A stretch of 64,000 bases of DNA from Methanolobus vulcani (GTDB taxonomy: Archaea; Halobacteriota; Methanosarcinia; Methanosarcinales; Methanosarcinaceae), in assembly GCF_900100715.1 (NCBI RefSeq), contig NZ_FNCA01000001.1, forward strand, positions 124,001 to 188,000, in the 5' to 3' direction. Under the pieces are notes generated by a model, which searched no databases, was not told the DNA's origin, and saw nothing but the letters and a program-made list of their open reading frames with translations. Positions 1-64,000 of the stretch are shown piece after piece (within the stretch, counting starts at the first letter, position 1; every line of letters starts with the position of its first letter). A program made the position numbers and the translations under genes.

Positions 1-2
1 CA

Positions 3-548
3 TCTGATGAAGTAACAATAACTGTAACCTCATCAACTGCATTAAAGACAGAACCTACCTTAGTAGTGAAAGACAGATATGGTCACAAACTAGAGGTTAA
101 TTACCAGAGTTCAAAAGATAATGAGTATGTATACGTTGCCACAACCAATGATGACGATCTGGATTATACAATCTATGATGGAACAGCACGTGTTACGGTT
201 ACTGCTAAAACAGTTAATTCAATGACGCTCTATGAAGAAGATACTTTCTTAATAGACAGAGTAGACCCGACAATCGTAAGTTTCAGTCCTGATGACGGTG
301 AAACTGTTAAAACAAATAGCCCATCTATCAGAGCTTCATATTCAGATGATCGTGCAGGTATTGATAAAACAAAAGTAAAACTCATAGTAAATGGAATAGA
401 TGTAACCAGCAATGCGGAAATAGATTACAGTTCCATATATTATCTGGCACAAGGACTGGAAAATGGAAAAGTTGACGTGCAACTGACAGTAACAGATCAG
501 GCGGGCAATACTAAAGAGAAAGACTGGTCATTCTTTGTAACAGCATGA
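3..548 (+). CDS. C-terminal part of an Ig-like-domain surface protein (5' end outside window)
   Basis: The reading frame is open from base 3 without a stop, so the gene begins upstream of the window; the first in-frame GTG (66) is internal and not the likely start. About 180 residues are visible, rich in Thr, Asp, Val and Ser. Short repeating beta-strand patterns (TVTSSTAL near the start, DPTIVSFSP-DDG, VQLTVTDQAGNTKEKDW at the end) are typical of bacterial/archaeal Ig-like modules in cell-surface proteins. The protein ends shortly after the last module with FVTA and has no C-terminal membrane or PEF/PGF-CTERM anchor, so any anchor must lie upstream or be absent. A separate PEF-CTERM gene follows. 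Function beyond extracellular structure or adhesion is not visible. Confidence 0.7.
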   Translation, partial: SDEVTITVTSSTALKTEPTLVVKDRYGHKLEVNYQSSKDNEYVYVATTNDDDLDYTIYDGTARVTVTAKTVNSMTLYEEDTFLIDRVDPTIVSFSPDDGETVKTNSPSIRASYSDDRAGIDKTKVKLIVNGIDVTSNAEIDYSSIYYLAQGLENGKVDVQLTVTDQAGNTKEKDWSFFVTA

Positions 549-616
549 TGATGGCGAATAAAGGATATCGATAACATATCATCATAATGAGTATAATGAC
601 TTATATGAATGTTTAC

Positions 617-630
617 AAACGTTTATATAG
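617..630 (+). promoter_or_regulatory. TATA box of the PEF-CTERM gene
   Basis: The sequence AAACGTTTATATAG has an A-rich BRE-like start and a TTTATAT core, as in archaeal box A. It lies about 75 bases before the chosen ATG, which predicts a leader of roughly 50 bases. Inferred from sequence only. Confidence 0.45.
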
Positions 631-701
631 AAAAAAAGCAAAGGAGAGAATACCGTAAAAATCTTTTAGATATACTTTGAGATATAATGAGGTGGTACGA
701 T

Positions 702-1205
702 ATGAAAAAAATATTAATAGCAATAGCAGTCATTGCATTGTTTACAGGAACAGCAGCAGCATATGATGCTAACATATGGAATGCAGCAGGAACAGCAGCA
801 GCCGGTAACCCAATAGTTATTCACCCTGGCGAAACACTTACATTCAGTTACAATGGAGCTAATTTTGCATCCGAGAATCAGGTTTTGCCTTATTACTCTG
901 ACGTAGAAGCTGTTTCAGGAGGAGCTGCCGATACAGATATGACAGTAACTATCAGCAAAACAAACTTCGAGCCAGGAATAGCAGATCCATATACCGATGT
1001 AGCTGTAGTTCAGATCACTCTTGATGCAAATGCACCAGCAACAGGACAGTGGAGAGTTACCATAGGAGCAGGCGAAGATGCAATAACAAAGGATGTAGGA
1101 TCAGCAGCAAGGAACTTCCTGATTCCTGAATTCCCAACAATTGCACTCCCAGTAGCTGCAATCCTTGGTCTTGCATTCTTCATGCAGCGCCGCAAGGAAG
1201 AGTAA
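702..1205 (+). CDS. Small secreted PEF-CTERM protein
   Basis: The protein has about 167 residues. It starts with a clear Sec signal peptide (MKKILIAIAVIALFTG, then an Ala-rich cleavage region) and has a beta-rich, Gly/Ala/Thr-rich extracellular body. It ends in a PEF-CTERM tripartite signal: IPEFPTIALP, a hydrophobic helix and a basic tail (QRRKEE). In methanogens such tails are cut by a membrane archaeosortase and the protein is anchored at the surface. I chose the ATG at 702 because GAGGTGG lies six bases upstream and overlaps the alternative ATG at 687. The N-terminal Y-D-A-N-I-W motif resembles the start of S-layer-type domains. Its biological role is unknown. Confidence 0.85.
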   Translation: MKKILIAIAVIALFTGTAAAYDANIWNAAGTAAAGNPIVIHPGETLTFSYNGANFASENQVLPYYSDVEAVSGGAADTDMTVTISKTNFEPGIADPYTDVAVVQITLDANAPATGQWRVTIGAGEDAITKDVGSAARNFLIPEFPTIALPVAAILGLAFFMQRRKEE

Positions 1206-1237
1206 GTTAACTAACTTACTCCTATTTTCTCTTTTTT
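1201..1237 (+). terminator. Hairpin terminator after the PEF-CTERM gene
   Basis: An 8-bp inverted repeat (AGTAAGTT / AACTTACT, loop AACT) overlaps the stop codon and is followed by a T-rich tract. It fits an intrinsic terminator; archaeal termination often needs only the T-tract. Confidence 0.6.
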
Positions 1238-1322
1238 GAAATCTAGCTTTAATTCATCTAACTCTAAAACTTATATTCTTTTAAACCCATACTTCCCTGA
1301 ATAACATCAGAAGATGATCATC

Positions 1323-2369
1323 ATGGAAGAACTAATCACAAAATTATCTAATGCTCATGGAATATCCGGTAGCGAAGGCAATATAAGAACAATTCTTGAA
1401 GAAGAACTCAAACCTTATACTGACGAGATGAGAACTGATAAAATGGGAAATCTCATAGCAATCAGAAAAGGTGAAGGACCTTCAATTATGCTTGCTGCAC
1501 ATATGGATGAGATTGGCCTGATGGTCAAATACATCGATGAAAACGGTTTCCTCAAGTTTGTCAAGATCGGTGGATGGTACGACCCAACTCTCCATAGCCA
1601 GAGAGTTATTGTCCATACAACAAAAGGCCCCATACCAGGTGTTATAGGATCAAAACCACCACATGTTATGAAGCCTGAGGACAGGAAGAAACCACCTGAA
1701 GCTAAAGATATGTTCATTGACGTCGGTGCAAAGGACAAAGAAGATGCTATGAACATGGGCATAATTGTTGGCACACCTGTTTCCATGGATCGTGAAGTAA
1801 AGAAACTTGCAAATGGCAAGATAACCGGTAAAGCATTCGACAACAGGGCGGGATGCGCGATTATGATCGATGCTATGCGACAGATAGCAGAGCTCGATAT
1901 CAAGGCAACCATCTATGCAGTAGGTACCGTACAGGAAGAGGTTGGACTTAAAGGAGCACGTACTTCAGCGTTTGGACTTGATCCTGACATTGCAATTGCA
2001 ATTGACACAACAATCCCGGGAGATCATCCGGGCATGAGCAAGAATGAATCCTCACTTGATACAGGAAAAGGAGGAGTCATAACAATAGCTGATGCAGCTG
2101 GAAGAGGTATTATCGCTTCACCACAGGTCATTAAATGGCTCATAGAAACTGCTGAGAAGAATGAGATTGCATACCAGACAGACGTAGGAGACGGCGGCAC
2201 TACCGATGCAACAGCCATTCACCTTACAAGAGAAGGAATTCCATCTACTGTACTGAGCGTTGCAACAAGATATATTCACTCACCTGTGGAAGTTCTTGAT
2301 CTTGCAGATCTGCAGAGCTGTTCAGACCTTATAGCAAAGGCAGTTCTTAGTGTGAACGACTATTTTTGA
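1323..2369 (+). CDS. M42 family metallo-aminopeptidase (tetrahedral aminopeptidase type)
   Basis: This cytosolic two-metal aminopeptidase has about 348 residues, the usual M42 length. Visible family motifs are AAHMDEIGLMV (metal ligand His and catalytic Asp), FDNRAGCAIM (bridging Asp), VQEEVGLKGA (catalytic Glu pair), IAIDTTIPGDHPG (metal Asp) and the C-terminal RYIHSPVE (metal His). Members assemble into dodecameric tetrahedra and trim peptides released by the proteasome or Lon. An ATG lies three codons upstream at 1314; I prefer 1323 because a TGATC motif complementary to the 16S rRNA end precedes it. It is flanked by hairpin terminators on both sides, so probably monocistronic. Exact peptide specificity cannot be read from the sequence. 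Confidence 0.9.
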   Translation: MEELITKLSNAHGISGSEGNIRTILEEELKPYTDEMRTDKMGNLIAIRKGEGPSIMLAAHMDEIGLMVKYIDENGFLKFVKIGGWYDPTLHSQRVIVHTTKGPIPGVIGSKPPHVMKPEDRKKPPEAKDMFIDVGAKDKEDAMNMGIIVGTPVSMDREVKKLANGKITGKAFDNRAGCAIMIDAMRQIAELDIKATIYAVGTVQEEVGLKGARTSAFGLDPDIAIAIDTTIPGDHPGMSKNESSLDTGKGGVITIADAAGRGIIASPQVIKWLIETAEKNEIAYQTDVGDGGTTDATAIHLTREGIPSTVLSVATRYIHSPVEVLDLADLQSCSDLIAKAVLSVNDYF

Positions 2370-2397
2370 TCAGGGATAGCTCCCTGATTATTTTTCA
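2369..2397 (+). terminator. Hairpin terminator after the M42 peptidase
   Basis: A perfect 8-bp stem ATCAGGGA / TCCCTGAT with loop TAGC is followed by TATTTTT. It begins at the stop codon of the peptidase gene and separates it from the convergent toxin-antitoxin pair. Confidence 0.75.
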
Positions 2398-2451
2398 GTA
2401 ACTTCATATATCAAAAAATTCATTTCGCAGGAATGATTCCTGAGCAAGATA

Positions 2452-2809
2452 CTATTTGCCCTTGTAGCCAAAAAGTCTGTTATATTCGTCATGATCAACT
2501 ATATCCAAGACAACTGCAAGAATAAGATTTGCCATCATCATGATCATTTTTTAATGTGTAAAGCATCCTCCAGAAATATGCCAATTCCACTCGGAATAGG
2601 TTTTTAACATCATAATTAGTGCGATATACGTCAGGAATCAATTTTTTATTTACAGGGATACCATAGTGCATATCTTTTTTAATAAGTTCAGCTTTGTCCT
2701 TTATTGCTTCTACAATTGCCGATTCTTTTTTAGATCCGGATGCCCTTTCCCGCAAGGAGTTATACTTAATACCTACCTCTTCAATAAGGACTACCCTAAC
2801 TGTTTTCAC
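2452..2809 (-). pseudogene. Frameshifted RelE/ParE-like toxin
   Basis: The first about 94 codons read as a RelE-superfamily toxin-like protein (start MKTVRVVLIEE; core KNLFRVELAYFWRMLYTL). The frame then runs into a nonsense tail (GKSYSCSCLGYS) and stops at 2495. In the neighbouring frame the expected C-terminal strand continues at once: LILAVVLDIVDHDEYNRLFGYKGK, split here only by the shift, ending in a stop at 2452-2454. One extra base (or two missing bases) near the GATGATGG repeat around 2530-2540 explains this. The gene overlaps the upstream antitoxin by ATGA, the usual coupling of type II pairs. It could be a real inactivating mutation, a sequencing error or, less likely, programmed slippage. 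The RelE assignment is from fold-like motifs and is moderate. Confidence 0.7.
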
Positions 2810-3084
2810 ATCTCAAAACCTCTGGATATTGCTTTGTTGAGGTTACGGTTACTATTGAATATCCAGGTAATTCCTCTGATGCTTACTGCTATCTTATTAC
2901 TCTCTTCAAGATACTCCAGAATGGTTTTAAGAGTATTGTGATTTACTTGCCTTGGAAGATACCTTTTTAGCTCGGCCAGAGACACAACACTCTCATCCAT
3001 ATTTTGAAGGGTATTTTCTACCATCTTAATTGTATTCAACGTAGGTGAGCGTCCTGGCCTGCTGATCGATTCTGTAGTGTTCAT
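2806..3084 (-). CDS. Antitoxin-like winged-helix protein paired with the broken toxin
   Basis: This 92-residue protein has a polar N-terminal tail (MNTTESISRPGRSPT) followed by helices and a small wing pattern (LAELKRYLPRQVNHNTLKTIL, then IAVSIRGITWIFN), consistent with a winged-helix DNA-binding fold. It precedes and overlaps the RelE-like gene by four bases (ATGA), so by position it is the antitoxin and autoregulator. AAGGGGA lies ahead of its ATG. Two copies of GATAATTATT occur 24 bases apart just upstream and could be its operator. If the toxin is truly frameshifted, this is an orphaned but intact antitoxin. No named antitoxin family was recognised with certainty. Confidence 0.6.
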   Translation of the reverse strand: MNTTESISRPGRSPTLNTIKMVENTLQNMDESVVSLAELKRYLPRQVNHNTLKTILEYLEESNKIAVSIRGITWIFNSNRNLNKAISRGFEM

Positions 3085-3108
3085 TTATAGTCCCCTTACT
3101 TGATATCA

Positions 3109-3142
3109 GATAATTATTAAATGATACAAACTGATAATTATT
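3109..3142 (-). promoter_or_regulatory. Direct repeats upstream of the toxin-antitoxin pair (possible operator)
   Basis: GATAATTATT occurs at 3109-3118 and again at 3133-3142, a spacing of 24 bases, 25-60 bases upstream of the antitoxin start. The core ATAATTAT is itself palindromic. The position fits autoregulation by the antitoxin but is inference. Confidence 0.35.
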
Positions 3143-3319
3143 ATTTACTCCTCAATTACTATATATCTTCATTGATAAGTAGTACTGAAAAATCCTGTGT
3201 CATCCTGACAAAAAACAACTCAACTAGCCCGCCAAAGGCGGCACATTCCATGATCACTAAACGAAATGTTAACCAGTAATTTTCCATCTGATTCAACATC
3301 AAAGTAAAATAGTACTGCC

Positions 3320-3363
3320 ATCATGTGATAAATCATGATAAATTAATCGTTATACATATATAG
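3320..3363 (+). promoter_or_regulatory. Promoter and possible operator of the cimA/ilv cluster
   Basis: A TATA-like box (TTATACATATATAG, 3350-3363) lies about 60-75 bases before the proposed start of the synthase gene. Immediately upstream is an inverted repeat ATCATG-N8-CATGAT (3320-3339), positioned where a regulator would act on TBP/TFB binding. Farther upstream (3229-3241) CCGCC-AAA-GGCGG forms a short GC hairpin. The rest of the 340-bp gap (3085-3424) shows no gene. Confidence 0.45.
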
Positions 3364-3424
3364 CACTTCAGTGTATCCCTCTAAGCTGTTGCTACTCAGT
3401 GACAGACAAATATCGTGAGGGATT

Positions 3425-4900
3425 ATATTATTCGAAAATGTCCGGTTTTTAGACACAACTCTTAGAGACGGCGAACAAACACCAGGCGTAGCGCTTACCA
3501 GCAAGGATAAGGTTGACATTGCCACAAAGCTTGATGAGCTTGGCGTTAATGTCATCGAGGCAGGATCAGCCATCACCTCAGAAGGTGAACGCGAGTCCAT
3601 AAGAGCCGTGGTTGCTGAAGGATTGAATGCAGAGATCTGTAGCTACTGCAGGATCATGAAGCCAGATGTAGATTATGCACTGGCATGTGATGTTGATTCG
3701 ATCCACCTAGTGGCACCTGTATCCGACTTACACATTAATGTGAAGCTTAAGAAAGACAGGGAAGCTGTCAGGAAGATGGCTATTGAGACCACAGAATATG
3801 CAAAGGAACATGGCCTTATTGTAGAACTCAGTGGCGAAGATGCCTCAAGGGCAGACTTGGAGTTCCTGAAGTCATTATACATTGACGGCGTGGATGCCGG
3901 AGCTGACAGATTATGTTTCTGCGATACAGTAGGATTACTTGTTCCTGAGAAAGCGGAACTCATATTCAAGGACATCTGTTCTGCTGTAAAGGCACCTGTA
4001 AGTATTCACTGCCATGATGATTTTGGCCTTGCGACATCCAATACCATTGCAGCTTTACGAGGAGGCGCACAGCAGGCCCATGTCACAATAAACGGAATTG
4101 GCGAGCGTGCAGGCAACACATCTCTGGAAGAAGTTGTGATGACCATTGAATGGTTATACAAACACAAGACCGGAATTAACACAAAAGAGATCTTTAAGAC
4201 CTCAAGACTTGTAAGCAGGCTCACAGGCATACCTGTAGCACCTAACAAATCACTAATCGGTGGTAATGCATTTACCCATGAAGCAGGAATCCACGTACAC
4301 GGTTTACTTGCTGATACGGAAACATATGAGCCAATAAAGCCTGAGATACTTGGAAGAGAAAGGAAGATAGTTCTTGGAAAGCATGCAGGCAAGAGTTCTG
4401 TTACCCTTGCTGTCAAGGAAATGGGATTTGAGGTTGATGATTCACAGTTACATGAGATACTGAACCGTGTAAAAGAACTGGGAGACCACGGTAAGAAGGT
4501 AACCGACGCAGATCTGCAGACAATAACTGAAACTGTCCTTAGTATCCAGAGAGAAGCGAAGGTCATTCTTGAAGAATATACTGTAGTATCAGGTAACAAG
4601 GTCACACCTACGGCATCTGTTAAGCTCAAAGTTGATGGCCAGGATGTCGTTGAGGCAGGTATTGGAGACGGACCTGTGGATGCAGCCTTTGCAAGTATCA
4701 GAAAAGGAATATCAGGAATTGCTGATGTCCAGCTTGAAGAATATCACGTAGATGCAATCAGTGGTGGCACTGATGCCCTTGTAGAAGTACTTGTGAAGCT
4801 CTCAAAGGACGGAAAGATGGTTACGGCCAGAGGTTCAAGGACAGATATAGTAATGGCATCCGTGGAGGCTGTTATTAACGGAATTAACCGCCTTATCTGA
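3425..4900 (+). CDS. cimA: (R)-citramalate / 2-isopropylmalate synthase family protein
   Basis: This DRE-TIM metallolyase condenses acetyl-CoA with a 2-oxoacid (pyruvate for CimA, 2-oxoisovalerate for LeuA). The N-terminal signature FLDTTLRDGEQTPGVALT begins near 3446, so the gene must start well before the first GTG at 3608. Other motifs are ELSGEDASRAD, HCHDDFGLA, the metal-binding HEAGIHVHG, and the C-terminal allosteric domain (TVVSGNKVTPTASV; GDGPVDAA). Full length is about 491 residues, as in methanogen CimA/LeuA. After the in-frame stop at 3416 there is no ATG, GTG or TTG; the best fit is an AUA start at 3425 (IleLeuPheGluAsnValArg) four bases after GTGAGG. Position ahead of ilvBNC favours CimA and isoleucine synthesis, but LeuA cannot be excluded. 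Confidence 0.85.
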   Translation: MLFENVRFLDTTLRDGEQTPGVALTSKDKVDIATKLDELGVNVIEAGSAITSEGERESIRAVVAEGLNAEICSYCRIMKPDVDYALACDVDSIHLVAPVSDLHINVKLKKDREAVRKMAIETTEYAKEHGLIVELSGEDASRADLEFLKSLYIDGVDAGADRLCFCDTVGLLVPEKAELIFKDICSAVKAPVSIHCHDDFGLATSNTIAALRGGAQQAHVTINGIGERAGNTSLEEVVMTIEWLYKHKTGINTKEIFKTSRLVSRLTGIPVAPNKSLIGGNAFTHEAGIHVHGLLADTETYEPIKPEILGRERKIVLGKHAGKSSVTLAVKEMGFEVDDSQLHEILNRVKELGDHGKKVTDADLQTITETVLSIQREAKVILEEYTVVSGNKVTPTASVKLKVDGQDVVEAGIGDGPVDAAFASIRKGISGIADVQLEEYHVDAISGGTDALVEVLVKLSKDGKMVTARGSRTDIVMASVEAVINGINRLI

Positions 4901-4967
4901 AACTTCAGAAACATATAAGGCAGATACTAGCAATTAACGCAGATAATTTACATTTCAGAGGTTTCAT

Positions 4968-6665
4968 ATGACTGAATCGACGGAAAAAATGACAGGCGCC
5001 CGAGCCCTCATCGAGTGCCTGTACAGGGAAGGCGTAGATACCATCTTCGGATATCCGGGTGGTGTACTACTCCCTATATATGACGAACTTTATGATGCGG
5101 ACATCCGTCACATACTTGTCCGCCACGAACAGGCTGCTGCCCACGCAGCAGAAGGGTATGCAAGAGCAACAGGGAAGACCGGAGTATGTATCGCAACTTC
5201 CGGACCTGGTGCAACAAATCTTGTTACAGGAATTGCAAACGCATACATGGACTCCATACCTATGGTGGTTTTCACCGGACAGGTACCAAGCAGTCTTTTA
5301 GGCAACGATGCATTCCAGGAAGCAAATATCACAGGCATTACAATGCCTATCACAAAGCACAATTACCTTGTACAGGATGCAAATGAACTTCCAAAGGTCA
5401 TCAAGGAAGCATTCCACATAGCATCTACAGGCAGACAAGGACCTGTACTAATTGACCTACCTAAAGACATAACTGTACAGGAGATCGATTTCTATTACCC
5501 TGACAAAGTAGACCTAAGGGGCTACAAACCAACATACCAGGGTAACCTGCAACAGGTAAAAAGAGCAGCTTCTGCAATAAAAGAATCAAAGAACCCTGTG
5601 ATCTATGCAGGTGGTGGCGTCATAAGTTCCAATGCAAGTAAAGAACTTCTTGATCTTGCAGAGAAAATAAAGGCACCTGTGACAACAACCCTTACAGGCA
5701 TGGGCGGATTCCCCGTAGAACATGAGCTTTTCCTTGGAATGCCAGGAATGCACGGTGCAAAGTATGCAAACTACGCTATACAGGAATCCGACCTTCTTAT
5801 TGCAGTAGGTGCAAGGTTTGATGACAGAGTAACCGGTAAACTCAAAGCTTTTGCATCTAACGCAAAGATCATTCACATAGACATTGACCCTGCAGAGATC
5901 TCAAAGAATGTCAAGGTAGATATTCCAATTGTAGGAGATGCAAAGTGGATCCTTCAGAAACTGCTGAAATACACAGAATCTGCACAGTCAGAGAAATGGC
6001 TTGACAGGATAGCACACTGGAAAAAAGTCCATCCACTTCATTACGTTGAACCTGCAACTGGTGATGGGATCAAACCTCAGTATATCATCGAGCAGATAAC
6101 CGAAGCATGCAAGGATGCAATAATAGTTACTGAAGTCGGACAGCACCAGATGTGGGCTGCACAGTACTTCAGGTTCAGCGAACCAAGGACATTTATCACA
6201 TCAGGCGGACTTGGAACAATGGGATACGGATTCCCTGCGTCCATCGGTGCAAAAATAGCAAGACCTGACAAGGTTGTCTTTGACATCGCAGGTGACGGTT
6301 CATTCCAGATGAACTCCCAGGAACTTGCAACAGCAGTTCAGGAGAACGTACCTGTAATTGTTGCAGTTTTTAATAATGGGTATCTTGGAATGGTAAGACA
6401 ATGGCAGGAACTTTTCCACAACAGGAGATATTCCGCAACCTGTATCCAGAACAGTGTTGACTTTGTTAAACTTGCTGAGGCATACGGTGCACTTGGACTC
6501 AGAGCCACAAAGCGTAGTGAAGTACGCCCTGTAATAGAAGAGGCTATTGCATCAGGCAGGCCAACAGTCATTGACTTTGTTGTTGAAGAGGAGGAGAACG
6601 TATCCCCAATGGTACCGGCAGGTGCTGCTATCAACGAAATACTTGACCTGGAGAGGAAAGAATGA
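4968..6665 (+). CDS. ilvB: Acetolactate synthase, catalytic subunit
   Basis: This thiamine diphosphate enzyme makes 2-acetolactate or 2-aceto-2-hydroxybutyrate, the first common step of valine and isoleucine synthesis. Its 565 residues show the three-domain ThDP fold: the catalytic Glu in [17 protein letters not shown] (E54), a central FAD-type domain with [11 protein letters not shown], and the ThDP/Mg motif beginning GDGSFQMN and ending [17 protein letters not shown] lies upstream of the ATG. The end overlaps ilvN by four bases (ATGA), so the two subunits are translationally coupled. It follows the citramalate/isopropylmalate synthase by 67 bases on the same strand. Confidence 0.95.
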
Positions 6666-7147
6666 GACACACACTTGCAGTTCTGGTCGAGAACAAATAC
6701 GGAGTACTTTCAAGAGTCTCAGGCATGTTCTCCAGAAGAGGTTATAACATTGACAGTCTTACAGTAGGAGTCACCGATGACCCTACAATTTCCCGTATGA
6801 CCATTGTTGTCATGGGAGATGATGAAGTACTGGAACAGGTCACAAAGCAGCTTAACAAGCTCATTGATGTGATCAGGGTCACAGACCTTAAATCTGAAGA
6901 ATCTGTTGAAAGGGAACTGGCTTTAATAAAGGTTAACTCAGATGTAACAAACCGTTCCGAGATCATGCAGATAGCAGACATTTTCCGTGCACGCATCATC
7001 GATGTTGCTTCAAAATCCATGATCATTGAAGTAACAGGTGACGACGGAAAGATCACTGCCATTGAGCAGTTACTCAAGCCATTTGGAATAAAGGAAATGG
7101 TGAGGACCGGAAAGGTTGCACTTAGAAGGGGACAGAAGAGTTCTTAA
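6662..7147 (+). CDS. ilvN: Acetolactate synthase, regulatory (small) subunit
   Basis: This 161-residue subunit activates IlvB and gives feedback inhibition by valine or other branched-chain amino acids. The N-terminal ACT domain is plain ([20 protein letters not shown], then RRGYNIDSL), followed by the ALS_ss C-terminal domain ([19 protein letters not shown]; the end [13 protein letters not shown]). Length and domain order match archaeal and bacterial IlvN/IlvH. It overlaps the ilvB stop by ATGA. Confidence 0.95.
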
Positions 7148-7209
7148 TTATTCAAACACTTATAGGTGTTTTAATTATAAATAATAAATTTTGATTAGAG
7201 GTACATACA

Positions 7210-8217
7210 ATGGCACAAATGTATTATGATAACGATGCAGACCTTAACTTGCTTAAAGGTAAAAAGATCGCTGTAATGGGTTACGGAAGTCAGGGACATG
7301 CACAGGCACAGAATCTGCATGACTCAGGTCTTGATGTAACAGTCGGTCTTAGAAAGGGAAGCAGACGCTGGAAGCAGGCAGAAGAAGACGGCCTTAAGGT
7401 CATGACCGTTGCTGAAGCAGCAAAGATGGCAGACGTCATCCAGATTCTCCTCCCTGACGAAACACAGGCACAGGTCTACTACAATGAGATCGAGCCAGGA
7501 CTTGAAGCAGGTAATGCAATCGTATTCTCACATGGATTCAACATCCACTACAACCAGATCGTCCCACAGAAGGACATCGATGTCTACATGGTAGCTCCAA
7601 AGAGCCCAGGACACCTTGTCAGAAGGACATACGTTGATGGTGCTGGAGTTCCAGGTCTTGTAGCAGTCTATCAGGACGCAACCGGCAAGGCAATGGAATT
7701 GGCACTTGCACACGCAAAGGGTGTAGGATGTACCCGTGCAGGAGTCTACAAGACATCTTTCCGCGAGGAAACCGAGACTGACCTCTTCGGTGAGCAGGTA
7801 GACCTCTGTGGTGGTGTTGCATCACTTATCAAGACCTCCTTTGAAGTACTTGTTGAAGCAGGTTACCAGCCAGAAATGGCATACTTTGAGACATGCCACG
7901 AGCTTAAGCTAATTGTTGACCTTATCCACGAAGGTGGCCTTGATAAGATGTGGTACTCAGTATCCAACACCGCAGAATACGGCGGAATGACTGTTGGTCC
8001 AAAAGTTATCAACGAGCTTTCCAGAGAAGCTATGTACGAAGCTCTTGACAGGATCCAGAACGGAGAATTCGCCCGTGAGTTCGTACTTGAAGGCAAGGCA
8101 AACAGGCCAGTCCTCACCGCAATGGAAAGACAGGATAGAGAACACCCACTGGAAGTCATCGGTAAAGAGATCAGATCCAAGATGCCATGGCTTAACAGTG
8201 AGCTTAACGAAAAGTAG
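7210..8217 (+). CDS. ilvC: Ketol-acid reductoisomerase (class I)
   Basis: The enzyme converts acetolactate to 2,3-dihydroxyisovalerate with NAD(P)H and Mg. Its 335 residues are the class I length. The Rossmann motif is [13 protein letters not shown], and the C-terminal knotted domain holds metal-ligand acids ([10 protein letters not shown], and [14 protein letters not shown]). The phosphate-recognition loop [11 protein letters not shown] contains Arg and Ser, which favours NADPH. It lies 62 bases after ilvN behind an AT-rich stretch (AATTATAAATAATAAA) that may add a secondary promoter, and SD AGAGGT precedes the ATG. It ends the cluster at a hairpin terminator. Confidence 0.96.
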
Positions 8218-8250
8218 GCCTATTGGTCTACACAACCTTTTTTTATTTTT
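8214..8250 (+). terminator. Terminator of the ilv cluster
   Basis: The inverted repeat GTAGGCC / GGTCTAC (loop TATT, one G-U pair) overlaps the ilvC stop codon. It is followed by a seven-T run and a second T-run. Confidence 0.75.
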
Positions 8251-8297
8251 TACTACAATATTCTTACAATAATTTCCTTTTAACCGGAGGTATAGAT

Positions 8298-8819
8298 GTG
8301 CATAAAGTAATTGAAACGATCCTTTCAAGAAGAAGTATCAGAACATATACAGAAGAATCAGTGGATGACAAAGATATCATAACCATACTGGAGGCAGCAA
8401 GATGGGCTCCATCCGGCCTTAATAATCAGCCATGGAAATTCATAGTAATCAAAGATAAAGTAACTATGGAAGAACTTGCTGGCTGCACCCATTATTCAAA
8501 AATAGTCCAGAATGCACCCTTACTAATAGCAGTCTACCTTGACACCGAAACGATGTATAACAAAACAAAAGACATACAGGCCATCGGTGCAGCCATACAA
8601 AACATGCTGCTTGCCTGCTGCGACCTGGGACTTGGTGCAGTATGGCTGGGAGAGATCCTGAACCAGTCAGATAAAGTTAACTTGATTCTTAATTGTCCTG
8701 ATTCTATGGAACTTATGGCAGTACTTGCAATTGGCAAACCTGCTGAAGGTGGCAAAAGTCCATCCCGCAAGGAACTTCAAGACATGGTTTTCAGTGAAAG
8801 ATACGGAAATAAATTCTGA
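8298..8819 (+). CDS. Nitroreductase family flavoprotein
   Basis: This FMN-dependent nitroreductase-like oxidoreductase has about 173 residues, at the short end of the family. Family signatures are SRRSIRTYTEE (FMN phosphate-binding Arg/Ser), ARWAPSGLNNQPWKF and the C-terminal GLGAVWLGE with AIGKPAEGGKSPSRK. I chose the GTG at 8298 because GGAGG ends seven bases before it; an upstream in-frame ATG at 8223 would add 25 hydrophobic residues encoded across the ilvC terminator. It is separated from ilvC by that terminator. The natural substrate cannot be deduced. Confidence 0.88.
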   Translation: MHKVIETILSRRSIRTYTEESVDDKDIITILEAARWAPSGLNNQPWKFIVIKDKVTMEELAGCTHYSKIVQNAPLLIAVYLDTETMYNKTKDIQAIGAAIQNMLLACCDLGLGAVWLGEILNQSDKVNLILNCPDSMELMAVLAIGKPAEGGKSPSRKELQDMVFSERYGNKF

Positions 8820-8857
8820 GTATATACTAAGAATTAGAAGATCTGACATAAAAAAGG

Positions 8858-8968
8858 GAGGCTGAGACGAATTGTGATAAATTGGAGGTATATTGGAGGT
8901 AGTAGATCGGCTTGACCCATTTTTGTTGTAGTAGACATGATCAGGAAAATAGGTCTACAATTCGCCTC
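8858..8968 (+). repeat. Imperfect inverted-repeat element, possible IS/MITE remnant
   Basis: The left end GAGGCTGAGACGAATTGT (8858-8875) and the right end, whose reverse complement is GAGGCGAATTGT (8957-8968), are related inverted repeats that bound about 85 bases. A short open stretch on the minus strand (from the ATG at about 8940) runs through it without similarity I can name. It sits in the otherwise empty gap between two unrelated genes. It could be a miniature element, an insertion-sequence scar or chance. Confidence 0.25.
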
Positions 8969-9080
8969 TAAATCCTAAAAGGGATTTTATCATATATAAG
9001 GCTTTTTCAAATTTGACACTAAATCAAGAAAAACTGATTTAACAATAATTCAACTACGATTGATTAACTATTATATACTA

Positions 9081-11393
9081 TTACCTACCAGGACATTTCC
9101 TATTAGCACAAAACTCCATAGCATCCTGTTTTTGCTCTTTTACACGAAGTATATGCCACCCACAGTGCTCACACAATCTATCAAGAATAGTAAGTCTACC
9201 TGATTTAGGCACAGATTGCGTGTGCCCGCATCTGTTGGTGCAACCAAGAAAACGGGAATCCTTTGTAACTATAAGGAACATCGAACCGTCACAAACAGGG
9301 CACGGACCTACAATCTCAGGAGGGAAACATTTCTTTTCCATATCACATGTGAAACAAGGACCTATTCCCACGGCCCAATTATACTTGTTGCCTACCTTCA
9401 TAACCGCAACACCACCCTTTTCACACTGTTGTGAGCGCAGAACAGTAAGCGCACCTGCCTTTGGCAGAGGATAAGTATTCTTGCATTCAGGATAACCAGT
9501 ACAACCTACAAAGCGTCCTTTTTCAGTTTTGATCATGTGCAGCATTCTTCCGCATTCCGGACAGGTGCCAACGAAGTTCTTCTTATCCGTAGCAACTTGC
9601 TCATCCACAATCGTACCTGCCATTCTGGCAGCAATAGCATCTTTACTGGATGTCAGTTGAGAATACATCTGCTTGATTAGCATTGTACCTTCAGAAAGAG
9701 CAGCATCAAGGGATTTATTCCCATCCTCCACATCCTGTATCAGAGATTCGATGCGAGCCCTTATCTCAGGTTGTACCAGAATTGGCACCGTAGCATCCAA
9801 AGTATCCATAAGAGTAAAACCAGTATCCAGAATGGAAATGGTCTTCCCCTTGGTTTCAAAATATCCTCTCTTTTTATTGGTTTCTATATGACTTGGCGCT
9901 GTGGCCTTAGTACCAATACCATGCTTATCCATAAGAGTGAGAAGTTCAGCTTCAGTTAGTCTTTTTGGAGGAGTGGTTTCTGATTTGGTATTCTTTAATT
10001 CCTTGACATCGACCTCATCCTTTTCCTCAATTAAAGGCAGCAGTTTATCATTCTTTGTCTCAAAAGGATAGACGTCAAGCCAGCCCGGATTTGTCAGAAT
10101 CGAACCTGTTACATCAAATATCTCGCCACCAACGAGGATTTCCAACCGGGTTTTCTCAAACAGGGCAGGTTCCATGAGATTTGCAAGAAAATGCCTCACA
10201 ACAAGATCATAAACTTTCCATGCATTGGGCATTCGGACACTCTTTTCTATATCATCCTTTGATGCTGCCTTTATTGGGTGAATAGGTGGGTGGTCATGCC
10301 CATCTTTGGTTCCGTTCCTGCAGTTGATATCACCTGATGAAAGGATTATAAGAGCATATTTCTGGTAGATACCTGATGAAAATCCTATCAATTTGGATTT
10401 AAAATCAAAATCATCCGCATACTTATTAGTCTCGGTCCTCGGATAACTCGTAAATCCTGAAAGATAAAGCTGCTCTGCTGTTTCCAGCGCTTCCTCGGGA
10501 CTAACACCAAGGAATTTAGAAGCACGTTTGAGGAACTCAGTTGTATTCAAAGGATAAGGTGGATTAGTGCGAGCCTCTTTTACGCTTTTCTTATCCACAA
10601 GACCGACCTTACAGTCCTTGATGCGAGCAAATATCTCATCGGCCTTTTCTTTTTCATGAATGTTTCCGGCCCTGTGCACACCGGTGAAATCCGCACCTTT
10701 TGAATTAAAAAGTGCTTCTATTTTCCAGAAATCCTTTGGCTTGAAGTTTTTGATCAGTTTCTCTCTCTCATAAACAAAACCACAAGTAGGAGTCTGGCAC
10801 GGACCTATTGAGATAACACCTTTGGTGCGAGCCCTCTCCCTTATGGACAATGTCATGAAGCGGGTAAAAGCTGCACCCATTTTAAGATCAAGAATCTGTC
10901 TGGCTTCTGCTGACATTGCCATATTGTAATCAGGTTCAACAAGATTGGAAAATGCTTTTTTGATCTCACTTGAAGATAGTGAGGAAAAACGTGCCCTTTT
11001 TACTGGCAGGGAAGCCACCCTTTCAGCAATTTCCTTGGCTTCAAAACCAATATTCTCCCCTTCCCTGTCAAAGTCACATGCAAGGACAACTTCTTCAGCA
11101 CCGCTCGCAAGAAGGGAAATTGCAGCTGCATAAGGTTTTTTAGTAACATTCTTCACAGGAGGAGTATCCAGGAGGACTGCAGGGTCGCATTCACGCCAGT
11201 TATTGAACTGTTCCGGGAAATCATAACCCATTATATGACCGGCAAGTCCCATTATTCTCCATTCTTTGCCGTTCATCTTAAAGTCATAAACAGGAATGCT
11301 TTCCACCGAAGCCCTGTTAAAGTGCCCTCCACTGAGAATACTTGCTATCTGGGAAGCTGCTTTGTTCTTTTCCGTGAATACGACTATAGACAT
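9081..11393 (-). CDS. topA: DNA topoisomerase I (type IA, archaeal)
   Basis: The enzyme relaxes negative supercoils by passing strands through a single-strand break. Its 770 residues show the Toprim domain (start VVFTEKNKAA; acidic motif DFDREGE at 107-113) and the active-site region with Tyr317 in GFTSYPRTETNKY. Several C-terminal zinc ribbons follow (CPECGRMLHM...CTGYPEC, CPVCDGSMF...CTNRCGH, CEHCGWH...CANRKC), as in euryarchaeal TopA. The gene is divergent from thiC, and the about 200-bp gap holds the thiC promoter. The 5' ATG is followed by a normal Toprim start, so no extension is needed. Confidence 0.95.
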   Translation of the reverse strand: MSIVVFTEKNKAASQIASILSGGHFNRASVESIPVYDFKMNGKEWRIMGLAGHIMGYDFPEQFNNWRECDPAVLLDTPPVKNVTKKPYAAAISLLASGAEEVVLACDFDREGENIGFEAKEIAERVASLPVKRARFSSLSSSEIKKAFSNLVEPDYNMAMSAEARQILDLKMGAAFTRFMTLSIRERARTKGVISIGPCQTPTCGFVYEREKLIKNFKPKDFWKIEALFNSKGADFTGVHRAGNIHEKEKADEIFARIKDCKVGLVDKKSVKEARTNPPYPLNTTEFLKRASKFLGVSPEEALETAEQLYLSGFTSYPRTETNKYADDFDFKSKLIGFSSGIYQKYALIILSSGDINCRNGTKDGHDHPPIHPIKAASKDDIEKSVRMPNAWKVYDLVVRHFLANLMEPALFEKTRLEILVGGEIFDVTGSILTNPGWLDVYPFETKNDKLLPLIEEKDEVDVKELKNTKSETTPPKRLTEAELLTLMDKHGIGTKATAPSHIETNKKRGYFETKGKTISILDTGFTLMDTLDATVPILVQPEIRARIESLIQDVEDGNKSLDAALSEGTMLIKQMYSQLTSSKDAIAARMAGTIVDEQVATDKKNFVGTCPECGRMLHMIKTEKGRFVGCTGYPECKNTYPLPKAGALTVLRSQQCEKGGVAVMKVGNKYNWAVGIGPCFTCDMEKKCFPPEIVGPCPVCDGSMFLIVTKDSRFLGCTNRCGHTQSVPKSGRLTILDRLCEHCGWHILRVKEQKQDAMEFCANRKCPGR

Positions 11394-11532
11394 GCTGCAA
11401 CCCTATGTTCTGATGATAGATAAAAATTGAGCTTGCAGGGTGAAAGTAATTCGCTAATAATTGCTTGATTAATGCCACTAACCAACTGTAGACAATTGAA
11501 GCTGAGTATTCCAAATATTAAATAAGTCCTGT

Positions 11533-11546
11533 GAAACATATATATG
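11533..11546 (+). promoter_or_regulatory. TATA box of thiC
   Basis: GAAACATATATATG resembles a BRE plus box A and lies about 55 bases before the thiC ATG, which predicts a leader of roughly 30 bases. The leader is too short for a TPP riboswitch and none of the THI-box motifs is present. Confidence 0.5.
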
Positions 11547-11594
11547 TCCCTACAATGTATCTGCACCTAAAAGACACTGCATGCAGGAGATACA

Positions 11595-12878
11595 ATGACA
11601 CTAATGGAAGATGCTAAAAAAGGCAAGATAACACCACAGATGGAAGCCGTTGCCAGAGACGAGGGCATTGACGCGAAGACCATCTGTTCATGTGTTGCCA
11701 ACGGGACCATAAGTATCCCGAACAACCCTGTAAGGGACTGCAGGGTCGTAGGTATAGGAAAATACCTCAGTACTAAGGTAAATGCTAATATCGGGACTTC
11801 CAGAGATTACATCAATATCGATGAGGAAGTAGAGAAGGCAAAAACCGCAGAAACCTTTGGTGCAGATGCACTCATGGACCTTTCAACCGGCGGAGACCTT
11901 GACATTATCAGAAAAAAGATAATGGATGCAGTGAACATCCCCATTGGCTCCGTGCCGATCTATCAGGCAGCAGCTTCGCAGAAGGCTGTTGTAGATATGA
12001 CATCCGATGACATGTTCAACGCAGTACGCAAACATGCTAAAGATGGTATTGATTTTGTTACAATTCATGCAGCTGTAAACCAAGATGCCCTGAAGAGAAT
12101 AAAAAACGCAGACAGGATAACTGATATTGTCAGCCGTGGTGGCTCATTTACCCTTGCATGGATGCTGCATAACGGAGAGGATAATCCATTCTACGCAGAA
12201 TACGATTACCTCATGGAAATTGCCTACGAATACGATATGGCAATCAGCCTCGGAGATGGCATGAGACCGGGATGTATTCATGATGCATCTGACGGACCTT
12301 CATTTATGGAATTCATAACCCTTGGAGAGCTTGTCAAGAGAACAAGGGATGCAAACATCCAGTGTTTCGTGGAAGGTCCGGGACATGTACCTATTGATGA
12401 GGTTGAACTTAGTGTAAAGGGGATGAAGAATCTCTGCCACAATGCACCACTCTACCTTCTTGGTCCGCTTGTCACAGACATTGCACCGGGATATGACCAC
12501 ATAACCGGAGCCATAGGCGGAACATTTGCAGGCATGTGTGGAACAGATTTCCTGTGTATGACAACACCTGCAGAACACCTTGCACTGCCAACAAATGATG
12601 ATATCCGTGAAGGAACCATAGTTACAAAGATTGCTGCCCATGCTGCCGACCTTACAAAAGAAGGACAGAGAGAGCGTGCAAGGGCGATTGATAATAAAAT
12701 GGCACATGCCCGTAAGAACCTTGACTGGGATACACAATTTGAGCTTGCCATCGATGGTGAGAAGGCAAAGAAGATAAGAGACAGCAGGAACACCGGAAGT
12801 GAAGCCTGTTCCATGTGCGGCGATCTCTGTGCCATGAAGATTGTAAGCAAGGCACTCGAAGAAGAGAAGAACAAGTGA
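11595..12878 (+). CDS. thiC: Phosphomethylpyrimidine synthase (radical SAM)
   Basis: ThiC rearranges aminoimidazole ribotide to hydroxymethylpyrimidine phosphate in thiamine synthesis. The protein has 427 residues, the archaeal length without the long bacterial N-terminal domain. Motifs include [36 protein letters not shown] and the C-terminal cluster motif CSMCGDLC (C405, C408, C412), which binds a 4Fe-4S cluster. The spacing here is CX2CX3C rather than the CX2CX4C of bacterial and plant ThiC. SD GGAGA precedes the ATG. A short GTGAC/GTCAC hairpin follows the stop codon. Confidence 0.95.
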
Positions 12879-12937
12879 CATTCCGTCACGTCTTCTTTAA
12901 ATATAACGTTTATAATCATTCAGGCTTATTCTAATCT

Positions 12938-13777
12938 ATGAAATTAACAGTACTCATAGATAACAACACTCTGATAGACCGTTATTTTCTGGGTGAACCG
13001 GGTGTTTCCTATTTAATTGAAGCCGACGATAAGAAAATACTCTTTGACACCGGATATTCTGACGCATTTATCAGAAATGCCCAAAAACTGAATATTAATC
13101 TTCTGGATATTGACCACATAGTTCTCTCCCATGCGCATCTGGACCATACATGGGGACTTGACCCTCTTATCAAACTGTACACCGAAGCGCAGATAGAATA
13201 CCTGGATCATTCGCAGCCGGACCTGATTGCACACCCATTGATATTCAATAGCAGAACATATTGCGGATTGCAGGAAATTGGCACTCTTCTTTCTGCAGAT
13301 AAGGTCTCACGTATTTTCAAATTGAAACTCAGCAGCGAACCATTGTGGATTACGGAGAATGTCGTGTTCCTTGGCGAAATTCCCCGGAAATTTGCTTTTG
13401 AGCATGATCCACTTGAAAGCAGAATCATCATTGATGGAAAAGAACATGAAGATGAATTACTGGATGACACCGCACTTGCCATAAAAACAAAACAGGGTCT
13501 TGTTATCATTACAGGGTGTTCCCATTCGGGTATCTGCAATATAATTGAATACGCAAAGAAAGTCTGCAACGAAGAGAAAATTGTAGATATTATCGGAGGG
13601 TTCCACTTACTTAATCCTCCTGAGATAAAGATGAAACAAACTATGGATTACTTCCACAGACTAAATGCTACAGAAGTGCATGCCTGTCACTGTACAGACC
13701 TTAGATCGAAGATCAAACTGTCAGAAGTATGTAATCTGAAAGAAGTAGGCTGTGGTCTTCAACTTGAATACAGGTAA
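12938..13777 (+). CDS. Metallo-beta-lactamase-fold hydrolase (dihydropterin synthase-like group)
   Basis: This 279-residue cytosolic protein has the metallo-hydrolase signature SHAHLDH (65-70), the early strand motif ILFDTGYS, the downstream CSHSGICNI and the late GGFHLL. This arrangement matches the archaeal MBL subgroup often annotated as 7,8-dihydropterin-6-methyl-4-(beta-D-ribofuranosyl)aminobenzene-5'-phosphate synthase (methanopterin pathway), but that name is widely over-propagated. An insertion around 150-165 and the C-terminal HACHCTDL are consistent with the subgroup. It follows thiC by 59 bases on the same strand, though a small hairpin separates them. Substrate is unknown. Confidence 0.75.
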   Translation: MKLTVLIDNNTLIDRYFLGEPGVSYLIEADDKKILFDTGYSDAFIRNAQKLNINLLDIDHIVLSHAHLDHTWGLDPLIKLYTEAQIEYLDHSQPDLIAHPLIFNSRTYCGLQEIGTLLSADKVSRIFKLKLSSEPLWITENVVFLGEIPRKFAFEHDPLESRIIIDGKEHEDELLDDTALAIKTKQGLVIITGCSHSGICNIIEYAKKVCNEEKIVDIIGGFHLLNPPEIKMKQTMDYFHRLNATEVHACHCTDLRSKIKLSEVCNLKEVGCGLQLEYR

Positions 13778-13782
13778 ATAAA

Positions 13783-13806
13783 AAAGGACTTGAAAGTCCT
13801 TTTAGC
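13783..13806. terminator. Bidirectional terminator between convergent genes
   Basis: A perfect 8-bp stem AAAGGACT / AGTCCTTT (loop TGAA) with an A-run on the left and T's on the right can stop transcription from both sides. It lies between the MBL-fold gene and the peroxiredoxin gene. Confidence 0.75.
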
Positions 13807-13825
13807 TTTATTGATATTATTTTTA

Positions 13826-14683
13826 CTACTGCTTCTTAAAGCATATAAACCAGTCAAGACAATACTTTCCTTCTTCTTTCGATTCAACCCTTTCCTTTGC
13901 AGTTCCGCATGAACCCGGTGGCGGAATGATCACATCATCACCTGGCTGCCAGTTGGCAGGTGTGGCAACACCCTCTGCATCGGATTTCTGCATTGCAAGC
14001 AAGAGTCTTTTGATCTCGTCTATATTCCTTCCGTTGGACAATGGATAATAAACAATGGCTCTGATCTTTGCTTTCGGATCGATCATGAAAACTGCCCTGA
14101 CAGCCTGGGTATCAGAAGCATTTGGCTGTACCATACCAAATTTTTTGGCAACTTCCATTTTAAGATCGGCTATTACCGGGAAGGTGACCTCAACATCCTT
14201 CATTCCCTTGTACTCTATCTTTTCCTTGATGGTACGCAGCCAGGCAATATGAGCATAAATACTATCAATTGAAAGACCAAGAAGCTCAGCGTTCAGTTTT
14301 TTGAAATCTTCCTGCATGCTTGAAAAGGTCATGAACTCTGTGGTGCAGACCGGTGTAAAGTCAGCAGGATGACTGAAAAATATAACCCACTTACCTTTAT
14401 AGTCTTTTGGGAAATTGATCTCACCTGCTGTCGTTACAGCTGTAAAAGACGGTGCTGTGTCGCCTATAAGAGGCATATTAAAACCGCCTGTATCTGAAAT
14501 ATGTTTCTCACTCACACTTGATTTTAATTTTTTCATGCTGGTATCAAGATATTCATTGATATCTTTTACCTGTTTGTCGAATTCCTTTTCCAGCTCCAGA
14601 TCTTTAATGTTTCTGGAAATGTAATCCTTCATATCCTTGAACTGCTCTTCAAGATGCTTTTTCATGTCTTTTTTCTCATCCAT
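13826..14683 (-). CDS. Peroxiredoxin (Prx6/AhpC type) with an N-terminal coiled-coil extension
   Basis: This thiol peroxidase reduces H2O2 and organic peroxides. The core (from about residue 70) starts MPLIGDTAPSF and has the peroxidatic Cys in PADFTPVCTTEF, a conserved catalytic Arg, and the C-terminal archaeal Prx6 arm (QPGDDVIIPPPGSCG) followed by further cysteines in YCLDWFICF, usable as resolving Cys. Unusually, about 65 residues of charged heptad-like helix (KHLEEQFKDMKDYISRNIKD) precede the core; typical archaeal Prx lacks this. The ATG at 14683 is chosen because AGGTGA precedes it; the GTG nine bases upstream is part of that motif. It is convergent with the MBL-fold gene. Confidence 0.88.
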   Translation of the reverse strand: MDEKKDMKKHLEEQFKDMKDYISRNIKDLELEKEFDKQVKDINEYLDTSMKKLKSSVSEKHISDTGGFNMPLIGDTAPSFTAVTTAGEINFPKDYKGKWVIFFSHPADFTPVCTTEFMTFSSMQEDFKKLNAELLGLSIDSIYAHIAWLRTIKEKIEYKGMKDVEVTFPVIADLKMEVAKKFGMVQPNASDTQAVRAVFMIDPKAKIRAIVYYPLSNGRNIDEIKRLLLAMQKSDAEGVATPANWQPGDDVIIPPPGSCGTAKERVESKEEGKYCLDWFICFKKQ

Positions 14684-14934
14684 ACATTTCACCTTTTAAG
14701 AAGTGTACTCTTTAAGAGTATTAACTAAAGGACAGAATAAAAACAATAAATCTGCCCGCACTCCAATAAATATTAAGGATTTCAAGAATAAGAAGTTGAT
14801 TGTTCCAATAGTAATATTGAGACAGTTCTGTACAAAATAGGATATTGTTCAACAAAATATAAATACTGACTTATACAAATAGAAAATGAACATAACCGGA
14901 AAAGTACAGGCTTTAATACATCATTTTACGAAAA

Positions 14935-17900
14935 ATGACTGACAGAAATAATAAGGGCACAAATACATCCTCAACCCCTGATTGTGGCCATGATGACTTC
15001 AAAAACCTTGTTGATGAATTGCCCCTTGGATTACTTTCGTGTGATACGAAAGGGAATATTACTTCTGTAAATGATTTTCTTTTAGATATTCTGGGTTCCC
15101 CTTCGGCTGAAGCTACTAAGAAGATAAACATACTAACTTACCAGCCGCTTGTGAACTCTGGCATATCTGCAATTATAGAGGAAGCAATCAATACAGGTAA
15201 AAACACTTCTATAGTAACGCCTTACAATTCAATGTGGGATAAAGAGCTCTTTTTAAGATTCAGAGCGTTTCCACGAAAAGATTCAGATGGGAATGTTTAC
15301 GGATGTCATGCCATTGTTGAAGACATGACAACTGAAAAAGATACATCTTCAGAGATAGAATACAACAGACGTAAAGACAAACTTATATCAAAAATTTCCA
15401 GTCGTTTTATCAACAGTAACTTCCGAAGTATTGACCAGGACATTAAAATTACACTTCAGGAACTTGCAGAATTTGTAGTCTGTGACCGGATTACATTATT
15501 TAGTAATGATGAGAACACTGATTACATCATAAAAGAATATGAATGGCATATTGATGGACTATATCCTAAAATATCCATGAATGAGAAAATAGATACGAAG
15601 AAAATCGACTTCAAGCATCTTAAGAAACTGAAAATATTAAGTATCTCTGACGTCAGTGAGATTTCAGATGAAGAAAAGGATCTCCAGAAATTTTTGCAGC
15701 GCTTGAATGTTAAATCAATAGCAATAATACCTCTTTCTCGAAATGGAAAACTTAAAGGGTTTATAACAGTTGATTCAGAACATGTTGTTAGAAAGTGGAA
15801 TGATAAACAACTTTATGTACTGAGAATAGCAGGTGGCATGATTGCCAATATCCTTGAACGTAAGGAAACTGAGGATCTTTTGCTTGAAAGAGAAAAGGAA
15901 TATGAAGACATTATAAGTTCCCTGAAATCAATTATATGGAAAGCAAAATTTGATCCGCAGGGAAATGTACTTGAAACGTATGTATCCAAGTCCCTTGATG
16001 ATGTAATGGGATTTACTGAAGGAACTGTGGGACATAACTGGAATACTTATTTTGAACACATTCATGAAAAAGACCTACCTGAAGTCCATAAAAAACTTAA
16101 ACATGGTTTTGAAAATCCAGGTATACCCATATCAGCAGATTATAGAGTAATATCGGACAATGGAAAAGTTGTATGGATGAATAGTCTCGGTTCAGCCCAA
16201 CTCCTTGAAGATGGTAATTACCTGATGTCAGGAACAACAACAAACGTGACAGATCGAAAGCTTGCTGAGAACAAGGTGGTTGAGAACGAAGAAAAACTGA
16301 GGTTGCTCATAGAACATTCACCGGCAGCGTTACTCATGTTGGATAGCAATATGCGGCATATAGCTGTGACTCAGAAATGGCTTGATGAGTCTCACCTTAC
16401 CGGCCAGGATATCATTGGTCGATCACATTATGAAACACACCTCAATGTAAGGGAAGATATTAAAGAAGCACATCAGCGTGCCCTGAAAGGAGAAACTGTA
16501 CATAAAGATGAAGATGCCATAGAACTTCCGGATGGAACTATAGTTTGGTCTCGTTGGGAAGTTAGACCATGGAAAGAAGCCGATGGATCAATTGGTGGAA
16601 TTATTATCTTCGCGGAAAATATTACAGAACGCAAGGAAGCAGAAGAGAAAATAAAACGCAATGAGGAAAAATACAGAGAACTCTTTGAACAGTCAAATGA
16701 CGCAATTCTGTTATTGAGATATGGCGGGATTATCCAGGAATTGAATAGTAAAGCCCTTGAGATCTTTGAGTGTACTGAAGAAGAGCTTCAAGGAATGAGC
16801 ATTATAGAACTTGTTCCTCCTGAAATGAAAGAAAAAGCCGTAGAATATCTTAAATTGTTCCGTAAAGGTGAACTTAACAGATTTACCTTTAAAGCGATCA
16901 CTTTCAAGAAAAATATATTGGATGTGGAAGTCAATGCTAAAATATTAGAGGGGCAGGACAACATATCCCAGTTAGTCATCAAGGATATTACTGCACGGAA
17001 AAAAGCACTTGAAAAATTAAAACGCAATGAAGAAAAATACAGGGCACTTTTTGAGCAGTCAAATGATGCTATTTTCCTGAACCGCACTGATGGCACAATA
17101 ATTGATGTAAACGAGAAAGCCTGTGAGATGTTCGGATACACAAAGAAAGAATTTAAGAAAATGAATGTAGCTGATCTTCATTCTCCTAATCATATTGATC
17201 CTGGAAAATTGGGAATTAAAAATTTCAAAGAAACTGGTGTCGCTTCCTTATATACCCAATACCAAAAAGCTAATGGTGAAATATTTGATGCAGAGGTCAA
17301 TGCAAAAATCATAGAAGGTGAAGAAGATCTTGCCCAGGGTATCGTCAAGGATATCAGCGAACGCAAAAAGGCAGAAGAAGAGATAATACGAAGCGAGATG
17401 AAATACAGAGCTCTTTTTGAAAAATCTAATGATGCAGTTTTAATTCATGATCTGACAGGAAAAGTTCTTGATGTAAATGATAAAGCCTGTGAGATGTTCG
17501 GATATGCTAAAGAAGAACTAATGAAGATTAATATTATCGATCTTATAGTCCCGGATGATGCAGAAAAATCCATCGAGTCGATGTTTAAAATAAAAGAAAA
17601 TAAAACATGGCGTAATGAAACGCGAATGTTCAGATCAGATGGAAGTATAATTCACCTTGATGTCAATGGTTCGCTTATAGAGGCACAACAAAATATCATA
17701 CAGGCAGTAGGTAGGGACATTACAGACAGGATCAAGGCAGAAGAAGATATGGTACGGGCAAAGATCGAGGCTGAGACTGCAAGTCGTGCTAAAAGTGACT
17801 TCCTTGCCACCATGAGCCATGAACTTCGTACGCCTCTTAATTCTATAATAGGATTTTCTGACATTATGCTGGACGGACTGACAGGAGATCTTGGAGATAA

Positions 17901-18501
17901 GCAGGAACACTACGTACAACATATTTCTCAGAGTGGACATCATCTTCTGAGTCTGATAAATGATATTCTGGACATATCCAAGATAGAAGCAGGAAAGATG
18001 GAACTATATATGGATATGGTAGATATTGCAAAGGCCGTCAGCGAGATCGTAACAATAACAGAAAGTCTTGCATCTCGCAAGAACATAACTGTAGATGTCC
18101 AAATTCCGGATGAGATACCACTTATTACTGTCGACAGATCCAAACTGAAACAGATAATGTACAATCTCCTTGGAAACGCTATCAAGTTCACAGACAATGA
18201 TGGAAATGTGCACATAGAGGTCACTAATAACGATGAATATATGACCATGTCTATTACTGACACTGGAATAGGTATTTCACAGGATGACCAGAATAAACTT
18301 TTCAAACCATTCAGCCAGATAGATACTTCAATTTCAAGAAGATATGAAGGCACAGGCCTTGGGCTTGCACTTGTAAAAGAACTCATTGAGCTGCATGGTG
18401 GAAGGATATGGGTTGAAAGTGAACAAGGAAAAGGAAGTACTTTCTCCTTTGAGCTTCCGATCAAACCAGATAAATCCATCATTCTTCAAAATCAGAACTA
18501 G
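14935..18501 (+). CDS. Soluble multi-PAS/GAF sensor histidine kinase
   Basis: This 1188-residue kinase has no transmembrane segment. Domain order by motif: PAS (about 25-140), GAF (about 150-315), PAS with PAC (about 320-440), and four further PAS repeats (about 450-570, 575-690, 695-810, 820-935), each closing in DITxRK-like PAC ends. HisKA carries His962 in ATMSHELRTPLN. HATPase_c has the N box NLLGNAIKFTD, D-T-G-I-G-I, and GTGLGLAL. The last PAS repeats are clearly duplicated (EEKYRxLFEQSNDAI recurs three times). No response regulator is adjacent; the gene stands alone and is followed by a 550-bp non-coding stretch. Ligands are unknown; redox or small-molecule sensing in the cytoplasm is likely. 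Confidence 0.92.
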   Translation: MTDRNNKGTNTSSTPDCGHDDFKNLVDELPLGLLSCDTKGNITSVNDFLLDILGSPSAEATKKINILTYQPLVNSGISAIIEEAINTGKNTSIVTPYNSMWDKELFLRFRAFPRKDSDGNVYGCHAIVEDMTTEKDTSSEIEYNRRKDKLISKISSRFINSNFRSIDQDIKITLQELAEFVVCDRITLFSNDENTDYIIKEYEWHIDGLYPKISMNEKIDTKKIDFKHLKKLKILSISDVSEISDEEKDLQKFLQRLNVKSIAIIPLSRNGKLKGFITVDSEHVVRKWNDKQLYVLRIAGGMIANILERKETEDLLLEREKEYEDIISSLKSIIWKAKFDPQGNVLETYVSKSLDDVMGFTEGTVGHNWNTYFEHIHEKDLPEVHKKLKHGFENPGIPISADYRVISDNGKVVWMNSLGSAQLLEDGNYLMSGTTTNVTDRKLAENKVVENEEKLRLLIEHSPAALLMLDSNMRHIAVTQKWLDESHLTGQDIIGRSHYETHLNVREDIKEAHQRALKGETVHKDEDAIELPDGTIVWSRWEVRPWKEADGSIGGIIIFAENITERKEAEEKIKRNEEKYRELFEQSNDAILLLRYGGIIQELNSKALEIFECTEEELQGMSIIELVPPEMKEKAVEYLKLFRKGELNRFTFKAITFKKNILDVEVNAKILEGQDNISQLVIKDITARKKALEKLKRNEEKYRALFEQSNDAIFLNRTDGTIIDVNEKACEMFGYTKKEFKKMNVADLHSPNHIDPGKLGIKNFKETGVASLYTQYQKANGEIFDAEVNAKIIEGEEDLAQGIVKDISERKKAEEEIIRSEMKYRALFEKSNDAVLIHDLTGKVLDVNDKACEMFGYAKEELMKINIIDLIVPDDAEKSIESMFKIKENKTWRNETRMFRSDGSIIHLDVNGSLIEAQQNIIQAVGRDITDRIKAEEDMVRAKIEAETASRAKSDFLATMSHELRTPLNSIIGFSDIMLDGLTGDLGDKQEHYVQHISQSGHHLLSLINDILDISKIEAGKMELYMDMVDIAKAVSEIVTITESLASRKNITVDVQIPDEIPLITVDRSKLKQIMYNLLGNAIKFTDNDGNVHIEVTNNDEYMTMSITDTGIGISQDDQNKLFKPFSQIDTSISRRYEGTGLGLALVKELIELHGGRIWVESEQGKGSTFSFELPIKPDKSIILQNQN

Positions 18502-18584
18502 TCTTTTTTCCTAAGGTCTAAAAGATAGGGCATCATTAAAGATTAAGAGCCATCTTTTCAGAATTAGTTTGAAGGTTCACTGTT

Positions 18585-18619
18585 GTAAACCATCCAATGT
18601 AAACCACTTATCGTAAACC
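18585..18619. repeat. Three GTAAACC repeats with a 14-bp period
   Basis: GTAAACC starts at 18585, 18599 and 18613, exactly 14 bases apart, with unlike spacer sequence. A fourth copy (GTAAACCA, 18886-18893) abuts a TATA-like CTATATAAATG (18893-18903), about 150 bases before marC. Regular spacing suggests a protein-binding array rather than chance. A similar GTAAACCTC also follows the TATA-like box of the S-layer gene (43878-43886). Confidence 0.4.
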
Positions 18620-18670
18620 TCTATATTCAATCAAAATATATTAATTCTCAAAATATGTGTGAAAGGGAAG

Positions 18671-18760
18671 TGACCCTGGCAAGCCAGGGCAACTATGGAA
18701 GGGGATGTGGTGAGTTTGAAGGAGGTAGTTAGATGGATTTCAAATGACCCACATCCGCAA
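18671..18760 (+). ncRNA. Candidate structured RNA or hairpin element in the gap before marC
   Basis: Two consecutive helices are visible. The first is CCCTGG-CAAG-CCAGGG (18674-18689). The second is a longer arm in which GGATGTGG (18703-18710) pairs with CCACATCC (18749-18756) and, further in, TTTGAA (18715-18720) pairs with TTCAAA (18739-18744), leaving a purine-rich loop of 18 bases. The GC content is higher than the AT-rich surroundings. No known riboswitch or RNA family was recognised. It may be a small RNA, a leader of marC about 290 bases downstream, or a miniature mobile element. The rest of the gap 18502-19051 shows no credible gene. Confidence 0.35.
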
Positions 18761-19051
18761 ATACGCCAGAGTAATTATCCTCTGACAATTTGTGGTTTTA
18801 TAGAAACTAGTATATATATGTATCGAGAAAATATAAATACTCCATGTATATTTTGCTATTGTGTAACAAAATAGATAAACATATTGTAAACCACTATATA
18901 AATGATACTCGAATAATGCAAAAAACAAATCAGATTTCAGGTTAACAATAAGGTTACGCACTTTATGAATAAAATATAGTATGACATCAATACCACCATA
19001 AATCTTATTAATCTGCGAAAAGGATTTTAGCCATATAGGGAGAACAAAAAG

Positions 19052-19684
19052 ATGGACAATATTGCATTTCTTGTGTATTCATTCAGTACTTTATTTGCAA
19101 TAGTCAGTCCTGTTGGTGGAGTCATCACATTTGTTTCGTTAACAAGTGATATGACACTAGAAGAAAAAAATATACTTGCAACAAAATCAGTCACTCTTGC
19201 ATGCATTATTGCCTTATTTTTCGCAGTTACTGGAAAAATTATACTCAATTTCTTTGGAGTCAGCATAGACTCACTGAGGGTAGCTGGTGGAATACTTCTT
19301 TTTGTTGTAGCTTTCGACATGATACTGGCAAAAGTTTCCCGTGAGAGTATCACAGAAAAAGAGATAGATAAATCAATGGACCGTAGTGACATATGGATAT
19401 TCCCCATTGCACTTCCGCTTTTAACCGGACCAGGAACAATAACAACTATAATAGTTCTTATGGGAAGTGCTCTTTCAATATTTCAAAATGCAATCGTTAT
19501 GGTTGCGATCACACTCACCTTTGCAATCACATGGATATTGTTCCACTTCTCCAGAAGGATATACAAATTGCTCGGATACACCGGAATGCTGGTATTTACA
19601 AGACTAATGGGACTCTTACTGGCAGCCATGGCAGTTAATTTTGTAGCAATCGGTATCTGGAATATTTACATGTCATTCCAATGA
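19052..19684 (+). CDS. MarC family integral membrane protein
   Basis: This 210-residue protein has six hydrophobic segments in the MarC/YhgN pattern. It opens with a membrane helix with an early Ser-Pro (FAIVSPVGGVITFVSLT) and has a mid-region helix with FGVSIDSLRVAGGILLF and a characteristic IFPIALPLLTGPGTITTIIVL. Length matches the family. Function is not established (the link to multiple antibiotic resistance was withdrawn for E. coli MarC). GGGAG lies upstream of the ATG. The P-type ATPase gene follows 78 bases later, so they may be co-transcribed. Confidence 0.88.
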   Translation: MDNIAFLVYSFSTLFAIVSPVGGVITFVSLTSDMTLEEKNILATKSVTLACIIALFFAVTGKIILNFFGVSIDSLRVAGGILLFVVAFDMILAKVSRESITEKEIDKSMDRSDIWIFPIALPLLTGPGTITTIIVLMGSALSIFQNAIVMVAITLTFAITWILFHFSRRIYKLLGYTGMLVFTRLMGLLLAAMAVNFVAIGIWNIYMSFQ

Positions 19685-19762
19685 TCCGTCTGCAATGAAA
19701 GATTAACAATCACAATCATTTTATGCCATTATCTCATAATTCTATTAGAGTGTGGGATAGGA

Positions 19763-22477
19763 TTGACAAACGATAAGAATATCCAATGTAAATCCAAAGG
19801 TGACGAACACAGAGTTTCATTAGAAGAGATCCTGAAGAGACTCGGTGCAACAACCGAAGGTTTGTCTACAGAAGAAGCAAACCGCAGGATCGACCTTTGT
19901 GGAAGAAACGTTTTCGAGGAAACAGGAAAACAAAGCCTGTTAGTCAGATACTTCAAGCAATACAAGAATTTCTTTTCACTACTACTGTTATTCGGCTCAA
20001 TTTTATCATTCATAGCCGAATGGCTGGACCCCGGACAGGGTAATATTTTCATTGCCATAGCACTGCTTGGAGTAGTTATCCTGAATGGTACTTTCACATT
20101 TATTCAGGAATATCAGGCCGAAAGGATAATGGCGAGTTTCAAGAACCTGATACCACCAAAAACAAAGGTATTAAGAGATGGAGAAATAACTGAGATACTT
20201 GCCACGGATATTGTTGTTGGAGACATCATTTTTCTTGAGGAAGGAGACAAAGTACCGGCCGACGGCAGACTCATCGAAGAGAATTCCCTGAAAGTAGATA
20301 ACTCACCAATAACAGGAGAAGCCGAACCACAACTAAGATCACTTGACTGCACGCACCCGAATATACTCGAATGCAGGAACATGGTCTTCTCAGGAACCCT
20401 TGTCCAGACTGGTAATGGTAAAGCTATCATATTTGGCACCGGTTCGGACACACAGATAGGAAAGCTTGCAGCTTTAACCGAACAAACAACATCTGTTGAT
20501 ACACCTATACGCAGAGAGCTTAATGACTTCATCAAGATTATTTCAGCAATTGCTATTTTCCTTGGAATATCCTTCTTTATTGTCGGATTTCTTATACAGG
20601 ACACATTCCTTGCAAACCTCATCTTTGCCATAGGCATCATCGTTGCAAACGTACCTGAAGGACTGCTTCCAACAGTCACACTTGCACTGAGCCTTGCTTC
20701 AAAAAGAATGGCAAAAAGAAACGCCCTTATCAAACAACTGGAATCCGTTGAAACTTTAGGTTCCACAACAGTCATATGTACCGATAAGACAGGCACACTG
20801 ACCCAGAATAAAATGGCGATCCATTCAGTTTACACCGGCTCTGGAATGCTTGATGTTGAAAACAAATCAAAGCCACCTGAGATGCTTCTGAGAGTTGCCA
20901 CTATATGTAACAATTCAAGGCTTACTGAAGAAAATCCAGGATACAAAGGAGATCCGACAGAAGGTTCACTTCTGGTATATGCCAGTGAATTCACTGATAT
21001 TGAAAAATTAAAAGATGATTACCCAAGAGCTTCGGAATATCCATTTGATTCTAAAAAGCAGAGAATGCAGGTTATCTGTAAGACACCTGAAGGAGCTATG
21101 GAAGCATACATGAAAGGAGCTCCGGAAGTTATCCTGGATATGTGCACTCATACTCTTGTTAATGGAAAAGAAGAAACACTTGATGATAAGGGGAAAAAGG
21201 ATCTTGCAGCCGAACATCTTGAAATGGCAAAAAGAGGAGAAAGAGTTCTTTCATTTGCTTACAGGAAAGCTGACAGCGTTAAAGAATATGAAGATGGATT
21301 CGTATTTCTGGGATTTGCAGGTGCTGTGGACCCACCAAGACCTGAAGCAAGTGAAGCGATCAGGAAATGTCATCTTGCAGGCATTAAAGTAGTTATGATA
21401 ACAGGAGACCATCCTGTAACTGCCCGCTCTATCGCTGCAACTGTTGGACTTACCAGTGACCATGAAGAACCTGTACTGATAACCGGTGCGGAACTTGAAG
21501 AACTCTCAACAGAAGAACTATCACAAAGATTAAAAGCACCAAGCATTGTATTTGCACGAACTTCTCCGGTGCAAAAACTCAAGATCGTGCAGGCTTTTCA
21601 GGAAGCTGGAGAGATCGTTACAATGACAGGAGACGGTGTCAATGATGCACCTGCCATGAAAAATGCCGATATGGGTGTTGCAATGGGAAGCGGAACCGAT
21701 GTTGCAAGAGAGGCAGCAGACATGGTCCTCTTAGACGATAACTTTGCAACCATAGTCAATGCAATAGAAGAGGGAAGGACCGTCTTTGACAATATCAAGA
21801 AGTTCATAGCCTACATCCTAACAAGCAACGTTCCTGAAATATTACCGTTCATAGCATTTGTTTTGCTGGCACTTCCATTGCCAATGAATGTACAGCTGAT
21901 CCTTGCCATCGATCTTGGTACGGATATTCTTCCGGCTCTGTCACTTGCTGTTGAAAAAGGCGAAGGTGACATCATGAACCGCCCGCCACGTTCAAAGGAT
22001 GAAAAACTTCTGACACCCCAGGTATTGCTAACTTCATACGGTATCAAGGGACCAATAGAAGCAGCTGCAGGATTTGCATGTTACTTTGCCGTGCTCTTTG
22101 ACGGCGGATGGAAATGGGGACAGAGCCTGCCATTTACAGACACTCTTTACATGCAGGCTATCACCGCTTTCTTTGCAGCCGTGATCATCTGCCAGATAGC
22201 GAATGTGTTCACGTCACGAACAAGAAGGCAGTCAGTTTTAACAAAGGGGTTCTTCAGTAACAAAATGGTACTTGTGGGAATTGCAAGTGAGCTCATCATT
22301 CTCTCATTCATAATATTCAACCCACTTGTGAATTTGATATTTAATACTGCCGTTATCTCCATGAAGTATATACTCATTGCAGTACCCTTTGCAATACTAT
22401 TGCTCACTGTGGATGAACTAAGGAAGTATGGCATAAGGAAAGAATCCGCATTTATAACTCGTTTCCTCAAATGGTAA
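19763..22477 (+). CDS. P-type cation ATPase, IIC (Na,K-ATPase alpha-like)
   Basis: This 904-residue ion pump shows an N-terminal cation-ATPase domain, the actuator motif TGEAEPQ, phosphorylated Asp341 in CTDKTGTLTQNK, and the hinge TGDGVNDAPAMKNAD, plus ten predicted helices. In helix 4 it has NVPEGLLPTVT, the PEGLL form of Na,K/H,K-ATPases rather than PEGLP of Ca pumps. Helix 6 and the loop after it (IDLGTDILPALSLA, then GDIMNRPPRS) also mirror the Na,K-ATPase alpha chain. No beta subunit gene is nearby. Transport of Na+ and/or K+ is inferred. The start is a TTG at 19763. It ends in a long inverted repeat shared with the convergent mscS gene. Confidence 0.9.
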   Translation: MTNDKNIQCKSKGDEHRVSLEEILKRLGATTEGLSTEEANRRIDLCGRNVFEETGKQSLLVRYFKQYKNFFSLLLLFGSILSFIAEWLDPGQGNIFIAIALLGVVILNGTFTFIQEYQAERIMASFKNLIPPKTKVLRDGEITEILATDIVVGDIIFLEEGDKVPADGRLIEENSLKVDNSPITGEAEPQLRSLDCTHPNILECRNMVFSGTLVQTGNGKAIIFGTGSDTQIGKLAALTEQTTSVDTPIRRELNDFIKIISAIAIFLGISFFIVGFLIQDTFLANLIFAIGIIVANVPEGLLPTVTLALSLASKRMAKRNALIKQLESVETLGSTTVICTDKTGTLTQNKMAIHSVYTGSGMLDVENKSKPPEMLLRVATICNNSRLTEENPGYKGDPTEGSLLVYASEFTDIEKLKDDYPRASEYPFDSKKQRMQVICKTPEGAMEAYMKGAPEVILDMCTHTLVNGKEETLDDKGKKDLAAEHLEMAKRGERVLSFAYRKADSVKEYEDGFVFLGFAGAVDPPRPEASEAIRKCHLAGIKVVMITGDHPVTARSIAATVGLTSDHEEPVLITGAELEELSTEELSQRLKAPSIVFARTSPVQKLKIVQAFQEAGEIVTMTGDGVNDAPAMKNADMGVAMGSGTDVAREAADMVLLDDNFATIVNAIEEGRTVFDNIKKFIAYILTSNVPEILPFIAFVLLALPLPMNVQLILAIDLGTDILPALSLAVEKGEGDIMNRPPRSKDEKLLTPQVLLTSYGIKGPIEAAAGFACYFAVLFDGGWKWGQSLPFTDTLYMQAITAFFAAVIICQIANVFTSRTRRQSVLTKGFFSNKMVLVGIASELIILSFIIFNPLVNLIFNTAVISMKYILIAVPFAILLLTVDELRKYGIRKESAFITRFLKW

Positions 22478-22518
22478 TTGTAAGCAATTTTTCATTTCAA
22501 ACTTATACTTACAATTAC
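22474..22518. terminator. Bidirectional inverted repeat between the ATPase and mscS
   Basis: A perfect 11-bp inverted repeat GTAATTGTAAG / CTTACAATTAC with a 23-base T-rich loop overlaps both stop codons of the convergent genes, consistent with shared termination. Confidence 0.6.
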
Positions 22519-23369
22519 ATTGCCTTTTTTCTGAAGATAACCTCGGTATGCGGGTAGGCTATTTCAACATCTTCAGCATCATTTATCCTGTCAAAGATCT
22601 CCTTTGTTATCTTTGAGGAATATTCATGTAACTGCCTTGCTGGTGAAAAATACTTTACCTGCACATCTATGCCGCTTGCCTGGAAATCAACCCTCACTTT
22701 CGGAACTCCCGGACTGGTACTGATCGTCCCGGCAAGAAATTTTCTTGCAGAAAGATCTGCTATCTCTATTGCACGGTCAAGATTGCTTTCATAAGTAACA
22801 TTCACGATAACACTATGCAATACAAAATCATTATTATAAGTGTAGTTAATGATGTTCTTCTCAAACAGCATCCAGTTAGGGACCATAATAATTCTGCCTG
22901 AATTCTCTTCATCAGTTATCAGGCCTCCGATCTCCATGACATGCACATGAGTCAGGTTGAAGTCAACGACATCGCCTTTTACATCGCCTATGATAATCCT
23001 GTCACCTATATCAAAAGGTCTTTTTGTAACCACCATAATCCAGGCAGCAACACCTGTTATCGGTTGCTGGAGAGCAAAGCCAATGGCTGCTGAGAGCAAA
23101 CCAAGGAAAACACCAAAGCTTGACCATGCGCCTGAAGAGGAAAGAATCGCTAATATAATAACAAGCAATGACAGAGTATATCTGGACAGCTGACCGAATA
23201 TTCTGATATTAGAGCGTTGTTTTTTGGTCTTTGCTTTTTTCATCAAATTGGTCCTAATAATAGTGAAAAAAACATTGATAAACAAAAGAAAGAAAAGAAC
23301 TATCAAAACATTTATTCCGGCACTTACCCAGAGATTGACATTATCTAAAAAATTCTGCAGCACTGCCAT
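22515..23369 (-). CDS. MscS family mechanosensitive channel (first copy)
   Basis: This 284-residue channel opens under membrane tension and releases solutes on hypo-osmotic shock. It has three hydrophobic segments, then the pore helix and MscS beta domain: SAAIGFALQQPITGVAAWIM is the Gly/Ala-rich TM3, followed by RPFDIGDRIIIGDVKGDVVDF (as RPFDIGDRI and VKGDVVDF) and the soluble alpha/beta domain to the C-terminus. SD GAGTGAT precedes the ATG. It has a second MscS paralogue at 34194. It is convergent with the P-type ATPase and runs in the same direction as the CNNM-type gene upstream (127-bp gap). Confidence 0.92.
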   Translation of the reverse strand: MAVLQNFLDNVNLWVSAGINVLIVLFFLLFINVFFTIIRTNLMKKAKTKKQRSNIRIFGQLSRYTLSLLVIILAILSSSGAWSSFGVFLGLLSAAIGFALQQPITGVAAWIMVVTKRPFDIGDRIIIGDVKGDVVDFNLTHVHVMEIGGLITDEENSGRIIMVPNWMLFEKNIINYTYNNDFVLHSVIVNVTYESNLDRAIEIADLSARKFLAGTISTSPGVPKVRVDFQASGIDVQVKYFSPARQLHEYSSKITKEIFDRINDAEDVEIAYPHTEVIFRKKAM

Positions 23370-23496
23370 TCAATCACTCTTCCTTAAAACAGATCTATAT
23401 GAATCCCATTTATTCCCATTTTAGTCCTATACTTATACTATCCTTCTGGATGATATTATTTTTCCAGTTCATTCATTATTTTAACTGGCCAGGAGC

Positions 23497-24522
23497 TCAT
23501 TCGACCCTTACTACAATACCTCTGAGAAGTCTTCCCAGAATATCAGAACCTGTGATTATCATCTTTTCCGGATCATCCCTGTTCCAGTAGAGTATCAGAT
23601 CGTCATCAATAACATCATCCTCGTCATTTACCGGATAGACTTTCAGACGGTGGAGAATGCTTCCAAGTTTTTCTCCCGGGTCACTGACGACTATTGGATG
23701 ATGACAGTATTTGTAAGGATTGAAATTGTCCTTTTTGTAAATAGCATCCCTTAAAAATGATCCGGAGTCTACTGCCATTACAGGATCACCTGTTTCATCC
23801 AGTATTATGACCCATTTCTTTGAACTGGAAGCCATTTTTTCAAGTAGAATGGTAAATTCTGGATTATCATTATCAGGAAAGACCACAAGACCGTTGAAAG
23901 TAGGCATGGATATGATACTCAAGGGGTCTACCACAGAACCTTCCTGCTTAATGTAAAGGTCATCTATTGACAGGAAATTAAGAGCTCCAAGACCTTCAAG
24001 GTGATCGATCTCACTGCTTTCTGAAACTATATGTTTTTTAAGCATTATACCAAGAGACCGTTCTTTGAAATATTCAAGTTTTTCTTTTCCAAGCCACATG
24101 TCAAGCATTATAGCTGAGGGCTTTGCTACCGGATACAAAAGAATCATGTAAAATTTCACAAGAGGAGAAAGTCTGGCTCCCAGACGCAGAGAATTTCTTG
24201 TAAAATATGCCTGCGGAGCTATTTCTCCGAACAATGTTATGAATATTGTAGAAAAAGCAAAAGCTGAAGTTCCTGTAAGCACAGAGTCCGTAAGCAGTGT
24301 CAAAAGTACATTTATTCCTACATTGCCCCATAACAGAGTTGAAAGTAATAGGTGTGAATTGTGCCTTAGAGTAAGTACTTTCCTGGCGTTCTCATTTTTA
24401 GCCTCTGCTTCTATCTCAAGACGAAGACGGCTGAGCCCGAACATTCCGATGGTCAGACCGGAAAAGATACCGGACTGGACCAGACATAGAAATATCAAAA
24501 ACCATGTAATTAGTTCGTTCAT
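23497..24522 (-). CDS. DUF21/CNNM-type membrane protein
   Basis: This 341-residue protein has an N-terminal DUF21 (CNNM) transmembrane domain of three to four helices (SGIFSGLTIGMFGLSRLRLEIEA as the first helix and helix-turn; TIFITLFGEIAPQAYF as the conserved GEI-P motif), then a cytoplasmic CBS-pair-like region (about 180-330). CorC/CNNM relatives are linked to Mg2+ or Na+ efflux; whether it transports itself is unproved. The context (MscS, P-type ATPase, MarC, CorA later) points to ion homeostasis. The CBS part is divergent, so nucleotide binding is uncertain. Confidence 0.85.
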   Translation of the reverse strand: MNELITWFLIFLCLVQSGIFSGLTIGMFGLSRLRLEIEAEAKNENARKVLTLRHNSHLLLSTLLWGNVGINVLLTLLTDSVLTGTSAFAFSTIFITLFGEIAPQAYFTRNSLRLGARLSPLVKFYMILLYPVAKPSAIMLDMWLGKEKLEYFKERSLGIMLKKHIVSESSEIDHLEGLGALNFLSIDDLYIKQEGSVVDPLSIISMPTFNGLVVFPDNDNPEFTILLEKMASSSKKWVIILDETGDPVMAVDSGSFLRDAIYKKDNFNPYKYCHHPIVVSDPGEKLGSILHRLKVYPVNDEDDVIDDDLILYWNRDDPEKMIITGSDILGRLLRGIVVRVE

Positions 24523-24640
24523 GTTTTATTCCGCTGACGCAGTTTCAAAAGTATCGTTAATGATAATGGTTTCAAGATTCATAAAAAGCTTTTCTGACAT
24601 TCTTAACTTTAAGAATGTATTCAGGCAACTTAAATTGAAC

Positions 24641-27600
24641 TCACAGTTTTCTCAATTCCTCGACCAGTGTTTCATATCTTCTGTCGAGTTCAGGAATCTT
24701 TTGCTGCAGAGAGCCAATATTAACAGAATTTCCGGATTGGACTTCTGCCTCAATATCAGCAACATATTTGCTCAGTGACATCCCCCCGACACTTGCTGTA
24801 GCTCCCTTGAAAGCGTGAGCCTTTTCAACTATATCTTCTGATTGGGCAATAATTGAATTTTTCAGATTATCCAGTTGACGAGGGGCATTATTTAAGAAAA
24901 TGGAAATAACACGCCTTGCAAGCTGAAGATCATCCATCACATTTTCCATTAATAATCTATCATCAAAAACAGTTCCAGAATTTGCTGTTTTTGCAGAAAA
25001 AGCTCCATCTAACTGCAACTCAGGCTGTTTTTTTATCAACCAGTAATCAAGTGTATGAATAAGTGACTGGATCTTTATTGGCTTTGATATGTAATCGTCC
25101 ATACCATTCTCAAGACAACGATTTTGGTCATCTTTCATTGCATGGGCGGTCATAGCAATAATAGTTGTATGTTCTCCACCGGATTCCTGCATCTTTCTTA
25201 TTTTTCTTGTTGCCTCAAATCCATCCATAACAGGCATCTGTACATCCATTAACACCAGGTCATATTTCTTCTTTTTAAGGGCTTCAATCGCTTCTTTTCC
25301 ATTATCTGCAACTTCTACATCCAGTCCAATTTTGTGCAACATACTTTGTGCAACATGCTGGTTTACCACATTATCCTCTACAAGAAGTATGCTTGCGTTG
25401 ATATCGCCCAGTTTCCCGGAGGAAAGACCAGTCTCGCATGGCATTGATTCCTGTGACTCCTGATCATTACTGAAAATTGAGCACAATTTATCATAAAGTT
25501 CAGAAGCCTTGACAGGTTTTGTAATATATGCATCAAAAGTATCTTTGAATTCTATCCATGAATCCGTACGCCTTCCCAGAGAACTCAGAATTATCAATGA
25601 CAGGTCACTGAGCTTCTCTTCGGATTTAATGATCTTGCCAAGAGACAGACCCTCCATATCAGGCATTTGCATGTCCAGCAATGCTAACTGGAAAGGTTCA
25701 TTTTCGTGACAGGCCTTTAAAAGTGCAAGAAGAGCTGCAGGCCCATCTATTGCTTCCTCTGCATTCATTCCCCATGAAGTCAGTAATTTTACGAGATACT
25801 CGCGATTTGTGTTATTGTCATCAACTACAAGAACACGGCTGTTCTTCATATTGTTACAGATATTTTGCATTTTCTTTACGTTTGAATGTTTAGTGAACGG
25901 AATTCTGAACCAGAATTCTGAACCTTTGTCCTGCCCACTTTTTACACCAATATTCCCATCCATTAGTTCAACAAGCTCTTTTGAGATGGCAAGTCCAAGA
26001 CCTGTTCCGCCATAATTTCTAGTCGTGGAAGTATCCACCTGACTGAATTTTCTAAATAGAACACCTGTCTTATCTTTAGATATACCGATACCAGTGTCCT
26101 TTACAGAGAAAAGCAGTGTTGTCGTTAGTTCCTTCTCTGACACAAGAGATACATTGATAACAACTTCCCCTTCATGCGTGAATTTGATGGCATTTCCACC
26201 AAGGTTTATAAGGATCTGTTTCAGTCTGAAAGGATCTGCAACAATATTGGTTGGTACGTCAGAGTCAGCTGCACATATAAATTCAAGTTCTTTGTCATGA
26301 GCTTTTACAGCTAAAAGGGAAGCAACTTCCTCTAGCACATCATTCAGGTCAATAGGTAGTACCTCAAGTTCCAGCTTTCTGGCTTCTATCTTTGAAATAT
26401 CAAGAATATCATTGATAAGTTCAAGCAGAGCATCACCACTTTTCTGAACTGTATCAACATAATGCTTTTGTTCTTCATCCAGATCAGTACTAAGAAGAAG
26501 TGTCGTCATTCCGATCACACCATTCATAGGTGTGCGTATCTCATGTGACATATTAGCAAGGAACTCGCTTTTCGCCCTTGTAGCCCCTTCGGCCTGAATA
26601 AGAGCTAAGTCCAGTTCTTTGTTTTTCAGTTTCAGTTCTTCATTATATTCCTGCATCTTTTTATCGGCTATCTTGAGTTCTGTTATATCAATTCGGGAAA
26701 TGACCACTTTACGTGGGAAAGAAGCTGCTCCTTCAAATGGACGTACTTTACTCACAAACCATTGTTCCTGCTCTACAAAAGGACATTTGAACTCAAGTTC
26801 GAAGTATTCTTTCCTGCCTTCCATTACATCTGCAATTCCCTCTATCAAACCCGCTGCGAGATTATTTGCTTCAATATTCGAATCCTTGAAAGATCTAAGG
26901 AAATTGCTACCTTCACTGAATATTTCAGATGCAGGAGTATTCTCAATAGCAAAATCTTTCCATGACTTGTTTGTTTTGATAATAATACCGGTTTCATCAA
27001 GCACACAGATGTTAACATCAAGGGAGTCAAGAGTTGACTGATTAAGTTTGTTCAGATCCTTGATCTTTTGCTCTGCTTTCCAGCTATTGGTTATGTTGCG
27101 ACCAACACCCAGCAGACCAATGATGTTTCCAGAAGAACTATAAAGAGGGGCTTTAATCAGATCCAGAAAAGCCTCTGTTCCGTCTGGATATTCAGCCCAT
27201 ATTTCATCATGTCGGATCTTTCCTTTTTGTATGGTAAGTTCATCCTTCTTTGAAAAAAAATCAGCTTTTTGCTTACTAAATATATCGTATGAAGTAAGGC
27301 TAATTATTTCTTCTCTGCTCTTACCTGTAAACTTTGAGAACTCCGGATTACATCCCAGATATTTACCCTCAATATCTTTAAAGAAGATCATATCAGGAAT
27401 TGAATCAAGAAGACCTTTCAGCAGGATACGTTCTTTTTTCAGTTTCTCTTCTGTAAGTTTACGTTCGGTAATATCACGAACTGCAGCCACACGAATGTAT
27501 GTTCCATTGTGCATTATGCTATGAGCTTCGATCTCTATAGGAAAAACAGTTCCATCTTTTTTTATGGCACGTACCTCATACGGTTTGGTAGTATCATTAG

Positions 27601-28180
27601 CCATGTTCTGATATACAATTTCCAGATCATCTGGATGGACCAGCAGCTTCAGAACATTATTGCCCAGAACTTCTTCCAGGTCATATCCTGTCACTCTTGA
27701 AACTGCATTATTGGCTTCCAGTGCTATCCCGTTATCATGAATTACTATTCCTTCAAAAGTTGTGTCTGCAAGCAAACGGTATTTGATATGGCTTCTGGTA
27801 AGTTCTTCCTGAATATTAGTGCGTTCTGTGATATCAGAAATAATCACACATAATAGGTCTTTTCCTTCTATATTCACCGGAATGGCATAGATTTCCACAT
27901 CACGAATTTCGCCATTTGCAAGTTTGTTCCTGGAAATAAAGCGGTTTTGTGTTTCGTTCTTTGCCATTTCAATTGAAGAAATTATGTCCTGTTCAGGAAG
28001 AATGACTATATCAATTATCTTTTTAGCAATGAACTCATCATGCGTCCAACCATAAAAATTGCAAGCAGCACTGTTTACATCTATTATAGATGCTGTTTCC
28101 GGATCAAACAAAGCCATTGCTGCATGATTATTATCAAATAATGATCTGTAACCTTTATCAATTTTAGTTTCCGTATTCAT
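24641..28180 (-). CDS. Hybrid sensor histidine kinase (PAS x4, HisKA, HATPase, REC x2, HPt)
   Basis: This 1179-residue soluble phosphorelay protein has four PAS domains (about 10-115, 130-245, 255-370, 375-515). HisKA carries His546 in [12 protein letters not shown]; HATPase_c (about 640-770) has N-L-G-G-N-A-I-K-F and GTGLGLAIS. Two receiver domains follow: one starting [11 protein letters not shown] with LLDMQMPD, a second starting [12 protein letters not shown] with [12 protein letters not shown]. The C-terminal HPt has His1122 in [12 protein letters not shown]. The full His-Asp-His relay in one chain is the BarA/ArcB design and is uncommon in archaea. No separate output regulator is adjacent. 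It is divergent from the glycogen gene run, which starts 180 bases away, so they may share a control region. Confidence 0.93.
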
Positions 28181-28305
28181 TGAACCTGCCTGAAATGTCG
28201 AGGACTAGACCTCATATATACTATAAATATAATAGAGCTTATAATAATATATAATTGTTAACTTCAAAAAAATATGACAGTTAGCAATCATGGATTTCAG
28301 ATATT

Positions 28306-28317
28306 TTCATATATAAT
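28306..28317 (+). promoter_or_regulatory. TATA box of the glycogen gene run
   Basis: TTCATATATAAT lies about 45 bases before the first ATG of the run, predicting a short leader. It is the only clear box A in the 180-bp divergent gap with the hybrid kinase. Confidence 0.45.
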
Positions 28318-28359
28318 CGAAACTCTATTTAGAAAAGAAGATAATTAAGGGAGACGGGA

Positions 28360-30165
28360 ATGATGCTGGAAAGCAAATGTATAATTATCGCAGGAGAAGA
28401 AGCCGGACCCAAGTCCAATAAGATGGGGGGCATATGGAATGTCATTGATGCTGAAGCTAAAAGTCTTGCAAGTCTGATAGCAAAAGGAGTTATCGATGAA
28501 GTGCCTGCTCCGACCATAGTTGTTGCAGGACCGTACTACGGTCACAGCGGCTCAGACTGGAACAAAGGACTGAATCGTATCACGGATATGAGCGAATTTG
28601 AAGAGCTTGAACCAGAAGGTCCTATTTTCGAAGCCATCGAGAACCTGAAGATCAAAGGTATTGAAGTTTTTCCCGGTGTTGAGATAGTCCATGATGTGAA
28701 GATAATCTACCTGATGTTCAAGACAAATGATTTTTGCCGTGTCAGTGTGGAATACAAAGGAGAGGAAACATGCCTGGCAAATGCTGTAAAAGGAGAAGCA
28801 TTTGATTTGATAGGCCTAGATTCTATGACCTATGAGAGTATGGGCAATGGTATGGAATACAGCCATTATGTCAATCTATCCTATGCCATCTCAGAATTTG
28901 TAAAAGAGCTGGTAACGTCAAGGGATACAAGCTCTGAAGAATACCATGACAAAGCGATTTCCGAGTTCGCAGCATCTCTGATGCCAGCGGTTCACGTTTC
29001 ACTTCACTGTCACGAGTTCGGTGTATTCTATGCACTTGCAAGACTTAAGAAACTGGGAATCAGTGTAAAAAGCGTTGCAACATACCATGCAACACTTCCG
29101 GGAAGATCTTCAGGACATAAATCCATACAGAAGATAAGAGAAAATGATAGTTCCTGGGATAGCGGTGTGCCGGTCAACTTCGCAAAGCTGGAATCGTTAT
29201 CAGGATTTGCGGATGTTGTCACTGCTGTTGGAGATTCCACACGTAAGGAAATAAAACTCTTCTATGGAATTGATTCTATTGTTGTTCGAAATGGAATTGA
29301 CAACGATGAGGAAGAAGATATTGAATGGGAGAAGAAAACAGAGTGCAGGGATAGAATACAAAACTTCCTTTCGGATAAATTATATGCAGTTTACAATGGT
29401 AAGGTAATACCTCCTGAAAGGATCATACCCATTTTTTCAATATCACGTATCGAGATCGAGAACAAAGGTTACCCCGACCTGCTGGATTCACTTGTACTAC
29501 TTGACAGAATGGTCAAGGTCGAGATCGATGCAGGACATCTCGATGATAAATACCGTGTTATCTGCTTTATAATAGCAGCCCACGGACCAAAAACCAATCC
29601 ACCTGAGAATTTCCCTATAAACCTCCCGGAAGAAGTGTTGGTGGGTGAAGAAATACGCCTCCAGCAGATGATCAAAGCCAGAGGTCTGGAATGTTCGAAA
29701 CTTACTGACGGTAGCAGACATGTCTCAGCAGTCCTTTACCCGCAGTGGATATCTGACCATGACGGCGGACTTAATATGAGATCCGATGAGCTCATGGCAG
29801 GCTGTATTGCAGGGGTATTCCCTTCAAAATACGAACCATTCCTGCTTACGGGACTTGAAGCAGGAAAAGAAGCAACCCCAAGTATCGTTAGTAAGATATG
29901 CGGATTTAGTGATGCTCTCAAGACCCTCAAAAGACTTGTTATGGGAATGGGAGGTGTCATTGTTGTTGACAACATCAATATCCCGTATCTGGAATCAATT
30001 GCAGACTACGCGCTTGCAATGGATTATTTCATTGACACATTCACCGATGATAAGGTTAAGTATAACCTTCTTTGCCAGGAAGCAAATCTCCTTGCAAAGG
30101 ACATGAACTGGGAAGAACCAATAAAGACGTATTATGAACTTTTAACCGGAACAAGAATGGAGTGA
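28360..30165 (+). CDS. Glycogen synthase-like glycosyltransferase (GT3 type)
   Basis: The 601 residues have the layout of eukaryotic-type glycogen synthase (GT3), which elongates alpha-1,4-glucan from UDP-glucose. The N-terminal Rossmann half has the GGIWNVI donor loop (bacterial GT5: KTGGLADV), and HCHEFGVFYALARLK and ATYHATLPGRS follow. The C-terminal half has the acceptor/donor motif YPQWISDHDGGLNMRSDE, then AGVFPSKYEPFLLTGLEAG, the GT3/GT5 E-x7-E signature region. SD GGGAGACGGGA precedes ATG 28360. It is the first gene of a co-directional carbohydrate run; galT starts three bases after its stop. No ADP-glucose pyrophosphorylase is in the window, consistent with UDP-glucose use (inference). 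Confidence 0.82.
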   Translation: MMLESKCIIIAGEEAGPKSNKMGGIWNVIDAEAKSLASLIAKGVIDEVPAPTIVVAGPYYGHSGSDWNKGLNRITDMSEFEELEPEGPIFEAIENLKIKGIEVFPGVEIVHDVKIIYLMFKTNDFCRVSVEYKGEETCLANAVKGEAFDLIGLDSMTYESMGNGMEYSHYVNLSYAISEFVKELVTSRDTSSEEYHDKAISEFAASLMPAVHVSLHCHEFGVFYALARLKKLGISVKSVATYHATLPGRSSGHKSIQKIRENDSSWDSGVPVNFAKLESLSGFADVVTAVGDSTRKEIKLFYGIDSIVVRNGIDNDEEEDIEWEKKTECRDRIQNFLSDKLYAVYNGKVIPPERIIPIFSISRIEIENKGYPDLLDSLVLLDRMVKVEIDAGHLDDKYRVICFIIAAHGPKTNPPENFPINLPEEVLVGEEIRLQQMIKARGLECSKLTDGSRHVSAVLYPQWISDHDGGLNMRSDELMAGCIAGVFPSKYEPFLLTGLEAGKEATPSIVSKICGFSDALKTLKRLVMGMGGVIVVDNINIPYLESIADYALAMDYFIDTFTDDKVKYNLLCQEANLLAKDMNWEEPIKTYYELLTGTRME

Positions 30166-30168
30166 AAC

Positions 30169-31146
30169 ATGTCCGAGATACGCAAACACTATTTCCTTGA
30201 TGAATATTGTATAATAGCATCCGGAAGAGCCAAAAGGCCATCCGCACCAAAAGCCTGTGGAGAGGACATGAAAGCAGGTAGTTGTGTATTTTGCGGCGGT
30301 CATGAAGATAAGACCCCTCCTGCACAGGCCGTTTACAAAGACGGGGAAATACTGAAAGATACTGATGAAGCACTGATCAGGGACTGGCAGGTCAGGTGTA
30401 TACCAAACCTCTATCCTGCACTATCCCCTGATGCCGAGGAAGTTCAGAATTCCGGCTTTGAGGCAAAAAAAGGGTATGGATATCATGAAGTAATAATAGA
30501 AAGTCCGTCCCATGAAAATAAAATAAACCTTTTTTCAGATGAAGAAGTCCTGCTTCTTATGAAAGCCTACAGGGACAGGGTTATGCATTACCAGTCTCAG
30601 GAAGGTGTTGAGTATGTATCACTCTTTAAGAACTGGGGAAAAAAGGCGGGTGCTTCCCTGGAACACACCCACTCCCAGCTCATTGCGGTTCCTTTGATGC
30701 CACCATCTCTTGTTAAAGAAAAAAAGGCTATTTCTGAGATGAACAATTGTCCTTATTGCCGCATCATTGAGAAAGAGAAAGGAAAAGAAAGACAGGTCTA
30801 CGAGAATGATGATTTCATTCTCATTGCACCATACTTTTCCAGGAACCAGTACGAAATGTGGATGCTTCCAAAAAAGCACGTGAACCACATCTCCGCTTTC
30901 ACTGATGAGATGCTCATGTCTCTTGGAGACTGCATACGAACCGCTGTCAAATTGCTTGACAGAACGATACCGGAGCTGGCATACAATTACATGTTCTTCC
31001 AGATAGACCATGACCTTAGCTATCATTTCAATGTGAGGATTGTACCAATCACTTCAATTGCAGCGGGATTTGAAAAGAACACGGACATATACATTAATAC
31101 TATCCCGCCAGAAATAGCTGTAGAGCATTTGCTGAATCCTGAATAA
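30169..31146 (+). CDS. galT: Galactose-1-phosphate uridylyltransferase family protein
   Basis: This 325-residue HIT-superfamily nucleotidyltransferase has the active-site motif EHTHSQLIA (nucleophile His168), CxxC zinc ligands at the N-terminus (CVFCGG), a second CPYCRII pair and the PxHVNHIS loop of the C-terminal half. It exchanges UMP between hexose-1-phosphates; here it probably supplies or consumes UDP-glucose for the synthase in front, from which it is separated by three bases. No galE or galK is nearby, so the role may be broader than galactose use; archaeal members can act as UTP/ADP-glucose transferases. Residue pattern and length match GalT. Confidence 0.87.
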   Translation: MSEIRKHYFLDEYCIIASGRAKRPSAPKACGEDMKAGSCVFCGGHEDKTPPAQAVYKDGEILKDTDEALIRDWQVRCIPNLYPALSPDAEEVQNSGFEAKKGYGYHEVIIESPSHENKINLFSDEEVLLLMKAYRDRVMHYQSQEGVEYVSLFKNWGKKAGASLEHTHSQLIAVPLMPPSLVKEKKAISEMNNCPYCRIIEKEKGKERQVYENDDFILIAPYFSRNQYEMWMLPKKHVNHISAFTDEMLMSLGDCIRTAVKLLDRTIPELAYNYMFFQIDHDLSYHFNVRIVPITSIAAGFEKNTDIYINTIPPEIAVEHLLNPE

Positions 31147-31171
31147 GGAATCTGCATTAAGAAGGGATCTG

Positions 31172-32353
31172 ATGGGAAATAAATTAAGAATCGCCATGTT
31201 CTCATGGGAAAGCCTTAATTCCATAACCGTTGGCGGACTGGCACCCCATGTAACCGAGCTTTCAGAAGCTCTGGCACTTCAAGGACATGACATTCATATT
31301 TTTACACGCAATAAGGATATGTTGCCTTATGAGGTCATAAACGGCGTTCATTACCACAGGATATACCACGCCCTTGACGGCGGTATTGTCCAGCAGATGG
31401 ACAGTATGTGTGACTCAATGTACAGTGCATTCACTGAAGCCACCAATACGTTTGGGAAATTTGACCTTACACACGTACATGACTGGCATCCTGTAAACCT
31501 GGTATGCAGACTGAAAGAGGAATCAGGAATTCCTTTCATAATGACATACCATAGTACCGAATGGGGCAGGAACGGTAACAAACATGGCAACTGGTTGGAA
31601 GCCATGGAGATAAGCCACCGGGAATGGAGGGGTGGCTACGAATCTGCAAAAGTAATAGTCACATCCACAAAACTAAAAGATGAGATCCAGTACCTTTACC
31701 AGATCCCGGATTACAAGATCAGCATAATACCCAATGGCATACACGGGGACAAAATGAGGATGGATGTGGACCCTGGCAAACTAAAAGAAGAGTATGGGAT
31801 ACATCCATACGCACCTGTTGTTCTTTTTGTTGGAAGGATGAATTACCAGAAAGGTCCTGATCTTTTTGTGAAAGCTATTCCGGCAATTCTGGCAAACAAA
31901 TGGGACGTAAAGTTTGTCATTATAGGTGAAGGTGAAATGCGACCCGAATGTGAAAGGCTTGCACATGAACTGAAAGTTATGGACAGTTGTCGCTTCCTTG
32001 GTTATGTAGATGAATCCGTGAAGAAGAAGTGGATGAATGCCTGCAACCTGATATGTGTCCCAAGCCGCAACGAACCTTTCGGTATAATCCTTCTAGAAGC
32101 ATGGGATGCCGGGAAGAATATAGTTGCAACCGATGCAATCTCTCTTATTGATAATTTCAAGGACGGAGTCATAGTTTACCAGAATCCGGATTCCATTGCA
32201 TGGGGAATAAATCACGTACTTAACAATTATGCTGACGATGAACTTGGAAAAGAAGGTAAGAAACTCATAGGAACAAGATACAACTGGGACAACATAGCAG
32301 AATCCACAGTTGATGTTTACAATGAACAATTGCAACATGTCCGGGATCAGTAA
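31172..32353 (+). CDS. GT4 family glycosyltransferase (glycogen-synthase-like), copy 1
   Basis: This 393-residue GT-B enzyme has the N-terminal donor-independent motif FSWESLNSITVGGLAPHVTE (GGLAPHV resembles KxGGL of glycogen synthases), HVHDWHPVN and TYHSTEWGRNG. The C-terminal nucleotide-sugar half has FVGRMNYQKGPD and the E-x7-E signature PSRNEPFGIILLEAWDAGK. It is probably an alpha-glucan or maltose-1-phosphate/trehalose-type glucosyltransferase, but the donor is not readable. A close paralogue lies at 42345; many motifs are identical. It follows galT by 25 bases with SD AAGGGA and precedes corA by 30 bases. Confidence 0.87.
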   Translation: MGNKLRIAMFSWESLNSITVGGLAPHVTELSEALALQGHDIHIFTRNKDMLPYEVINGVHYHRIYHALDGGIVQQMDSMCDSMYSAFTEATNTFGKFDLTHVHDWHPVNLVCRLKEESGIPFIMTYHSTEWGRNGNKHGNWLEAMEISHREWRGGYESAKVIVTSTKLKDEIQYLYQIPDYKISIIPNGIHGDKMRMDVDPGKLKEEYGIHPYAPVVLFVGRMNYQKGPDLFVKAIPAILANKWDVKFVIIGEGEMRPECERLAHELKVMDSCRFLGYVDESVKKKWMNACNLICVPSRNEPFGIILLEAWDAGKNIVATDAISLIDNFKDGVIVYQNPDSIAWGINHVLNNYADDELGKEGKKLIGTRYNWDNIAESTVDVYNEQLQHVRDQ

Positions 32354-32383
32354 AACGATAATGAATTAGTATGGAGTGGGATA

Positions 32384-33448
32384 ATGAAAAAATTGTTTTA
32401 CAAATCTTCGAGAAAAGCAGGGCTTTCACCTGGATCCTTGATACATATCGGTGAGGAGAGAACAGAAAAGCCCAAGATAACCCTTATCGACTATGACAAC
32501 GATAACTATCAGGAACGTGTAGTTGAAAATGTAGAGGAATGTTTCCCTTTTAAGGACTATCCTACTGTAACATGGATAAACGTGGATGGAATCCATCAGG
32601 TAGACATAATTGAAAAACTGGGAATGCATTTTGGGCTTCATCCTCTTGTAATGGAAGATATTGTACACACCACACAGCGTCCGAAGATGGAGGACTACGA
32701 TTCCTACATATATATTGTCCTGAAAATGCTCTGGTTCAATAATGATGATACTGATGTTAAAGCTGAACAGGTAAGTATTATTCTCGGAGATAATTTCGTT
32801 CTGTCCTTCCAGGAACTTGAAGGCGATACTTTCAATTTTGTCAGGGAAAGAATACGAACTGGAAAAGGCAGAATAAGACAGATGGGAGCCGACTATCTTG
32901 CATACGCGCTCCTTGACTCTATTGTTGACAATTACTTCATTATCATTGAAAAATTCGGAGAGATAATTGAGGATCTTGAGGAAGAGCTGGTGGAAAATCC
33001 AGAACCAAGAACCCTCCAGAACATACACGATCTGAAAAAGGAGATGATATTTCTTCGCAAATCAGTATGGCCGCTCAGAGAAGTTATCAGTGGACTTGAA
33101 CGCTCGGAATCACATCTCATAAAAGATACCACATTCGTATTCCTCAAAGATGTCTACGACCATACAATACAGGTTGCAGATGCCATTGAAACATATAGGG
33201 ACATACTTTCCGGAATACTGGATGTTTACCTGTCAAGTGTAAGCAACAAGATGAACGAGGTAATGAAAACACTCACCATAATTGCAACCATATTCATCCC
33301 TCTGACCTTCCTTGCAGGAATATATGGAATGAATTTCAGTTATATGCCTGAGCTGGGATGGAAATGGGGTTATCCGGCTGTGTGGGTAATCAATATAACG
33401 ATATGCATTTCTATGTATGCGTATTTCCGAAGGAAGAACTGGCTTTAA
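32384..33448 (+). CDS. corA: CorA-like Mg2+/Co2+ channel
   Basis: This 354-residue divalent-cation channel has a large acidic cytoplasmic funnel domain, the long stalk helix and two C-terminal helices. The signature YGMNF closes the first helix (FLAGIYGMNFSY), and the extracellular loop and second helix end in a basic tail (RRKNWL). It forms pentamers in the inner membrane. It is unusual for CorA to be inside a glycogen cluster; Mg2+ is needed by sugar-nucleotide enzymes, so co-supply is possible but is inference. SD GGAGTGGG precedes the ATG; spacing to the preceding GT4 gene is 30 bases. Confidence 0.93.
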   Translation: MKKLFYKSSRKAGLSPGSLIHIGEERTEKPKITLIDYDNDNYQERVVENVEECFPFKDYPTVTWINVDGIHQVDIIEKLGMHFGLHPLVMEDIVHTTQRPKMEDYDSYIYIVLKMLWFNNDDTDVKAEQVSIILGDNFVLSFQELEGDTFNFVRERIRTGKGRIRQMGADYLAYALLDSIVDNYFIIIEKFGEIIEDLEEELVENPEPRTLQNIHDLKKEMIFLRKSVWPLREVISGLERSESHLIKDTTFVFLKDVYDHTIQVADAIETYRDILSGILDVYLSSVSNKMNEVMKTLTIIATIFIPLTFLAGIYGMNFSYMPELGWKWGYPAVWVINITICISMYAYFRRKNWL

Positions 33449-33483
33449 TATTAAATGAATAACAAAACGAGTAGCGATCCAAG

Positions 33484-34197
33484 ATGTTTGAGATATATCA
33501 CCCACCGTTTACCACAGAAGCTGAAGACACTAAAATAATAGTTGAAAAACAGGGAGATGACCTCATATATAAGCGCCTGTTCAGAGGAAAAGAGGAAAAA
33601 GAACTTGTTTTGCTAAACAACGATGGAGACATAACAATAAATCCTATTGAACCGGTAAACCTTCCTGAAGCTATCACTTCTTTTCTACTTATAGAATTTA
33701 AAAGGTCAGCAATTATCCGTTCCGGGGATAAGAAAAAAATCTATCTTAAATTTCCTGTGGAGATAGGGGTCTTTATTAGTGACAAATCTGGAAATCATGA
33801 AGTGATCGATATTTTCACATTCAATAAAGTTAAGTACACACTTTATGGAAGCCATACACAGGGCATAATCTGCAGGCATTGGGAAAGCGACATATATACT
33901 GATGAGCCGGACACAGAGAAACTCTATGAAGGATTCATAGAACTGGATATTGCTAATGAATCCAATCACCAGATGGAGATCACAAATGCAATATTCAACG
34001 CCTATGGTATGAAGATCTACTTCGGGGATAAGAGACTTGGTATGAAAGCCAGTATGAAGATAATAAACAAGCTCCTTGCTGAAACGGATTTCAGTACTTA
34101 TCCTACAACATCCAGGTTCAAGCGTTCAATGGAACTCTACACAGCACGTAAACTTGCAATAACAAGCACTAAGGGGATCATGGAGTTTGGTATATGA
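33484..34197 (+). CDS. DUF432 family protein
   Basis: This 237-residue soluble protein has no signal or membrane segment and reads as mixed beta-rich with a helical C-terminus (MKIINKLLAETDF). It matches the archaeal DUF432 family in length and N-terminal start (MFEIYHPPFTT). No enzyme motif is visible. Its stop overlaps the start of the following mscS gene by ATGA, so the two proteins are translationally coupled, suggesting a regulator or partner of the channel. Function is unknown. Confidence 0.75.
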   Translation: MFEIYHPPFTTEAEDTKIIVEKQGDDLIYKRLFRGKEEKELVLLNNDGDITINPIEPVNLPEAITSFLLIEFKRSAIIRSGDKKKIYLKFPVEIGVFISDKSGNHEVIDIFTFNKVKYTLYGSHTQGIICRHWESDIYTDEPDTEKLYEGFIELDIANESNHQMEITNAIFNAYGMKIYFGDKRLGMKASMKIINKLLAETDFSTYPTTSRFKRSMELYTARKLAITSTKGIMEFGI

Positions 34198-35066
34198 GCA
34201 ATAACAGCACCACCAGCACAGTTTCATCATATATACCAGCACTCTCTGATCCGCTATTTCAGATAACAACAGTAATAGCTGTTCTTTTCTTTACAATATT
34301 GATAGCAAAAGGCATAACGATTTATTTACAGAGGTCGCTTAAGGATAAGATGGACAAGGAGCATCTGAATATCCTTATTAAGTCCATCTATTACGGATCA
34401 ATAGTTATTGCTGTGGTAGGAGTTATTTTCCCGTATCTTCAGATCAATACCTCAGGTCTCCTTGTCGCCGGAGGAGTTGTTGGTATAGTTCTTGGTTTTG
34501 CCAGTCAGAGTATCATGGGCAATTTAATTTCTGGAATTTTCCTTATGGTTGAACGACCCATAAAGATTGGGGACCAGGTTAATATTGATAATAAGCTGGG
34601 TTATGTTGAAGATATAAAGATAATCTCCACCATAATCCGCACCTATGATGGTCTTTTTATCAGGCTTCCTAATGAAACGGTTTTCACAACCAGCATAACA
34701 AATTATGTTGCAAACCTTACCAGGAGGTTTGAATATGTGGTTGGGATCCGGTACAATGATGATGCTGATGAAGCTATAAAGATCATCAAGGACATAATCG
34801 ACTGGGAACCTTTTGCTTTGGTCAATCCCGGACCAAGTATTTTTGTTGACACATTGGGTGATAACGCGGTCAATATCATTGTCAGAATATGGGCACCTGC
34901 AACACAATGGTATGATATGAAAACCAGGCTTCTCTGGATAATCAAGAAAACACTTGAAGAGAACGGTATAGAGATCGCATTCCCACAGAGAACGATATGG
35001 TTTGCCAGTGAACTGAACACCAGAAAGATGTCAGATATTTCAGAAACAGGATATGATGAGCAATGA
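34194..35066 (+). CDS. MscS family mechanosensitive channel (second copy)
   Basis: This 290-residue channel has a Ser/Thr-rich N-terminus, three hydrophobic segments and the Gly-rich pore helix GVVGIVLGFASQSIMGNLIS. It continues RPIKIGDQVNI and the MscS beta and alpha/beta domains, ending in a variable polar tail. It differs from the other MscS copy (22515). It overlaps DUF432 upstream (ATGA) and the first GH57 gene downstream (ATGA), which ties a tension-gated channel to glycogen-type enzymes on one message. Confidence 0.92.
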   Translation: MSNNSTTSTVSSYIPALSDPLFQITTVIAVLFFTILIAKGITIYLQRSLKDKMDKEHLNILIKSIYYGSIVIAVVGVIFPYLQINTSGLLVAGGVVGIVLGFASQSIMGNLISGIFLMVERPIKIGDQVNIDNKLGYVEDIKIISTIIRTYDGLFIRLPNETVFTTSITNYVANLTRRFEYVVGIRYNDDADEAIKIIKDIIDWEPFALVNPGPSIFVDTLGDNAVNIIVRIWAPATQWYDMKTRLLWIIKKTLEENGIEIAFPQRTIWFASELNTRKMSDISETGYDEQ

Positions 35067-36241
35067 AAGCCGTATGCGTTTGTTTTGAGGTACATCTGCC
35101 TTTGCCTTTGCGCTGGTACTGGCCAAGAGAAGGATACGGAGATGTCCATATAGAAAAATACTTTGACATGGAAAAAGCATTCCATAACTTCACAAAATTT
35201 GCCGCAAACATTGAAACATTAAATGAAGCACTGGCTAAGTCTATTGAGAACGGGGGTAAATACACACTTGATATATCCGGCGTTTTTCTTGAACAGTGCA
35301 AATGGGCTCCTGAAATAATAGAGGGATTTAAAAAACTTGGGAACAAGAATGTCTCATTTGCAGCCTCACCTTATTATCACTCCATATCATGCCTGTTTCC
35401 AAGCCTGGCTGAATTCAAAGAACAGGTGGAAATGGATATAGAAGTTATCCGGGATGTTTTTGGCACTGAGCCTGAAACTTTTGTAAATACGGAACTGCTG
35501 TTTGATAAAAAGATAATGAAGACTCTTCATGAAATGGGATTCAAGTGCTTTATTTCCGAAGGCTCACACAATATCATGAACGGATATGACCCCATGCATG
35601 TTTATGATAACGAAGTCCCGACACTTCTGAGACACATAAACCTGAGTGAGGATCTGGAGATAAAATTCTCAGATAAAGGATGGCCAGGATACCCACTTAT
35701 CGCTGACAAATTCGCATCATGGATATCAAGCATGAAAGGCGAGGTAATTACGCTTTACATAAAATACGATGCTATCAACACTCATCTTCAGAAGAATGAA
35801 GGAATACTCGAATTTCTTCATGAGCTCCCAATATGCCTGAAAAAACATGGCGTGAAAATGCTATTAGCTGAAGAGGCTGTGGAAAGTTTCAAAAAGACAG
35901 AACTTTCTTCCCTCGAATCAAAAACAACAGCACGTTATGGAATGCACAACCTGCTTGGAAATCATGCACAGCATCTTTTCATGCATGAACTTGTTGATAT
36001 TGGCGAGATGCTTGAAAAAATGGGCGATAGCGGAAAAAAAGAGGAACTAACAAAGATCTTCAGATACCTGCAGCAGAGCGAGATATTCCTGGAAATGAAT
36101 TCCGAGGAAAGAAGGCTTGGATATGAGAGAGCAGTAAATGATATTTCCATACTTTCAGACATCGAACGGGCAATAATTATAGCAGAAGCAACTGAAGCTG
36201 CAGAGAATAAATCTGCCGGGAAAAAGGAGGCTGCACAATGA
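35063..36241 (+). CDS. Degenerate GH57-family protein, probably non-catalytic
   Basis: The 392 residues align along their length with the next gene's GH57 enzyme. Region 1 is HLP instead of HQP (11-13). Region 2 reads NVSFAAS without the usual Glu. Region 3 keeps the nucleophile-type Glu144 (VNTELLF). In region 4 the acid/base Asp is replaced by Lys234 (IKYDAINTHLQ aligned to MDYETFGEHQW). The C-terminus ends in an Ala/Lys/Glu-rich helix (AAENKSAGKKEAAQ). The loss of the acid/base residue suggests it no longer cleaves glycosidic bonds and may serve as a partner, carbohydrate sensor or scaffold of the following GH57. It overlaps both neighbours by four bases (ATGA). Confidence 0.82.
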   Translation: MKAVCVCFEVHLPLPLRWYWPREGYGDVHIEKYFDMEKAFHNFTKFAANIETLNEALAKSIENGGKYTLDISGVFLEQCKWAPEIIEGFKKLGNKNVSFAASPYYHSISCLFPSLAEFKEQVEMDIEVIRDVFGTEPETFVNTELLFDKKIMKTLHEMGFKCFISEGSHNIMNGYDPMHVYDNEVPTLLRHINLSEDLEIKFSDKGWPGYPLIADKFASWISSMKGEVITLYIKYDAINTHLQKNEGILEFLHELPICLKKHGVKMLLAEEAVESFKKTELSSLESKTTARYGMHNLLGNHAQHLFMHELVDIGEMLEKMGDSGKKEELTKIFRYLQQSEIFLEMNSEERRLGYERAVNDISILSDIERAIIIAEATEAAENKSAGKKEAAQ

Positions 36242-37434
36242 ACTCCATCTGTCCTTTCTTTGAAGTTCACCAGCCATACAGGCTGAGGTGGTTCTGGCCT
36301 GACCACAAGAAAGGTTTTGACCGCTATTTTGATGAAGCTGTCAACAAGGAGATTTTCCATAAGGTTGCAGGTAAATGTTATATTCCGGCAAACAGGACAT
36401 TGCTGGAGCTTATTGACGACACTGACGGCTACTTCAGAGCAAGTATGTCTGTCACTGGGACTTTGCTCGAACAATGCGTGGAATGGGGAGAAGATGTCCT
36501 GGAATCATTCCGGGACCTTGCTGAAACAGGATGCATTGAATTTCTGGACGAGACATGTTATCATTCCCTTGCATCACTTTTTGAATCAAAGGATGAGTTC
36601 ATGGATGAGGTTAAAGAACACCGCAACCTCATGTCTGAACTTATTGGTGTGAAGCCACGAATATTCAGGAACACTGAGATGCTCTACAACAACAGTGTTG
36701 CCCACTTTGTTGCAAAACTCGGATATGATGCCATTCTGACAGAAGGTATTGAGAGTATACTTCATGGAAGATCACCTGACCATGTATACAAGGCAAGGCA
36801 CTCAAACATTGCAGTTCTGTTGCGTAACTATAAACTAAGTGATGATATCGGTTATCGTTTCTCATCCAGATGGTGGGAGGAATATCCACTAACGGCAAGT
36901 AAATGGGCAGACTGGGCTTCCTGGAACCATGGGGAGACCCTTAACATCTTCATGGATTACGAAACATTCGGTGAACACCAATGGGAAGAAACTGGAATAT
37001 TCGACTTCCTCAAAGCATTACCAGGAGAGGTAAAGGACAGAGGAATGCGTTTTCTTACACCATCTCAGACCATTGACACATACAAACCTGCAGGTGAGAT
37101 AGATGTAGGAGACTTTTCCACTATTTCGTGGGCTGATATTGAACGAGACACCAGCGCCTGGCTTGGTAACGATATGCAACGCCGCTGTTTTGAAGAAATG
37201 AAATTGCTTGAACCCTATGTCAGGAAAACCAATGACCCCGAACTGCTCAGGATATGGAAACATATGCTTACATCCGACCACTATTACTACATGAGCACAA
37301 AATGGCTTGGTGACGGTGATGTGCATTCATATTTCAGCATTCATAACTCACCATACGATGCAGCAGTAAACTTCATGGCAGCACTTAATGATTTCAAGTC
37401 CCAGGTTTTCAGAGCCCTTAATCCACCAGCATAA
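36238..37434 (+). CDS. GH57 alpha-amylase/4-alpha-glucanotransferase family enzyme
   Basis: This 398-residue enzyme keeps the GH57 regions: HQP (11-13), region 2 GCIEFL, region 3 with nucleophile Glu147 (RNTEMLY), and region 4 MDYETFGEHQW with acid/base Asp240. It acts on alpha-1,4-glucans as amylase or glucanotransferase; the activity cannot be assigned further. It lacks a signal peptide, so acts on intracellular glycogen. It overlaps the inactive paralogue upstream by ATGA. The last about 100 residues are helical, as in the GH57 domain that follows the barrel. Confidence 0.88.
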   Translation: MNSICPFFEVHQPYRLRWFWPDHKKGFDRYFDEAVNKEIFHKVAGKCYIPANRTLLELIDDTDGYFRASMSVTGTLLEQCVEWGEDVLESFRDLAETGCIEFLDETCYHSLASLFESKDEFMDEVKEHRNLMSELIGVKPRIFRNTEMLYNNSVAHFVAKLGYDAILTEGIESILHGRSPDHVYKARHSNIAVLLRNYKLSDDIGYRFSSRWWEEYPLTASKWADWASWNHGETLNIFMDYETFGEHQWEETGIFDFLKALPGEVKDRGMRFLTPSQTIDTYKPAGEIDVGDFSTISWADIERDTSAWLGNDMQRRCFEEMKLLEPYVRKTNDPELLRIWKHMLTSDHYYYMSTKWLGDGDVHSYFSIHNSPYDAAVNFMAALNDFKSQVFRALNPPA

Positions 37435-37477
37435 TAATATATTGCGTAATGTCATATAATTCATCTGGAGTTTGTGT

Positions 37478-38287
37478 ATGGTAAGAGATCTTTACATGTT
37501 CTCAAGAGTGAATGAGGAAGCAGATGTTATCTGGTTCAAGGTCGCATATGAGAACACAGTACATTCTGAAGCTGATATAACTTCTTTTTTTGCAGAGAAA
37601 GGACTTGATATTAGATTTGCATACCTGGATAGCTCGGAAGACCCGACAAAAGGCAAATATGTCATGTTCACAGAAGCTGAAAAAGGAAGAGATATCGGCA
37701 GTATTGCAGAAGAACTTGAAAAAATGGATGTTGTACTCTCGGTAAAATGGGGTTACTCTAAGAACCGGGCCATCCAGTCAGTAGATTTTCCGCTGCAGTT
37801 GCTAGGTAAAAGGGCAGTCATCATCAGGGCAAAGACCTTTGTTGATATTATCAACATTATGAATGAACAGGTACCCCAATCCGAAGGACTTCTTACCATG
37901 ATAGGAATCCGAAACGGTGCCGGAGCAGCCAGATACATGCAGGAGATGGTGGAGATGAATGATGACAATTTCCTTGGTCTTCTGGGAGAACTTCTCATGG
38001 CTGCTGGCTGGGGAAAAATTGAATATGACATCAATATTTTCGAACTTACCGGAATTGTGAGAATGAAAGATTCTTTCCTTGCTGATGAGTATGGAGAGAG
38101 TGATGTTCCTGTATGTGTTTATATTAGTGCATTTCTTGCAGGATACATATCAGAATGCCTCAAAAAGACAGTACAAGTAAGAGAATCAAAATGCAAAAGC
38201 ATGGGTGATGAAGTCTGTGAGCATGTAATTTCTGCTGCTCCATCAGGTGTGAAAATTGAGCACTTACTCAGGGGAGAGCTACATTGA
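37478..38287 (+). CDS. V4R-domain protein (candidate ligand sensor of the glycogen run)
   Basis: This 269-residue protein has an ACT-like N-terminal half (about 1-90, start MVRDLYMFSRVNEE) and a C-terminal V4R domain with the usual Cys cluster (ESKCKSMGDEVCEHVIS). V4R domains bind small molecules or metal, often with a regulatory role. There is no DNA-binding motif, so it would act through a partner. ATG at 37478 is chosen because CTGGAG precedes it. Its stop codon overlaps the TTG start of the glucoamylase gene (TTGA). Placement in the run suggests it senses a metabolite and controls these enzymes; this is inference. Confidence 0.75.
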   Translation: MVRDLYMFSRVNEEADVIWFKVAYENTVHSEADITSFFAEKGLDIRFAYLDSSEDPTKGKYVMFTEAEKGRDIGSIAEELEKMDVVLSVKWGYSKNRAIQSVDFPLQLLGKRAVIIRAKTFVDIINIMNEQVPQSEGLLTMIGIRNGAGAARYMQEMVEMNDDNFLGLLGELLMAAGWGKIEYDINIFELTGIVRMKDSFLADEYGESDVPVCVYISAFLAGYISECLKKTVQVRESKCKSMGDEVCEHVISAAPSGVKIEHLLRGELH

Positions 38288-40305
38288 TAAGGCAACCTAA
38301 TGCAATCCTTGGAAACAATAGATTACTTGTTACAATGGGTAAAAAAGGTGAAATTTTTGGGTATTACTACCCTGGGAGAGATTTTGCTCAGCATGTGGAA
38401 GACTCTCAATCATGTTTATACGATGGAAAAGGGGTTATCTGGTCCAATTCCCGTGAATGGGTTGCTGACCAGAAATACATCGAGAACACAAATGTTGTCA
38501 GTACAGAACTAGCACATCCAAATGGTCTTAAAATGAACATACTTGATTATGTTCACCCCAGACTACCGGTATTGGTCCGGAAATACAAAATTCGTTCAGA
38601 GAAAAGATTCAGTGGTAAATTCTTCTATTACTCTAATCTCCAAGTTGGAGAAATGAAAAAGAAGAACTCTGCATTCTGTGATTATGATTCTGGGCTTGTG
38701 GCGCAGTACTGGAAGAACTATTACATTGGAATCAGCTCAACTCCCATATTCAAAGAATGGCAGATAGGAAAAGCAATGGACACGATATGGTGGACAAATG
38801 CCAAGTATGATATGGAAGACGGAGAACTACAGAGAAACAATGAAGATATTGGCAACTTAAATTGTGCCGTTGGATGGAACATTGATATTGATGCATCAAA
38901 ATCAGCTGATTTTACAGTTTATATTGGTGCAGCTTCCAGAAGAACTACTCTCTATAGGAGAATGCGTGAAATTCAAACTGAAACACCAGAAAGCATATAC
39001 AATGATGTACAGGAAAACTGGATCAAATGGCTATCCAAAAAGAAGCTACTGGAACTTCCCGATTATATTGGCTTTGAGACTTTTAAGCAGGAACTACAAG
39101 CCGCATTTAATAGGTCACTTTTAACTCTGAGTCTGCTAAGTGATCCCATTAAAGGTTCATTTGTAGCTTCTCCTGAATTCGATCATGAGTTTGAAATGTG
39201 TGGAGGTTATGGATACTGCTGGAACAGGGACAGTGCAGAGATAGTGTTGTCACTTCTTAGATCTGAATACCCGGAGTACTGTTCACGGTTCTTTAAGTGG
39301 TGCAAAAACACCCAGATGCATGATGGTTCATGGTTCCAGCGTTACTGGCTTGATGGAAATACAGCACCTTCCTGGGGGAATTTCAGTTTTTCAACACAGA
39401 TAGATGAAACCGGTAGCACCATATTTGCAATGGACCAGTATTATCGCACACTTAAACATCCTGTGAAAGAGGAATTTCTGGACAGCGTCTGGGCTACCGT
39501 GTTAAGTGCCGCTGAATATCTTATGAGAAGAACTGCCGACGGAGTACACGATCCCTGTATCTGTTTATGGGAAACGCATTCAGGTATTTTCACTTATACC
39601 AATGCTGCAATTTACGCAGGACTTCTTAGTGCCGCCAATATGGCAATGGACTACAATGAAAAAGGACTTGCTGACAGATGGACAGAAAGAGCTGAATTTA
39701 TTAAGAAGACCACTATTGAGAGATTCTGGCTTGATGAAGGATATTTTGCAAGGGGAATAACCAATGGCCATCTTGATACTGCCATCGATGCAAGTATCAT
39801 GGGGACTTTTGTTCCTTTTAACATGCTCTCTCCTGAAATACCAGAAGAGAAGGCAATGATACAATCCATCATTGAGAACATAGAAAAACAACTAAGGGTT
39901 CCAGTAAGCGACCACTTTGGAATCAAGCGATATGTGGATGACAATTACATAGAAGGAAATCCATGGATAGTTACAACCCTATGGCTTTCAAAAGCATTGC
40001 TTGAAATGGCATCTGTTATTGATCATACTGCGGGAGAAACTGAGAATCGCGAGCATCGAAAACTTACACATGATGCATTAAAGTACATTCAGTGGTCTCT
40101 CAAAGGAACAACAAGTGCCGGAATGCTCCCTGAGCAGGTAAATAAATACACGGGCCGTCCTGCATGGGCTATCCCGCTTTGCTGGAGCTGTGCACTGATG
40201 CTGGATAATATCCTCCTGCTTGATAAAATACAAAGGAAAATCAACAGCTCAAAAAAAGAAATAGAGGACACCGGAATTACATATGATATTTTCAGACTAT
40301 CATGA
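38284..40305 (+). CDS. Glucoamylase (GH15)
   Basis: This 673-residue enzyme of the bacterial/archaeal GH15 type releases glucose from the non-reducing ends of alpha-glucans. An N-terminal beta-sandwich (about 1-260) precedes the (alpha/alpha)6 barrel. Motifs are GYGYCWNRDSAE, the catalytic-acid region with Glu430 (ICLWETHSGIF), and the catalytic-base region with Glu617 (GMLPEQVNKYTG). No signal peptide, hence intracellular. Translation starts at a TTG that overlaps the upstream stop, and the last 23 bases overlap the debranching enzyme gene. Confidence 0.9.
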   Translation: MIRQPNAILGNNRLLVTMGKKGEIFGYYYPGRDFAQHVEDSQSCLYDGKGVIWSNSREWVADQKYIENTNVVSTELAHPNGLKMNILDYVHPRLPVLVRKYKIRSEKRFSGKFFYYSNLQVGEMKKKNSAFCDYDSGLVAQYWKNYYIGISSTPIFKEWQIGKAMDTIWWTNAKYDMEDGELQRNNEDIGNLNCAVGWNIDIDASKSADFTVYIGAASRRTTLYRRMREIQTETPESIYNDVQENWIKWLSKKKLLELPDYIGFETFKQELQAAFNRSLLTLSLLSDPIKGSFVASPEFDHEFEMCGGYGYCWNRDSAEIVLSLLRSEYPEYCSRFFKWCKNTQMHDGSWFQRYWLDGNTAPSWGNFSFSTQIDETGSTIFAMDQYYRTLKHPVKEEFLDSVWATVLSAAEYLMRRTADGVHDPCICLWETHSGIFTYTNAAIYAGLLSAANMAMDYNEKGLADRWTERAEFIKKTTIERFWLDEGYFARGITNGHLDTAIDASIMGTFVPFNMLSPEIPEEKAMIQSIIENIEKQLRVPVSDHFGIKRYVDDNYIEGNPWIVTTLWLSKALLEMASVIDHTAGETENREHRKLTHDALKYIQWSLKGTTSAGMLPEQVNKYTGRPAWAIPLCWSCALMLDNILLLDKIQRKINSSKKEIEDTGITYDIFRLS

Positions 40306-42235
40306 AGGAACTTCAAAGGAATGGCTGATAACTAACGGCCTTGGAGGATATGCGTCTTCCACTGTGATAGGAACTAATACTCGAAAGTATCACGGACTGC
40401 TGGTTGCTTCCATGAATCCACCGGTAGAGAGAATGGTGTTGCTTTCTTCCCTTGATGAAGAACTATACACTGAAGATGGAACTTACAAACTCGCCGTTCA
40501 CAAATACCCTGGTACTGTTTACCCGAATGGCAACGAATACCTGATAAAGTTCATCACAGAACCTTTGCCAGAGTTTCTTTACAGGGCAGGCGGGCTGATA
40601 ATAAAGAAATATATTGTGATGGTAAACGGAGAGAATACTACTATTGTAAAATATGATATTGAAAATCCGGAGAAAAAGAAAGCTTTTCTCAAGATCCTGC
40701 CCCTGATAAACAGTAGGTCAATCCACCATCTTACCAAAGCTTCTGACATCGCTTTTTCTCAGCAAGCTGGAGAAAATAAAACTACAATTAACAATTCTCA
40801 TTTACAATTCAGTCTAATCTCAGACACGAGATATCAGGCAGATGAACACTGGTATTATGATCTTGAATATGAGATCGAACTTTCAAGAGGCTATCCTTAC
40901 CAGGAAGATAACTTCAATCCCGGTTATTTTGAACTTGAAATTAGTGATGAATGCTGTTCATGTTTTGTGGTTGCAAGCGCAGAATCCACGGAAAACTGGA
41001 AAAAAACAGATATTCAGACAATTGATGAATTGATAAAAAGGGAAGAAAAAAGGATTCAGGATATTGCAACATCAAGTTGTGAAAACGATAGCTTTTTGCA
41101 GAAACTGCTGGTTGCTGGTGACTCTTTTATTGTTAACAGAAAGAGCACAGGTGCCAGGTCGATAATCGCAGGTTATCACTGGTTTGCTGACTGGGGCAGG
41201 GATACCATGATATCACTGCCAGGTCTGACACTTGTAACCGGAAGGTTCGATGATGCAAGATCTGTACTATCTACTTTTGGGTCCAGTTGCAGAAGGGGCC
41301 TGATACCAAATCTCTTTCCAGAGAATCCGGCAGATTCCCCTGTTTATAACACAGTAGATGCTTCCTTGTGGTTCGTTCATGCCACCGGAAAATATCTGGA
41401 TTATACTGGAGACCTGGCATTCATTGAGAAGATGTGGCCAACTATCATTGAAATTGTGGATAACTATCGAAACGGAACTGACTACGGTATCATGATGGAC
41501 AATGATGGACTTATCGAACATTCCGGACAGCTCACATGGATGGATGCAAAAGTAGGAACCTGGGAAGTAACTCCAAGAAGAGGAAAAGCCTGTGAGATCA
41601 ATACCCTCTGGTATAATGCGCTTATCTATACTGCAAAGATGGGAGAAAAACTCGGTAAGGATGTGTCTGGTCTTAAAAAGATAGCTGAGATCACGGCTAA
41701 AAGTTTCAAAGAGAAATTTCACAACACCGAAAAGAACTGCCTCTATGACTGTATTTCAGGTCAAGGTGAAGATTGGAATGATTCTTCCATAAGACCAAAT
41801 CAGATCTTTGCAGTATCTCTTAGTCACACGATGCTGCCACATGAGATTGAAAAAGGAATTGTGGATATAATAAGTGAAGAACTGCTCACCCCTTACGGAC
41901 TGCGAACACTCTCACCTGCTGACAGCAGGTACACAGGATATTACAGAGGAAATACTAAGGAGAGGGATGCAGCTTATCACAATGGTACCGTCTGGCCGTG
42001 GCTGCTTGGACCTTATATCACTGCATATTCAAAGGTTTATCGGGATAATACCGGAACAAAAGATAAACTTAGAGATTTGCTGAAAGGAATTGAAGGGCAT
42101 TTGGACAATGCATGTATTGGTAGCATATCCGAGATATTTGATGGTGATAATCCCCATGAACCTGATGGATGTGTTTCTCAGGCATGGAGTGTAGCTGAGA
42201 TCTTACGTTGTTATGTCGAAGATATAAAGAAATAG
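40283..42235 (+). CDS. Glycogen debranching enzyme (amylo-alpha-1,6-glucosidase, GH133-like)
   Basis: This 650-residue protein is of the archaeal-bacterial GDE family. The N-terminal domain (WLITNGLGGYASSTVIG, then TRKYHGLLVA) is typical of this family, and the C-terminal (alpha/alpha)6 barrel carries WFADWGRDTMISLPGL, GQLTWMDAKVG and AYHNGTVWPWLLGPY. It hydrolyses alpha-1,6 branch points. It starts inside the end of the glucoamylase gene (23-base overlap), so the two exo/debranching activities are coupled. A 9-bp hairpin follows the stop codon. Confidence 0.9.
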   Translation: MIFSDYHEGTSKEWLITNGLGGYASSTVIGTNTRKYHGLLVASMNPPVERMVLLSSLDEELYTEDGTYKLAVHKYPGTVYPNGNEYLIKFITEPLPEFLYRAGGLIIKKYIVMVNGENTTIVKYDIENPEKKKAFLKILPLINSRSIHHLTKASDIAFSQQAGENKTTINNSHLQFSLISDTRYQADEHWYYDLEYEIELSRGYPYQEDNFNPGYFELEISDECCSCFVVASAESTENWKKTDIQTIDELIKREEKRIQDIATSSCENDSFLQKLLVAGDSFIVNRKSTGARSIIAGYHWFADWGRDTMISLPGLTLVTGRFDDARSVLSTFGSSCRRGLIPNLFPENPADSPVYNTVDASLWFVHATGKYLDYTGDLAFIEKMWPTIIEIVDNYRNGTDYGIMMDNDGLIEHSGQLTWMDAKVGTWEVTPRRGKACEINTLWYNALIYTAKMGEKLGKDVSGLKKIAEITAKSFKEKFHNTEKNCLYDCISGQGEDWNDSSIRPNQIFAVSLSHTMLPHEIEKGIVDIISEELLTPYGLRTLSPADSRYTGYYRGNTKERDAAYHNGTVWPWLLGPYITAYSKVYRDNTGTKDKLRDLLKGIEGHLDNACIGSISEIFDGDNPHEPDGCVSQAWSVAEILRCYVEDIKK

Positions 42236-42256
42236 AGAAAATGTAAATATATTATT

Positions 42257-42282
42257 TTAAAGATTTCATACGCAATCTTTAA
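42257..42282 (+). terminator. Hairpin after the debranching enzyme gene
   Basis: The inverted repeat TTAAAGATT / AATCTTTAA (loop TCATACGC) lies 22 bases after the stop codon in AT-rich DNA. It may end the main glycogen message; a TATA-like stretch (TTTAATATG, about 42298-42306) then precedes the second GT4 gene. Confidence 0.4.
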
Positions 42283-42344
42283 GAGAGTTTAAATTCATTT
42301 TAATATGTAATTTTGGGTTTTATTATAAAAAGTGTGTGGGAATT

Positions 42345-43514
42345 ATGGAATCTATGAGAATTGCTATGTTCTCATGGGAGAGTCTTCACTCGGCAAAGGT
42401 CGGTGGACTGGCACCCCATGTGACAGAGTTATCAGAACAGCTTGCTAAATTGGGACATGAAGTCCATATTTTTACTCGCAGTGCCTGGTACCGGGATTAC
42501 GATGAAATAAACGGTGTTCATTACCAGAGATGTAATTTTGACGAATCGGGAGATATACTTTCCCAGATGAACAAAATGTGCGATGCCATGTATTCGCGTT
42601 TTATTCAGGTTTCAAAAGAATTCGGGGATTTCGATATAATCCACGGACATGACTGGCATCCGGTGAACGTATTGAACCGTATCAAATACGAGCTAGGTAA
42701 ACCATACATAATGACGTACCATAGCACTGAATGGGGCAGGAACGGAAATACACACGTTAACTCTTCTACGGCTCATGATGTTTCCCATAGGGAATGGCTT
42801 GGAGGCTATGAGAGTTCACAGGTAATAATTACTTCAGACAATTTCAAAAGAGAAGTTCAGGATCTCTACAGTATCCCTGACTACAAAATAGATATTATCC
42901 CAAATGGCATCTCTCCTGGTAAAATGGAAAGAGACGTTGATGCTGGCTCTATCAAGAGGGATTATGGTATCCATCCTTACTCACCGGTTATACTTTTCAC
43001 AGGCAGAATGCACTACCAGAAAGGACCGGACCTGCTGGTCAAAGCCATTCCTAAAGTGCTTGATGGGAACAACTGGGGAGCACATTTTGTATTTATCGGT
43101 GAAGGCGAAATGAGGCCATATTGCCAGAACCTTGCCAATGATCTGAATATTGGAAATTCATGTCATTTCTTAGGATACTCTTCCGATGATGTACTTAAAG
43201 ATTGGACTAACGCATGTGATATGACGTGCGTCCCCAGCAGGAACGAACCTTTCGGAATTGTTGTACTGGAATCATGGGACGCAACAAAAGCAGTGGTTGC
43301 AACAGATGCTGTGAAAATTGTAGACAATTTCCAGAACGGTGTGCTTAGTTACAGGAACCCGGAGTCAATTGCATGGGGTATTAATTACGCTCTGGAAGGC
43401 CTGGATTCACGAACACCCAGTATGGGTTCTAACGGAAAGAAACTTGTCAAAACAAAATTTAGCTGGGATACAATTGCAAGAAACACGGTTGAAGTTTATA
43501 ACAAAATAGAATGA
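42345..43514 (+). CDS. GT4 family glycosyltransferase, copy 2
   Basis: This 389-residue paralogue of the GT4 enzyme at 31172 has identical stretches such as VGGLAPHVTELSEQ (copy 1: VGGLAPHVTELSEA), TYHSTEWGRNGN, and PSRNEPFGI(I/V) with E-x7-E. Copy 2 has a longer loop after NGN (THVNSSTAHD). The ATG at 42345 follows GTGTGGGAATT; the upstream GTG at 42336 adds three residues and is less likely. It is separated from the debranching gene by about 100 bases with a hairpin, so it may have its own promoter, and is coupled to the wHTH gene downstream (9-base gap). Confidence 0.87.
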   Translation: MESMRIAMFSWESLHSAKVGGLAPHVTELSEQLAKLGHEVHIFTRSAWYRDYDEINGVHYQRCNFDESGDILSQMNKMCDAMYSRFIQVSKEFGDFDIIHGHDWHPVNVLNRIKYELGKPYIMTYHSTEWGRNGNTHVNSSTAHDVSHREWLGGYESSQVIITSDNFKREVQDLYSIPDYKIDIIPNGISPGKMERDVDAGSIKRDYGIHPYSPVILFTGRMHYQKGPDLLVKAIPKVLDGNNWGAHFVFIGEGEMRPYCQNLANDLNIGNSCHFLGYSSDDVLKDWTNACDMTCVPSRNEPFGIVVLESWDATKAVVATDAVKIVDNFQNGVLSYRNPESIAWGINYALEGLDSRTPSMGSNGKKLVKTKFSWDTIARNTVEVYNKIE

Positions 43515-43523
43515 AGTGATAAT

Positions 43524-43736
43524 ATGGACGAAATGTGTTTAAGTATAGGTGAAGCAGCAGGTTGTGTTTACAAATTGCTCGAGAATGGAGAATCCAATAT
43601 GGCGAACCTGAAAAGCCATCTGAAGGATAATGGATATGACCAACAGATGGCATTCATGGCTATCGGTTGGCTTTCAAGAGAAGACAAGATATGTATGGCC
43701 AAGAATGGAAATTCATGGTCTTTAAGATTGAAGTAA
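43524..43736 (+). CDS. Small winged-helix protein (DUF2582 type)
   Basis: This 70-residue single-domain protein (MDEMCLSIGEAAGCVYKLL; LSREDKICMAKNGNSWSLRLK) reads as helix-helix-helix-wing, matching DUF2582 winged helix-turn-helix proteins. Its small size suggests a DNA-binding or adaptor role. It begins nine bases after the stop of the GT4 gene and ends the group at a terminator, so it is a candidate regulator of the carbohydrate genes. Confidence 0.75.
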   Translation: MDEMCLSIGEAAGCVYKLLENGESNMANLKSHLKDNGYDQQMAFMAIGWLSREDKICMAKNGNSWSLRLK

Positions 43737-43756
43737 ACATATAGATCAGACTATCG

Positions 43757-43791
43757 CCTGAGACTTGAAAGCTATCTCAGGTTACTTTTTT
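43757..43791 (+). terminator. Terminator after the winged-helix gene
   Basis: The inverted repeat CCTGAGA / TCTCAGG with an 11-base loop is followed by TTACTTTTTTC. It closes the GT4-wHTH pair. Confidence 0.65.
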
Positions 43792-43869
43792 CATATTCAG
43801 AGTCTATAAAAAACTAATTTTTATAGTTTTGAGGATTACTGAAAAATTACAGTATGTTACGGAGTAATT

Positions 43870-43886
43870 TGATATATGTAAACCTC
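43870..43886 (+). promoter_or_regulatory. TATA-like box of the S-layer gene with adjoining GTAAACC motif
   Basis: TGATATATG lies about 55 bases before the start codon and is followed at once by GTAAACCTC, the motif that recurs at 14-bp spacing at 18585-18619. A GGGGG stretch before the ATG serves as ribosome site. Confidence 0.4.
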
Positions 43887-43929
43887 AATAAATTAAGTAC
43901 TTATTAAAAACAGATATAGGGGGAATTAT

Positions 43930-46551
43930 ATGATGAAAATTAAAAGTAAACCAGATAAGAAACTGGTTTTTAAGCCTATGCTATTGTTGATCGCAGTAGT
44001 AGTATTAACAAGCACTGCAATGGCAGCAAGTAACAGCACAGGGAACCGAATATGGGATGCAGATGAAAATCTCTCTCTTGATTATAACTGGACCGCACTG
44101 ACCTATTCAGGGTTCTATTATGACCTTGACTCAGGCGAAGGATCGGAAACACTTACGATCAAGCTTGATAGCAACAGTGACAGAAGTATAGGAGAAGGAG
44201 ACCTTAAGTATTCAACAACTCCTATTAGCACAGATTTCCAACACAGCGACTGGGGTTCCTATCAGGTTATCGGATTTATGGCTGAAAGATACTTTGCAGG
44301 TTATACTGCTAATACACAATATACAAGTAATAGTGTCAGCCTGATATCTGACGGAATCCTCGCAAAAGTACTACGTGATGACGATGAAAAAGTATCATTG
44401 TATTCAGGCTCATCTCTTGTACTTGAAGAAGGATACGAACTAAACATTGAAGAAGTTGATGTGAACGGAAATAGTGTTCTTGTGAGCCTGAAAAAAGATG
44501 GAACAGAAGTAGACACTGGTATAGTTTCTTCAGATGACGATTATGTATATGAGAAAGAACTTGGAACCAGTGATAAAGTTGGAATAATTGCAGTTCATTT
44601 CAACAACATCTTCCAGGGAACAGAAACAAATGCAGTATTTGTACAGGGTGTTTTCCAGGTCTCTGAAGACTATGTTGAGATAACATCAGGAGATACTTTT
44701 GGAAAAATGCAAATCAATACCTTAAGCTCTGACATGATCACAATGGAAAATTCAGATGGTATCACACTTGGGAGAGGTAATACTATCAGTATAATGGGCA
44801 AGTTAAAATTCATAGTTGCTGACAGCAGCACACTGAGATTCGGACCTGAGCTGGATATGTCTGAACCGGGAACTTATGAGCTCAGAGGTACGGTCGCAGA
44901 AGGCGAAGGACTAAAATGGACACCTCTGAACTTTGAAGGTTTCTACTACAATATCGATGAAGGTGTGGGAACTGAATCCCTTGAGATAACCAGCCTGAGT
45001 GGACGAACAATAAGCGACGGAAATCTTGTTTACAAGAGTATACCAGCTGATGTCAGTTTTGAACACAAGGACTGGGGAGATTTCCAGGTTATGGGTTTCA
45101 TGGCTGAGAAATATTTCGCAGGATACCCTAACAACAAGTTCACCAGTGATGTAAGTCTTCTTTCAAATGGCAAACTCTCTAAAGTCCTCATTGATGATGA
45201 CAGTAAGACCTCACTATATTCCGGTTCTTCACTGGCACTGGACAACGGATATAAGCTTGATGTCGTGGAGGTAGATGTTAATGGTGACAGTGTCATGGTA
45301 AGTCTTACAAAGGATGGAGATCAGGTCGATACGGGCATCGTTTCTTCAAACGATGACTATGTTTATGAGAAAGAACTTGGCTCCACAGATAAGATACCTG
45401 TGATAGTAGTGCATTTCAATGATATCTTCCAGGGAACAGAGACTAATGCCGTATTCATTGAAGGTATCTTCCAGATCTCAGAAGACCTTGTGGAAATCTC
45501 AGATAATGATATGTTTGGAAAAATGGAAGTTACTAGTTTCGCATCCGACCAGATCATCCTTAAGAACAAGGACTCTGTTTCACTTACCAGAGGAAATACC
45601 ATTGAGATTATGGGCGATGTTTCATTCAATGTTGCCGATTCCAGTGATGTACGCTACTATCCTTTCGTAAAAGTCTCTACTTTACCTTCAGAATCACTTG
45701 CACTCGAAATAAATTCAGTGCTGAAACAAAATGAGCAAATCGAAATAAAAGTAACATCAAGAGGTGCTGCTGTAAGCGGTGCTACGGTGATGTTCGCAAA
45801 GGAGCAGGTAGGAGATACAGCCACTGATGGAACAATAACATACACTCCGAAAACCGCAGGTACTTTCACTGTGACAGCCGAGAAAGAGGGATTTGTTTCT
45901 GCAAGTGAAAAGGTAGAAGTGATCTCTCCCGATGATGCCACAAAGAAGCTTATAATTGAGGTTTCACCGGAAACAGTTGTTCAGGATGATACTATCACAA
46001 TCTCTGTGATGACTGCCATCGGAGGAGATGCTGTAAAGGATGTTCAGGTTTCTTATGACAACAAGTTCATTGGAAACACCAGCACAGACGGCACACTTAC
46101 ATACACGGTAAAAGAAACAGGAATGCACAAACTGACAACATCATCAACTAGTTACCTTGATGCTGAACTGAATCTGGAGGTTCTTGCTCTTGAAGCAAAG
46201 TTCTCATACTCAAACCTTCAGGTAAGTCCTATCCTTGCAAAGACAGGTGAAAATGTAAATGTAACAGTAGATGTAACAAACACCGGAACAGCAGCAGGTA
46301 ACAAGGATGTTGAACTGATGATCAATGGAACAACTGTGGATTCACAAAGTGTTTCACTTGATGCAGGACAATCAACTTCTTTGACATTTACAGTCTCTGA
46401 GAATGAAGCCGGAACCTACGAAGCACAGGTTGGCAGTTCTACAGCAACTTTTAATGTCGAAAAGAGTTCTATTCCAGGTCCTGGAGTTCTGGTGTCTGTA
46501 ATGGCCTTCATCGCTGTTGCAATGCTGATACGTAGGAAAGAGAACAAATAA
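43930..46551 (+). CDS. S-layer protein with two S-layer-duplication domains and a C-terminal anchor
   Basis: This 873-residue secreted cell-envelope protein has a signal peptide (MLLLIAVVVLTSTAMAA ahead of the cleavage region). Two large S-layer duplication domains follow (about 40-320 and 330-590); each has RGNTI..MG and a CSx-like core with VY-E-K-E-L-G repeats. A Ser/Thr-rich region with Ig-like modules (about 620-840) leads to a C-terminal PGPG-VLVSVMAFIAVAMLIRRK tail, the PGF-CTERM-like archaeosortase/anchor signal. The two duplication domains share long stretches, such as DDDYVYEKELG. This domain family forms the main S-layer lattice of Methanosarcinales. A strong ribosome site (GGGGG) and terminator frame the gene, as expected for high expression. 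Confidence 0.9.
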   Translation: MMKIKSKPDKKLVFKPMLLLIAVVVLTSTAMAASNSTGNRIWDADENLSLDYNWTALTYSGFYYDLDSGEGSETLTIKLDSNSDRSIGEGDLKYSTTPISTDFQHSDWGSYQVIGFMAERYFAGYTANTQYTSNSVSLISDGILAKVLRDDDEKVSLYSGSSLVLEEGYELNIEEVDVNGNSVLVSLKKDGTEVDTGIVSSDDDYVYEKELGTSDKVGIIAVHFNNIFQGTETNAVFVQGVFQVSEDYVEITSGDTFGKMQINTLSSDMITMENSDGITLGRGNTISIMGKLKFIVADSSTLRFGPELDMSEPGTYELRGTVAEGEGLKWTPLNFEGFYYNIDEGVGTESLEITSLSGRTISDGNLVYKSIPADVSFEHKDWGDFQVMGFMAEKYFAGYPNNKFTSDVSLLSNGKLSKVLIDDDSKTSLYSGSSLALDNGYKLDVVEVDVNGDSVMVSLTKDGDQVDTGIVSSNDDYVYEKELGSTDKIPVIVVHFNDIFQGTETNAVFIEGIFQISEDLVEISDNDMFGKMEVTSFASDQIILKNKDSVSLTRGNTIEIMGDVSFNVADSSDVRYYPFVKVSTLPSESLALEINSVLKQNEQIEIKVTSRGAAVSGATVMFAKEQVGDTATDGTITYTPKTAGTFTVTAEKEGFVSASEKVEVISPDDATKKLIIEVSPETVVQDDTITISVMTAIGGDAVKDVQVSYDNKFIGNTSTDGTLTYTVKETGMHKLTTSSTSYLDAELNLEVLALEAKFSYSNLQVSPILAKTGENVNVTVDVTNTGTAAGNKDVELMINGTTVDSQSVSLDAGQSTSLTFTVSENEAGTYEAQVGSSTATFNVEKSSIPGPGVLVSVMAFIAVAMLIRRKENK

Positions 46552-46576
46552 ACAGAAACTTAAAATTCGATTTGTG

Positions 46577-46610
46577 CCTGCATTTATGCAGGTGCTTATA
46601 TTCTTTTTTT
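46577..46610 (+). terminator. Terminator after the S-layer gene
   Basis: A CCTGCA / TGCAGG hairpin (loop TTTA) is followed 10 bases later by a seven-T run. Confidence 0.7.
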
Positions 46611-46737
46611 GAATTAATCATCGAGCGTTTTTACTAGTTTCCAGTTATTTTTATACTGATAGAGAAGCTTAAGTAATTGAGTATTTATATAGTCAGAATA
46701 CACTACGCTCTAAAACAGGATTTAAGAAGGCATTTAA

Positions 46738-47361
46738 ATGGACATTACTTCCTATATCTTTGATATACTCTACACTTTCTCATCAACACTGTTGTACCCG
46801 GTGATAATAGTACTGATATTGCTTGCTGTTTATTCCCTGATACTGATCGGTGAATTCATTTCAGAATCGTTGAAACGAAAACGTGATACGGAGAATCTAG
46901 AACTTTGCTGCAGCAGTACTCGTAAACACATACTCACCAAAGATTATGAAAAGGCTGCAGGCTCACTCCGAATTCTCAAACAGAACTTCCTTGTGAAAAA
47001 CTTTGCATTAAGTGCGGCTGATCATATTGAAAAGGAAGATCTTCTGTCACTTGAGTGGATAGTCCAGGAATACGAAATAAATATGGCAAAAAGACTGGAA
47101 CAAACCAGAATTGTTGCAACAATCTCACCAATGGTAGGACTTATGGGAACTCTTATTCCACTTGGACCTGCACTTATAGGCCTTTCACAGGGAAATATAG
47201 AGGAACTGGCTAACAACCTCATGATAGCATTTGCAACAACTGTTATAGGACTTTTTGCAGGAAGCATAGGATATGTGCTCACCCAGATAAGAAAAAGATG
47301 GTATTGGCAGGATATGGCTGATATTGATTACATCCTTGACACCCTGGAGGTTAAAGAATGA
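46738..47361 (+). CDS. MotA/TolQ/ExbB proton channel family protein
   Basis: This 207-residue membrane protein has an N-terminal helix, a cytoplasmic segment and two helices near the C-terminus. The TolQ/ExbB motif is ISPMVGLMGTLIPLGPALIGLS and continues ATTVIGLFAGSIGYVL. In bacteria such proteins form a proton-driven motor with ExbD/TolR. The stop overlaps the DUF2149 gene start by four bases (ATGA), so DUF2149 is the likely partner. It lies 186 bases after the S-layer gene, with a terminator between. Confidence 0.88.
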   Translation: MDITSYIFDILYTFSSTLLYPVIIVLILLAVYSLILIGEFISESLKRKRDTENLELCCSSTRKHILTKDYEKAAGSLRILKQNFLVKNFALSAADHIEKEDLLSLEWIVQEYEINMAKRLEQTRIVATISPMVGLMGTLIPLGPALIGLSQGNIEELANNLMIAFATTVIGLFAGSIGYVLTQIRKRWYWQDMADIDYILDTLEVKE

Positions 47362-47720
47362 GACGCAGCAGGAATGACCGCCGAAAGCAGATATATGACG
47401 ATGAGGAACAGAACCCGCTTACTGGTGTAGCGAACCTCTTTGACATTGCAATGGTATTCTCTGTGGCACTTCTGGTGGCACTTGTCATGTCCTATCAGCT
47501 TCCGGAACTGTTGAGCCCCACAGAGAACATAACCATTGTGAAAAATCCCGGTGCGAAGAATATGGAAATGATCATTAAAGAAGCCGGTGAACCTGTAAAA
47601 GTGCTTGATATGAGTGAGAATAAGGGTACTGGAGCAGGAGAATATCTTGGCGCTGCTTATAGATTGCCGGATGGTACCATTGTGTATGTTCCAAATGATG
47701 GTAACTCAACAGGAACCTAA
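47358..47720 (+). CDS. DUF2149 family protein (ExbD-like partner)
   Basis: This 120-residue protein has a basic N-terminus (MRRSRNDRRKQ), a conserved NPLTGVANLFDIAMVFSVALLVALV helix (split NPLTGVANLFD / IAMVFSVALLVALV) and a small extracytoplasmic domain ending in YRLPDGTIVYVP. A single N-terminal helix, an Asp at its start, and one exported domain is the ExbD/TolR topology. It is coupled by ATGA to the ExbB/TolQ-like gene. Function in archaea is unknown; force transmission to an envelope partner is inferred. Confidence 0.8.
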   Translation: MRRSRNDRRKQIYDDEEQNPLTGVANLFDIAMVFSVALLVALVMSYQLPELLSPTENITIVKNPGAKNMEMIIKEAGEPVKVLDMSENKGTGAGEYLGAAYRLPDGTIVYVPNDGNSTGT

Positions 47721-47897
47721 AAAAAATCTGCAATTGGATTTTCAATAATCATACTGATTTGAAAGCTAAGATCACTATATTTGATATAAAATCACAAAAA
47801 TGTAGTCATATGAGTTTGTATAATAATTAAAATATAAACTAAAACATCTTTTTTATTCTTAGCACTATTTAATCATTTTTTCACGATTAATTGTTCT

Positions 47898-47926
47898 GTG
47901 CAATTTTTGCACATGTATATATATGA
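47898..47926 (+). promoter_or_regulatory. Palindrome and TATA box ahead of the Met-rich gene
   Basis: GTGCAA-TTT-TTGCAC (47898-47912) is a perfect inverted repeat that abuts GTATATATATG (47915-47925). More TATA-like runs follow (47933-47945). The position fits an operator for a metal or stress regulator. The rest of the gap 47721-48005 shows no gene. Confidence 0.4.
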
Positions 47927-48005
47927 ACGCCAATATATACATATAGATGCCACATAAAATATACAAATGATGAAATCCTGAACGAACTAGTGTGAGGAGT
48001 AATGT

Positions 48006-48353
48006 ATGGATATGAATTCAATGAAAATGAACTCGATGAATATGAAATCCATGGATATGGACGATATGGATATGATGGACATGGAAAACATGAATTTATG
48101 CCAGAGTTGCGGAATGCCAATGAAAGATCACATGGATTTCGGAACTAATGAAGATGGTTCAATGAACAATAACTATTGCACACATTGTTATCAGAAAGGT
48201 GATTTCACAGAACCTGATATATGCATGGACGATATGATCAATAAATGCACACATATGATGGTTGAGATGAACATGATGCCTGAAAAAGAAGCAAAAGAAA
48301 TGAATATGAAGCTTATTCCAAACCTTAAAAGATGGATGATGGAAAAGACGTAA
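48006..48353 (+). CDS. Met/Asp-rich zinc-ribbon protein
   Basis: The 115 residues fall into two parts. Residues 1-30 are an unusual Met-Asp/Asn-Ser repeat (MDMNSMKMNSMNMKSMDMDD). The rest is a putative zinc ribbon (CQSCGMPMKDH, then YCTHCYQKGDF) with a helical tail that is also Met-rich (MINKCTHMMVEMNMMPE). About one residue in four is Met, which suggests soft-metal (Cu/Ag) or oxidant handling in addition to Zn. ATG 48006 is chosen over ATG 48002 because GAGGAG lies six bases before it and the other frame has no family match. Function unknown. Confidence 0.75.
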   Translation: MDMNSMKMNSMNMKSMDMDDMDMMDMENMNLCQSCGMPMKDHMDFGTNEDGSMNNNYCTHCYQKGDFTEPDICMDDMINKCTHMMVEMNMMPEKEAKEMNMKLIPNLKRWMMEKT

Positions 48354-48392
48354 AAGTAAATTTTACAAAATCAAGTTGATTTTATTTCTTCT
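48350..48392. terminator. Hairpins between the Met-rich gene and the permease
   Basis: GTAAAA-GTAAA-TTTTAC and then AAAATCA-AGT-TGATTTT lie directly after the stop codon and are followed by a T-rich tract. They separate two convergent genes. Confidence 0.5.
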
Positions 48393-48412
48393 TTTTTATC
48401 AATTACTTCGTT

Positions 48413-49714
48413 TTAGCTGGATCCAGAAGTATCATTGGATCTAAGGAACCTTTTTTCAGCTACATATAGAAAAACCATCATAATGAATGCTATTACAATC
48501 AACATTCTGTCAGATGAAGCCTTGAATAGAACCAATGCACACAGTACAATTGAATCAAGCAATATCGCTATAGTTATTAGCAGAGGATTTGCATTAATGT
48601 CCTTTTGCAATTTGCGTAGAACGCCCCATTGCAGAACAATATCCATTACAAGATAGAGAATAGCTCCAAGAGAAGCTATACGACTAAGATCAAGGAATAT
48701 TGTCAGAATAATAGCAATCACTATTGTATAAACCAGTGTATGCTGCTGTACACTTCCAGGCATGCCAAAATGACTGTGTGGAACAAGCTCCATTTCTGTT
48801 AGCATTGCAAGCATTCGTGACACCGCAAAAACACTGGCAATAATACCAGAGACCGTGGCAATTATGGCTAACAACACGGTAAACCACAGACCAAAGCTAC
48901 CAAAGACTGGTCTTGCTGCTTCTGCAAGGGCAAAATCTCTTGCCTGTGAAATTTCAGCAATACTAAGACTTCCTGAAACTGCAAGTGATACTAAAAGATA
49001 AAGTATTGTGCATATTGAAAGAGAAATGATTATTGCCCTTCCCACATTCTTATGCGGATCTTCGACTTCAGAACCACTGTTGGTTATAGTTGTAAAACCT
49101 TTATAAGCAAGCACTGAAAGGGCAATAGCTGCCAGAAATCCCATTGAAGAAAAGGATGATACGTCAGTTGATACTGAAGAAAAGGAAAAGTCTGCAAGCC
49201 AGAGACCGACTATTCCAAAAATAGCAATTCCACCTATTTTGATAAAAGCCATGCTGAATGAAATCTTTTCGATTACATCATTACCTGAAATGTTCACAAT
49301 AAATGCAAAAACCAATAAAACAACACCTAAAACAGGGATAAGAAAACTTCCCTGCTGAATATCAAATAACTGTAATGTATATGTACCAAAAGTACGTGCA
49401 ACAAGACTTTCGTTGATCACCATGGAAAATGCCATCAGTAGCGCACTAAAGCCTGTTATGACCTTTTTACCATAGGCTTTTTTCAAATACATTGCAATTC
49501 CTCCTGCCGAAGGATAGGCATTTGACATTTTTATGTAAGCATATGAGCTAAATGCTGCAACAATCGCACCAATTACAAATGCTGCGGGAAACCATTGTCC
49601 CGCAAGTTCAGCAACCTGCCCCAGAAGTGCAAATATACCTGCACCTATCATTACGCCTGTCCCAAGAGAAACAGCACCTGTTAGCGTCAGGCTTCCAGAT
49701 TTGTATTGACTCAA
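48413..49714 (-). CDS. APC family amino acid permease
   Basis: This 433-residue transporter has twelve predicted helices. The start SLTLTGAVSLGTGVMIGAGIFALLG is the conserved APC helix 1 (here given as GTGVMIGAGIFALLG), followed by YPSAGGIAMYLKKAYG and ALSVLAYKGFTTITNSGSEVEDP with its substrate-loop acids. It probably exchanges or imports an amino acid or polyamine. It starts with a TTG whose GGGGGGT ribosome site is eight bases upstream. Substrate not readable. Confidence 0.87.
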   Translation of the reverse strand: MSQYKSGSLTLTGAVSLGTGVMIGAGIFALLGQVAELAGQWFPAAFVIGAIVAAFSSYAYIKMSNAYPSAGGIAMYLKKAYGKKVITGFSALLMAFSMVINESLVARTFGTYTLQLFDIQQGSFLIPVLGVVLLVFAFIVNISGNDVIEKISFSMAFIKIGGIAIFGIVGLWLADFSFSSVSTDVSSFSSMGFLAAIALSVLAYKGFTTITNSGSEVEDPHKNVGRAIIISLSICTILYLLVSLAVSGSLSIAEISQARDFALAEAARPVFGSFGLWFTVLLAIIATVSGIIASVFAVSRMLAMLTEMELVPHSHFGMPGSVQQHTLVYTIVIAIILTIFLDLSRIASLGAILYLVMDIVLQWGVLRKLQKDINANPLLITIAILLDSIVLCALVLFKASSDRMLIVIAFIMMVFLYVAEKRFLRSNDTSGSS

Positions 49715-49828
49715 TATTTACCCCCCGGGTAATAAAAGCTGGTTGAAACTACTTGTATGTTTTCATAAATAAAACTGAGAGAGCTTAGTGATCAATGAAT
49801 TTAACGATAGTTGTCCAGATATTTGCCC

Positions 49829-51550
49829 TTATTTTAGAATAACCATGGAGTGAGCATCAAGATCTACTTTTACAAACATTGCTTCACCTGATTGTTCAAT
49901 TATGAATTGCTGCTCAGGACAAAGCAAATTCGTCATTTTCTGACCTTTGCTGTGAAGACTACTATCTATGATAATACAATCTTCCCCTGGTTCTGGATCA
50001 AGGTTCATTGCTACAAGAACTTCGCTTGTATCAAGTATGCGCGAATATGCCAGTGTATTTTTGCCTGATAAGGGATAAAAAAAATCTGTGCCATTTTCAG
50101 AAATTTGTCTGAAATACTGCCTTCCATATCTCAATGCGGGTTCTGACATTCTGATCTTTGCCACTTCTGATATCCCACAATAGATCGGATTTTCCGGATT
50201 GAAGAAATGATATCCTTGTGTCCTGAATGCTCCCCATTCACCACCAAACATACACTCACGGATATATGCATCATCTTCTCCACCGCCATCAAAACCCTGC
50301 TCTGTGCCGTAATAAATGCAGGGTATGCCCTGACTTGTTAGTAAATATGTCATTGCAAGAACAGCCTGCTGATGAATGTTGTTCCCATGCATGAAACGCC
50401 TGTATGGCCTTATCATCTGGTCATGATTATCTACGAAGGTTACAAAATAACGGCCGGCTTCACCATGGTCAGTATAAAGGTTCCTGAAAGCCTCATATCT
50501 GTTCCTGAGAACTTCAGGATTACTGAAACCTTTTATCACTTCCTCAAGCACGAAATACAGGGGAAAATCCAGTGCAGCATCAAGGGAAGGAAAACGTTCA
50601 TTGGTACCCGGAATACGACTGTTGCGGCCAATGTATTTCTGTATGGTTGTGTCATCTCCTACTATTTCCCCGAAAATGAAGAAATTGTGTTTGCCGATAG
50701 ACTTGGCATATTCCTTGATGGCATTACAGAAAATAGCTGTTGAACTGGACTCCAGATGCTTTACAGTATCTATCCTGAACCCATCTATATCAGTCTCTTT
50801 TATCCAGTATTTGTAGATCTTTATTAATGTATCAAGTACATCTGGTCTGCTTACATCAAGCTCTTTCAGAGTGAAGAAATCACCATTTACAGCCTGCTCA
50901 GGATCGTTCCAGTCAGTTATCTGACCTCGTCTTTTGTAACATTCAGGACTTTGAAGTTCCTGTGGCCAGACAGCATCGTTTTCACCAATACTATTGTGAT
51001 CATTATCAGTGGGAAAAGTACGCCATGCTCCAAAATCAAAAGGACCTGGGGCATTCTTCCAGTAATAATATGGATCGTCTTCGGGATATTCCCAGTTGTC
51101 TCCTGTGTGATTGATTATAATGTCCAGAATTACATACATATCACGACTATGAGCTTCTTTTACAAGCTCCTGAAGGTCTTCTAGCTTTCCGAATCTTTCA
51201 TCCACCTTCAGGAAATCCTGTATCCCATAACCATGATAGCTTTCATCTATTTCCTGTCTGTTACGGAATACCGGACTTAACCAGATGGCATTAGCACCCA
51301 GACCTTTGATATAATCAAGTCTTCTGGTTATGCCTTTGATATTGCCCCCCTGAAACTTCTTTCCCTGTGAAATATCAAGCACCTGCGGCTCTGATGAGTT
51401 GCTGTAAGGTTCTGTATCACCCACATTGTTGTCAAACCTGTCCACCAGCAAAAAATAAATGAACACATCCCTCCAGTCTGAAGGAGAAGGAAAAACACCA
51501 TTTTGAATATCAAAATTAATGTCTTTAACAGATCGGATATTTTCTCCCAT
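49829..51550 (-). CDS. Cytoplasmic alpha-amylase family enzyme (GH13)
   Basis: This 573-residue enzyme carries all four GH13 regions: DIIINHTG, GFRIDTVKHL with nucleophile Asp261, FGEIVGDD with Glu295, and FVDNHDQ. The N-terminus is DVFIYFLLVDRFDN and the acceptor region SYHGYGIQDF. It has no signal peptide, so acts on intracellular alpha-glucans (maltodextrins or glycogen), complementing the GH57/GH15/GDE set at 35-42 kb although it is apart from it. Exact product (amylase, neopullulanase, cyclomaltodextrinase) is undetermined. SD AGGGA is upstream. Confidence 0.9.
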   Translation of the reverse strand: MGENIRSVKDINFDIQNGVFPSPSDWRDVFIYFLLVDRFDNNVGDTEPYSNSSEPQVLDISQGKKFQGGNIKGITRRLDYIKGLGANAIWLSPVFRNRQEIDESYHGYGIQDFLKVDERFGKLEDLQELVKEAHSRDMYVILDIIINHTGDNWEYPEDDPYYYWKNAPGPFDFGAWRTFPTDNDHNSIGENDAVWPQELQSPECYKRRGQITDWNDPEQAVNGDFFTLKELDVSRPDVLDTLIKIYKYWIKETDIDGFRIDTVKHLESSSTAIFCNAIKEYAKSIGKHNFFIFGEIVGDDTTIQKYIGRNSRIPGTNERFPSLDAALDFPLYFVLEEVIKGFSNPEVLRNRYEAFRNLYTDHGEAGRYFVTFVDNHDQMIRPYRRFMHGNNIHQQAVLAMTYLLTSQGIPCIYYGTEQGFDGGGEDDAYIRECMFGGEWGAFRTQGYHFFNPENPIYCGISEVAKIRMSEPALRYGRQYFRQISENGTDFFYPLSGKNTLAYSRILDTSEVLVAMNLDPEPGEDCIIIDSSLHSKGQKMTNLLCPEQQFIIEQSGEAMFVKVDLDAHSMVILK

Positions 51551-51630
51551 ATGAATCCCTGTTAATTATTGTGTCTTAAAGATAATAATCATTTGTACCC
51601 TGTGCAGAGTATTAATAAAATCGTATTAGA

Positions 51631-52059
51631 TCAGTCACGCATATCTGAGCATATAAGCATGAAGTCATCTCTGGAAATTGAGCGGAAACCATTTCTGAGA
51701 AACATACCCCAACGGGCTTTATTCTTGATGAACTCCAGTTGAGGTATCAGCGGCCCGACATCTGTTTCATGGATGTCGGCAAGATATTCAACCTCACGCC
51801 GATATGGTTTAAATGAAGCCGAAAGGTTCACCTGAAATACCTCTTCCCCGGTAACCCTTGCAATTGCCACGAATCTCTGATATGGTTTGGTATCGCCGTA
51901 TATTCTTTTTGGAGAATAGTATGCTATCCAGTCACCAATATTCATCTTTTCCAGGGGAGAGCTCCTGCCGTGAGAAGCCTGGGTGAAGCCCCCATGTATT
52001 CCTGCAAGCACATGATCCTTGGATGCAACTATGAGCCAGTATCCAACCTTGTTTTGCAT
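51631..52059 (-). CDS. EVE domain-containing protein (UPF0310)
   Basis: This 142-residue PUA-like/EVE protein (start GYWLIVASKDHV, then MNIGDWIAYYSPKRIYGD and the C-terminal RWGMFLRNGFRSISRDDF) matches the archaeal-bacterial UPF0310 group. EVE domains bind modified nucleotides in DNA or RNA; some are fused to restriction systems, but none is here. SD GGAGT is upstream. The role in this organism is unknown. Confidence 0.82.
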   Translation of the reverse strand: MQNKVGYWLIVASKDHVLAGIHGGFTQASHGRSSPLEKMNIGDWIAYYSPKRIYGDTKPYQRFVAIARVTGEEVFQVNLSASFKPYRREVEYLADIHETDVGPLIPQLEFIKNKARWGMFLRNGFRSISRDDFMLICSDMRD

Positions 52060-52088
52060 ATTTAGACTCCAATCCTGATAGTCAGCTT

Positions 52089-52313
52089 TTACTTTCTAGC
52101 TGTACTAAAACCCATCAAAGAATATGGAAGACAGTGCCTTGTTATCGATGAAAAAAGCCCAATAAGTGCAATCAGAGCAAGTATCCACTGCCATATACCC
52201 GGTGCTACCAGATCCATTGCAAGGGCAATTATTGCCAGCGTTCCCAAAAGTGCCCTGATAAAAAGATCAAAACCGCCTACATTCTCCTTGAATAATAATT
52301 CATTCGTATCCAT
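52089..52313 (-). CDS. DUF2892 small membrane protein
   Basis: This 74-residue protein has two hydrophobic segments (FIRALLGTLAIIALAMDL and WILALIALIGLFSS) and a CLPYSLMG C-terminal motif. It matches DUF2892/YgaP-type inner membrane domains. SD GGGAGTGA is upstream. Function is unknown. Confidence 0.8.
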   Translation of the reverse strand: MDTNELLFKENVGGFDLFIRALLGTLAIIALAMDLVAPGIWQWILALIALIGLFSSITRHCLPYSLMGFSTARK

Positions 52314-52431
52314 ATATTCACTCCCTTAGGTAAATTGAACAGAATTTCAAGTAAATGACTATTCTGAACACAGAAAATATGGACAAACTTACAGATAAAA
52401 GGTTCTGATATTTAGTTAGAAAAGAGTGAAG

Positions 52432-52503
52432 TACACCAGCCGGGATTCGAACCCGGGTTCGAGCGTTGGCAACGCCCGGTGATAACCGCTACACTACTGG
52501 TGT
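52432..52503 (-). tRNA. tRNA-Gly (GCC)
   Basis: A 72-base cloverleaf with acceptor stem ACACCAG/CTGGTGT (seven pairs), anticodon arm GGGCG-TTGCCAA-CGCTC (anticodon GCC), T arm CCGGG-TTCGAAT-CCCGG and discriminator A. The 3' CCA is not encoded. Its 5' base is A1 (paired with U72) rather than the G usual in tRNA-Gly. Confidence 0.9.
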
Positions 52504-52515
52504 GCTTTGCTTAGG

Positions 52516-52588
52516 TGCCCAGACCCGGACTTGAACCGGGGACAACTGCCTCTTCAGGGCAGCGCTCTCCCAACTGAGCTACCTGGGC
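52516..52588 (-). tRNA. tRNA-Phe (GAA)
   Basis: A 73-base cloverleaf with acceptor GCCCAGG/TCTGGGC, D arm GCTCAGTTGGGAGAGC, anticodon loop CTGAAGA (anticodon GAA), T arm CCCGG-TTCAAGT-CCGGG and discriminator A. CCA is not encoded. Confidence 0.95.
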
Positions 52589-52655
52589 ATGATGACCCGA
52601 AGCACCTAAATGTTGCTTTTACATTTAAACTTAACTGTTGCAAGACTGTTTTTGG

Positions 52656-52729
<74 letters not shown>

Positions 52730-52876
52730 ATTATGCAGTTTGCGAATATCTGTAAACACCTTGCTGCTTTCTAACACTTTAGTGCTATTATCGCACGCCT
52801 TGGCGCTTATCAGCACCCCTCATAATGCATAATAGGTGATAAACCTTTTGGGTAAACAGACATAATACCTGACCCT

Positions 52877-52886
52877 GCATATAAAG
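52877..52886 (-). promoter_or_regulatory. Box A of the tRNA cluster
   Basis: On the minus strand CTTTATATGC is a near-ideal archaeal box A. Transcription would begin about 25 bases on, giving a leader of about 120 bases before tRNA-Val. That leader and the further gap to 53221 (about 335 bases) contain no credible gene. Confidence 0.55.
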
Positions 52887-53221
52887 AACAGTATCCTTAA
52901 CACATGCCAGCAATAATTCATATTTGCAACAGAACATCTGCAAGTATAGATACAATAAGTTCCCTCTAAATCAGCTCTATACCAAATAATGAGATATGTT
53001 ACAAATATTCAACATCAATAGACACTATTACACATAAGAAATACACAGGGCAGATAATACACAGATTAAAGCCTAACATTCAAACCAGCACATGCGGCAC
53101 ATCTATGGAAATAGATACCTTGCGCCCTGACAGAAAATAAACTTCCGGGCAACCAGTAAGAAACAGCAATACTTGTAGATAATTGGAGAGTTAATTACAG
53201 CTAATAGATTATTAAACTTCA
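52887..53221. other. Non-coding gap upstream of the tRNA cluster
   Basis: About 335 bases of moderately AT-rich DNA lie between the tRNA promoter and the stop codon of the secreted unknown protein. I see no long open frame with a ribosome site, no strong hairpin and no repeats. It seems plain intergenic sequence, or a decayed gene with no readable trace. Confidence 0.4.
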
Positions 53222-53665
53222 TTAACTATAAAATGTGTCTGGAGTGGAATTGGCATCAGCAATACTTTTTGTAGATCCGTCCGGATAAACCATGGTCAAA
53301 ACATCTACGGTTCCATTCAGAGCATGTGAATCATGAAGATAGAAGGCATCATTCTTACGTGAAACATTCTTAGCAAATATCACAGCATGGTCCCTGCCAA
53401 TCTCAACTACCTCAATATCCCCGAAATCCGAAAAGAAAGTATCAATTGAAGGTTCCAGATTGTGCGCGCCCAGAAGAGATATGTACATACTTGAGAACAT
53501 ATCCAGGCCATAGGAACTGGATATTACCGCATTTGTGCCCTGAAATCTCATTGTTACCTGCTTAAAATGAATGTACTCCTCTCCGTTGGAGATAAAGCTA
53601 TTGCTGGCTGAAAACGAAAGCAAGGAGATGATAAGTGCTATGATCAGAAATGCTGTCAGCTTCAT
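53222..53665 (-). CDS. Secreted or lipoprotein-like protein of unknown function
   Basis: This 147-residue protein opens with a clear signal peptide or N-terminal anchor (MKLTAFLIIALIISLLSFSA) and continues as a beta-rich exported domain (YIHFKQVTMRFQGTNAVISS; EVVEIGRDHAVIFAKNVS). It contains N-glycosylation-type sites. I recognise no family. The gene is divergent from lonB; the 180-bp gap carries the lonB promoter. It was kept because the signal peptide and codon pattern look genuine. Confidence 0.65.
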   Translation of the reverse strand: MKLTAFLIIALIISLLSFSASNSFISNGEEYIHFKQVTMRFQGTNAVISSSYGLDMFSSMYISLLGAHNLEPSIDTFFSDFGDIEVVEIGRDHAVIFAKNVSRKNDAFYLHDSHALNGTVDVLTMVYPDGSTKSIADANSTPDTFYS

Positions 53666-53790
53666 AATATTATATCCTGAGCAACAAAGGAAGGCATAAT
53701 TTCTTATATTCTGATGCCACTATACTCATATTAACTTTACTCACAAATTAAATATAATAAATTTGACTTGCATAATTATAAAAACCGTCA

Positions 53791-53812
53791 AGTATATATT
53801 TTGTACGTACAA
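53791..53812 (+). promoter_or_regulatory. lonB TATA box with an adjacent perfect palindrome
   Basis: AGTATATATT (53791-53800) is followed at once by TTGTACGTACAA (53801-53812), a perfect 12-bp palindrome between the TATA box and the expected transcript start (about 53820). A repressor bound here would block transcription, so it is a candidate operator for stress control of the Lon protease. Confidence 0.5.
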
Positions 53813-53845
53813 CTGTGAACAAACCACAAAACTTGCGAGAAGACT

Positions 53846-55747
53846 ATGGAAAAAGAGACTACTGATTCTAGTGAAGAGATTGAACTGTACGAGGACAATT
53901 TCGAAACCACAGACTCCATAGATGTTCCGGAACTCTTAATAGACCAGATAATCGGTCAGGAACATGCAGTGGAGGTGGTAAAAAAGGCAGCCAGTCAGAG
54001 AAGGCATGTAATGATGATAGGAAGCCCGGGTACGGGTAAATCCCTGCTTTCAAAGGCAATGGCTGAACTTCTTCCAAAAGAAGAACTTCAGGATATACTC
54101 GCATATCCAAATCCTGAAGATAACAACAATCCAAAGATACGTTCTGTACCTGCCGGAAAAGGCAGGGAGATCGTAATGGCACACAAGCTGGAAGCACAGA
54201 AAAAAGCCCAGTCACGTAATATGTTGATGATGATCCTGGTATTCGGTATCATTATCTATTCATTCTACGTCGGCCAGCTTCTGTGGGGTATCATTGCAGC
54301 GATAATGATATTGCTCTTAACACGCCAGTTCATGCCAAAAGAAGAAATGATGATACCAAAGCTCATTGTTTCTAACTACCAGAAAGAACACGCACCATTC
54401 CTTGATGCAACAGGAACACATGCAGGTGCACTTCTTGGAGATGTCAGACACGACCCGTTCCAGTCTGGTGGTCTTGAAACACCAGCTCATGACAGGGTAG
54501 AGAGCGGTGACATACACAAATCACACAAGGGTGTACTGTTCATAGATGAGATCAACACCCTTAGCCTTGAATCTCAGCAGAGCCTGCTTACAGCCCTTCA
54601 GGAAAAGGAATATCCGATCACCGGACAATCCGAAAGGAGTTCAGGTGCACTTGTCAAGACAGAACCTGTACCATGTGACTTTATCATGGTGGCAGCAGGT
54701 AACCTTGATGCAATGGAAAAGATGCATCCTGCACTCAGGTCACGTATAAAGGGATACGGATACGAGCTTTTCATGAGGGAATCCATGGAAGATAATGCTG
54801 AAAACCGCAAGACTCTAGTCAGATTCGTGGCACAGGAAGTCATGAGAGACGGCCATATACCACCATTTGACCAGACCGCTGTGGATGAAGTTATCCGTGA
54901 AGCTCAAAGAAGAGCAGGTAGAAAGGGACATCTCACACTTAAACTCCGTGACCTTGGAGGTCTTATAAGAGTTGCAGGTGACATTGCTCAATCAGAAGAT
55001 GCACCGGTTGCTACTGCAAAGCATGTACTTGCCGCAAAGAAGATGGCAAGATCAATCGAACAGCAGCTTGCTGACAGCTATCTTGAACGCAAGAACGATT
55101 ACCAGCTTTTCAAGAAGATGGGAAGTGCAGTAGGAAGAGTAAACGGTCTTGCTGTAATGGGAGGAGATTCAGGAATCGTACTGCCGATAATGGCAGGAGT
55201 AGCTCCATCACTCTCTAACTCAGAAGGTAAGGTCATTGCAACAGGTATGCTCAAGGATATAGCAAAAGAAGCTGTACAGAATGTGTCCGCTGTAATCAAG
55301 AACGTAACAGGCAAGGATATAAGCAACCATGACATCCACATCCAGTTTATTGGAACGTATGAAGGTGTGGAAGGTGACAGTGCATCCATATCCATCGCCA
55401 CTGCCGTCATATCAGCTCTTGAGAACATCCCTATCGATCAGTCTGTAGCCATGACAGGTTCGCTTTCCGTAAGAGGAGACGTGCTTCCTATCGGTGGTGC
55501 TACCTATAAGATCGAAGCAGCAGCAAGAGCTGGCATAAAGAAAGTAATTATTCCAAAATCCAACGAGGATGACGTACTGATCGAAGATGCATACAAGGAT
55601 AAAATAGAGATAGTTCCTGTAACCAACATTGTAGAAGTTATAGAACACAGTCTCGTAGGTCCTGAAAAGGAAAGGATCCTTGAGAAACTTAAGAGTCTCA
55701 GCAGCCTCAAGACCGGTACCGAAATGCCTGAAGTGGTCCCTGTGTGA
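53846..55747 (+). CDS. lonB: Archaeal membrane-anchored Lon protease (LonB)
   Basis: This 633-residue ATP-dependent protease has an N-terminal AAA+ half with Walker A GSPGTGKS (59-66). Two hydrophobic helices inserted in the AAA domain (NMLMMILVFGIIIYSFYVG; LWGIIAAIMILLLTRQF) anchor it to the membrane, as in archaeal LonB. Walker B is FIDEINTL. The C-terminal protease domain has catalytic Ser512 (EGDSASIS) and Lys555 (TYKIEAAARAG), the Ser-Lys dyad 43 residues apart as in M. jannaschii Lon. It degrades misfolded membrane and soluble proteins. The tldD/tldE pair follows 60 bases downstream. Confidence 0.95.
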   Translation: MEKETTDSSEEIELYEDNFETTDSIDVPELLIDQIIGQEHAVEVVKKAASQRRHVMMIGSPGTGKSLLSKAMAELLPKEELQDILAYPNPEDNNNPKIRSVPAGKGREIVMAHKLEAQKKAQSRNMLMMILVFGIIIYSFYVGQLLWGIIAAIMILLLTRQFMPKEEMMIPKLIVSNYQKEHAPFLDATGTHAGALLGDVRHDPFQSGGLETPAHDRVESGDIHKSHKGVLFIDEINTLSLESQQSLLTALQEKEYPITGQSERSSGALVKTEPVPCDFIMVAAGNLDAMEKMHPALRSRIKGYGYELFMRESMEDNAENRKTLVRFVAQEVMRDGHIPPFDQTAVDEVIREAQRRAGRKGHLTLKLRDLGGLIRVAGDIAQSEDAPVATAKHVLAAKKMARSIEQQLADSYLERKNDYQLFKKMGSAVGRVNGLAVMGGDSGIVLPIMAGVAPSLSNSEGKVIATGMLKDIAKEAVQNVSAVIKNVTGKDISNHDIHIQFIGTYEGVEGDSASISIATAVISALENIPIDQSVAMTGSLSVRGDVLPIGGATYKIEAAARAGIKKVIIPKSNEDDVLIEDAYKDKIEIVPVTNIVEVIEHSLVGPEKERILEKLKSLSSLKTGTEMPEVVPV

Positions 55748-55807
55748 GCAGGGGCTGTTACTTATTTATTTAAATTTTTATTTCATTCACAAAGTGAGGA
55801 GTTAATA

Positions 55808-57139
55808 ATGCATAGCGTAGACTTTTTTGATACAAGGATCATTGAGGGGACTACAACGTCTATTGTCCTTGATAATGGCAAGATAGAACAGATATCTGTC
55901 AATTTTACAAAAGGAGCAGCCGTCAGAGCTCTTAAAGGCGGTTCCTGGGGATTCACTTCCGCAGACGGAGATTTTGATGTTGAAAAAGCCATACGTGCAG
56001 CCTCTGAACTTGCAGTGAGCATGGATGAGAAATCACCTAAGGAGAAAGTAAAGATGCAGGATATCGCAAGTCCTGTAGTCTCAAATACTCCAAAAATAAA
56101 GAAGAATCCTCTGGATATTTCCCTTGAAGAAAAGGTCAGCAACCTGAAAGAGTTCGGAAAACACGCTAAAAAAGAAGGTATAAGCAGCACCAGTGCAGTG
56201 TACAGCGAATCATCATACAAAGTTATGTATACTGATTCCACAGGTGTGGAAGGAGAATATGATGTAGTACGTACCGGGTTTGCTATTAGCGCTGTAGCTT
56301 CAAGGAACGGAATGTATCAGGCAGGAAGGGAAAGCCGCTTTGGAGTCACAGGTTACGAGATATTCGATAAGTATAATGCATCAGAACTGGCAGAGGAAGC
56401 TGCAAACAGTGCATTACAACTTCTGGATGCAAAACCTGCCAAAGGTGGAAATATGCCGGTGATCCTTGACCCGGAGCTTGCTGGAGTTTTCGCCCATGAG
56501 GCAGTTGGACATGCTTCTGAAGCAGACCTCGTGCTGGAAGGAAGTTCAGTCCTTGAGAACCGCATAGGTAAGTCAATAGCATCCCCACTTGTAACAATTA
56601 TTGATGACCCTACAATGCATGAATATGGTTATTTCCCTTTTGACGATGAAGGTTCACAAACTGAGAAAACAACACTCATAGAAAATGGAGTGCTCAAATC
56701 ATACCTGCATTCCAGAGAAACCGCAGCAAAACTGGGAGGAACACCCGGACACTGCCGTGCTCAGGGACACTCCAAACCAATAGTCCGTATGAGTAACACA
56801 TACATCGACAACGGTAGTTCAAAATTCGAGGAAATGCTTGAGGAAATAGGAAACGGAATGTACCTTATCGGTTCCAGAGGTGGACAGGTAAACACAGGAG
56901 AAGGTGTGTTCCAGTTCAATGCTGAAAAAGGATACCTCATAGAAGATGGAAAACTCACAACACTCATCAGGGATGTTTCACTTTCCGGGAAGATCCTTGA
57001 GATACTCAACAATGTAAAAATGGTTGGTGATGACCTGAAAATGAATTCAGGAAGATGTGGCAAAGGCGGACAGCTTGTACCTGTTACCGATGGTTCTCCG
57101 CATTTGATGATCTCTGAAGCAATGGTAGGGGGTGCATGA
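55808..57139 (+). CDS. tldD: TldD family metalloprotease
   Basis: This 443-residue protein of the TldD/PmbA family has the zinc motif HEAVGHASEAD (HExxxH, residues about 228-233) and the downstream TRDVSLSG-like region (LIRDVSLSGKILE). In bacteria TldD and TldE form a heterodimer that unfolds and degrades peptides and processes modified peptide precursors. SD GTGAGGAG precedes the ATG. It overlaps the tldE start region and both follow lonB, so they are likely part of one proteolysis group. Confidence 0.9.
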   Translation: MHSVDFFDTRIIEGTTTSIVLDNGKIEQISVNFTKGAAVRALKGGSWGFTSADGDFDVEKAIRAASELAVSMDEKSPKEKVKMQDIASPVVSNTPKIKKNPLDISLEEKVSNLKEFGKHAKKEGISSTSAVYSESSYKVMYTDSTGVEGEYDVVRTGFAISAVASRNGMYQAGRESRFGVTGYEIFDKYNASELAEEAANSALQLLDAKPAKGGNMPVILDPELAGVFAHEAVGHASEADLVLEGSSVLENRIGKSIASPLVTIIDDPTMHEYGYFPFDDEGSQTEKTTLIENGVLKSYLHSRETAAKLGGTPGHCRAQGHSKPIVRMSNTYIDNGSSKFEEMLEEIGNGMYLIGSRGGQVNTGEGVFQFNAEKGYLIEDGKLTTLIRDVSLSGKILEILNNVKMVGDDLKMNSGRCGKGGQLVPVTDGSPHLMISEAMVGGA

Positions 57140-57140
57140 A

Positions 57141-58451
57141 ATGTACGACCTTGCTGAAAAAGCTCTGAAAGCAGCCACAAAATATGGTGCAAAAGAAGCT
57201 GAAGTTTATATTATGAAAAGCCAGAAGACCTCTGTCAATATCCAGAAAGATATGATAGAGGGTGCTAAGGAAAATATCACAACCGGAATCGGTATTCGTG
57301 CCATTATTGATGGTGCTGTGGGATTTTCCAGTACCAACATCATGAGCTATATTGATGAAGCTGCTAAGAATGCAGTGAGTTCCGCAAAAACACAGGATGC
57401 TGATCCTGATTGGAAAGAACTTCCTTCCAACCAGAAGTATCCAACGGTTTCAGGTATTCTTGACAAAGAGATTCAGAATATGGAACTCGATGAATGTATT
57501 GGCTATACAATGGAAATGATGGAAGCTGCAAGAAAGACACCAGGAATCATAGTCACATCCGGAAGTTTCAGCCGAAGCCACGGAGAAAGACTCATACTCA
57601 ACACAAACGGTGTTGAAGTTTCAGAAGAAGGCACTGGAATCTCAGGTTTTGTTGATGTAATTACAAATGCAGGTGAAACCTCTACTGCATATGACTTCGC
57701 AATATCACGTAAGAATGATCTTGATTTTGCAGCAATCGGAAAGAATGCTGCAGAACTTGCAAAGCAGTCCCAGGACACAATTTCTATTGAGCCTCACAGG
57801 ACCGAAGTTGTGATCCATCCGTTTGCATTCTCAGATCTTATCGAAAACACATTTATACCATCTATTGATGCTGACAATGTACAGAAAGGACGTTCTAACC
57901 TTATTGGCAGAAAAGATGAGATAATAGCAAACGAGAAGCTCTCCATATATGATGACGGACTTCTTGAAGGCGGCATTGACACAGGAATTGCCGATGATGA
58001 AGGAGTAGCATCACGCAAAACAACAGTGATAGAGGATGGAGTATTCAGGTCATATCTATATGACACTTATACTGCAGGAAAAGATGGAGTGGAAAGCACA
58101 GGTAATGCTGCCCGCAACTCATATCTATCTACACCTTCTGTGGGGTCAAGGAATTTTATTATCGATTTTCCAAGCTGTGACATAATAGCTGACACTGACA
58201 TTGGTGTCTATGTGAACACAGTTATTGGTGCTCACACCGCTAATGCCATTTCAGGTGATTTTTCCGTAGAAGCACGTAATTCATTCACCATAAAAGATGG
58301 AAAACTGGATAAACCAATAAAATCACTTATGATCTCCGGCAATATATTTGATATGTTGAAAAATATCAATGGTGCCGGAACAGATGTTCGCAAGGTTGGT
58401 GGAACCATCACCCCATCCATTAGAGTCTCTGACATGAGTGTAGTTGGTTAA
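57141..58451 (+). CDS. tldE: TldE/PmbA family protein
   Basis: This 436-residue partner of TldD (start MYDLAEKALKAATKYGAKEAEVY; end IRVSDMSVVG) lacks the HExxxH site, as usual for TldE. ATG 57141 is chosen because GGGGGTG precedes it; an in-frame GTG at 57132 would overlap tldD. It starts right after the tldD stop and ends at a strong hairpin terminator. The heterodimer is inferred from family knowledge. Confidence 0.9.
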   Translation: MYDLAEKALKAATKYGAKEAEVYIMKSQKTSVNIQKDMIEGAKENITTGIGIRAIIDGAVGFSSTNIMSYIDEAAKNAVSSAKTQDADPDWKELPSNQKYPTVSGILDKEIQNMELDECIGYTMEMMEAARKTPGIIVTSGSFSRSHGERLILNTNGVEVSEEGTGISGFVDVITNAGETSTAYDFAISRKNDLDFAAIGKNAAELAKQSQDTISIEPHRTEVVIHPFAFSDLIENTFIPSIDADNVQKGRSNLIGRKDEIIANEKLSIYDDGLLEGGIDTGIADDEGVASRKTTVIEDGVFRSYLYDTYTAGKDGVESTGNAARNSYLSTPSVGSRNFIIDFPSCDIIADTDIGVYVNTVIGAHTANAISGDFSVEARNSFTIKDGKLDKPIKSLMISGNIFDMLKNINGAGTDVRKVGGTITPSIRVSDMSVVG

Positions 58452-58484
58452 TTTTCTTTTTTTTAAATGACTACTTCATTACAT

Positions 58485-58525
58485 GCTTGCAGGAACATAT
58501 TAGTTCTGCAAGCCACTATTTTTTG
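58485..58525 (+). terminator. Terminator after tldE
   Basis: GCTTGCAGGAAC pairs with GTTCTGCAAGC (11 pairs, one bulge; loop ATATTA) and is followed by CACTATTTTTTG. Confidence 0.75.
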
Positions 58526-58743
58526 TTTCATCTTTTTCTGTATATCCCAGTTTAATTGTGCACAACTACGATAATTGTCGAGTAGTTAAGGCATGCGTTG
58601 ACATCATTTAACCATACAAATGTATAAATATGCACAGTTACAGGAAACAATTATATAGAGATATAAATTATAAGTCAGTTATATAACAATACAGAGAATG
58701 AAAAATAAATGGAAAATTAGCATCCATTAAAAAGGGCAAACGA

Positions 58744-60774
58744 ATGGCAACACTTCAGAAAAAAACACATTGCATCATCAGTGCAACTCTCATAGGTCTT
58801 ATACTTATTATATATCTGAGTTCACATTCCATCATTATTGACAGCTATGATAAACTGGAAGAAGAAGATGCCATTGAGAACGCTATTTGCATCAAAAGCA
58901 TATTGATACTCGAAAACCATGACCTGGAAAATAAAGCTGCTGACTGGTCAGTATGGGATGAAACATACGACTTTGTCCAGGGAAAAAATAGTGATTATCC
59001 TGAAAAATACCTCATGGATGAAACTTTTTACAATCAAAGACATGATTTCATGCTTTTCTATAATGGAACAGAATCATTGGTATATGAAAGATCAATTAAG
59101 AACAATAATTCATCCACTTTAAAAGAACTGGAAGAACACCTTCAAAATAATCCTTATCTTCTTGAACATGCCAATTACAGCAGCAGAAAAACCGGTTTTC
59201 TTGTATTCAACAAAAAACCTGTGATGATAACATCGCAACCAGTTATGAAAAGTGATTTCAGCGGCCCAATTGCCGGAACTGTGATCATGGGTCGGATAAT
59301 TGATCCAGAAGAAATAACAAGAATACATGAAACTACAAATCTTATTGTGAAATTACAAAAAATAAAGAACACAGAAATTACAGGAAATGTCTCATTCCTG
59401 AATACCAATGATTCAAACAGCACTATATTTACTGTTACAGATGATAGTCGCATATATTCCTATGTAAGTTTCAATGACATATATGGAAACGATGCATTCT
59501 CCATTGAAGTTGAAGTGCTTAGGAATATCCATCAACAGGGAGTCAATGCTATCAATTATTTCCTTGTGGTTATTGTGTTAACTGGAATCGTTTTCGGGGC
59601 AGGGATTACACTGCTGCTTGATAGGTCACATATTTCCCGCCTGAAGAAACTCCAGAACGAAGTAAGAGAGATCGGTGAAAATGGAGATTTCACTAAAAGA
59701 ATATCATACGAGGGAAGCGATGAAGTTGCAAGCCTTAGTAGTTCAATAAACAAGATGCTTGAATCACTTGAAATATCACAGAGACTTGTTATCAAAAGAG
59801 ACGCTACTATTAATGCTATTTTACAGGCCATGCCTGATATGATGTTCCAGGTCAAAAAGGATGGAACGATATGCAACTATAAACTTTCCACTGACAGCTG
59901 CATATACGAATCACCTGAAACCGACCTTAATATAACACTTGAGGATGTGCTCCCTGCACACATCGCAGAAATGGAACTTGATATTATTGAAGAAGCACTT
60001 CGGACAAACAAAACCCATACTATGCATTACACAATGCCTGTAAAAAGAGAGATGAGAGACTTTGAGGTCAGGTTCGTTGTCATTGCTGATGATGAGGTTC
60101 TTGCGGTTGTCAAGGATATTACAGAGATAAAACAGGCGGAAGAGATGCGAAGGAAGGATATCCTCCTTAAAGAAGTGCATCACCGCGTAAAGAACAATCT
60201 CCAGATAATATCAAGTATGTTGCGGCTTCAGTCCAGAAAATTCACTGATAAAGAAACCATTGAAGCCTTTCGAAAGAGTCAGAACCGGGCAAAATCAATG
60301 GCAATTGCACATGAGAAACTATACCAGTCGCGCGACCTTGAGAACATCGAACTTTCTTCATACATAGAGACTCTGACTAAATATCTTCTAAATACATATG
60401 GCTGCGACCCGGAGAATATCAAAATTGATATAAAGATTAAAAACATAACACAGGATATTGATACAGCCATACCTCTTGGGCTTATCATCAATGAGATCGT
60501 TTCAAATTCCCTGAAACATGCTTTTAAAGACCATAAGGGGGAAATATTCGTCGAGATAGTTCCGGATGTCGATGGTCAATACATGTTAACAATAAGGGAT
60601 AACGGAATCGGATTCCCGGAAAATCTGGATTTCATGAACACGGACTCATTGGGAATGCAACTAGTAGTTTCATTAGTGGAACAGATAGAGGGCAGCATCG
60701 AGCTTATCAGAGGAAACGGTACGGAATTCAGAATTAAATTCAAACAACTATCCTATAAGAGAAGGGACTACTGA
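58744..60774 (+). CDS. CHASE4-HAMP-PAS sensor histidine kinase (HisKA_2 type)
   Basis: This 676-residue membrane kinase has a TM helix (about 10-30) and an extracytoplasmic CHASE4-like domain (about 35-265, with WSVWDETYDFVQG). A second TM helix (about 275-295) leads to HAMP and a PAS domain. The HisKA_2 helix has the pattern EVHHRVKNNLQIISSMLRLQ, with His479/480 as phosphoacceptor, and HATPase_c has NEIVSNSLKHAF and GIGFP. It is coupled to the REC-PAS gene by a one-base overlap, so it is its likely phosphate donor. CHASE4 senses an unknown external signal. Confidence 0.92.
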   Translation: MATLQKKTHCIISATLIGLILIIYLSSHSIIIDSYDKLEEEDAIENAICIKSILILENHDLENKAADWSVWDETYDFVQGKNSDYPEKYLMDETFYNQRHDFMLFYNGTESLVYERSIKNNNSSTLKELEEHLQNNPYLLEHANYSSRKTGFLVFNKKPVMITSQPVMKSDFSGPIAGTVIMGRIIDPEEITRIHETTNLIVKLQKIKNTEITGNVSFLNTNDSNSTIFTVTDDSRIYSYVSFNDIYGNDAFSIEVEVLRNIHQQGVNAINYFLVVIVLTGIVFGAGITLLLDRSHISRLKKLQNEVREIGENGDFTKRISYEGSDEVASLSSSINKMLESLEISQRLVIKRDATINAILQAMPDMMFQVKKDGTICNYKLSTDSCIYESPETDLNITLEDVLPAHIAEMELDIIEEALRTNKTHTMHYTMPVKREMRDFEVRFVVIADDEVLAVVKDITEIKQAEEMRRKDILLKEVHHRVKNNLQIISSMLRLQSRKFTDKETIEAFRKSQNRAKSMAIAHEKLYQSRDLENIELSSYIETLTKYLLNTYGCDPENIKIDIKIKNITQDIDTAIPLGLIINEIVSNSLKHAFKDHKGEIFVEIVPDVDGQYMLTIRDNGIGFPENLDFMNTDSLGMQLVVSLVEQIEGSIELIRGNGTEFRIKFKQLSYKRRDY

Positions 60775-61580
60775 TGACTAATGAAAAGATAATGATAGTC
60801 GAAGACGAAAAAATAGTAGCTCTGGATATTAAAGATAGTCTGGAACATTTCGGATACTCTGTACCCTGCATGGCAGATAGTGGAGAAGATGCCATCAGCT
60901 TTATTGACAAATGCCAACCTGATCTTATTTTAATGGATATAGTTCTTAAAGGGAAGATCGATGGAATTGAAGCTGCAAGGACCATACGCGATAATTATGA
61001 CATACCTGTAATATACCTGACAGCTTATTCTGACGAAAAGACACTTCAGAGAGCTAAACTTACTGAGCCTTTCGGACATATACTCAAACCCTTTGATGAG
61101 AGGGAACTGAGAACTAATATTGAGATCGCTCTCTATAAACGGGAAAAGGAAAAAGAAAAGCAGTTCAATCATGAGAATTGTATCAATTCCCTTCTTGACA
61201 ACATAGGTGATGCAGTTATATCCACTGATATGAACGGTAACATCAAATACATAAATCCACTTGCAGAAGCTCTCACGGGATATACCAGAAAAGAAGCACT
61301 CGGATGCAAGATAAATGAAGTGTTCAGAGTTGTTTATGAAGGTAACAAGGATGCTGAGGATCCAACAAGGAAGGTTTTCAGAGAAGGTGCCTTTTTCGGA
61401 CTTGAGGAGGATACCATACTCATTTCAAAGGATGACACACGTATACCGCTTGATATCATAGGTTCACCGGTCACCAATAAGAAGAACGAGATAATCGGTG
61501 CCGTAATCATCTTTTATGACATAACCGAGAGAAAAGAGATGGAGCGATCTTTCCACTACTATGATATCTCCTACAGTTAA
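60774..61580 (+). CDS. REC-PAS response regulator without a DNA-binding output
   Basis: This 268-residue protein has an N-terminal receiver (start EKIMIVEDEKIVALDIK, phospho-Asp in LILMDIVLKG, Lys in ILKPFDERE) and a PAS domain (about 135-255, ending DITERKEME). It lacks a DNA-binding or enzymatic output. Its ATG overlaps the stop of the CHASE4 kinase. It probably relays the signal by protein contact; in methanogens such REC-PAS proteins often receive phosphate from HisKA_2 kinases. Confidence 0.9.
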   Translation: MTNEKIMIVEDEKIVALDIKDSLEHFGYSVPCMADSGEDAISFIDKCQPDLILMDIVLKGKIDGIEAARTIRDNYDIPVIYLTAYSDEKTLQRAKLTEPFGHILKPFDERELRTNIEIALYKREKEKEKQFNHENCINSLLDNIGDAVISTDMNGNIKYINPLAEALTGYTRKEALGCKINEVFRVVYEGNKDAEDPTRKVFREGAFFGLEEDTILISKDDTRIPLDIIGSPVTNKKNEIIGAVIIFYDITERKEMERSFHYYDISYS

Positions 61581-61603
61581 GCTTATTATAATTTAGCCGA
61601 AAT

Positions 61604-62827
61604 TCAACCTGCTGTGCCGACCTCTGCGCCTGCAGGTTCTTTTATACCCACAATTACAAGTAAGAGTGAGAACAACAACATTGCAGCACAGATATAGAAA
61701 GGCAATTCAAATGAAATATAACCTGCAAGGATACCTCCCATTATAGGGCCTAGTGCCATTCCTGCCGCCTGCGAAGCTGTGATGGAACTTACCTTTGAAC
61801 TAACTGCTATTCCTGCAAGGTCAACTGCCAGAGCCATTACAGGTGTTTCCACAGCAGCCATGGATATTCCCTGAACAGCGCGTAGAATAATTAGCTGAGT
61901 TACGTTTTCCACATAACCAAGACCAATAACGATAGGAATGTTCAGCAATAATCCCATTGCAATGATTTTTTTTCTCCCCACCCTGTCAGAAAGTAAACCC
62001 ATAGGAGTCTGGAACAGGACCCTTACTATAACATAAGCAGATACCGCTATGCTCAGGGAGATCTCACCGGTCCCGAGTCTTGATTCATACTCAGGGAGGA
62101 AGGCAAATATTATCATGATACCTGCCATCATCATGAACATTGCAATGGAAAGAATAGTGAACTGGAAACCTTTTGCAGGCTCCTTTGATGAAGACGAGGA
62201 TGAGTTTCCGTTCTGTGTTTCGGATACAAAGAATGATATCAGTATAAAACTTGCAAGCCCAAGAAGTGCACATACGTAAAATGCTGTGACATAACCAAAA
62301 TAACTGGCTATTACACCACCTGCAATTGACCCCGTACCAAACCCAAAACCACGAACTGTAGAATAGATACCTATCGCAGTTCCTCTTGTGCTTTTTGACG
62401 AAAGATGAGTAACCATAGCAACAATGGCAGGAACAGTGGCACCCACCGTTATACCCTGGACTATCCTCAGTAATATCATATGATCAAAATTGCTGGTATT
62501 TGCATAGATAAAAGATATCAGAGTAAAGCCTGCCATTCCCATTACAACAAAAGGTTTTCTTCTGTTCAGGCTATCGGACAAACGACCCATAAAAGGTTGA
62601 GACAGAGCATTGGATAAGCCAAAAACTGTTGCTATGAGTCCGGCTCTGAATACTATGGGAGTTCCTGAAAAGATATTACTGTCCATTCCAACTATATAAA
62701 GCGGAAGCAAAAAAGCCAGCATCCCGGTTCCAAGATCCTTGAATAATTTGGACAATGAAAGCACATATAGCGCAGGATCCAGTTTATCATGGGCATGTGA
62801 AGAACTTTGGGATGCAACGTCTTTCAT
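61604..62827 (-). CDS. MFS transporter (drug/solute efflux-like)
   Basis: This 407-residue major facilitator has twelve predicted helices in two six-helix halves joined by a Ser-rich loop (NGNSSSSSSKEPAKG). Family loop motifs are PFMGRLSDSLNRRKP (motif A, first half), YSTVRGFGFGTGSIAGG and LLSDRVGRKKI (motif A, second half). It resembles multidrug or sugar-efflux MFS proteins. The His-containing N-terminus is short. It sits upstream of a PAP2 gene on the same strand. Substrate unknown. Confidence 0.88.
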   Translation of the reverse strand: MKDVASQSSSHAHDKLDPALYVLSLSKLFKDLGTGMLAFLLPLYIVGMDSNIFSGTPIVFRAGLIATVFGLSNALSQPFMGRLSDSLNRRKPFVVMGMAGFTLISFIYANTSNFDHMILLRIVQGITVGATVPAIVAMVTHLSSKSTRGTAIGIYSTVRGFGFGTGSIAGGVIASYFGYVTAFYVCALLGLASFILISFFVSETQNGNSSSSSSKEPAKGFQFTILSIAMFMMMAGIMIIFAFLPEYESRLGTGEISLSIAVSAYVIVRVLFQTPMGLLSDRVGRKKIIAMGLLLNIPIVIGLGYVENVTQLIILRAVQGISMAAVETPVMALAVDLAGIAVSSKVSSITASQAAGMALGPIMGGILAGYISFELPFYICAAMLLFSLLLVIVGIKEPAGAEVGTAG

Positions 62828-62872
62828 ATAACACCTGATTGTAGTTTAAAGTATAAAATACCGAATAAGCAA

Positions 62873-63730
62873 TTACTGTTTATCCGGCCAAACTACATGG
62901 TGGAATTTCTTGGCTATTGGTGAATGATACTTTGTGGCAAGATAATAGCTTAAAAGTGCCAATATGATGCCTCCTATAAAATCAGTAATCCAGTGAATAC
63001 CAAGATAGAATATGGTAAACTGAATAGCCAGTGTCATAAGAACGCCAACTACTTTTAGAGCATTATTATCAGTCCTGAAAAGAATGAAAAACATTGCAAG
63101 AATAGAAAGAGCTGCATGAAGACTTGGGAAACAATTGTCAAAAGATGGATCCACAGTTCTCAAACCACTAGCTATCAAAGGACTGAGATTATAAAGCAAT
63201 GGTGTCATACCCGGAAGAGTATAACCTGTGACTTTCACAGGTGTGAATATGTAGAATGGGAAAGCCACCATGTATATAAAAGACAATGCAACGGTATATT
63301 CTTTTAAAGTTTCCAACTGGTCTGTCATCAGGAAAAAGATGAATGTGAACGTCAGCAGAAATGAAAAGCCAAATATGTAGATGAAAGAACTTACATATGT
63401 AAGTACAGGACTTGTAAATGCCTGGAAGATGCTGACTTTGCTGCCTTCAAGGAGAAATATATCTCTTGCAAGGCCGTAGTCAAGCGAAATACCCATCACG
63501 TTTACCAGTTCCCTTATAAGTATTTCCTGTGATTTGATCAGAAGATATACGAAAGAAACGAGTCCTACATATGGCAATAATTCTATGACAAAAGACCGTT
63601 TATCCAAACCTTTTGCATTGGAGGAGCTTTTTTCTTTTCTGTAACCGGGAGGAACGATAACATAGTATGCCACTGTATTCATAAACAATACAACAGTAAA
63701 AAGTGTCAATGTTATGCGGATATCTGTCAT
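62873..63730 (-). CDS. PAP2 superfamily membrane phosphatase
   Basis: This 285-residue protein has about six to seven hydrophobic helices and the PAP2 catalytic motifs in the C-terminal half: FPSLHAA (phosphatase motif with catalytic His) and GIHWITDFIGG (second His and Asp). The long N-terminal membrane part and the single C-terminal catalytic pair resemble inositol-phosphorylceramide-synthase-type or archaeal lipid phosphatases. It probably acts on polyprenyl or archaeal phospholipid phosphates. It is transcribed ahead of the MFS gene (about 45-bp gap). Confidence 0.87.
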   Translation of the reverse strand: MTDIRITLTLFTVVLFMNTVAYYVIVPPGYRKEKSSSNAKGLDKRSFVIELLPYVGLVSFVYLLIKSQEILIRELVNVMGISLDYGLARDIFLLEGSKVSIFQAFTSPVLTYVSSFIYIFGFSFLLTFTFIFFLMTDQLETLKEYTVALSFIYMVAFPFYIFTPVKVTGYTLPGMTPLLYNLSPLIASGLRTVDPSFDNCFPSLHAALSILAMFFILFRTDNNALKVVGVLMTLAIQFTIFYLGIHWITDFIGGIILALLSYYLATKYHSPIAKKFHHVVWPDKQ

Positions 63731-63930
63731 TTTAACATTCTACCCTTTTTTATGCTTATTAATTATATAGATAATAAATAAAACTATTTTATAATGATAG
63801 ATAAATGTTATGCCTCGTTTAGAGAAAATGAGATATGAGTATTATCAAATAAAAACAGATATTATGACATATTTATTCCTGAATATCTGGAATTACATGC
63901 CATAAAGAAAATGGTCAGGAATTACTATTA

Positions 63931-64000
63931 TCATTCTACAACTATGAAACCTACATTTGTCCACGGATGAGTTACAAGTTCATATCTGTATGTGCCTTTG
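63931..64000 (-). CDS. C-terminal end of a possible cupredoxin-like protein (cut by the window edge)
   Basis: On the minus strand the frame from the window edge reads GTYRYELVTHPWTNVGFIVVE and stops at 63931-63933. The GTYRYEL-x-THP pattern resembles the last strand of plastocyanin or other cupredoxins, though the usual Cys ligand is not seen in the visible residues. Only about 22 residues are visible, so family is uncertain. The 200 bases between it and the PAP2 gene show no further gene. Confidence 0.35.
   Translation of the reverse strand, partial: KGTYRYELVTHPWTNVGFIVVE

Follow-up and report, generated by a model that had tools for sequence, protein, structure and literature searches.

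A tandem GH57 gene pair in a glycogen gene cluster

The window, by which we mean the whole stretch of 64,000 nucleotides analysed here, carries two adjacent GH57 genes on its plus strand. The upstream gene, A (35063..36241), encodes an α-amylase-like protein of 392 amino acids with an incomplete catalytic set, which we propose as a non-catalytic partner from its Pfam match, residue table and AlphaFold2 model. The downstream gene, B (36238..37434), encodes an α-amylase-type enzyme of 398 amino acids with a complete catalytic set. Both open reading frames, noticed as a tandem GH57 pair (35063-37434) in an earlier sequence-only reading, were confirmed at these positions, and both proteins belong to GH57 by profile match (PF03065; E 1.3e-57 for A and 1.9e-82 for B) and by fold. 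They are the only GH57 genes of this Methanolobus genome and share 28% identity over 406 aligned columns. The frame of A is uninterrupted, with 0 internal stops, and its product is 88% and 86% identical to those of the closest named relatives, Methanolobus vulcani and Methanolobus bombayensis, respectively. The two genes overlap by an ATGA (36238..36241, plus strand); the junction reads ...cacaATGAactcc, with the ATG of B at 36238 and the TGA of A at 36239-36241. Such overlaps are common in archaea and alone show coupled translation only. In the window A is also overlapped through an ATGA by the MscS gene upstream of it, at a junction that varies across genera, and DUF432, MscS and A thereby form a chain of ATGA overlaps (33484-36241).

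AlphaFold2 models were obtained with a pLDDT of 88 for A and 81 for B, the latter being low around residues 243-248 and 297-306. Both models matched GH57 crystal structures with a probability of 1.00 and a TM-score of ~0.5-0.7 by query length, namely 4-α-glucanotransferase, branching enzymes and amylopullulanase. In the model of A, the strand carrying Lys234 passes straight into a helix. Searching the PDB by sequence (phmmer and profile) yielded no GH57 match for A or B, and fold comparison alone found them.

The surrounding genes are arranged in the order GT3-like synthase, galT-like gene (named by sequence only), GT4/5-like transferase, CorA, DUF432, MscS, A, B, ACT-V4R, GH15 and GDE. On the plus strand, the GT3-like glycogen synthase lies at 28360..30165 (PF05693, 5.4e-15) and the GT4/GT5-like glycosyltransferase at 31172..32353 (PF00534, PF08323). 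B is followed by the V4R/ACT-domain gene (37472..38287, plus strand; V4R 6e-16, ACT 2.9e-6), which is coupled to the gene of a GH15 glucoamylase-type protein (38284..40305, plus strand; PF00723 2.8e-26; TIGR01577 5e-228, under the curated cut-off). The archaeal glycogen debranching enzyme, an amylo-1,6-glucosidase, is encoded at 40283..42235 on the plus strand (GDE_C 4.7e-137; TIGR01561 above cut-off). The 4-nt overlap of the ACT-V4R and GH15 genes (37472-40305) recurs as -4 nt in most genera examined and hints that these two genes form another fixed pair, in which the ACT-V4R protein may sense a small molecule on behalf of the glucoamylase. A mechanosensitive channel gene (MscS) sits inside a glycogen operon; the block CorA-DUF432-MscS lies ahead of A in two genera, Methanolobus among them, and not in most others. 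Further along the window, a GH13 α-amylase-domain protein of 573 amino acids is encoded at 49829-51550 on the minus strand; it falls under every NCBIfam cut-off among the models listed and occurs in some Methanolobus genomes only.

The active site of A is selectively damaged

We compared active-site residues in 80 A and 89 B proteins, using B numbering unless stated. By pairwise alignment, the CSR1 motif H11-L12-P13 of A stands opposite H11-Q12-P13 of B, Ser102 of A (TCA, 35366..35368) takes the place of the region-2 Glu105 of B (GAG, 36550..36552), and Lys234 of A (AAA, 35762..35764) that of the acid/base Asp240 of B (GAT, 36955..36957), while the nucleophile-type Glu144 of A (GAA, 35492..35494) is kept and pairs with Glu147 of B (GAG, 36676..36678), all codons lying on the plus strand. 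These differences had been read from the sequence beforehand, together with the overlap and the intact frame, and each of them held.

Across orthologues, two lesions are common to every A protein: the region-2 Glu is found in 0/80 (Ser in 76, Asn in 4), and so is the CSR4 Glu corresponding to E246 of B. Further positions are depleted, with E242 kept in 2, Gln12 in 6, Gly245 in 7 and Asp240 in 13 of the 80 proteins. Others are selectively kept, i.e. His11 (77), Asn145 (77), the nucleophile Glu147 (76), His247 (70) and His109 (69). In B, all these positions are invariant or almost so: the nucleophile Glu147 and the proton donor Asp240 occur in 89/89, Glu105 in 84/89 with Gln in the other 5, and E242 and H247 are likewise invariant in the 89 homologues. 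The catalytic core set is present in 83/89 B and in 0/80 A proteins.

The acid/base position of A is occupied by Lys in 31, Asn in 31, Asp in 13, Arg in 4 and Ser in 1 of the 80 proteins. Conservation of the Lys among orthologues, proposed earlier as a check, was thus not observed; Lys is a local state and hence not itself the functional novelty. Lys-type copies of the window's genus carry an Asp two residues after the Lys (KYD), and the Lys and Asn lineages have no single conserved replacement acid. The 13 Asp-keeping orthologues belong to two deep families and one genus of the window's family, plus one stray. The sequence-only reading had named retention of this Asp as evidence against a dead A; the Asp does persist in these 13, but the region-2 Glu and the CSR4 Glu persist in none of the 80. 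Both the nucleophile Glu and the Asp are kept in 10/80, six from family f4 and four from genus g8. These forms miss other pocket residues, His109 being replaced by Asn in f4 and His247 being lost in f4 and g8, with a CSR4 alignment that is locally uncertain, and no A among the 80 has a complete catalytic set. Judged by their residues, these ten orthologues could be active. The description of A as a probably dead copy therefore stands as regards the selectively damaged active site but may not apply to these ten. At the other extreme, the A copies of family f7 are ~329 amino acids long and have lost the nucleophile and CSR4, while still lying directly upstream of B.

According to published work on the family, GH57 enzymes use a Glu on β4 as nucleophile and an Asp on β7 as proton donor, and GH57 α-amylases are recognised by this Glu and Asp, a CSR3 starting with Arg/Glu, a Thr at logo position 23 and a Tyr-Tyr ending CSR5 (PMC6037648). 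B shows all of these (E147, D240, R144, T243, Y350-Y351) and in this resembles the Methanocaldococcus jannaschii-type α-amylase described there. A is without these signatures, having K234, V141 and A237 and no Tyr-Tyr; at the CSR5 aromatic pair, A proteins mostly have L/F and E/D. That paper counts 126 sequences, 60 of them archaeal, in the established GH57 'α-amylase-like' group, which is defined from sequence only (Janeček & Blesák 2011) and whose members, like A, are related to α-amylases but have one or both catalytic residues replaced. Judged by these criteria, A fits the group, as the Asp is replaced in 67/80 and the Glu kept in 76/80 proteins and as A is sister to the α-amylase-type B.

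At 122 positions invariant in B, A proteins keep the residue at 31, are fixed for another residue at 15 and vary at 76; positions conserved specifically in A include S102, H191, R291, Q338, I341 and R369. Judging from these alignments, A is constrained, but otherwise than B.

The A/B junction is conserved across Methanosarcinales

To place the pair in its order, 150 genomes of the Methanosarcinales were covered by protein search, with A and B told apart by how strongly they matched and by the orthology of the loci retrieved. GH57 relatives were found in 85/150 genomes, of which 79 have A and 6, all from family f3, have a B-type gene alone. Wherever the flank sufficed, B lay directly downstream of A on the same strand. 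Of 78 distinct pairs, 69 have a junction of -4 nt and the remaining 9 one of +2 to +5 nt; by contrast, the junction between B and the V4R gene ranges from -73 to 155 nt, and the other cluster junctions are not fixed either, V4R-GH15 excepted. The recurrence of -4 nt in 69/78 pairs is beyond chance. Class- and phylum-level profile searches located the A+B pair only in this order and, in a diverged version, in f7, one more family of the class; elsewhere in the phylum, the lineages examined carry B-type genes but lack A. In one f7 locus (L139:4236-5481) the B gene is interrupted once, by a TAG following codon 142. The TAG may reflect faulty assembly, genuine damage to the gene or a UAG that is read through; the gene of the close relative L140 is open. 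A was seen only beside B in the loci examined, and B-type proteins occur without A in one other family of the order and in much of the phylum, so that A is not intrinsic to the chemistry of B.

The conserved core across genera consists of A-B with (V4R)-GH15 and usually GDE. The archaeal GDE is present in 79/79 genomes with A, and among the rest of the 150 a match of similar strength is nearly absent (one partial match). GT3 follows A less strictly (68/79). Four genomes of genus g3 (G041, G085, G122 and G134) have neither A, B, GT3 nor GDE, all of which are found in other g3 genomes, amounting to a joint loss of the glycogen set; such variation has been reported within Methanohalophilus (PMC6491703).

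A is a maintained paralogue under purifying selection

In a tree of 50 sequences, the A proteins form one clade (100/100) whose sister group is the B proteins of the Methanosarcinales (95/90), with the B-type proteins of other archaea outside; A sits on a long branch of ~1.1 changes per column, so this sister relation is to be taken cautiously. That A was acquired by transfer from a different GH57 group is not favoured, given its placement next to the local B, long-branched as it is. A recent duplication specific to Methanolobus was ruled out, as the A clade spans three families of the order and a more distantly related protein occurs in a fourth family of the class. Mapping the states at the Asp position onto a tree of 169 sequences required at least 8 changes in all, implying that the Asp was replaced more than once. 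Asp loss in A is, on this reconstruction, secondary and repeated.

Median pairwise dN/dS was 0.073 for A and 0.047 for B, with a maximum of 0.12, in the 19 Methanolobus comparisons that were unsaturated; many other Methanolobus pairs were saturated at synonymous sites. A evolves at a rate somewhat above that of B and is, as judged by these ratios, under strong purifying selection.

A as a candidate partner subunit of B

The junction fixed across the order, the one-way dependence of A on B, the constrained yet incomplete A and the glycogen context together argue for a dedicated partner subunit. A is probably a working partner in glycogen metabolism, not a dying gene. Taken as a whole, our data are best explained by A being a dedicated non-hydrolytic subunit that forms a heteromer with B, a reading we consider reasonably likely. 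Short overlaps between genes couple their translation, and they are over-represented among the subunits of heteromeric complexes (PMC10666635). We envisage that a tandem duplication of a GH57 α-amylase-type gene yielded A before the families of the Methanosarcinales split; the Glu residues of region 2 and CSR4 would have disappeared from A first, and the acid/base Asp later and more than once. From the overlapping genes, A and B would be translated in step and assemble as a heteromer, in which the barrel of A and its partly kept -1 pocket (His11, His106, Asn142, Glu144 and His241 in A numbering) may serve to keep B stable, to hold a chain of α-glucan, or both, and B, with its Glu/Asp pair intact, would carry out the chemistry on glycogen. 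The data show the duplication and the sister relation, the selective loss of residues, purifying selection, the linkage and junction across the order and the setting in a glycogen cluster; heteromer formation, glucan holding by A and an effect on B are what we infer from these patterns. Alternatively, the pocket residues of A may be kept for folding alone. The 'deliberate partner' of the sequence-only reading is thus supported in part: A is a maintained paralogue with selective damage, durably and tightly linked to an intact sister gene, and probably has a dedicated partner role, for which scaffold, allosteric and glucan-sensing functions would fit alike.

The same partly kept -1 pocket would also suit an independent glucan-binding or glucan-sensing protein, co-expressed with B for glycogen and not in complex with it, and the ACT-V4R gene coupled to GH15 indicates that sensing modules occur in this operon. 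Replacement of the Y350/Y351 pair of B, however, removes likely substrate contacts from A, and a fixed A/B junction is more in keeping with proteins needed in a set ratio than with a free sensor; we regard this explanation as unlikely. Less probable again is an enzyme with altered chemistry, in which Glu144 would work without the usual proton donor, for instance by using an activated donor or a different acid. This idea draws on the nucleophile-type Glu in 76/80 A proteins, the KYD Asp described above, the 10/80 with both Glu and Asp, and the suggestion that catalytic residues may have shifted position in some pseudoenzymes (PMC10211241). It is at odds with the absence of the region-2 and CSR4 Glu from all 80 A proteins, an acid/base position that wanders over K, N, R, S and D, Lys and Asn lineages without a single conserved substitute acid, and an f7 relative without even the nucleophile and CSR4. 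As for a pseudogene decaying after duplication, the loss of catalytic residues and the somewhat faster evolution of A than of B would fit, but the frame is open in the examined copies order-wide, A-specific positions and the junction are conserved, and dN/dS lies far under 1 (maximum pairwise 0.12). Decay is therefore rejected by dN/dS, length and junction and contradicted by the selection and distribution data, leaving it a negligible probability.

Comparison with known systems and the question of glycogen branching

A precedent for the proposed subunit role of A is provided by the plant isoamylases, where ISA1 is the catalytic subunit of ISA1/ISA2 and absence of either protein destabilises its partner (PMC3787081). 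In both systems, which serve the metabolism of storage glucans, an enzyme acting on α-glucan is paired with a non-catalytic homologue; ISA1/ISA2, however, belongs to GH13 and its complex is proven, whereas A/B belongs to GH57 and its complex is inferred only. The analogy to pseudoenzyme pairs elsewhere that had been drawn from the sequence holds to this extent, since a homologous pair of one catalytically intact and one incomplete protein is indeed found together. Incomplete GH57 proteins were already known (PMC6037648); the new element is the coupled active/incomplete pair conserved order-wide. In that paper's account of the 'α-amylase-like' group we found no coupled tandem pair like A/B, nor did we find a description of such a pair in the literature searched, most subscription journals lying outside the search. 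Nor did this literature contain a characterised B-type enzyme from the Methanosarcinales.

A and B also share their fold with GH57 branching enzymes, the Thermus and Pyrococcus enzymes being among the best structural matches. These enzymes carry a BE_C domain (PF09210), which is absent from the genomes of the order that were covered (0/150), and the pair accordingly does not belong with them. A GH13 protein is absent from 53/79 A-bearing genomes. As GDE implies α-1,6 branches, and BE_C and GH13 are absent, another branch-maker is needed in those 53 genomes. Tentatively, the A-B heteromer itself might supply the missing branching activity for glycogen in the Methanosarcinales, with B forming the glucosyl-enzyme intermediate and A holding the acceptor chain, so that an amylase would become a transferase; we consider this doubtful. 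A 2024 review asks what branches glycogen in archaea that have a GH57 amylase and neither GH13 nor GH57 branching enzymes, and reports that a GH57-amylase mutant of Sulfolobus acidocaldarius is glycogen-poor (PMC11046441). The A/B pair bears on this question, and we found no mention of the pair in that review.

Catalytically incomplete GH57 proteins have stood on lists for more than 10 years without a function. Here, such a copy is locked to its intact sister across genetically tractable, well-studied methanogens, which makes its function directly testable.
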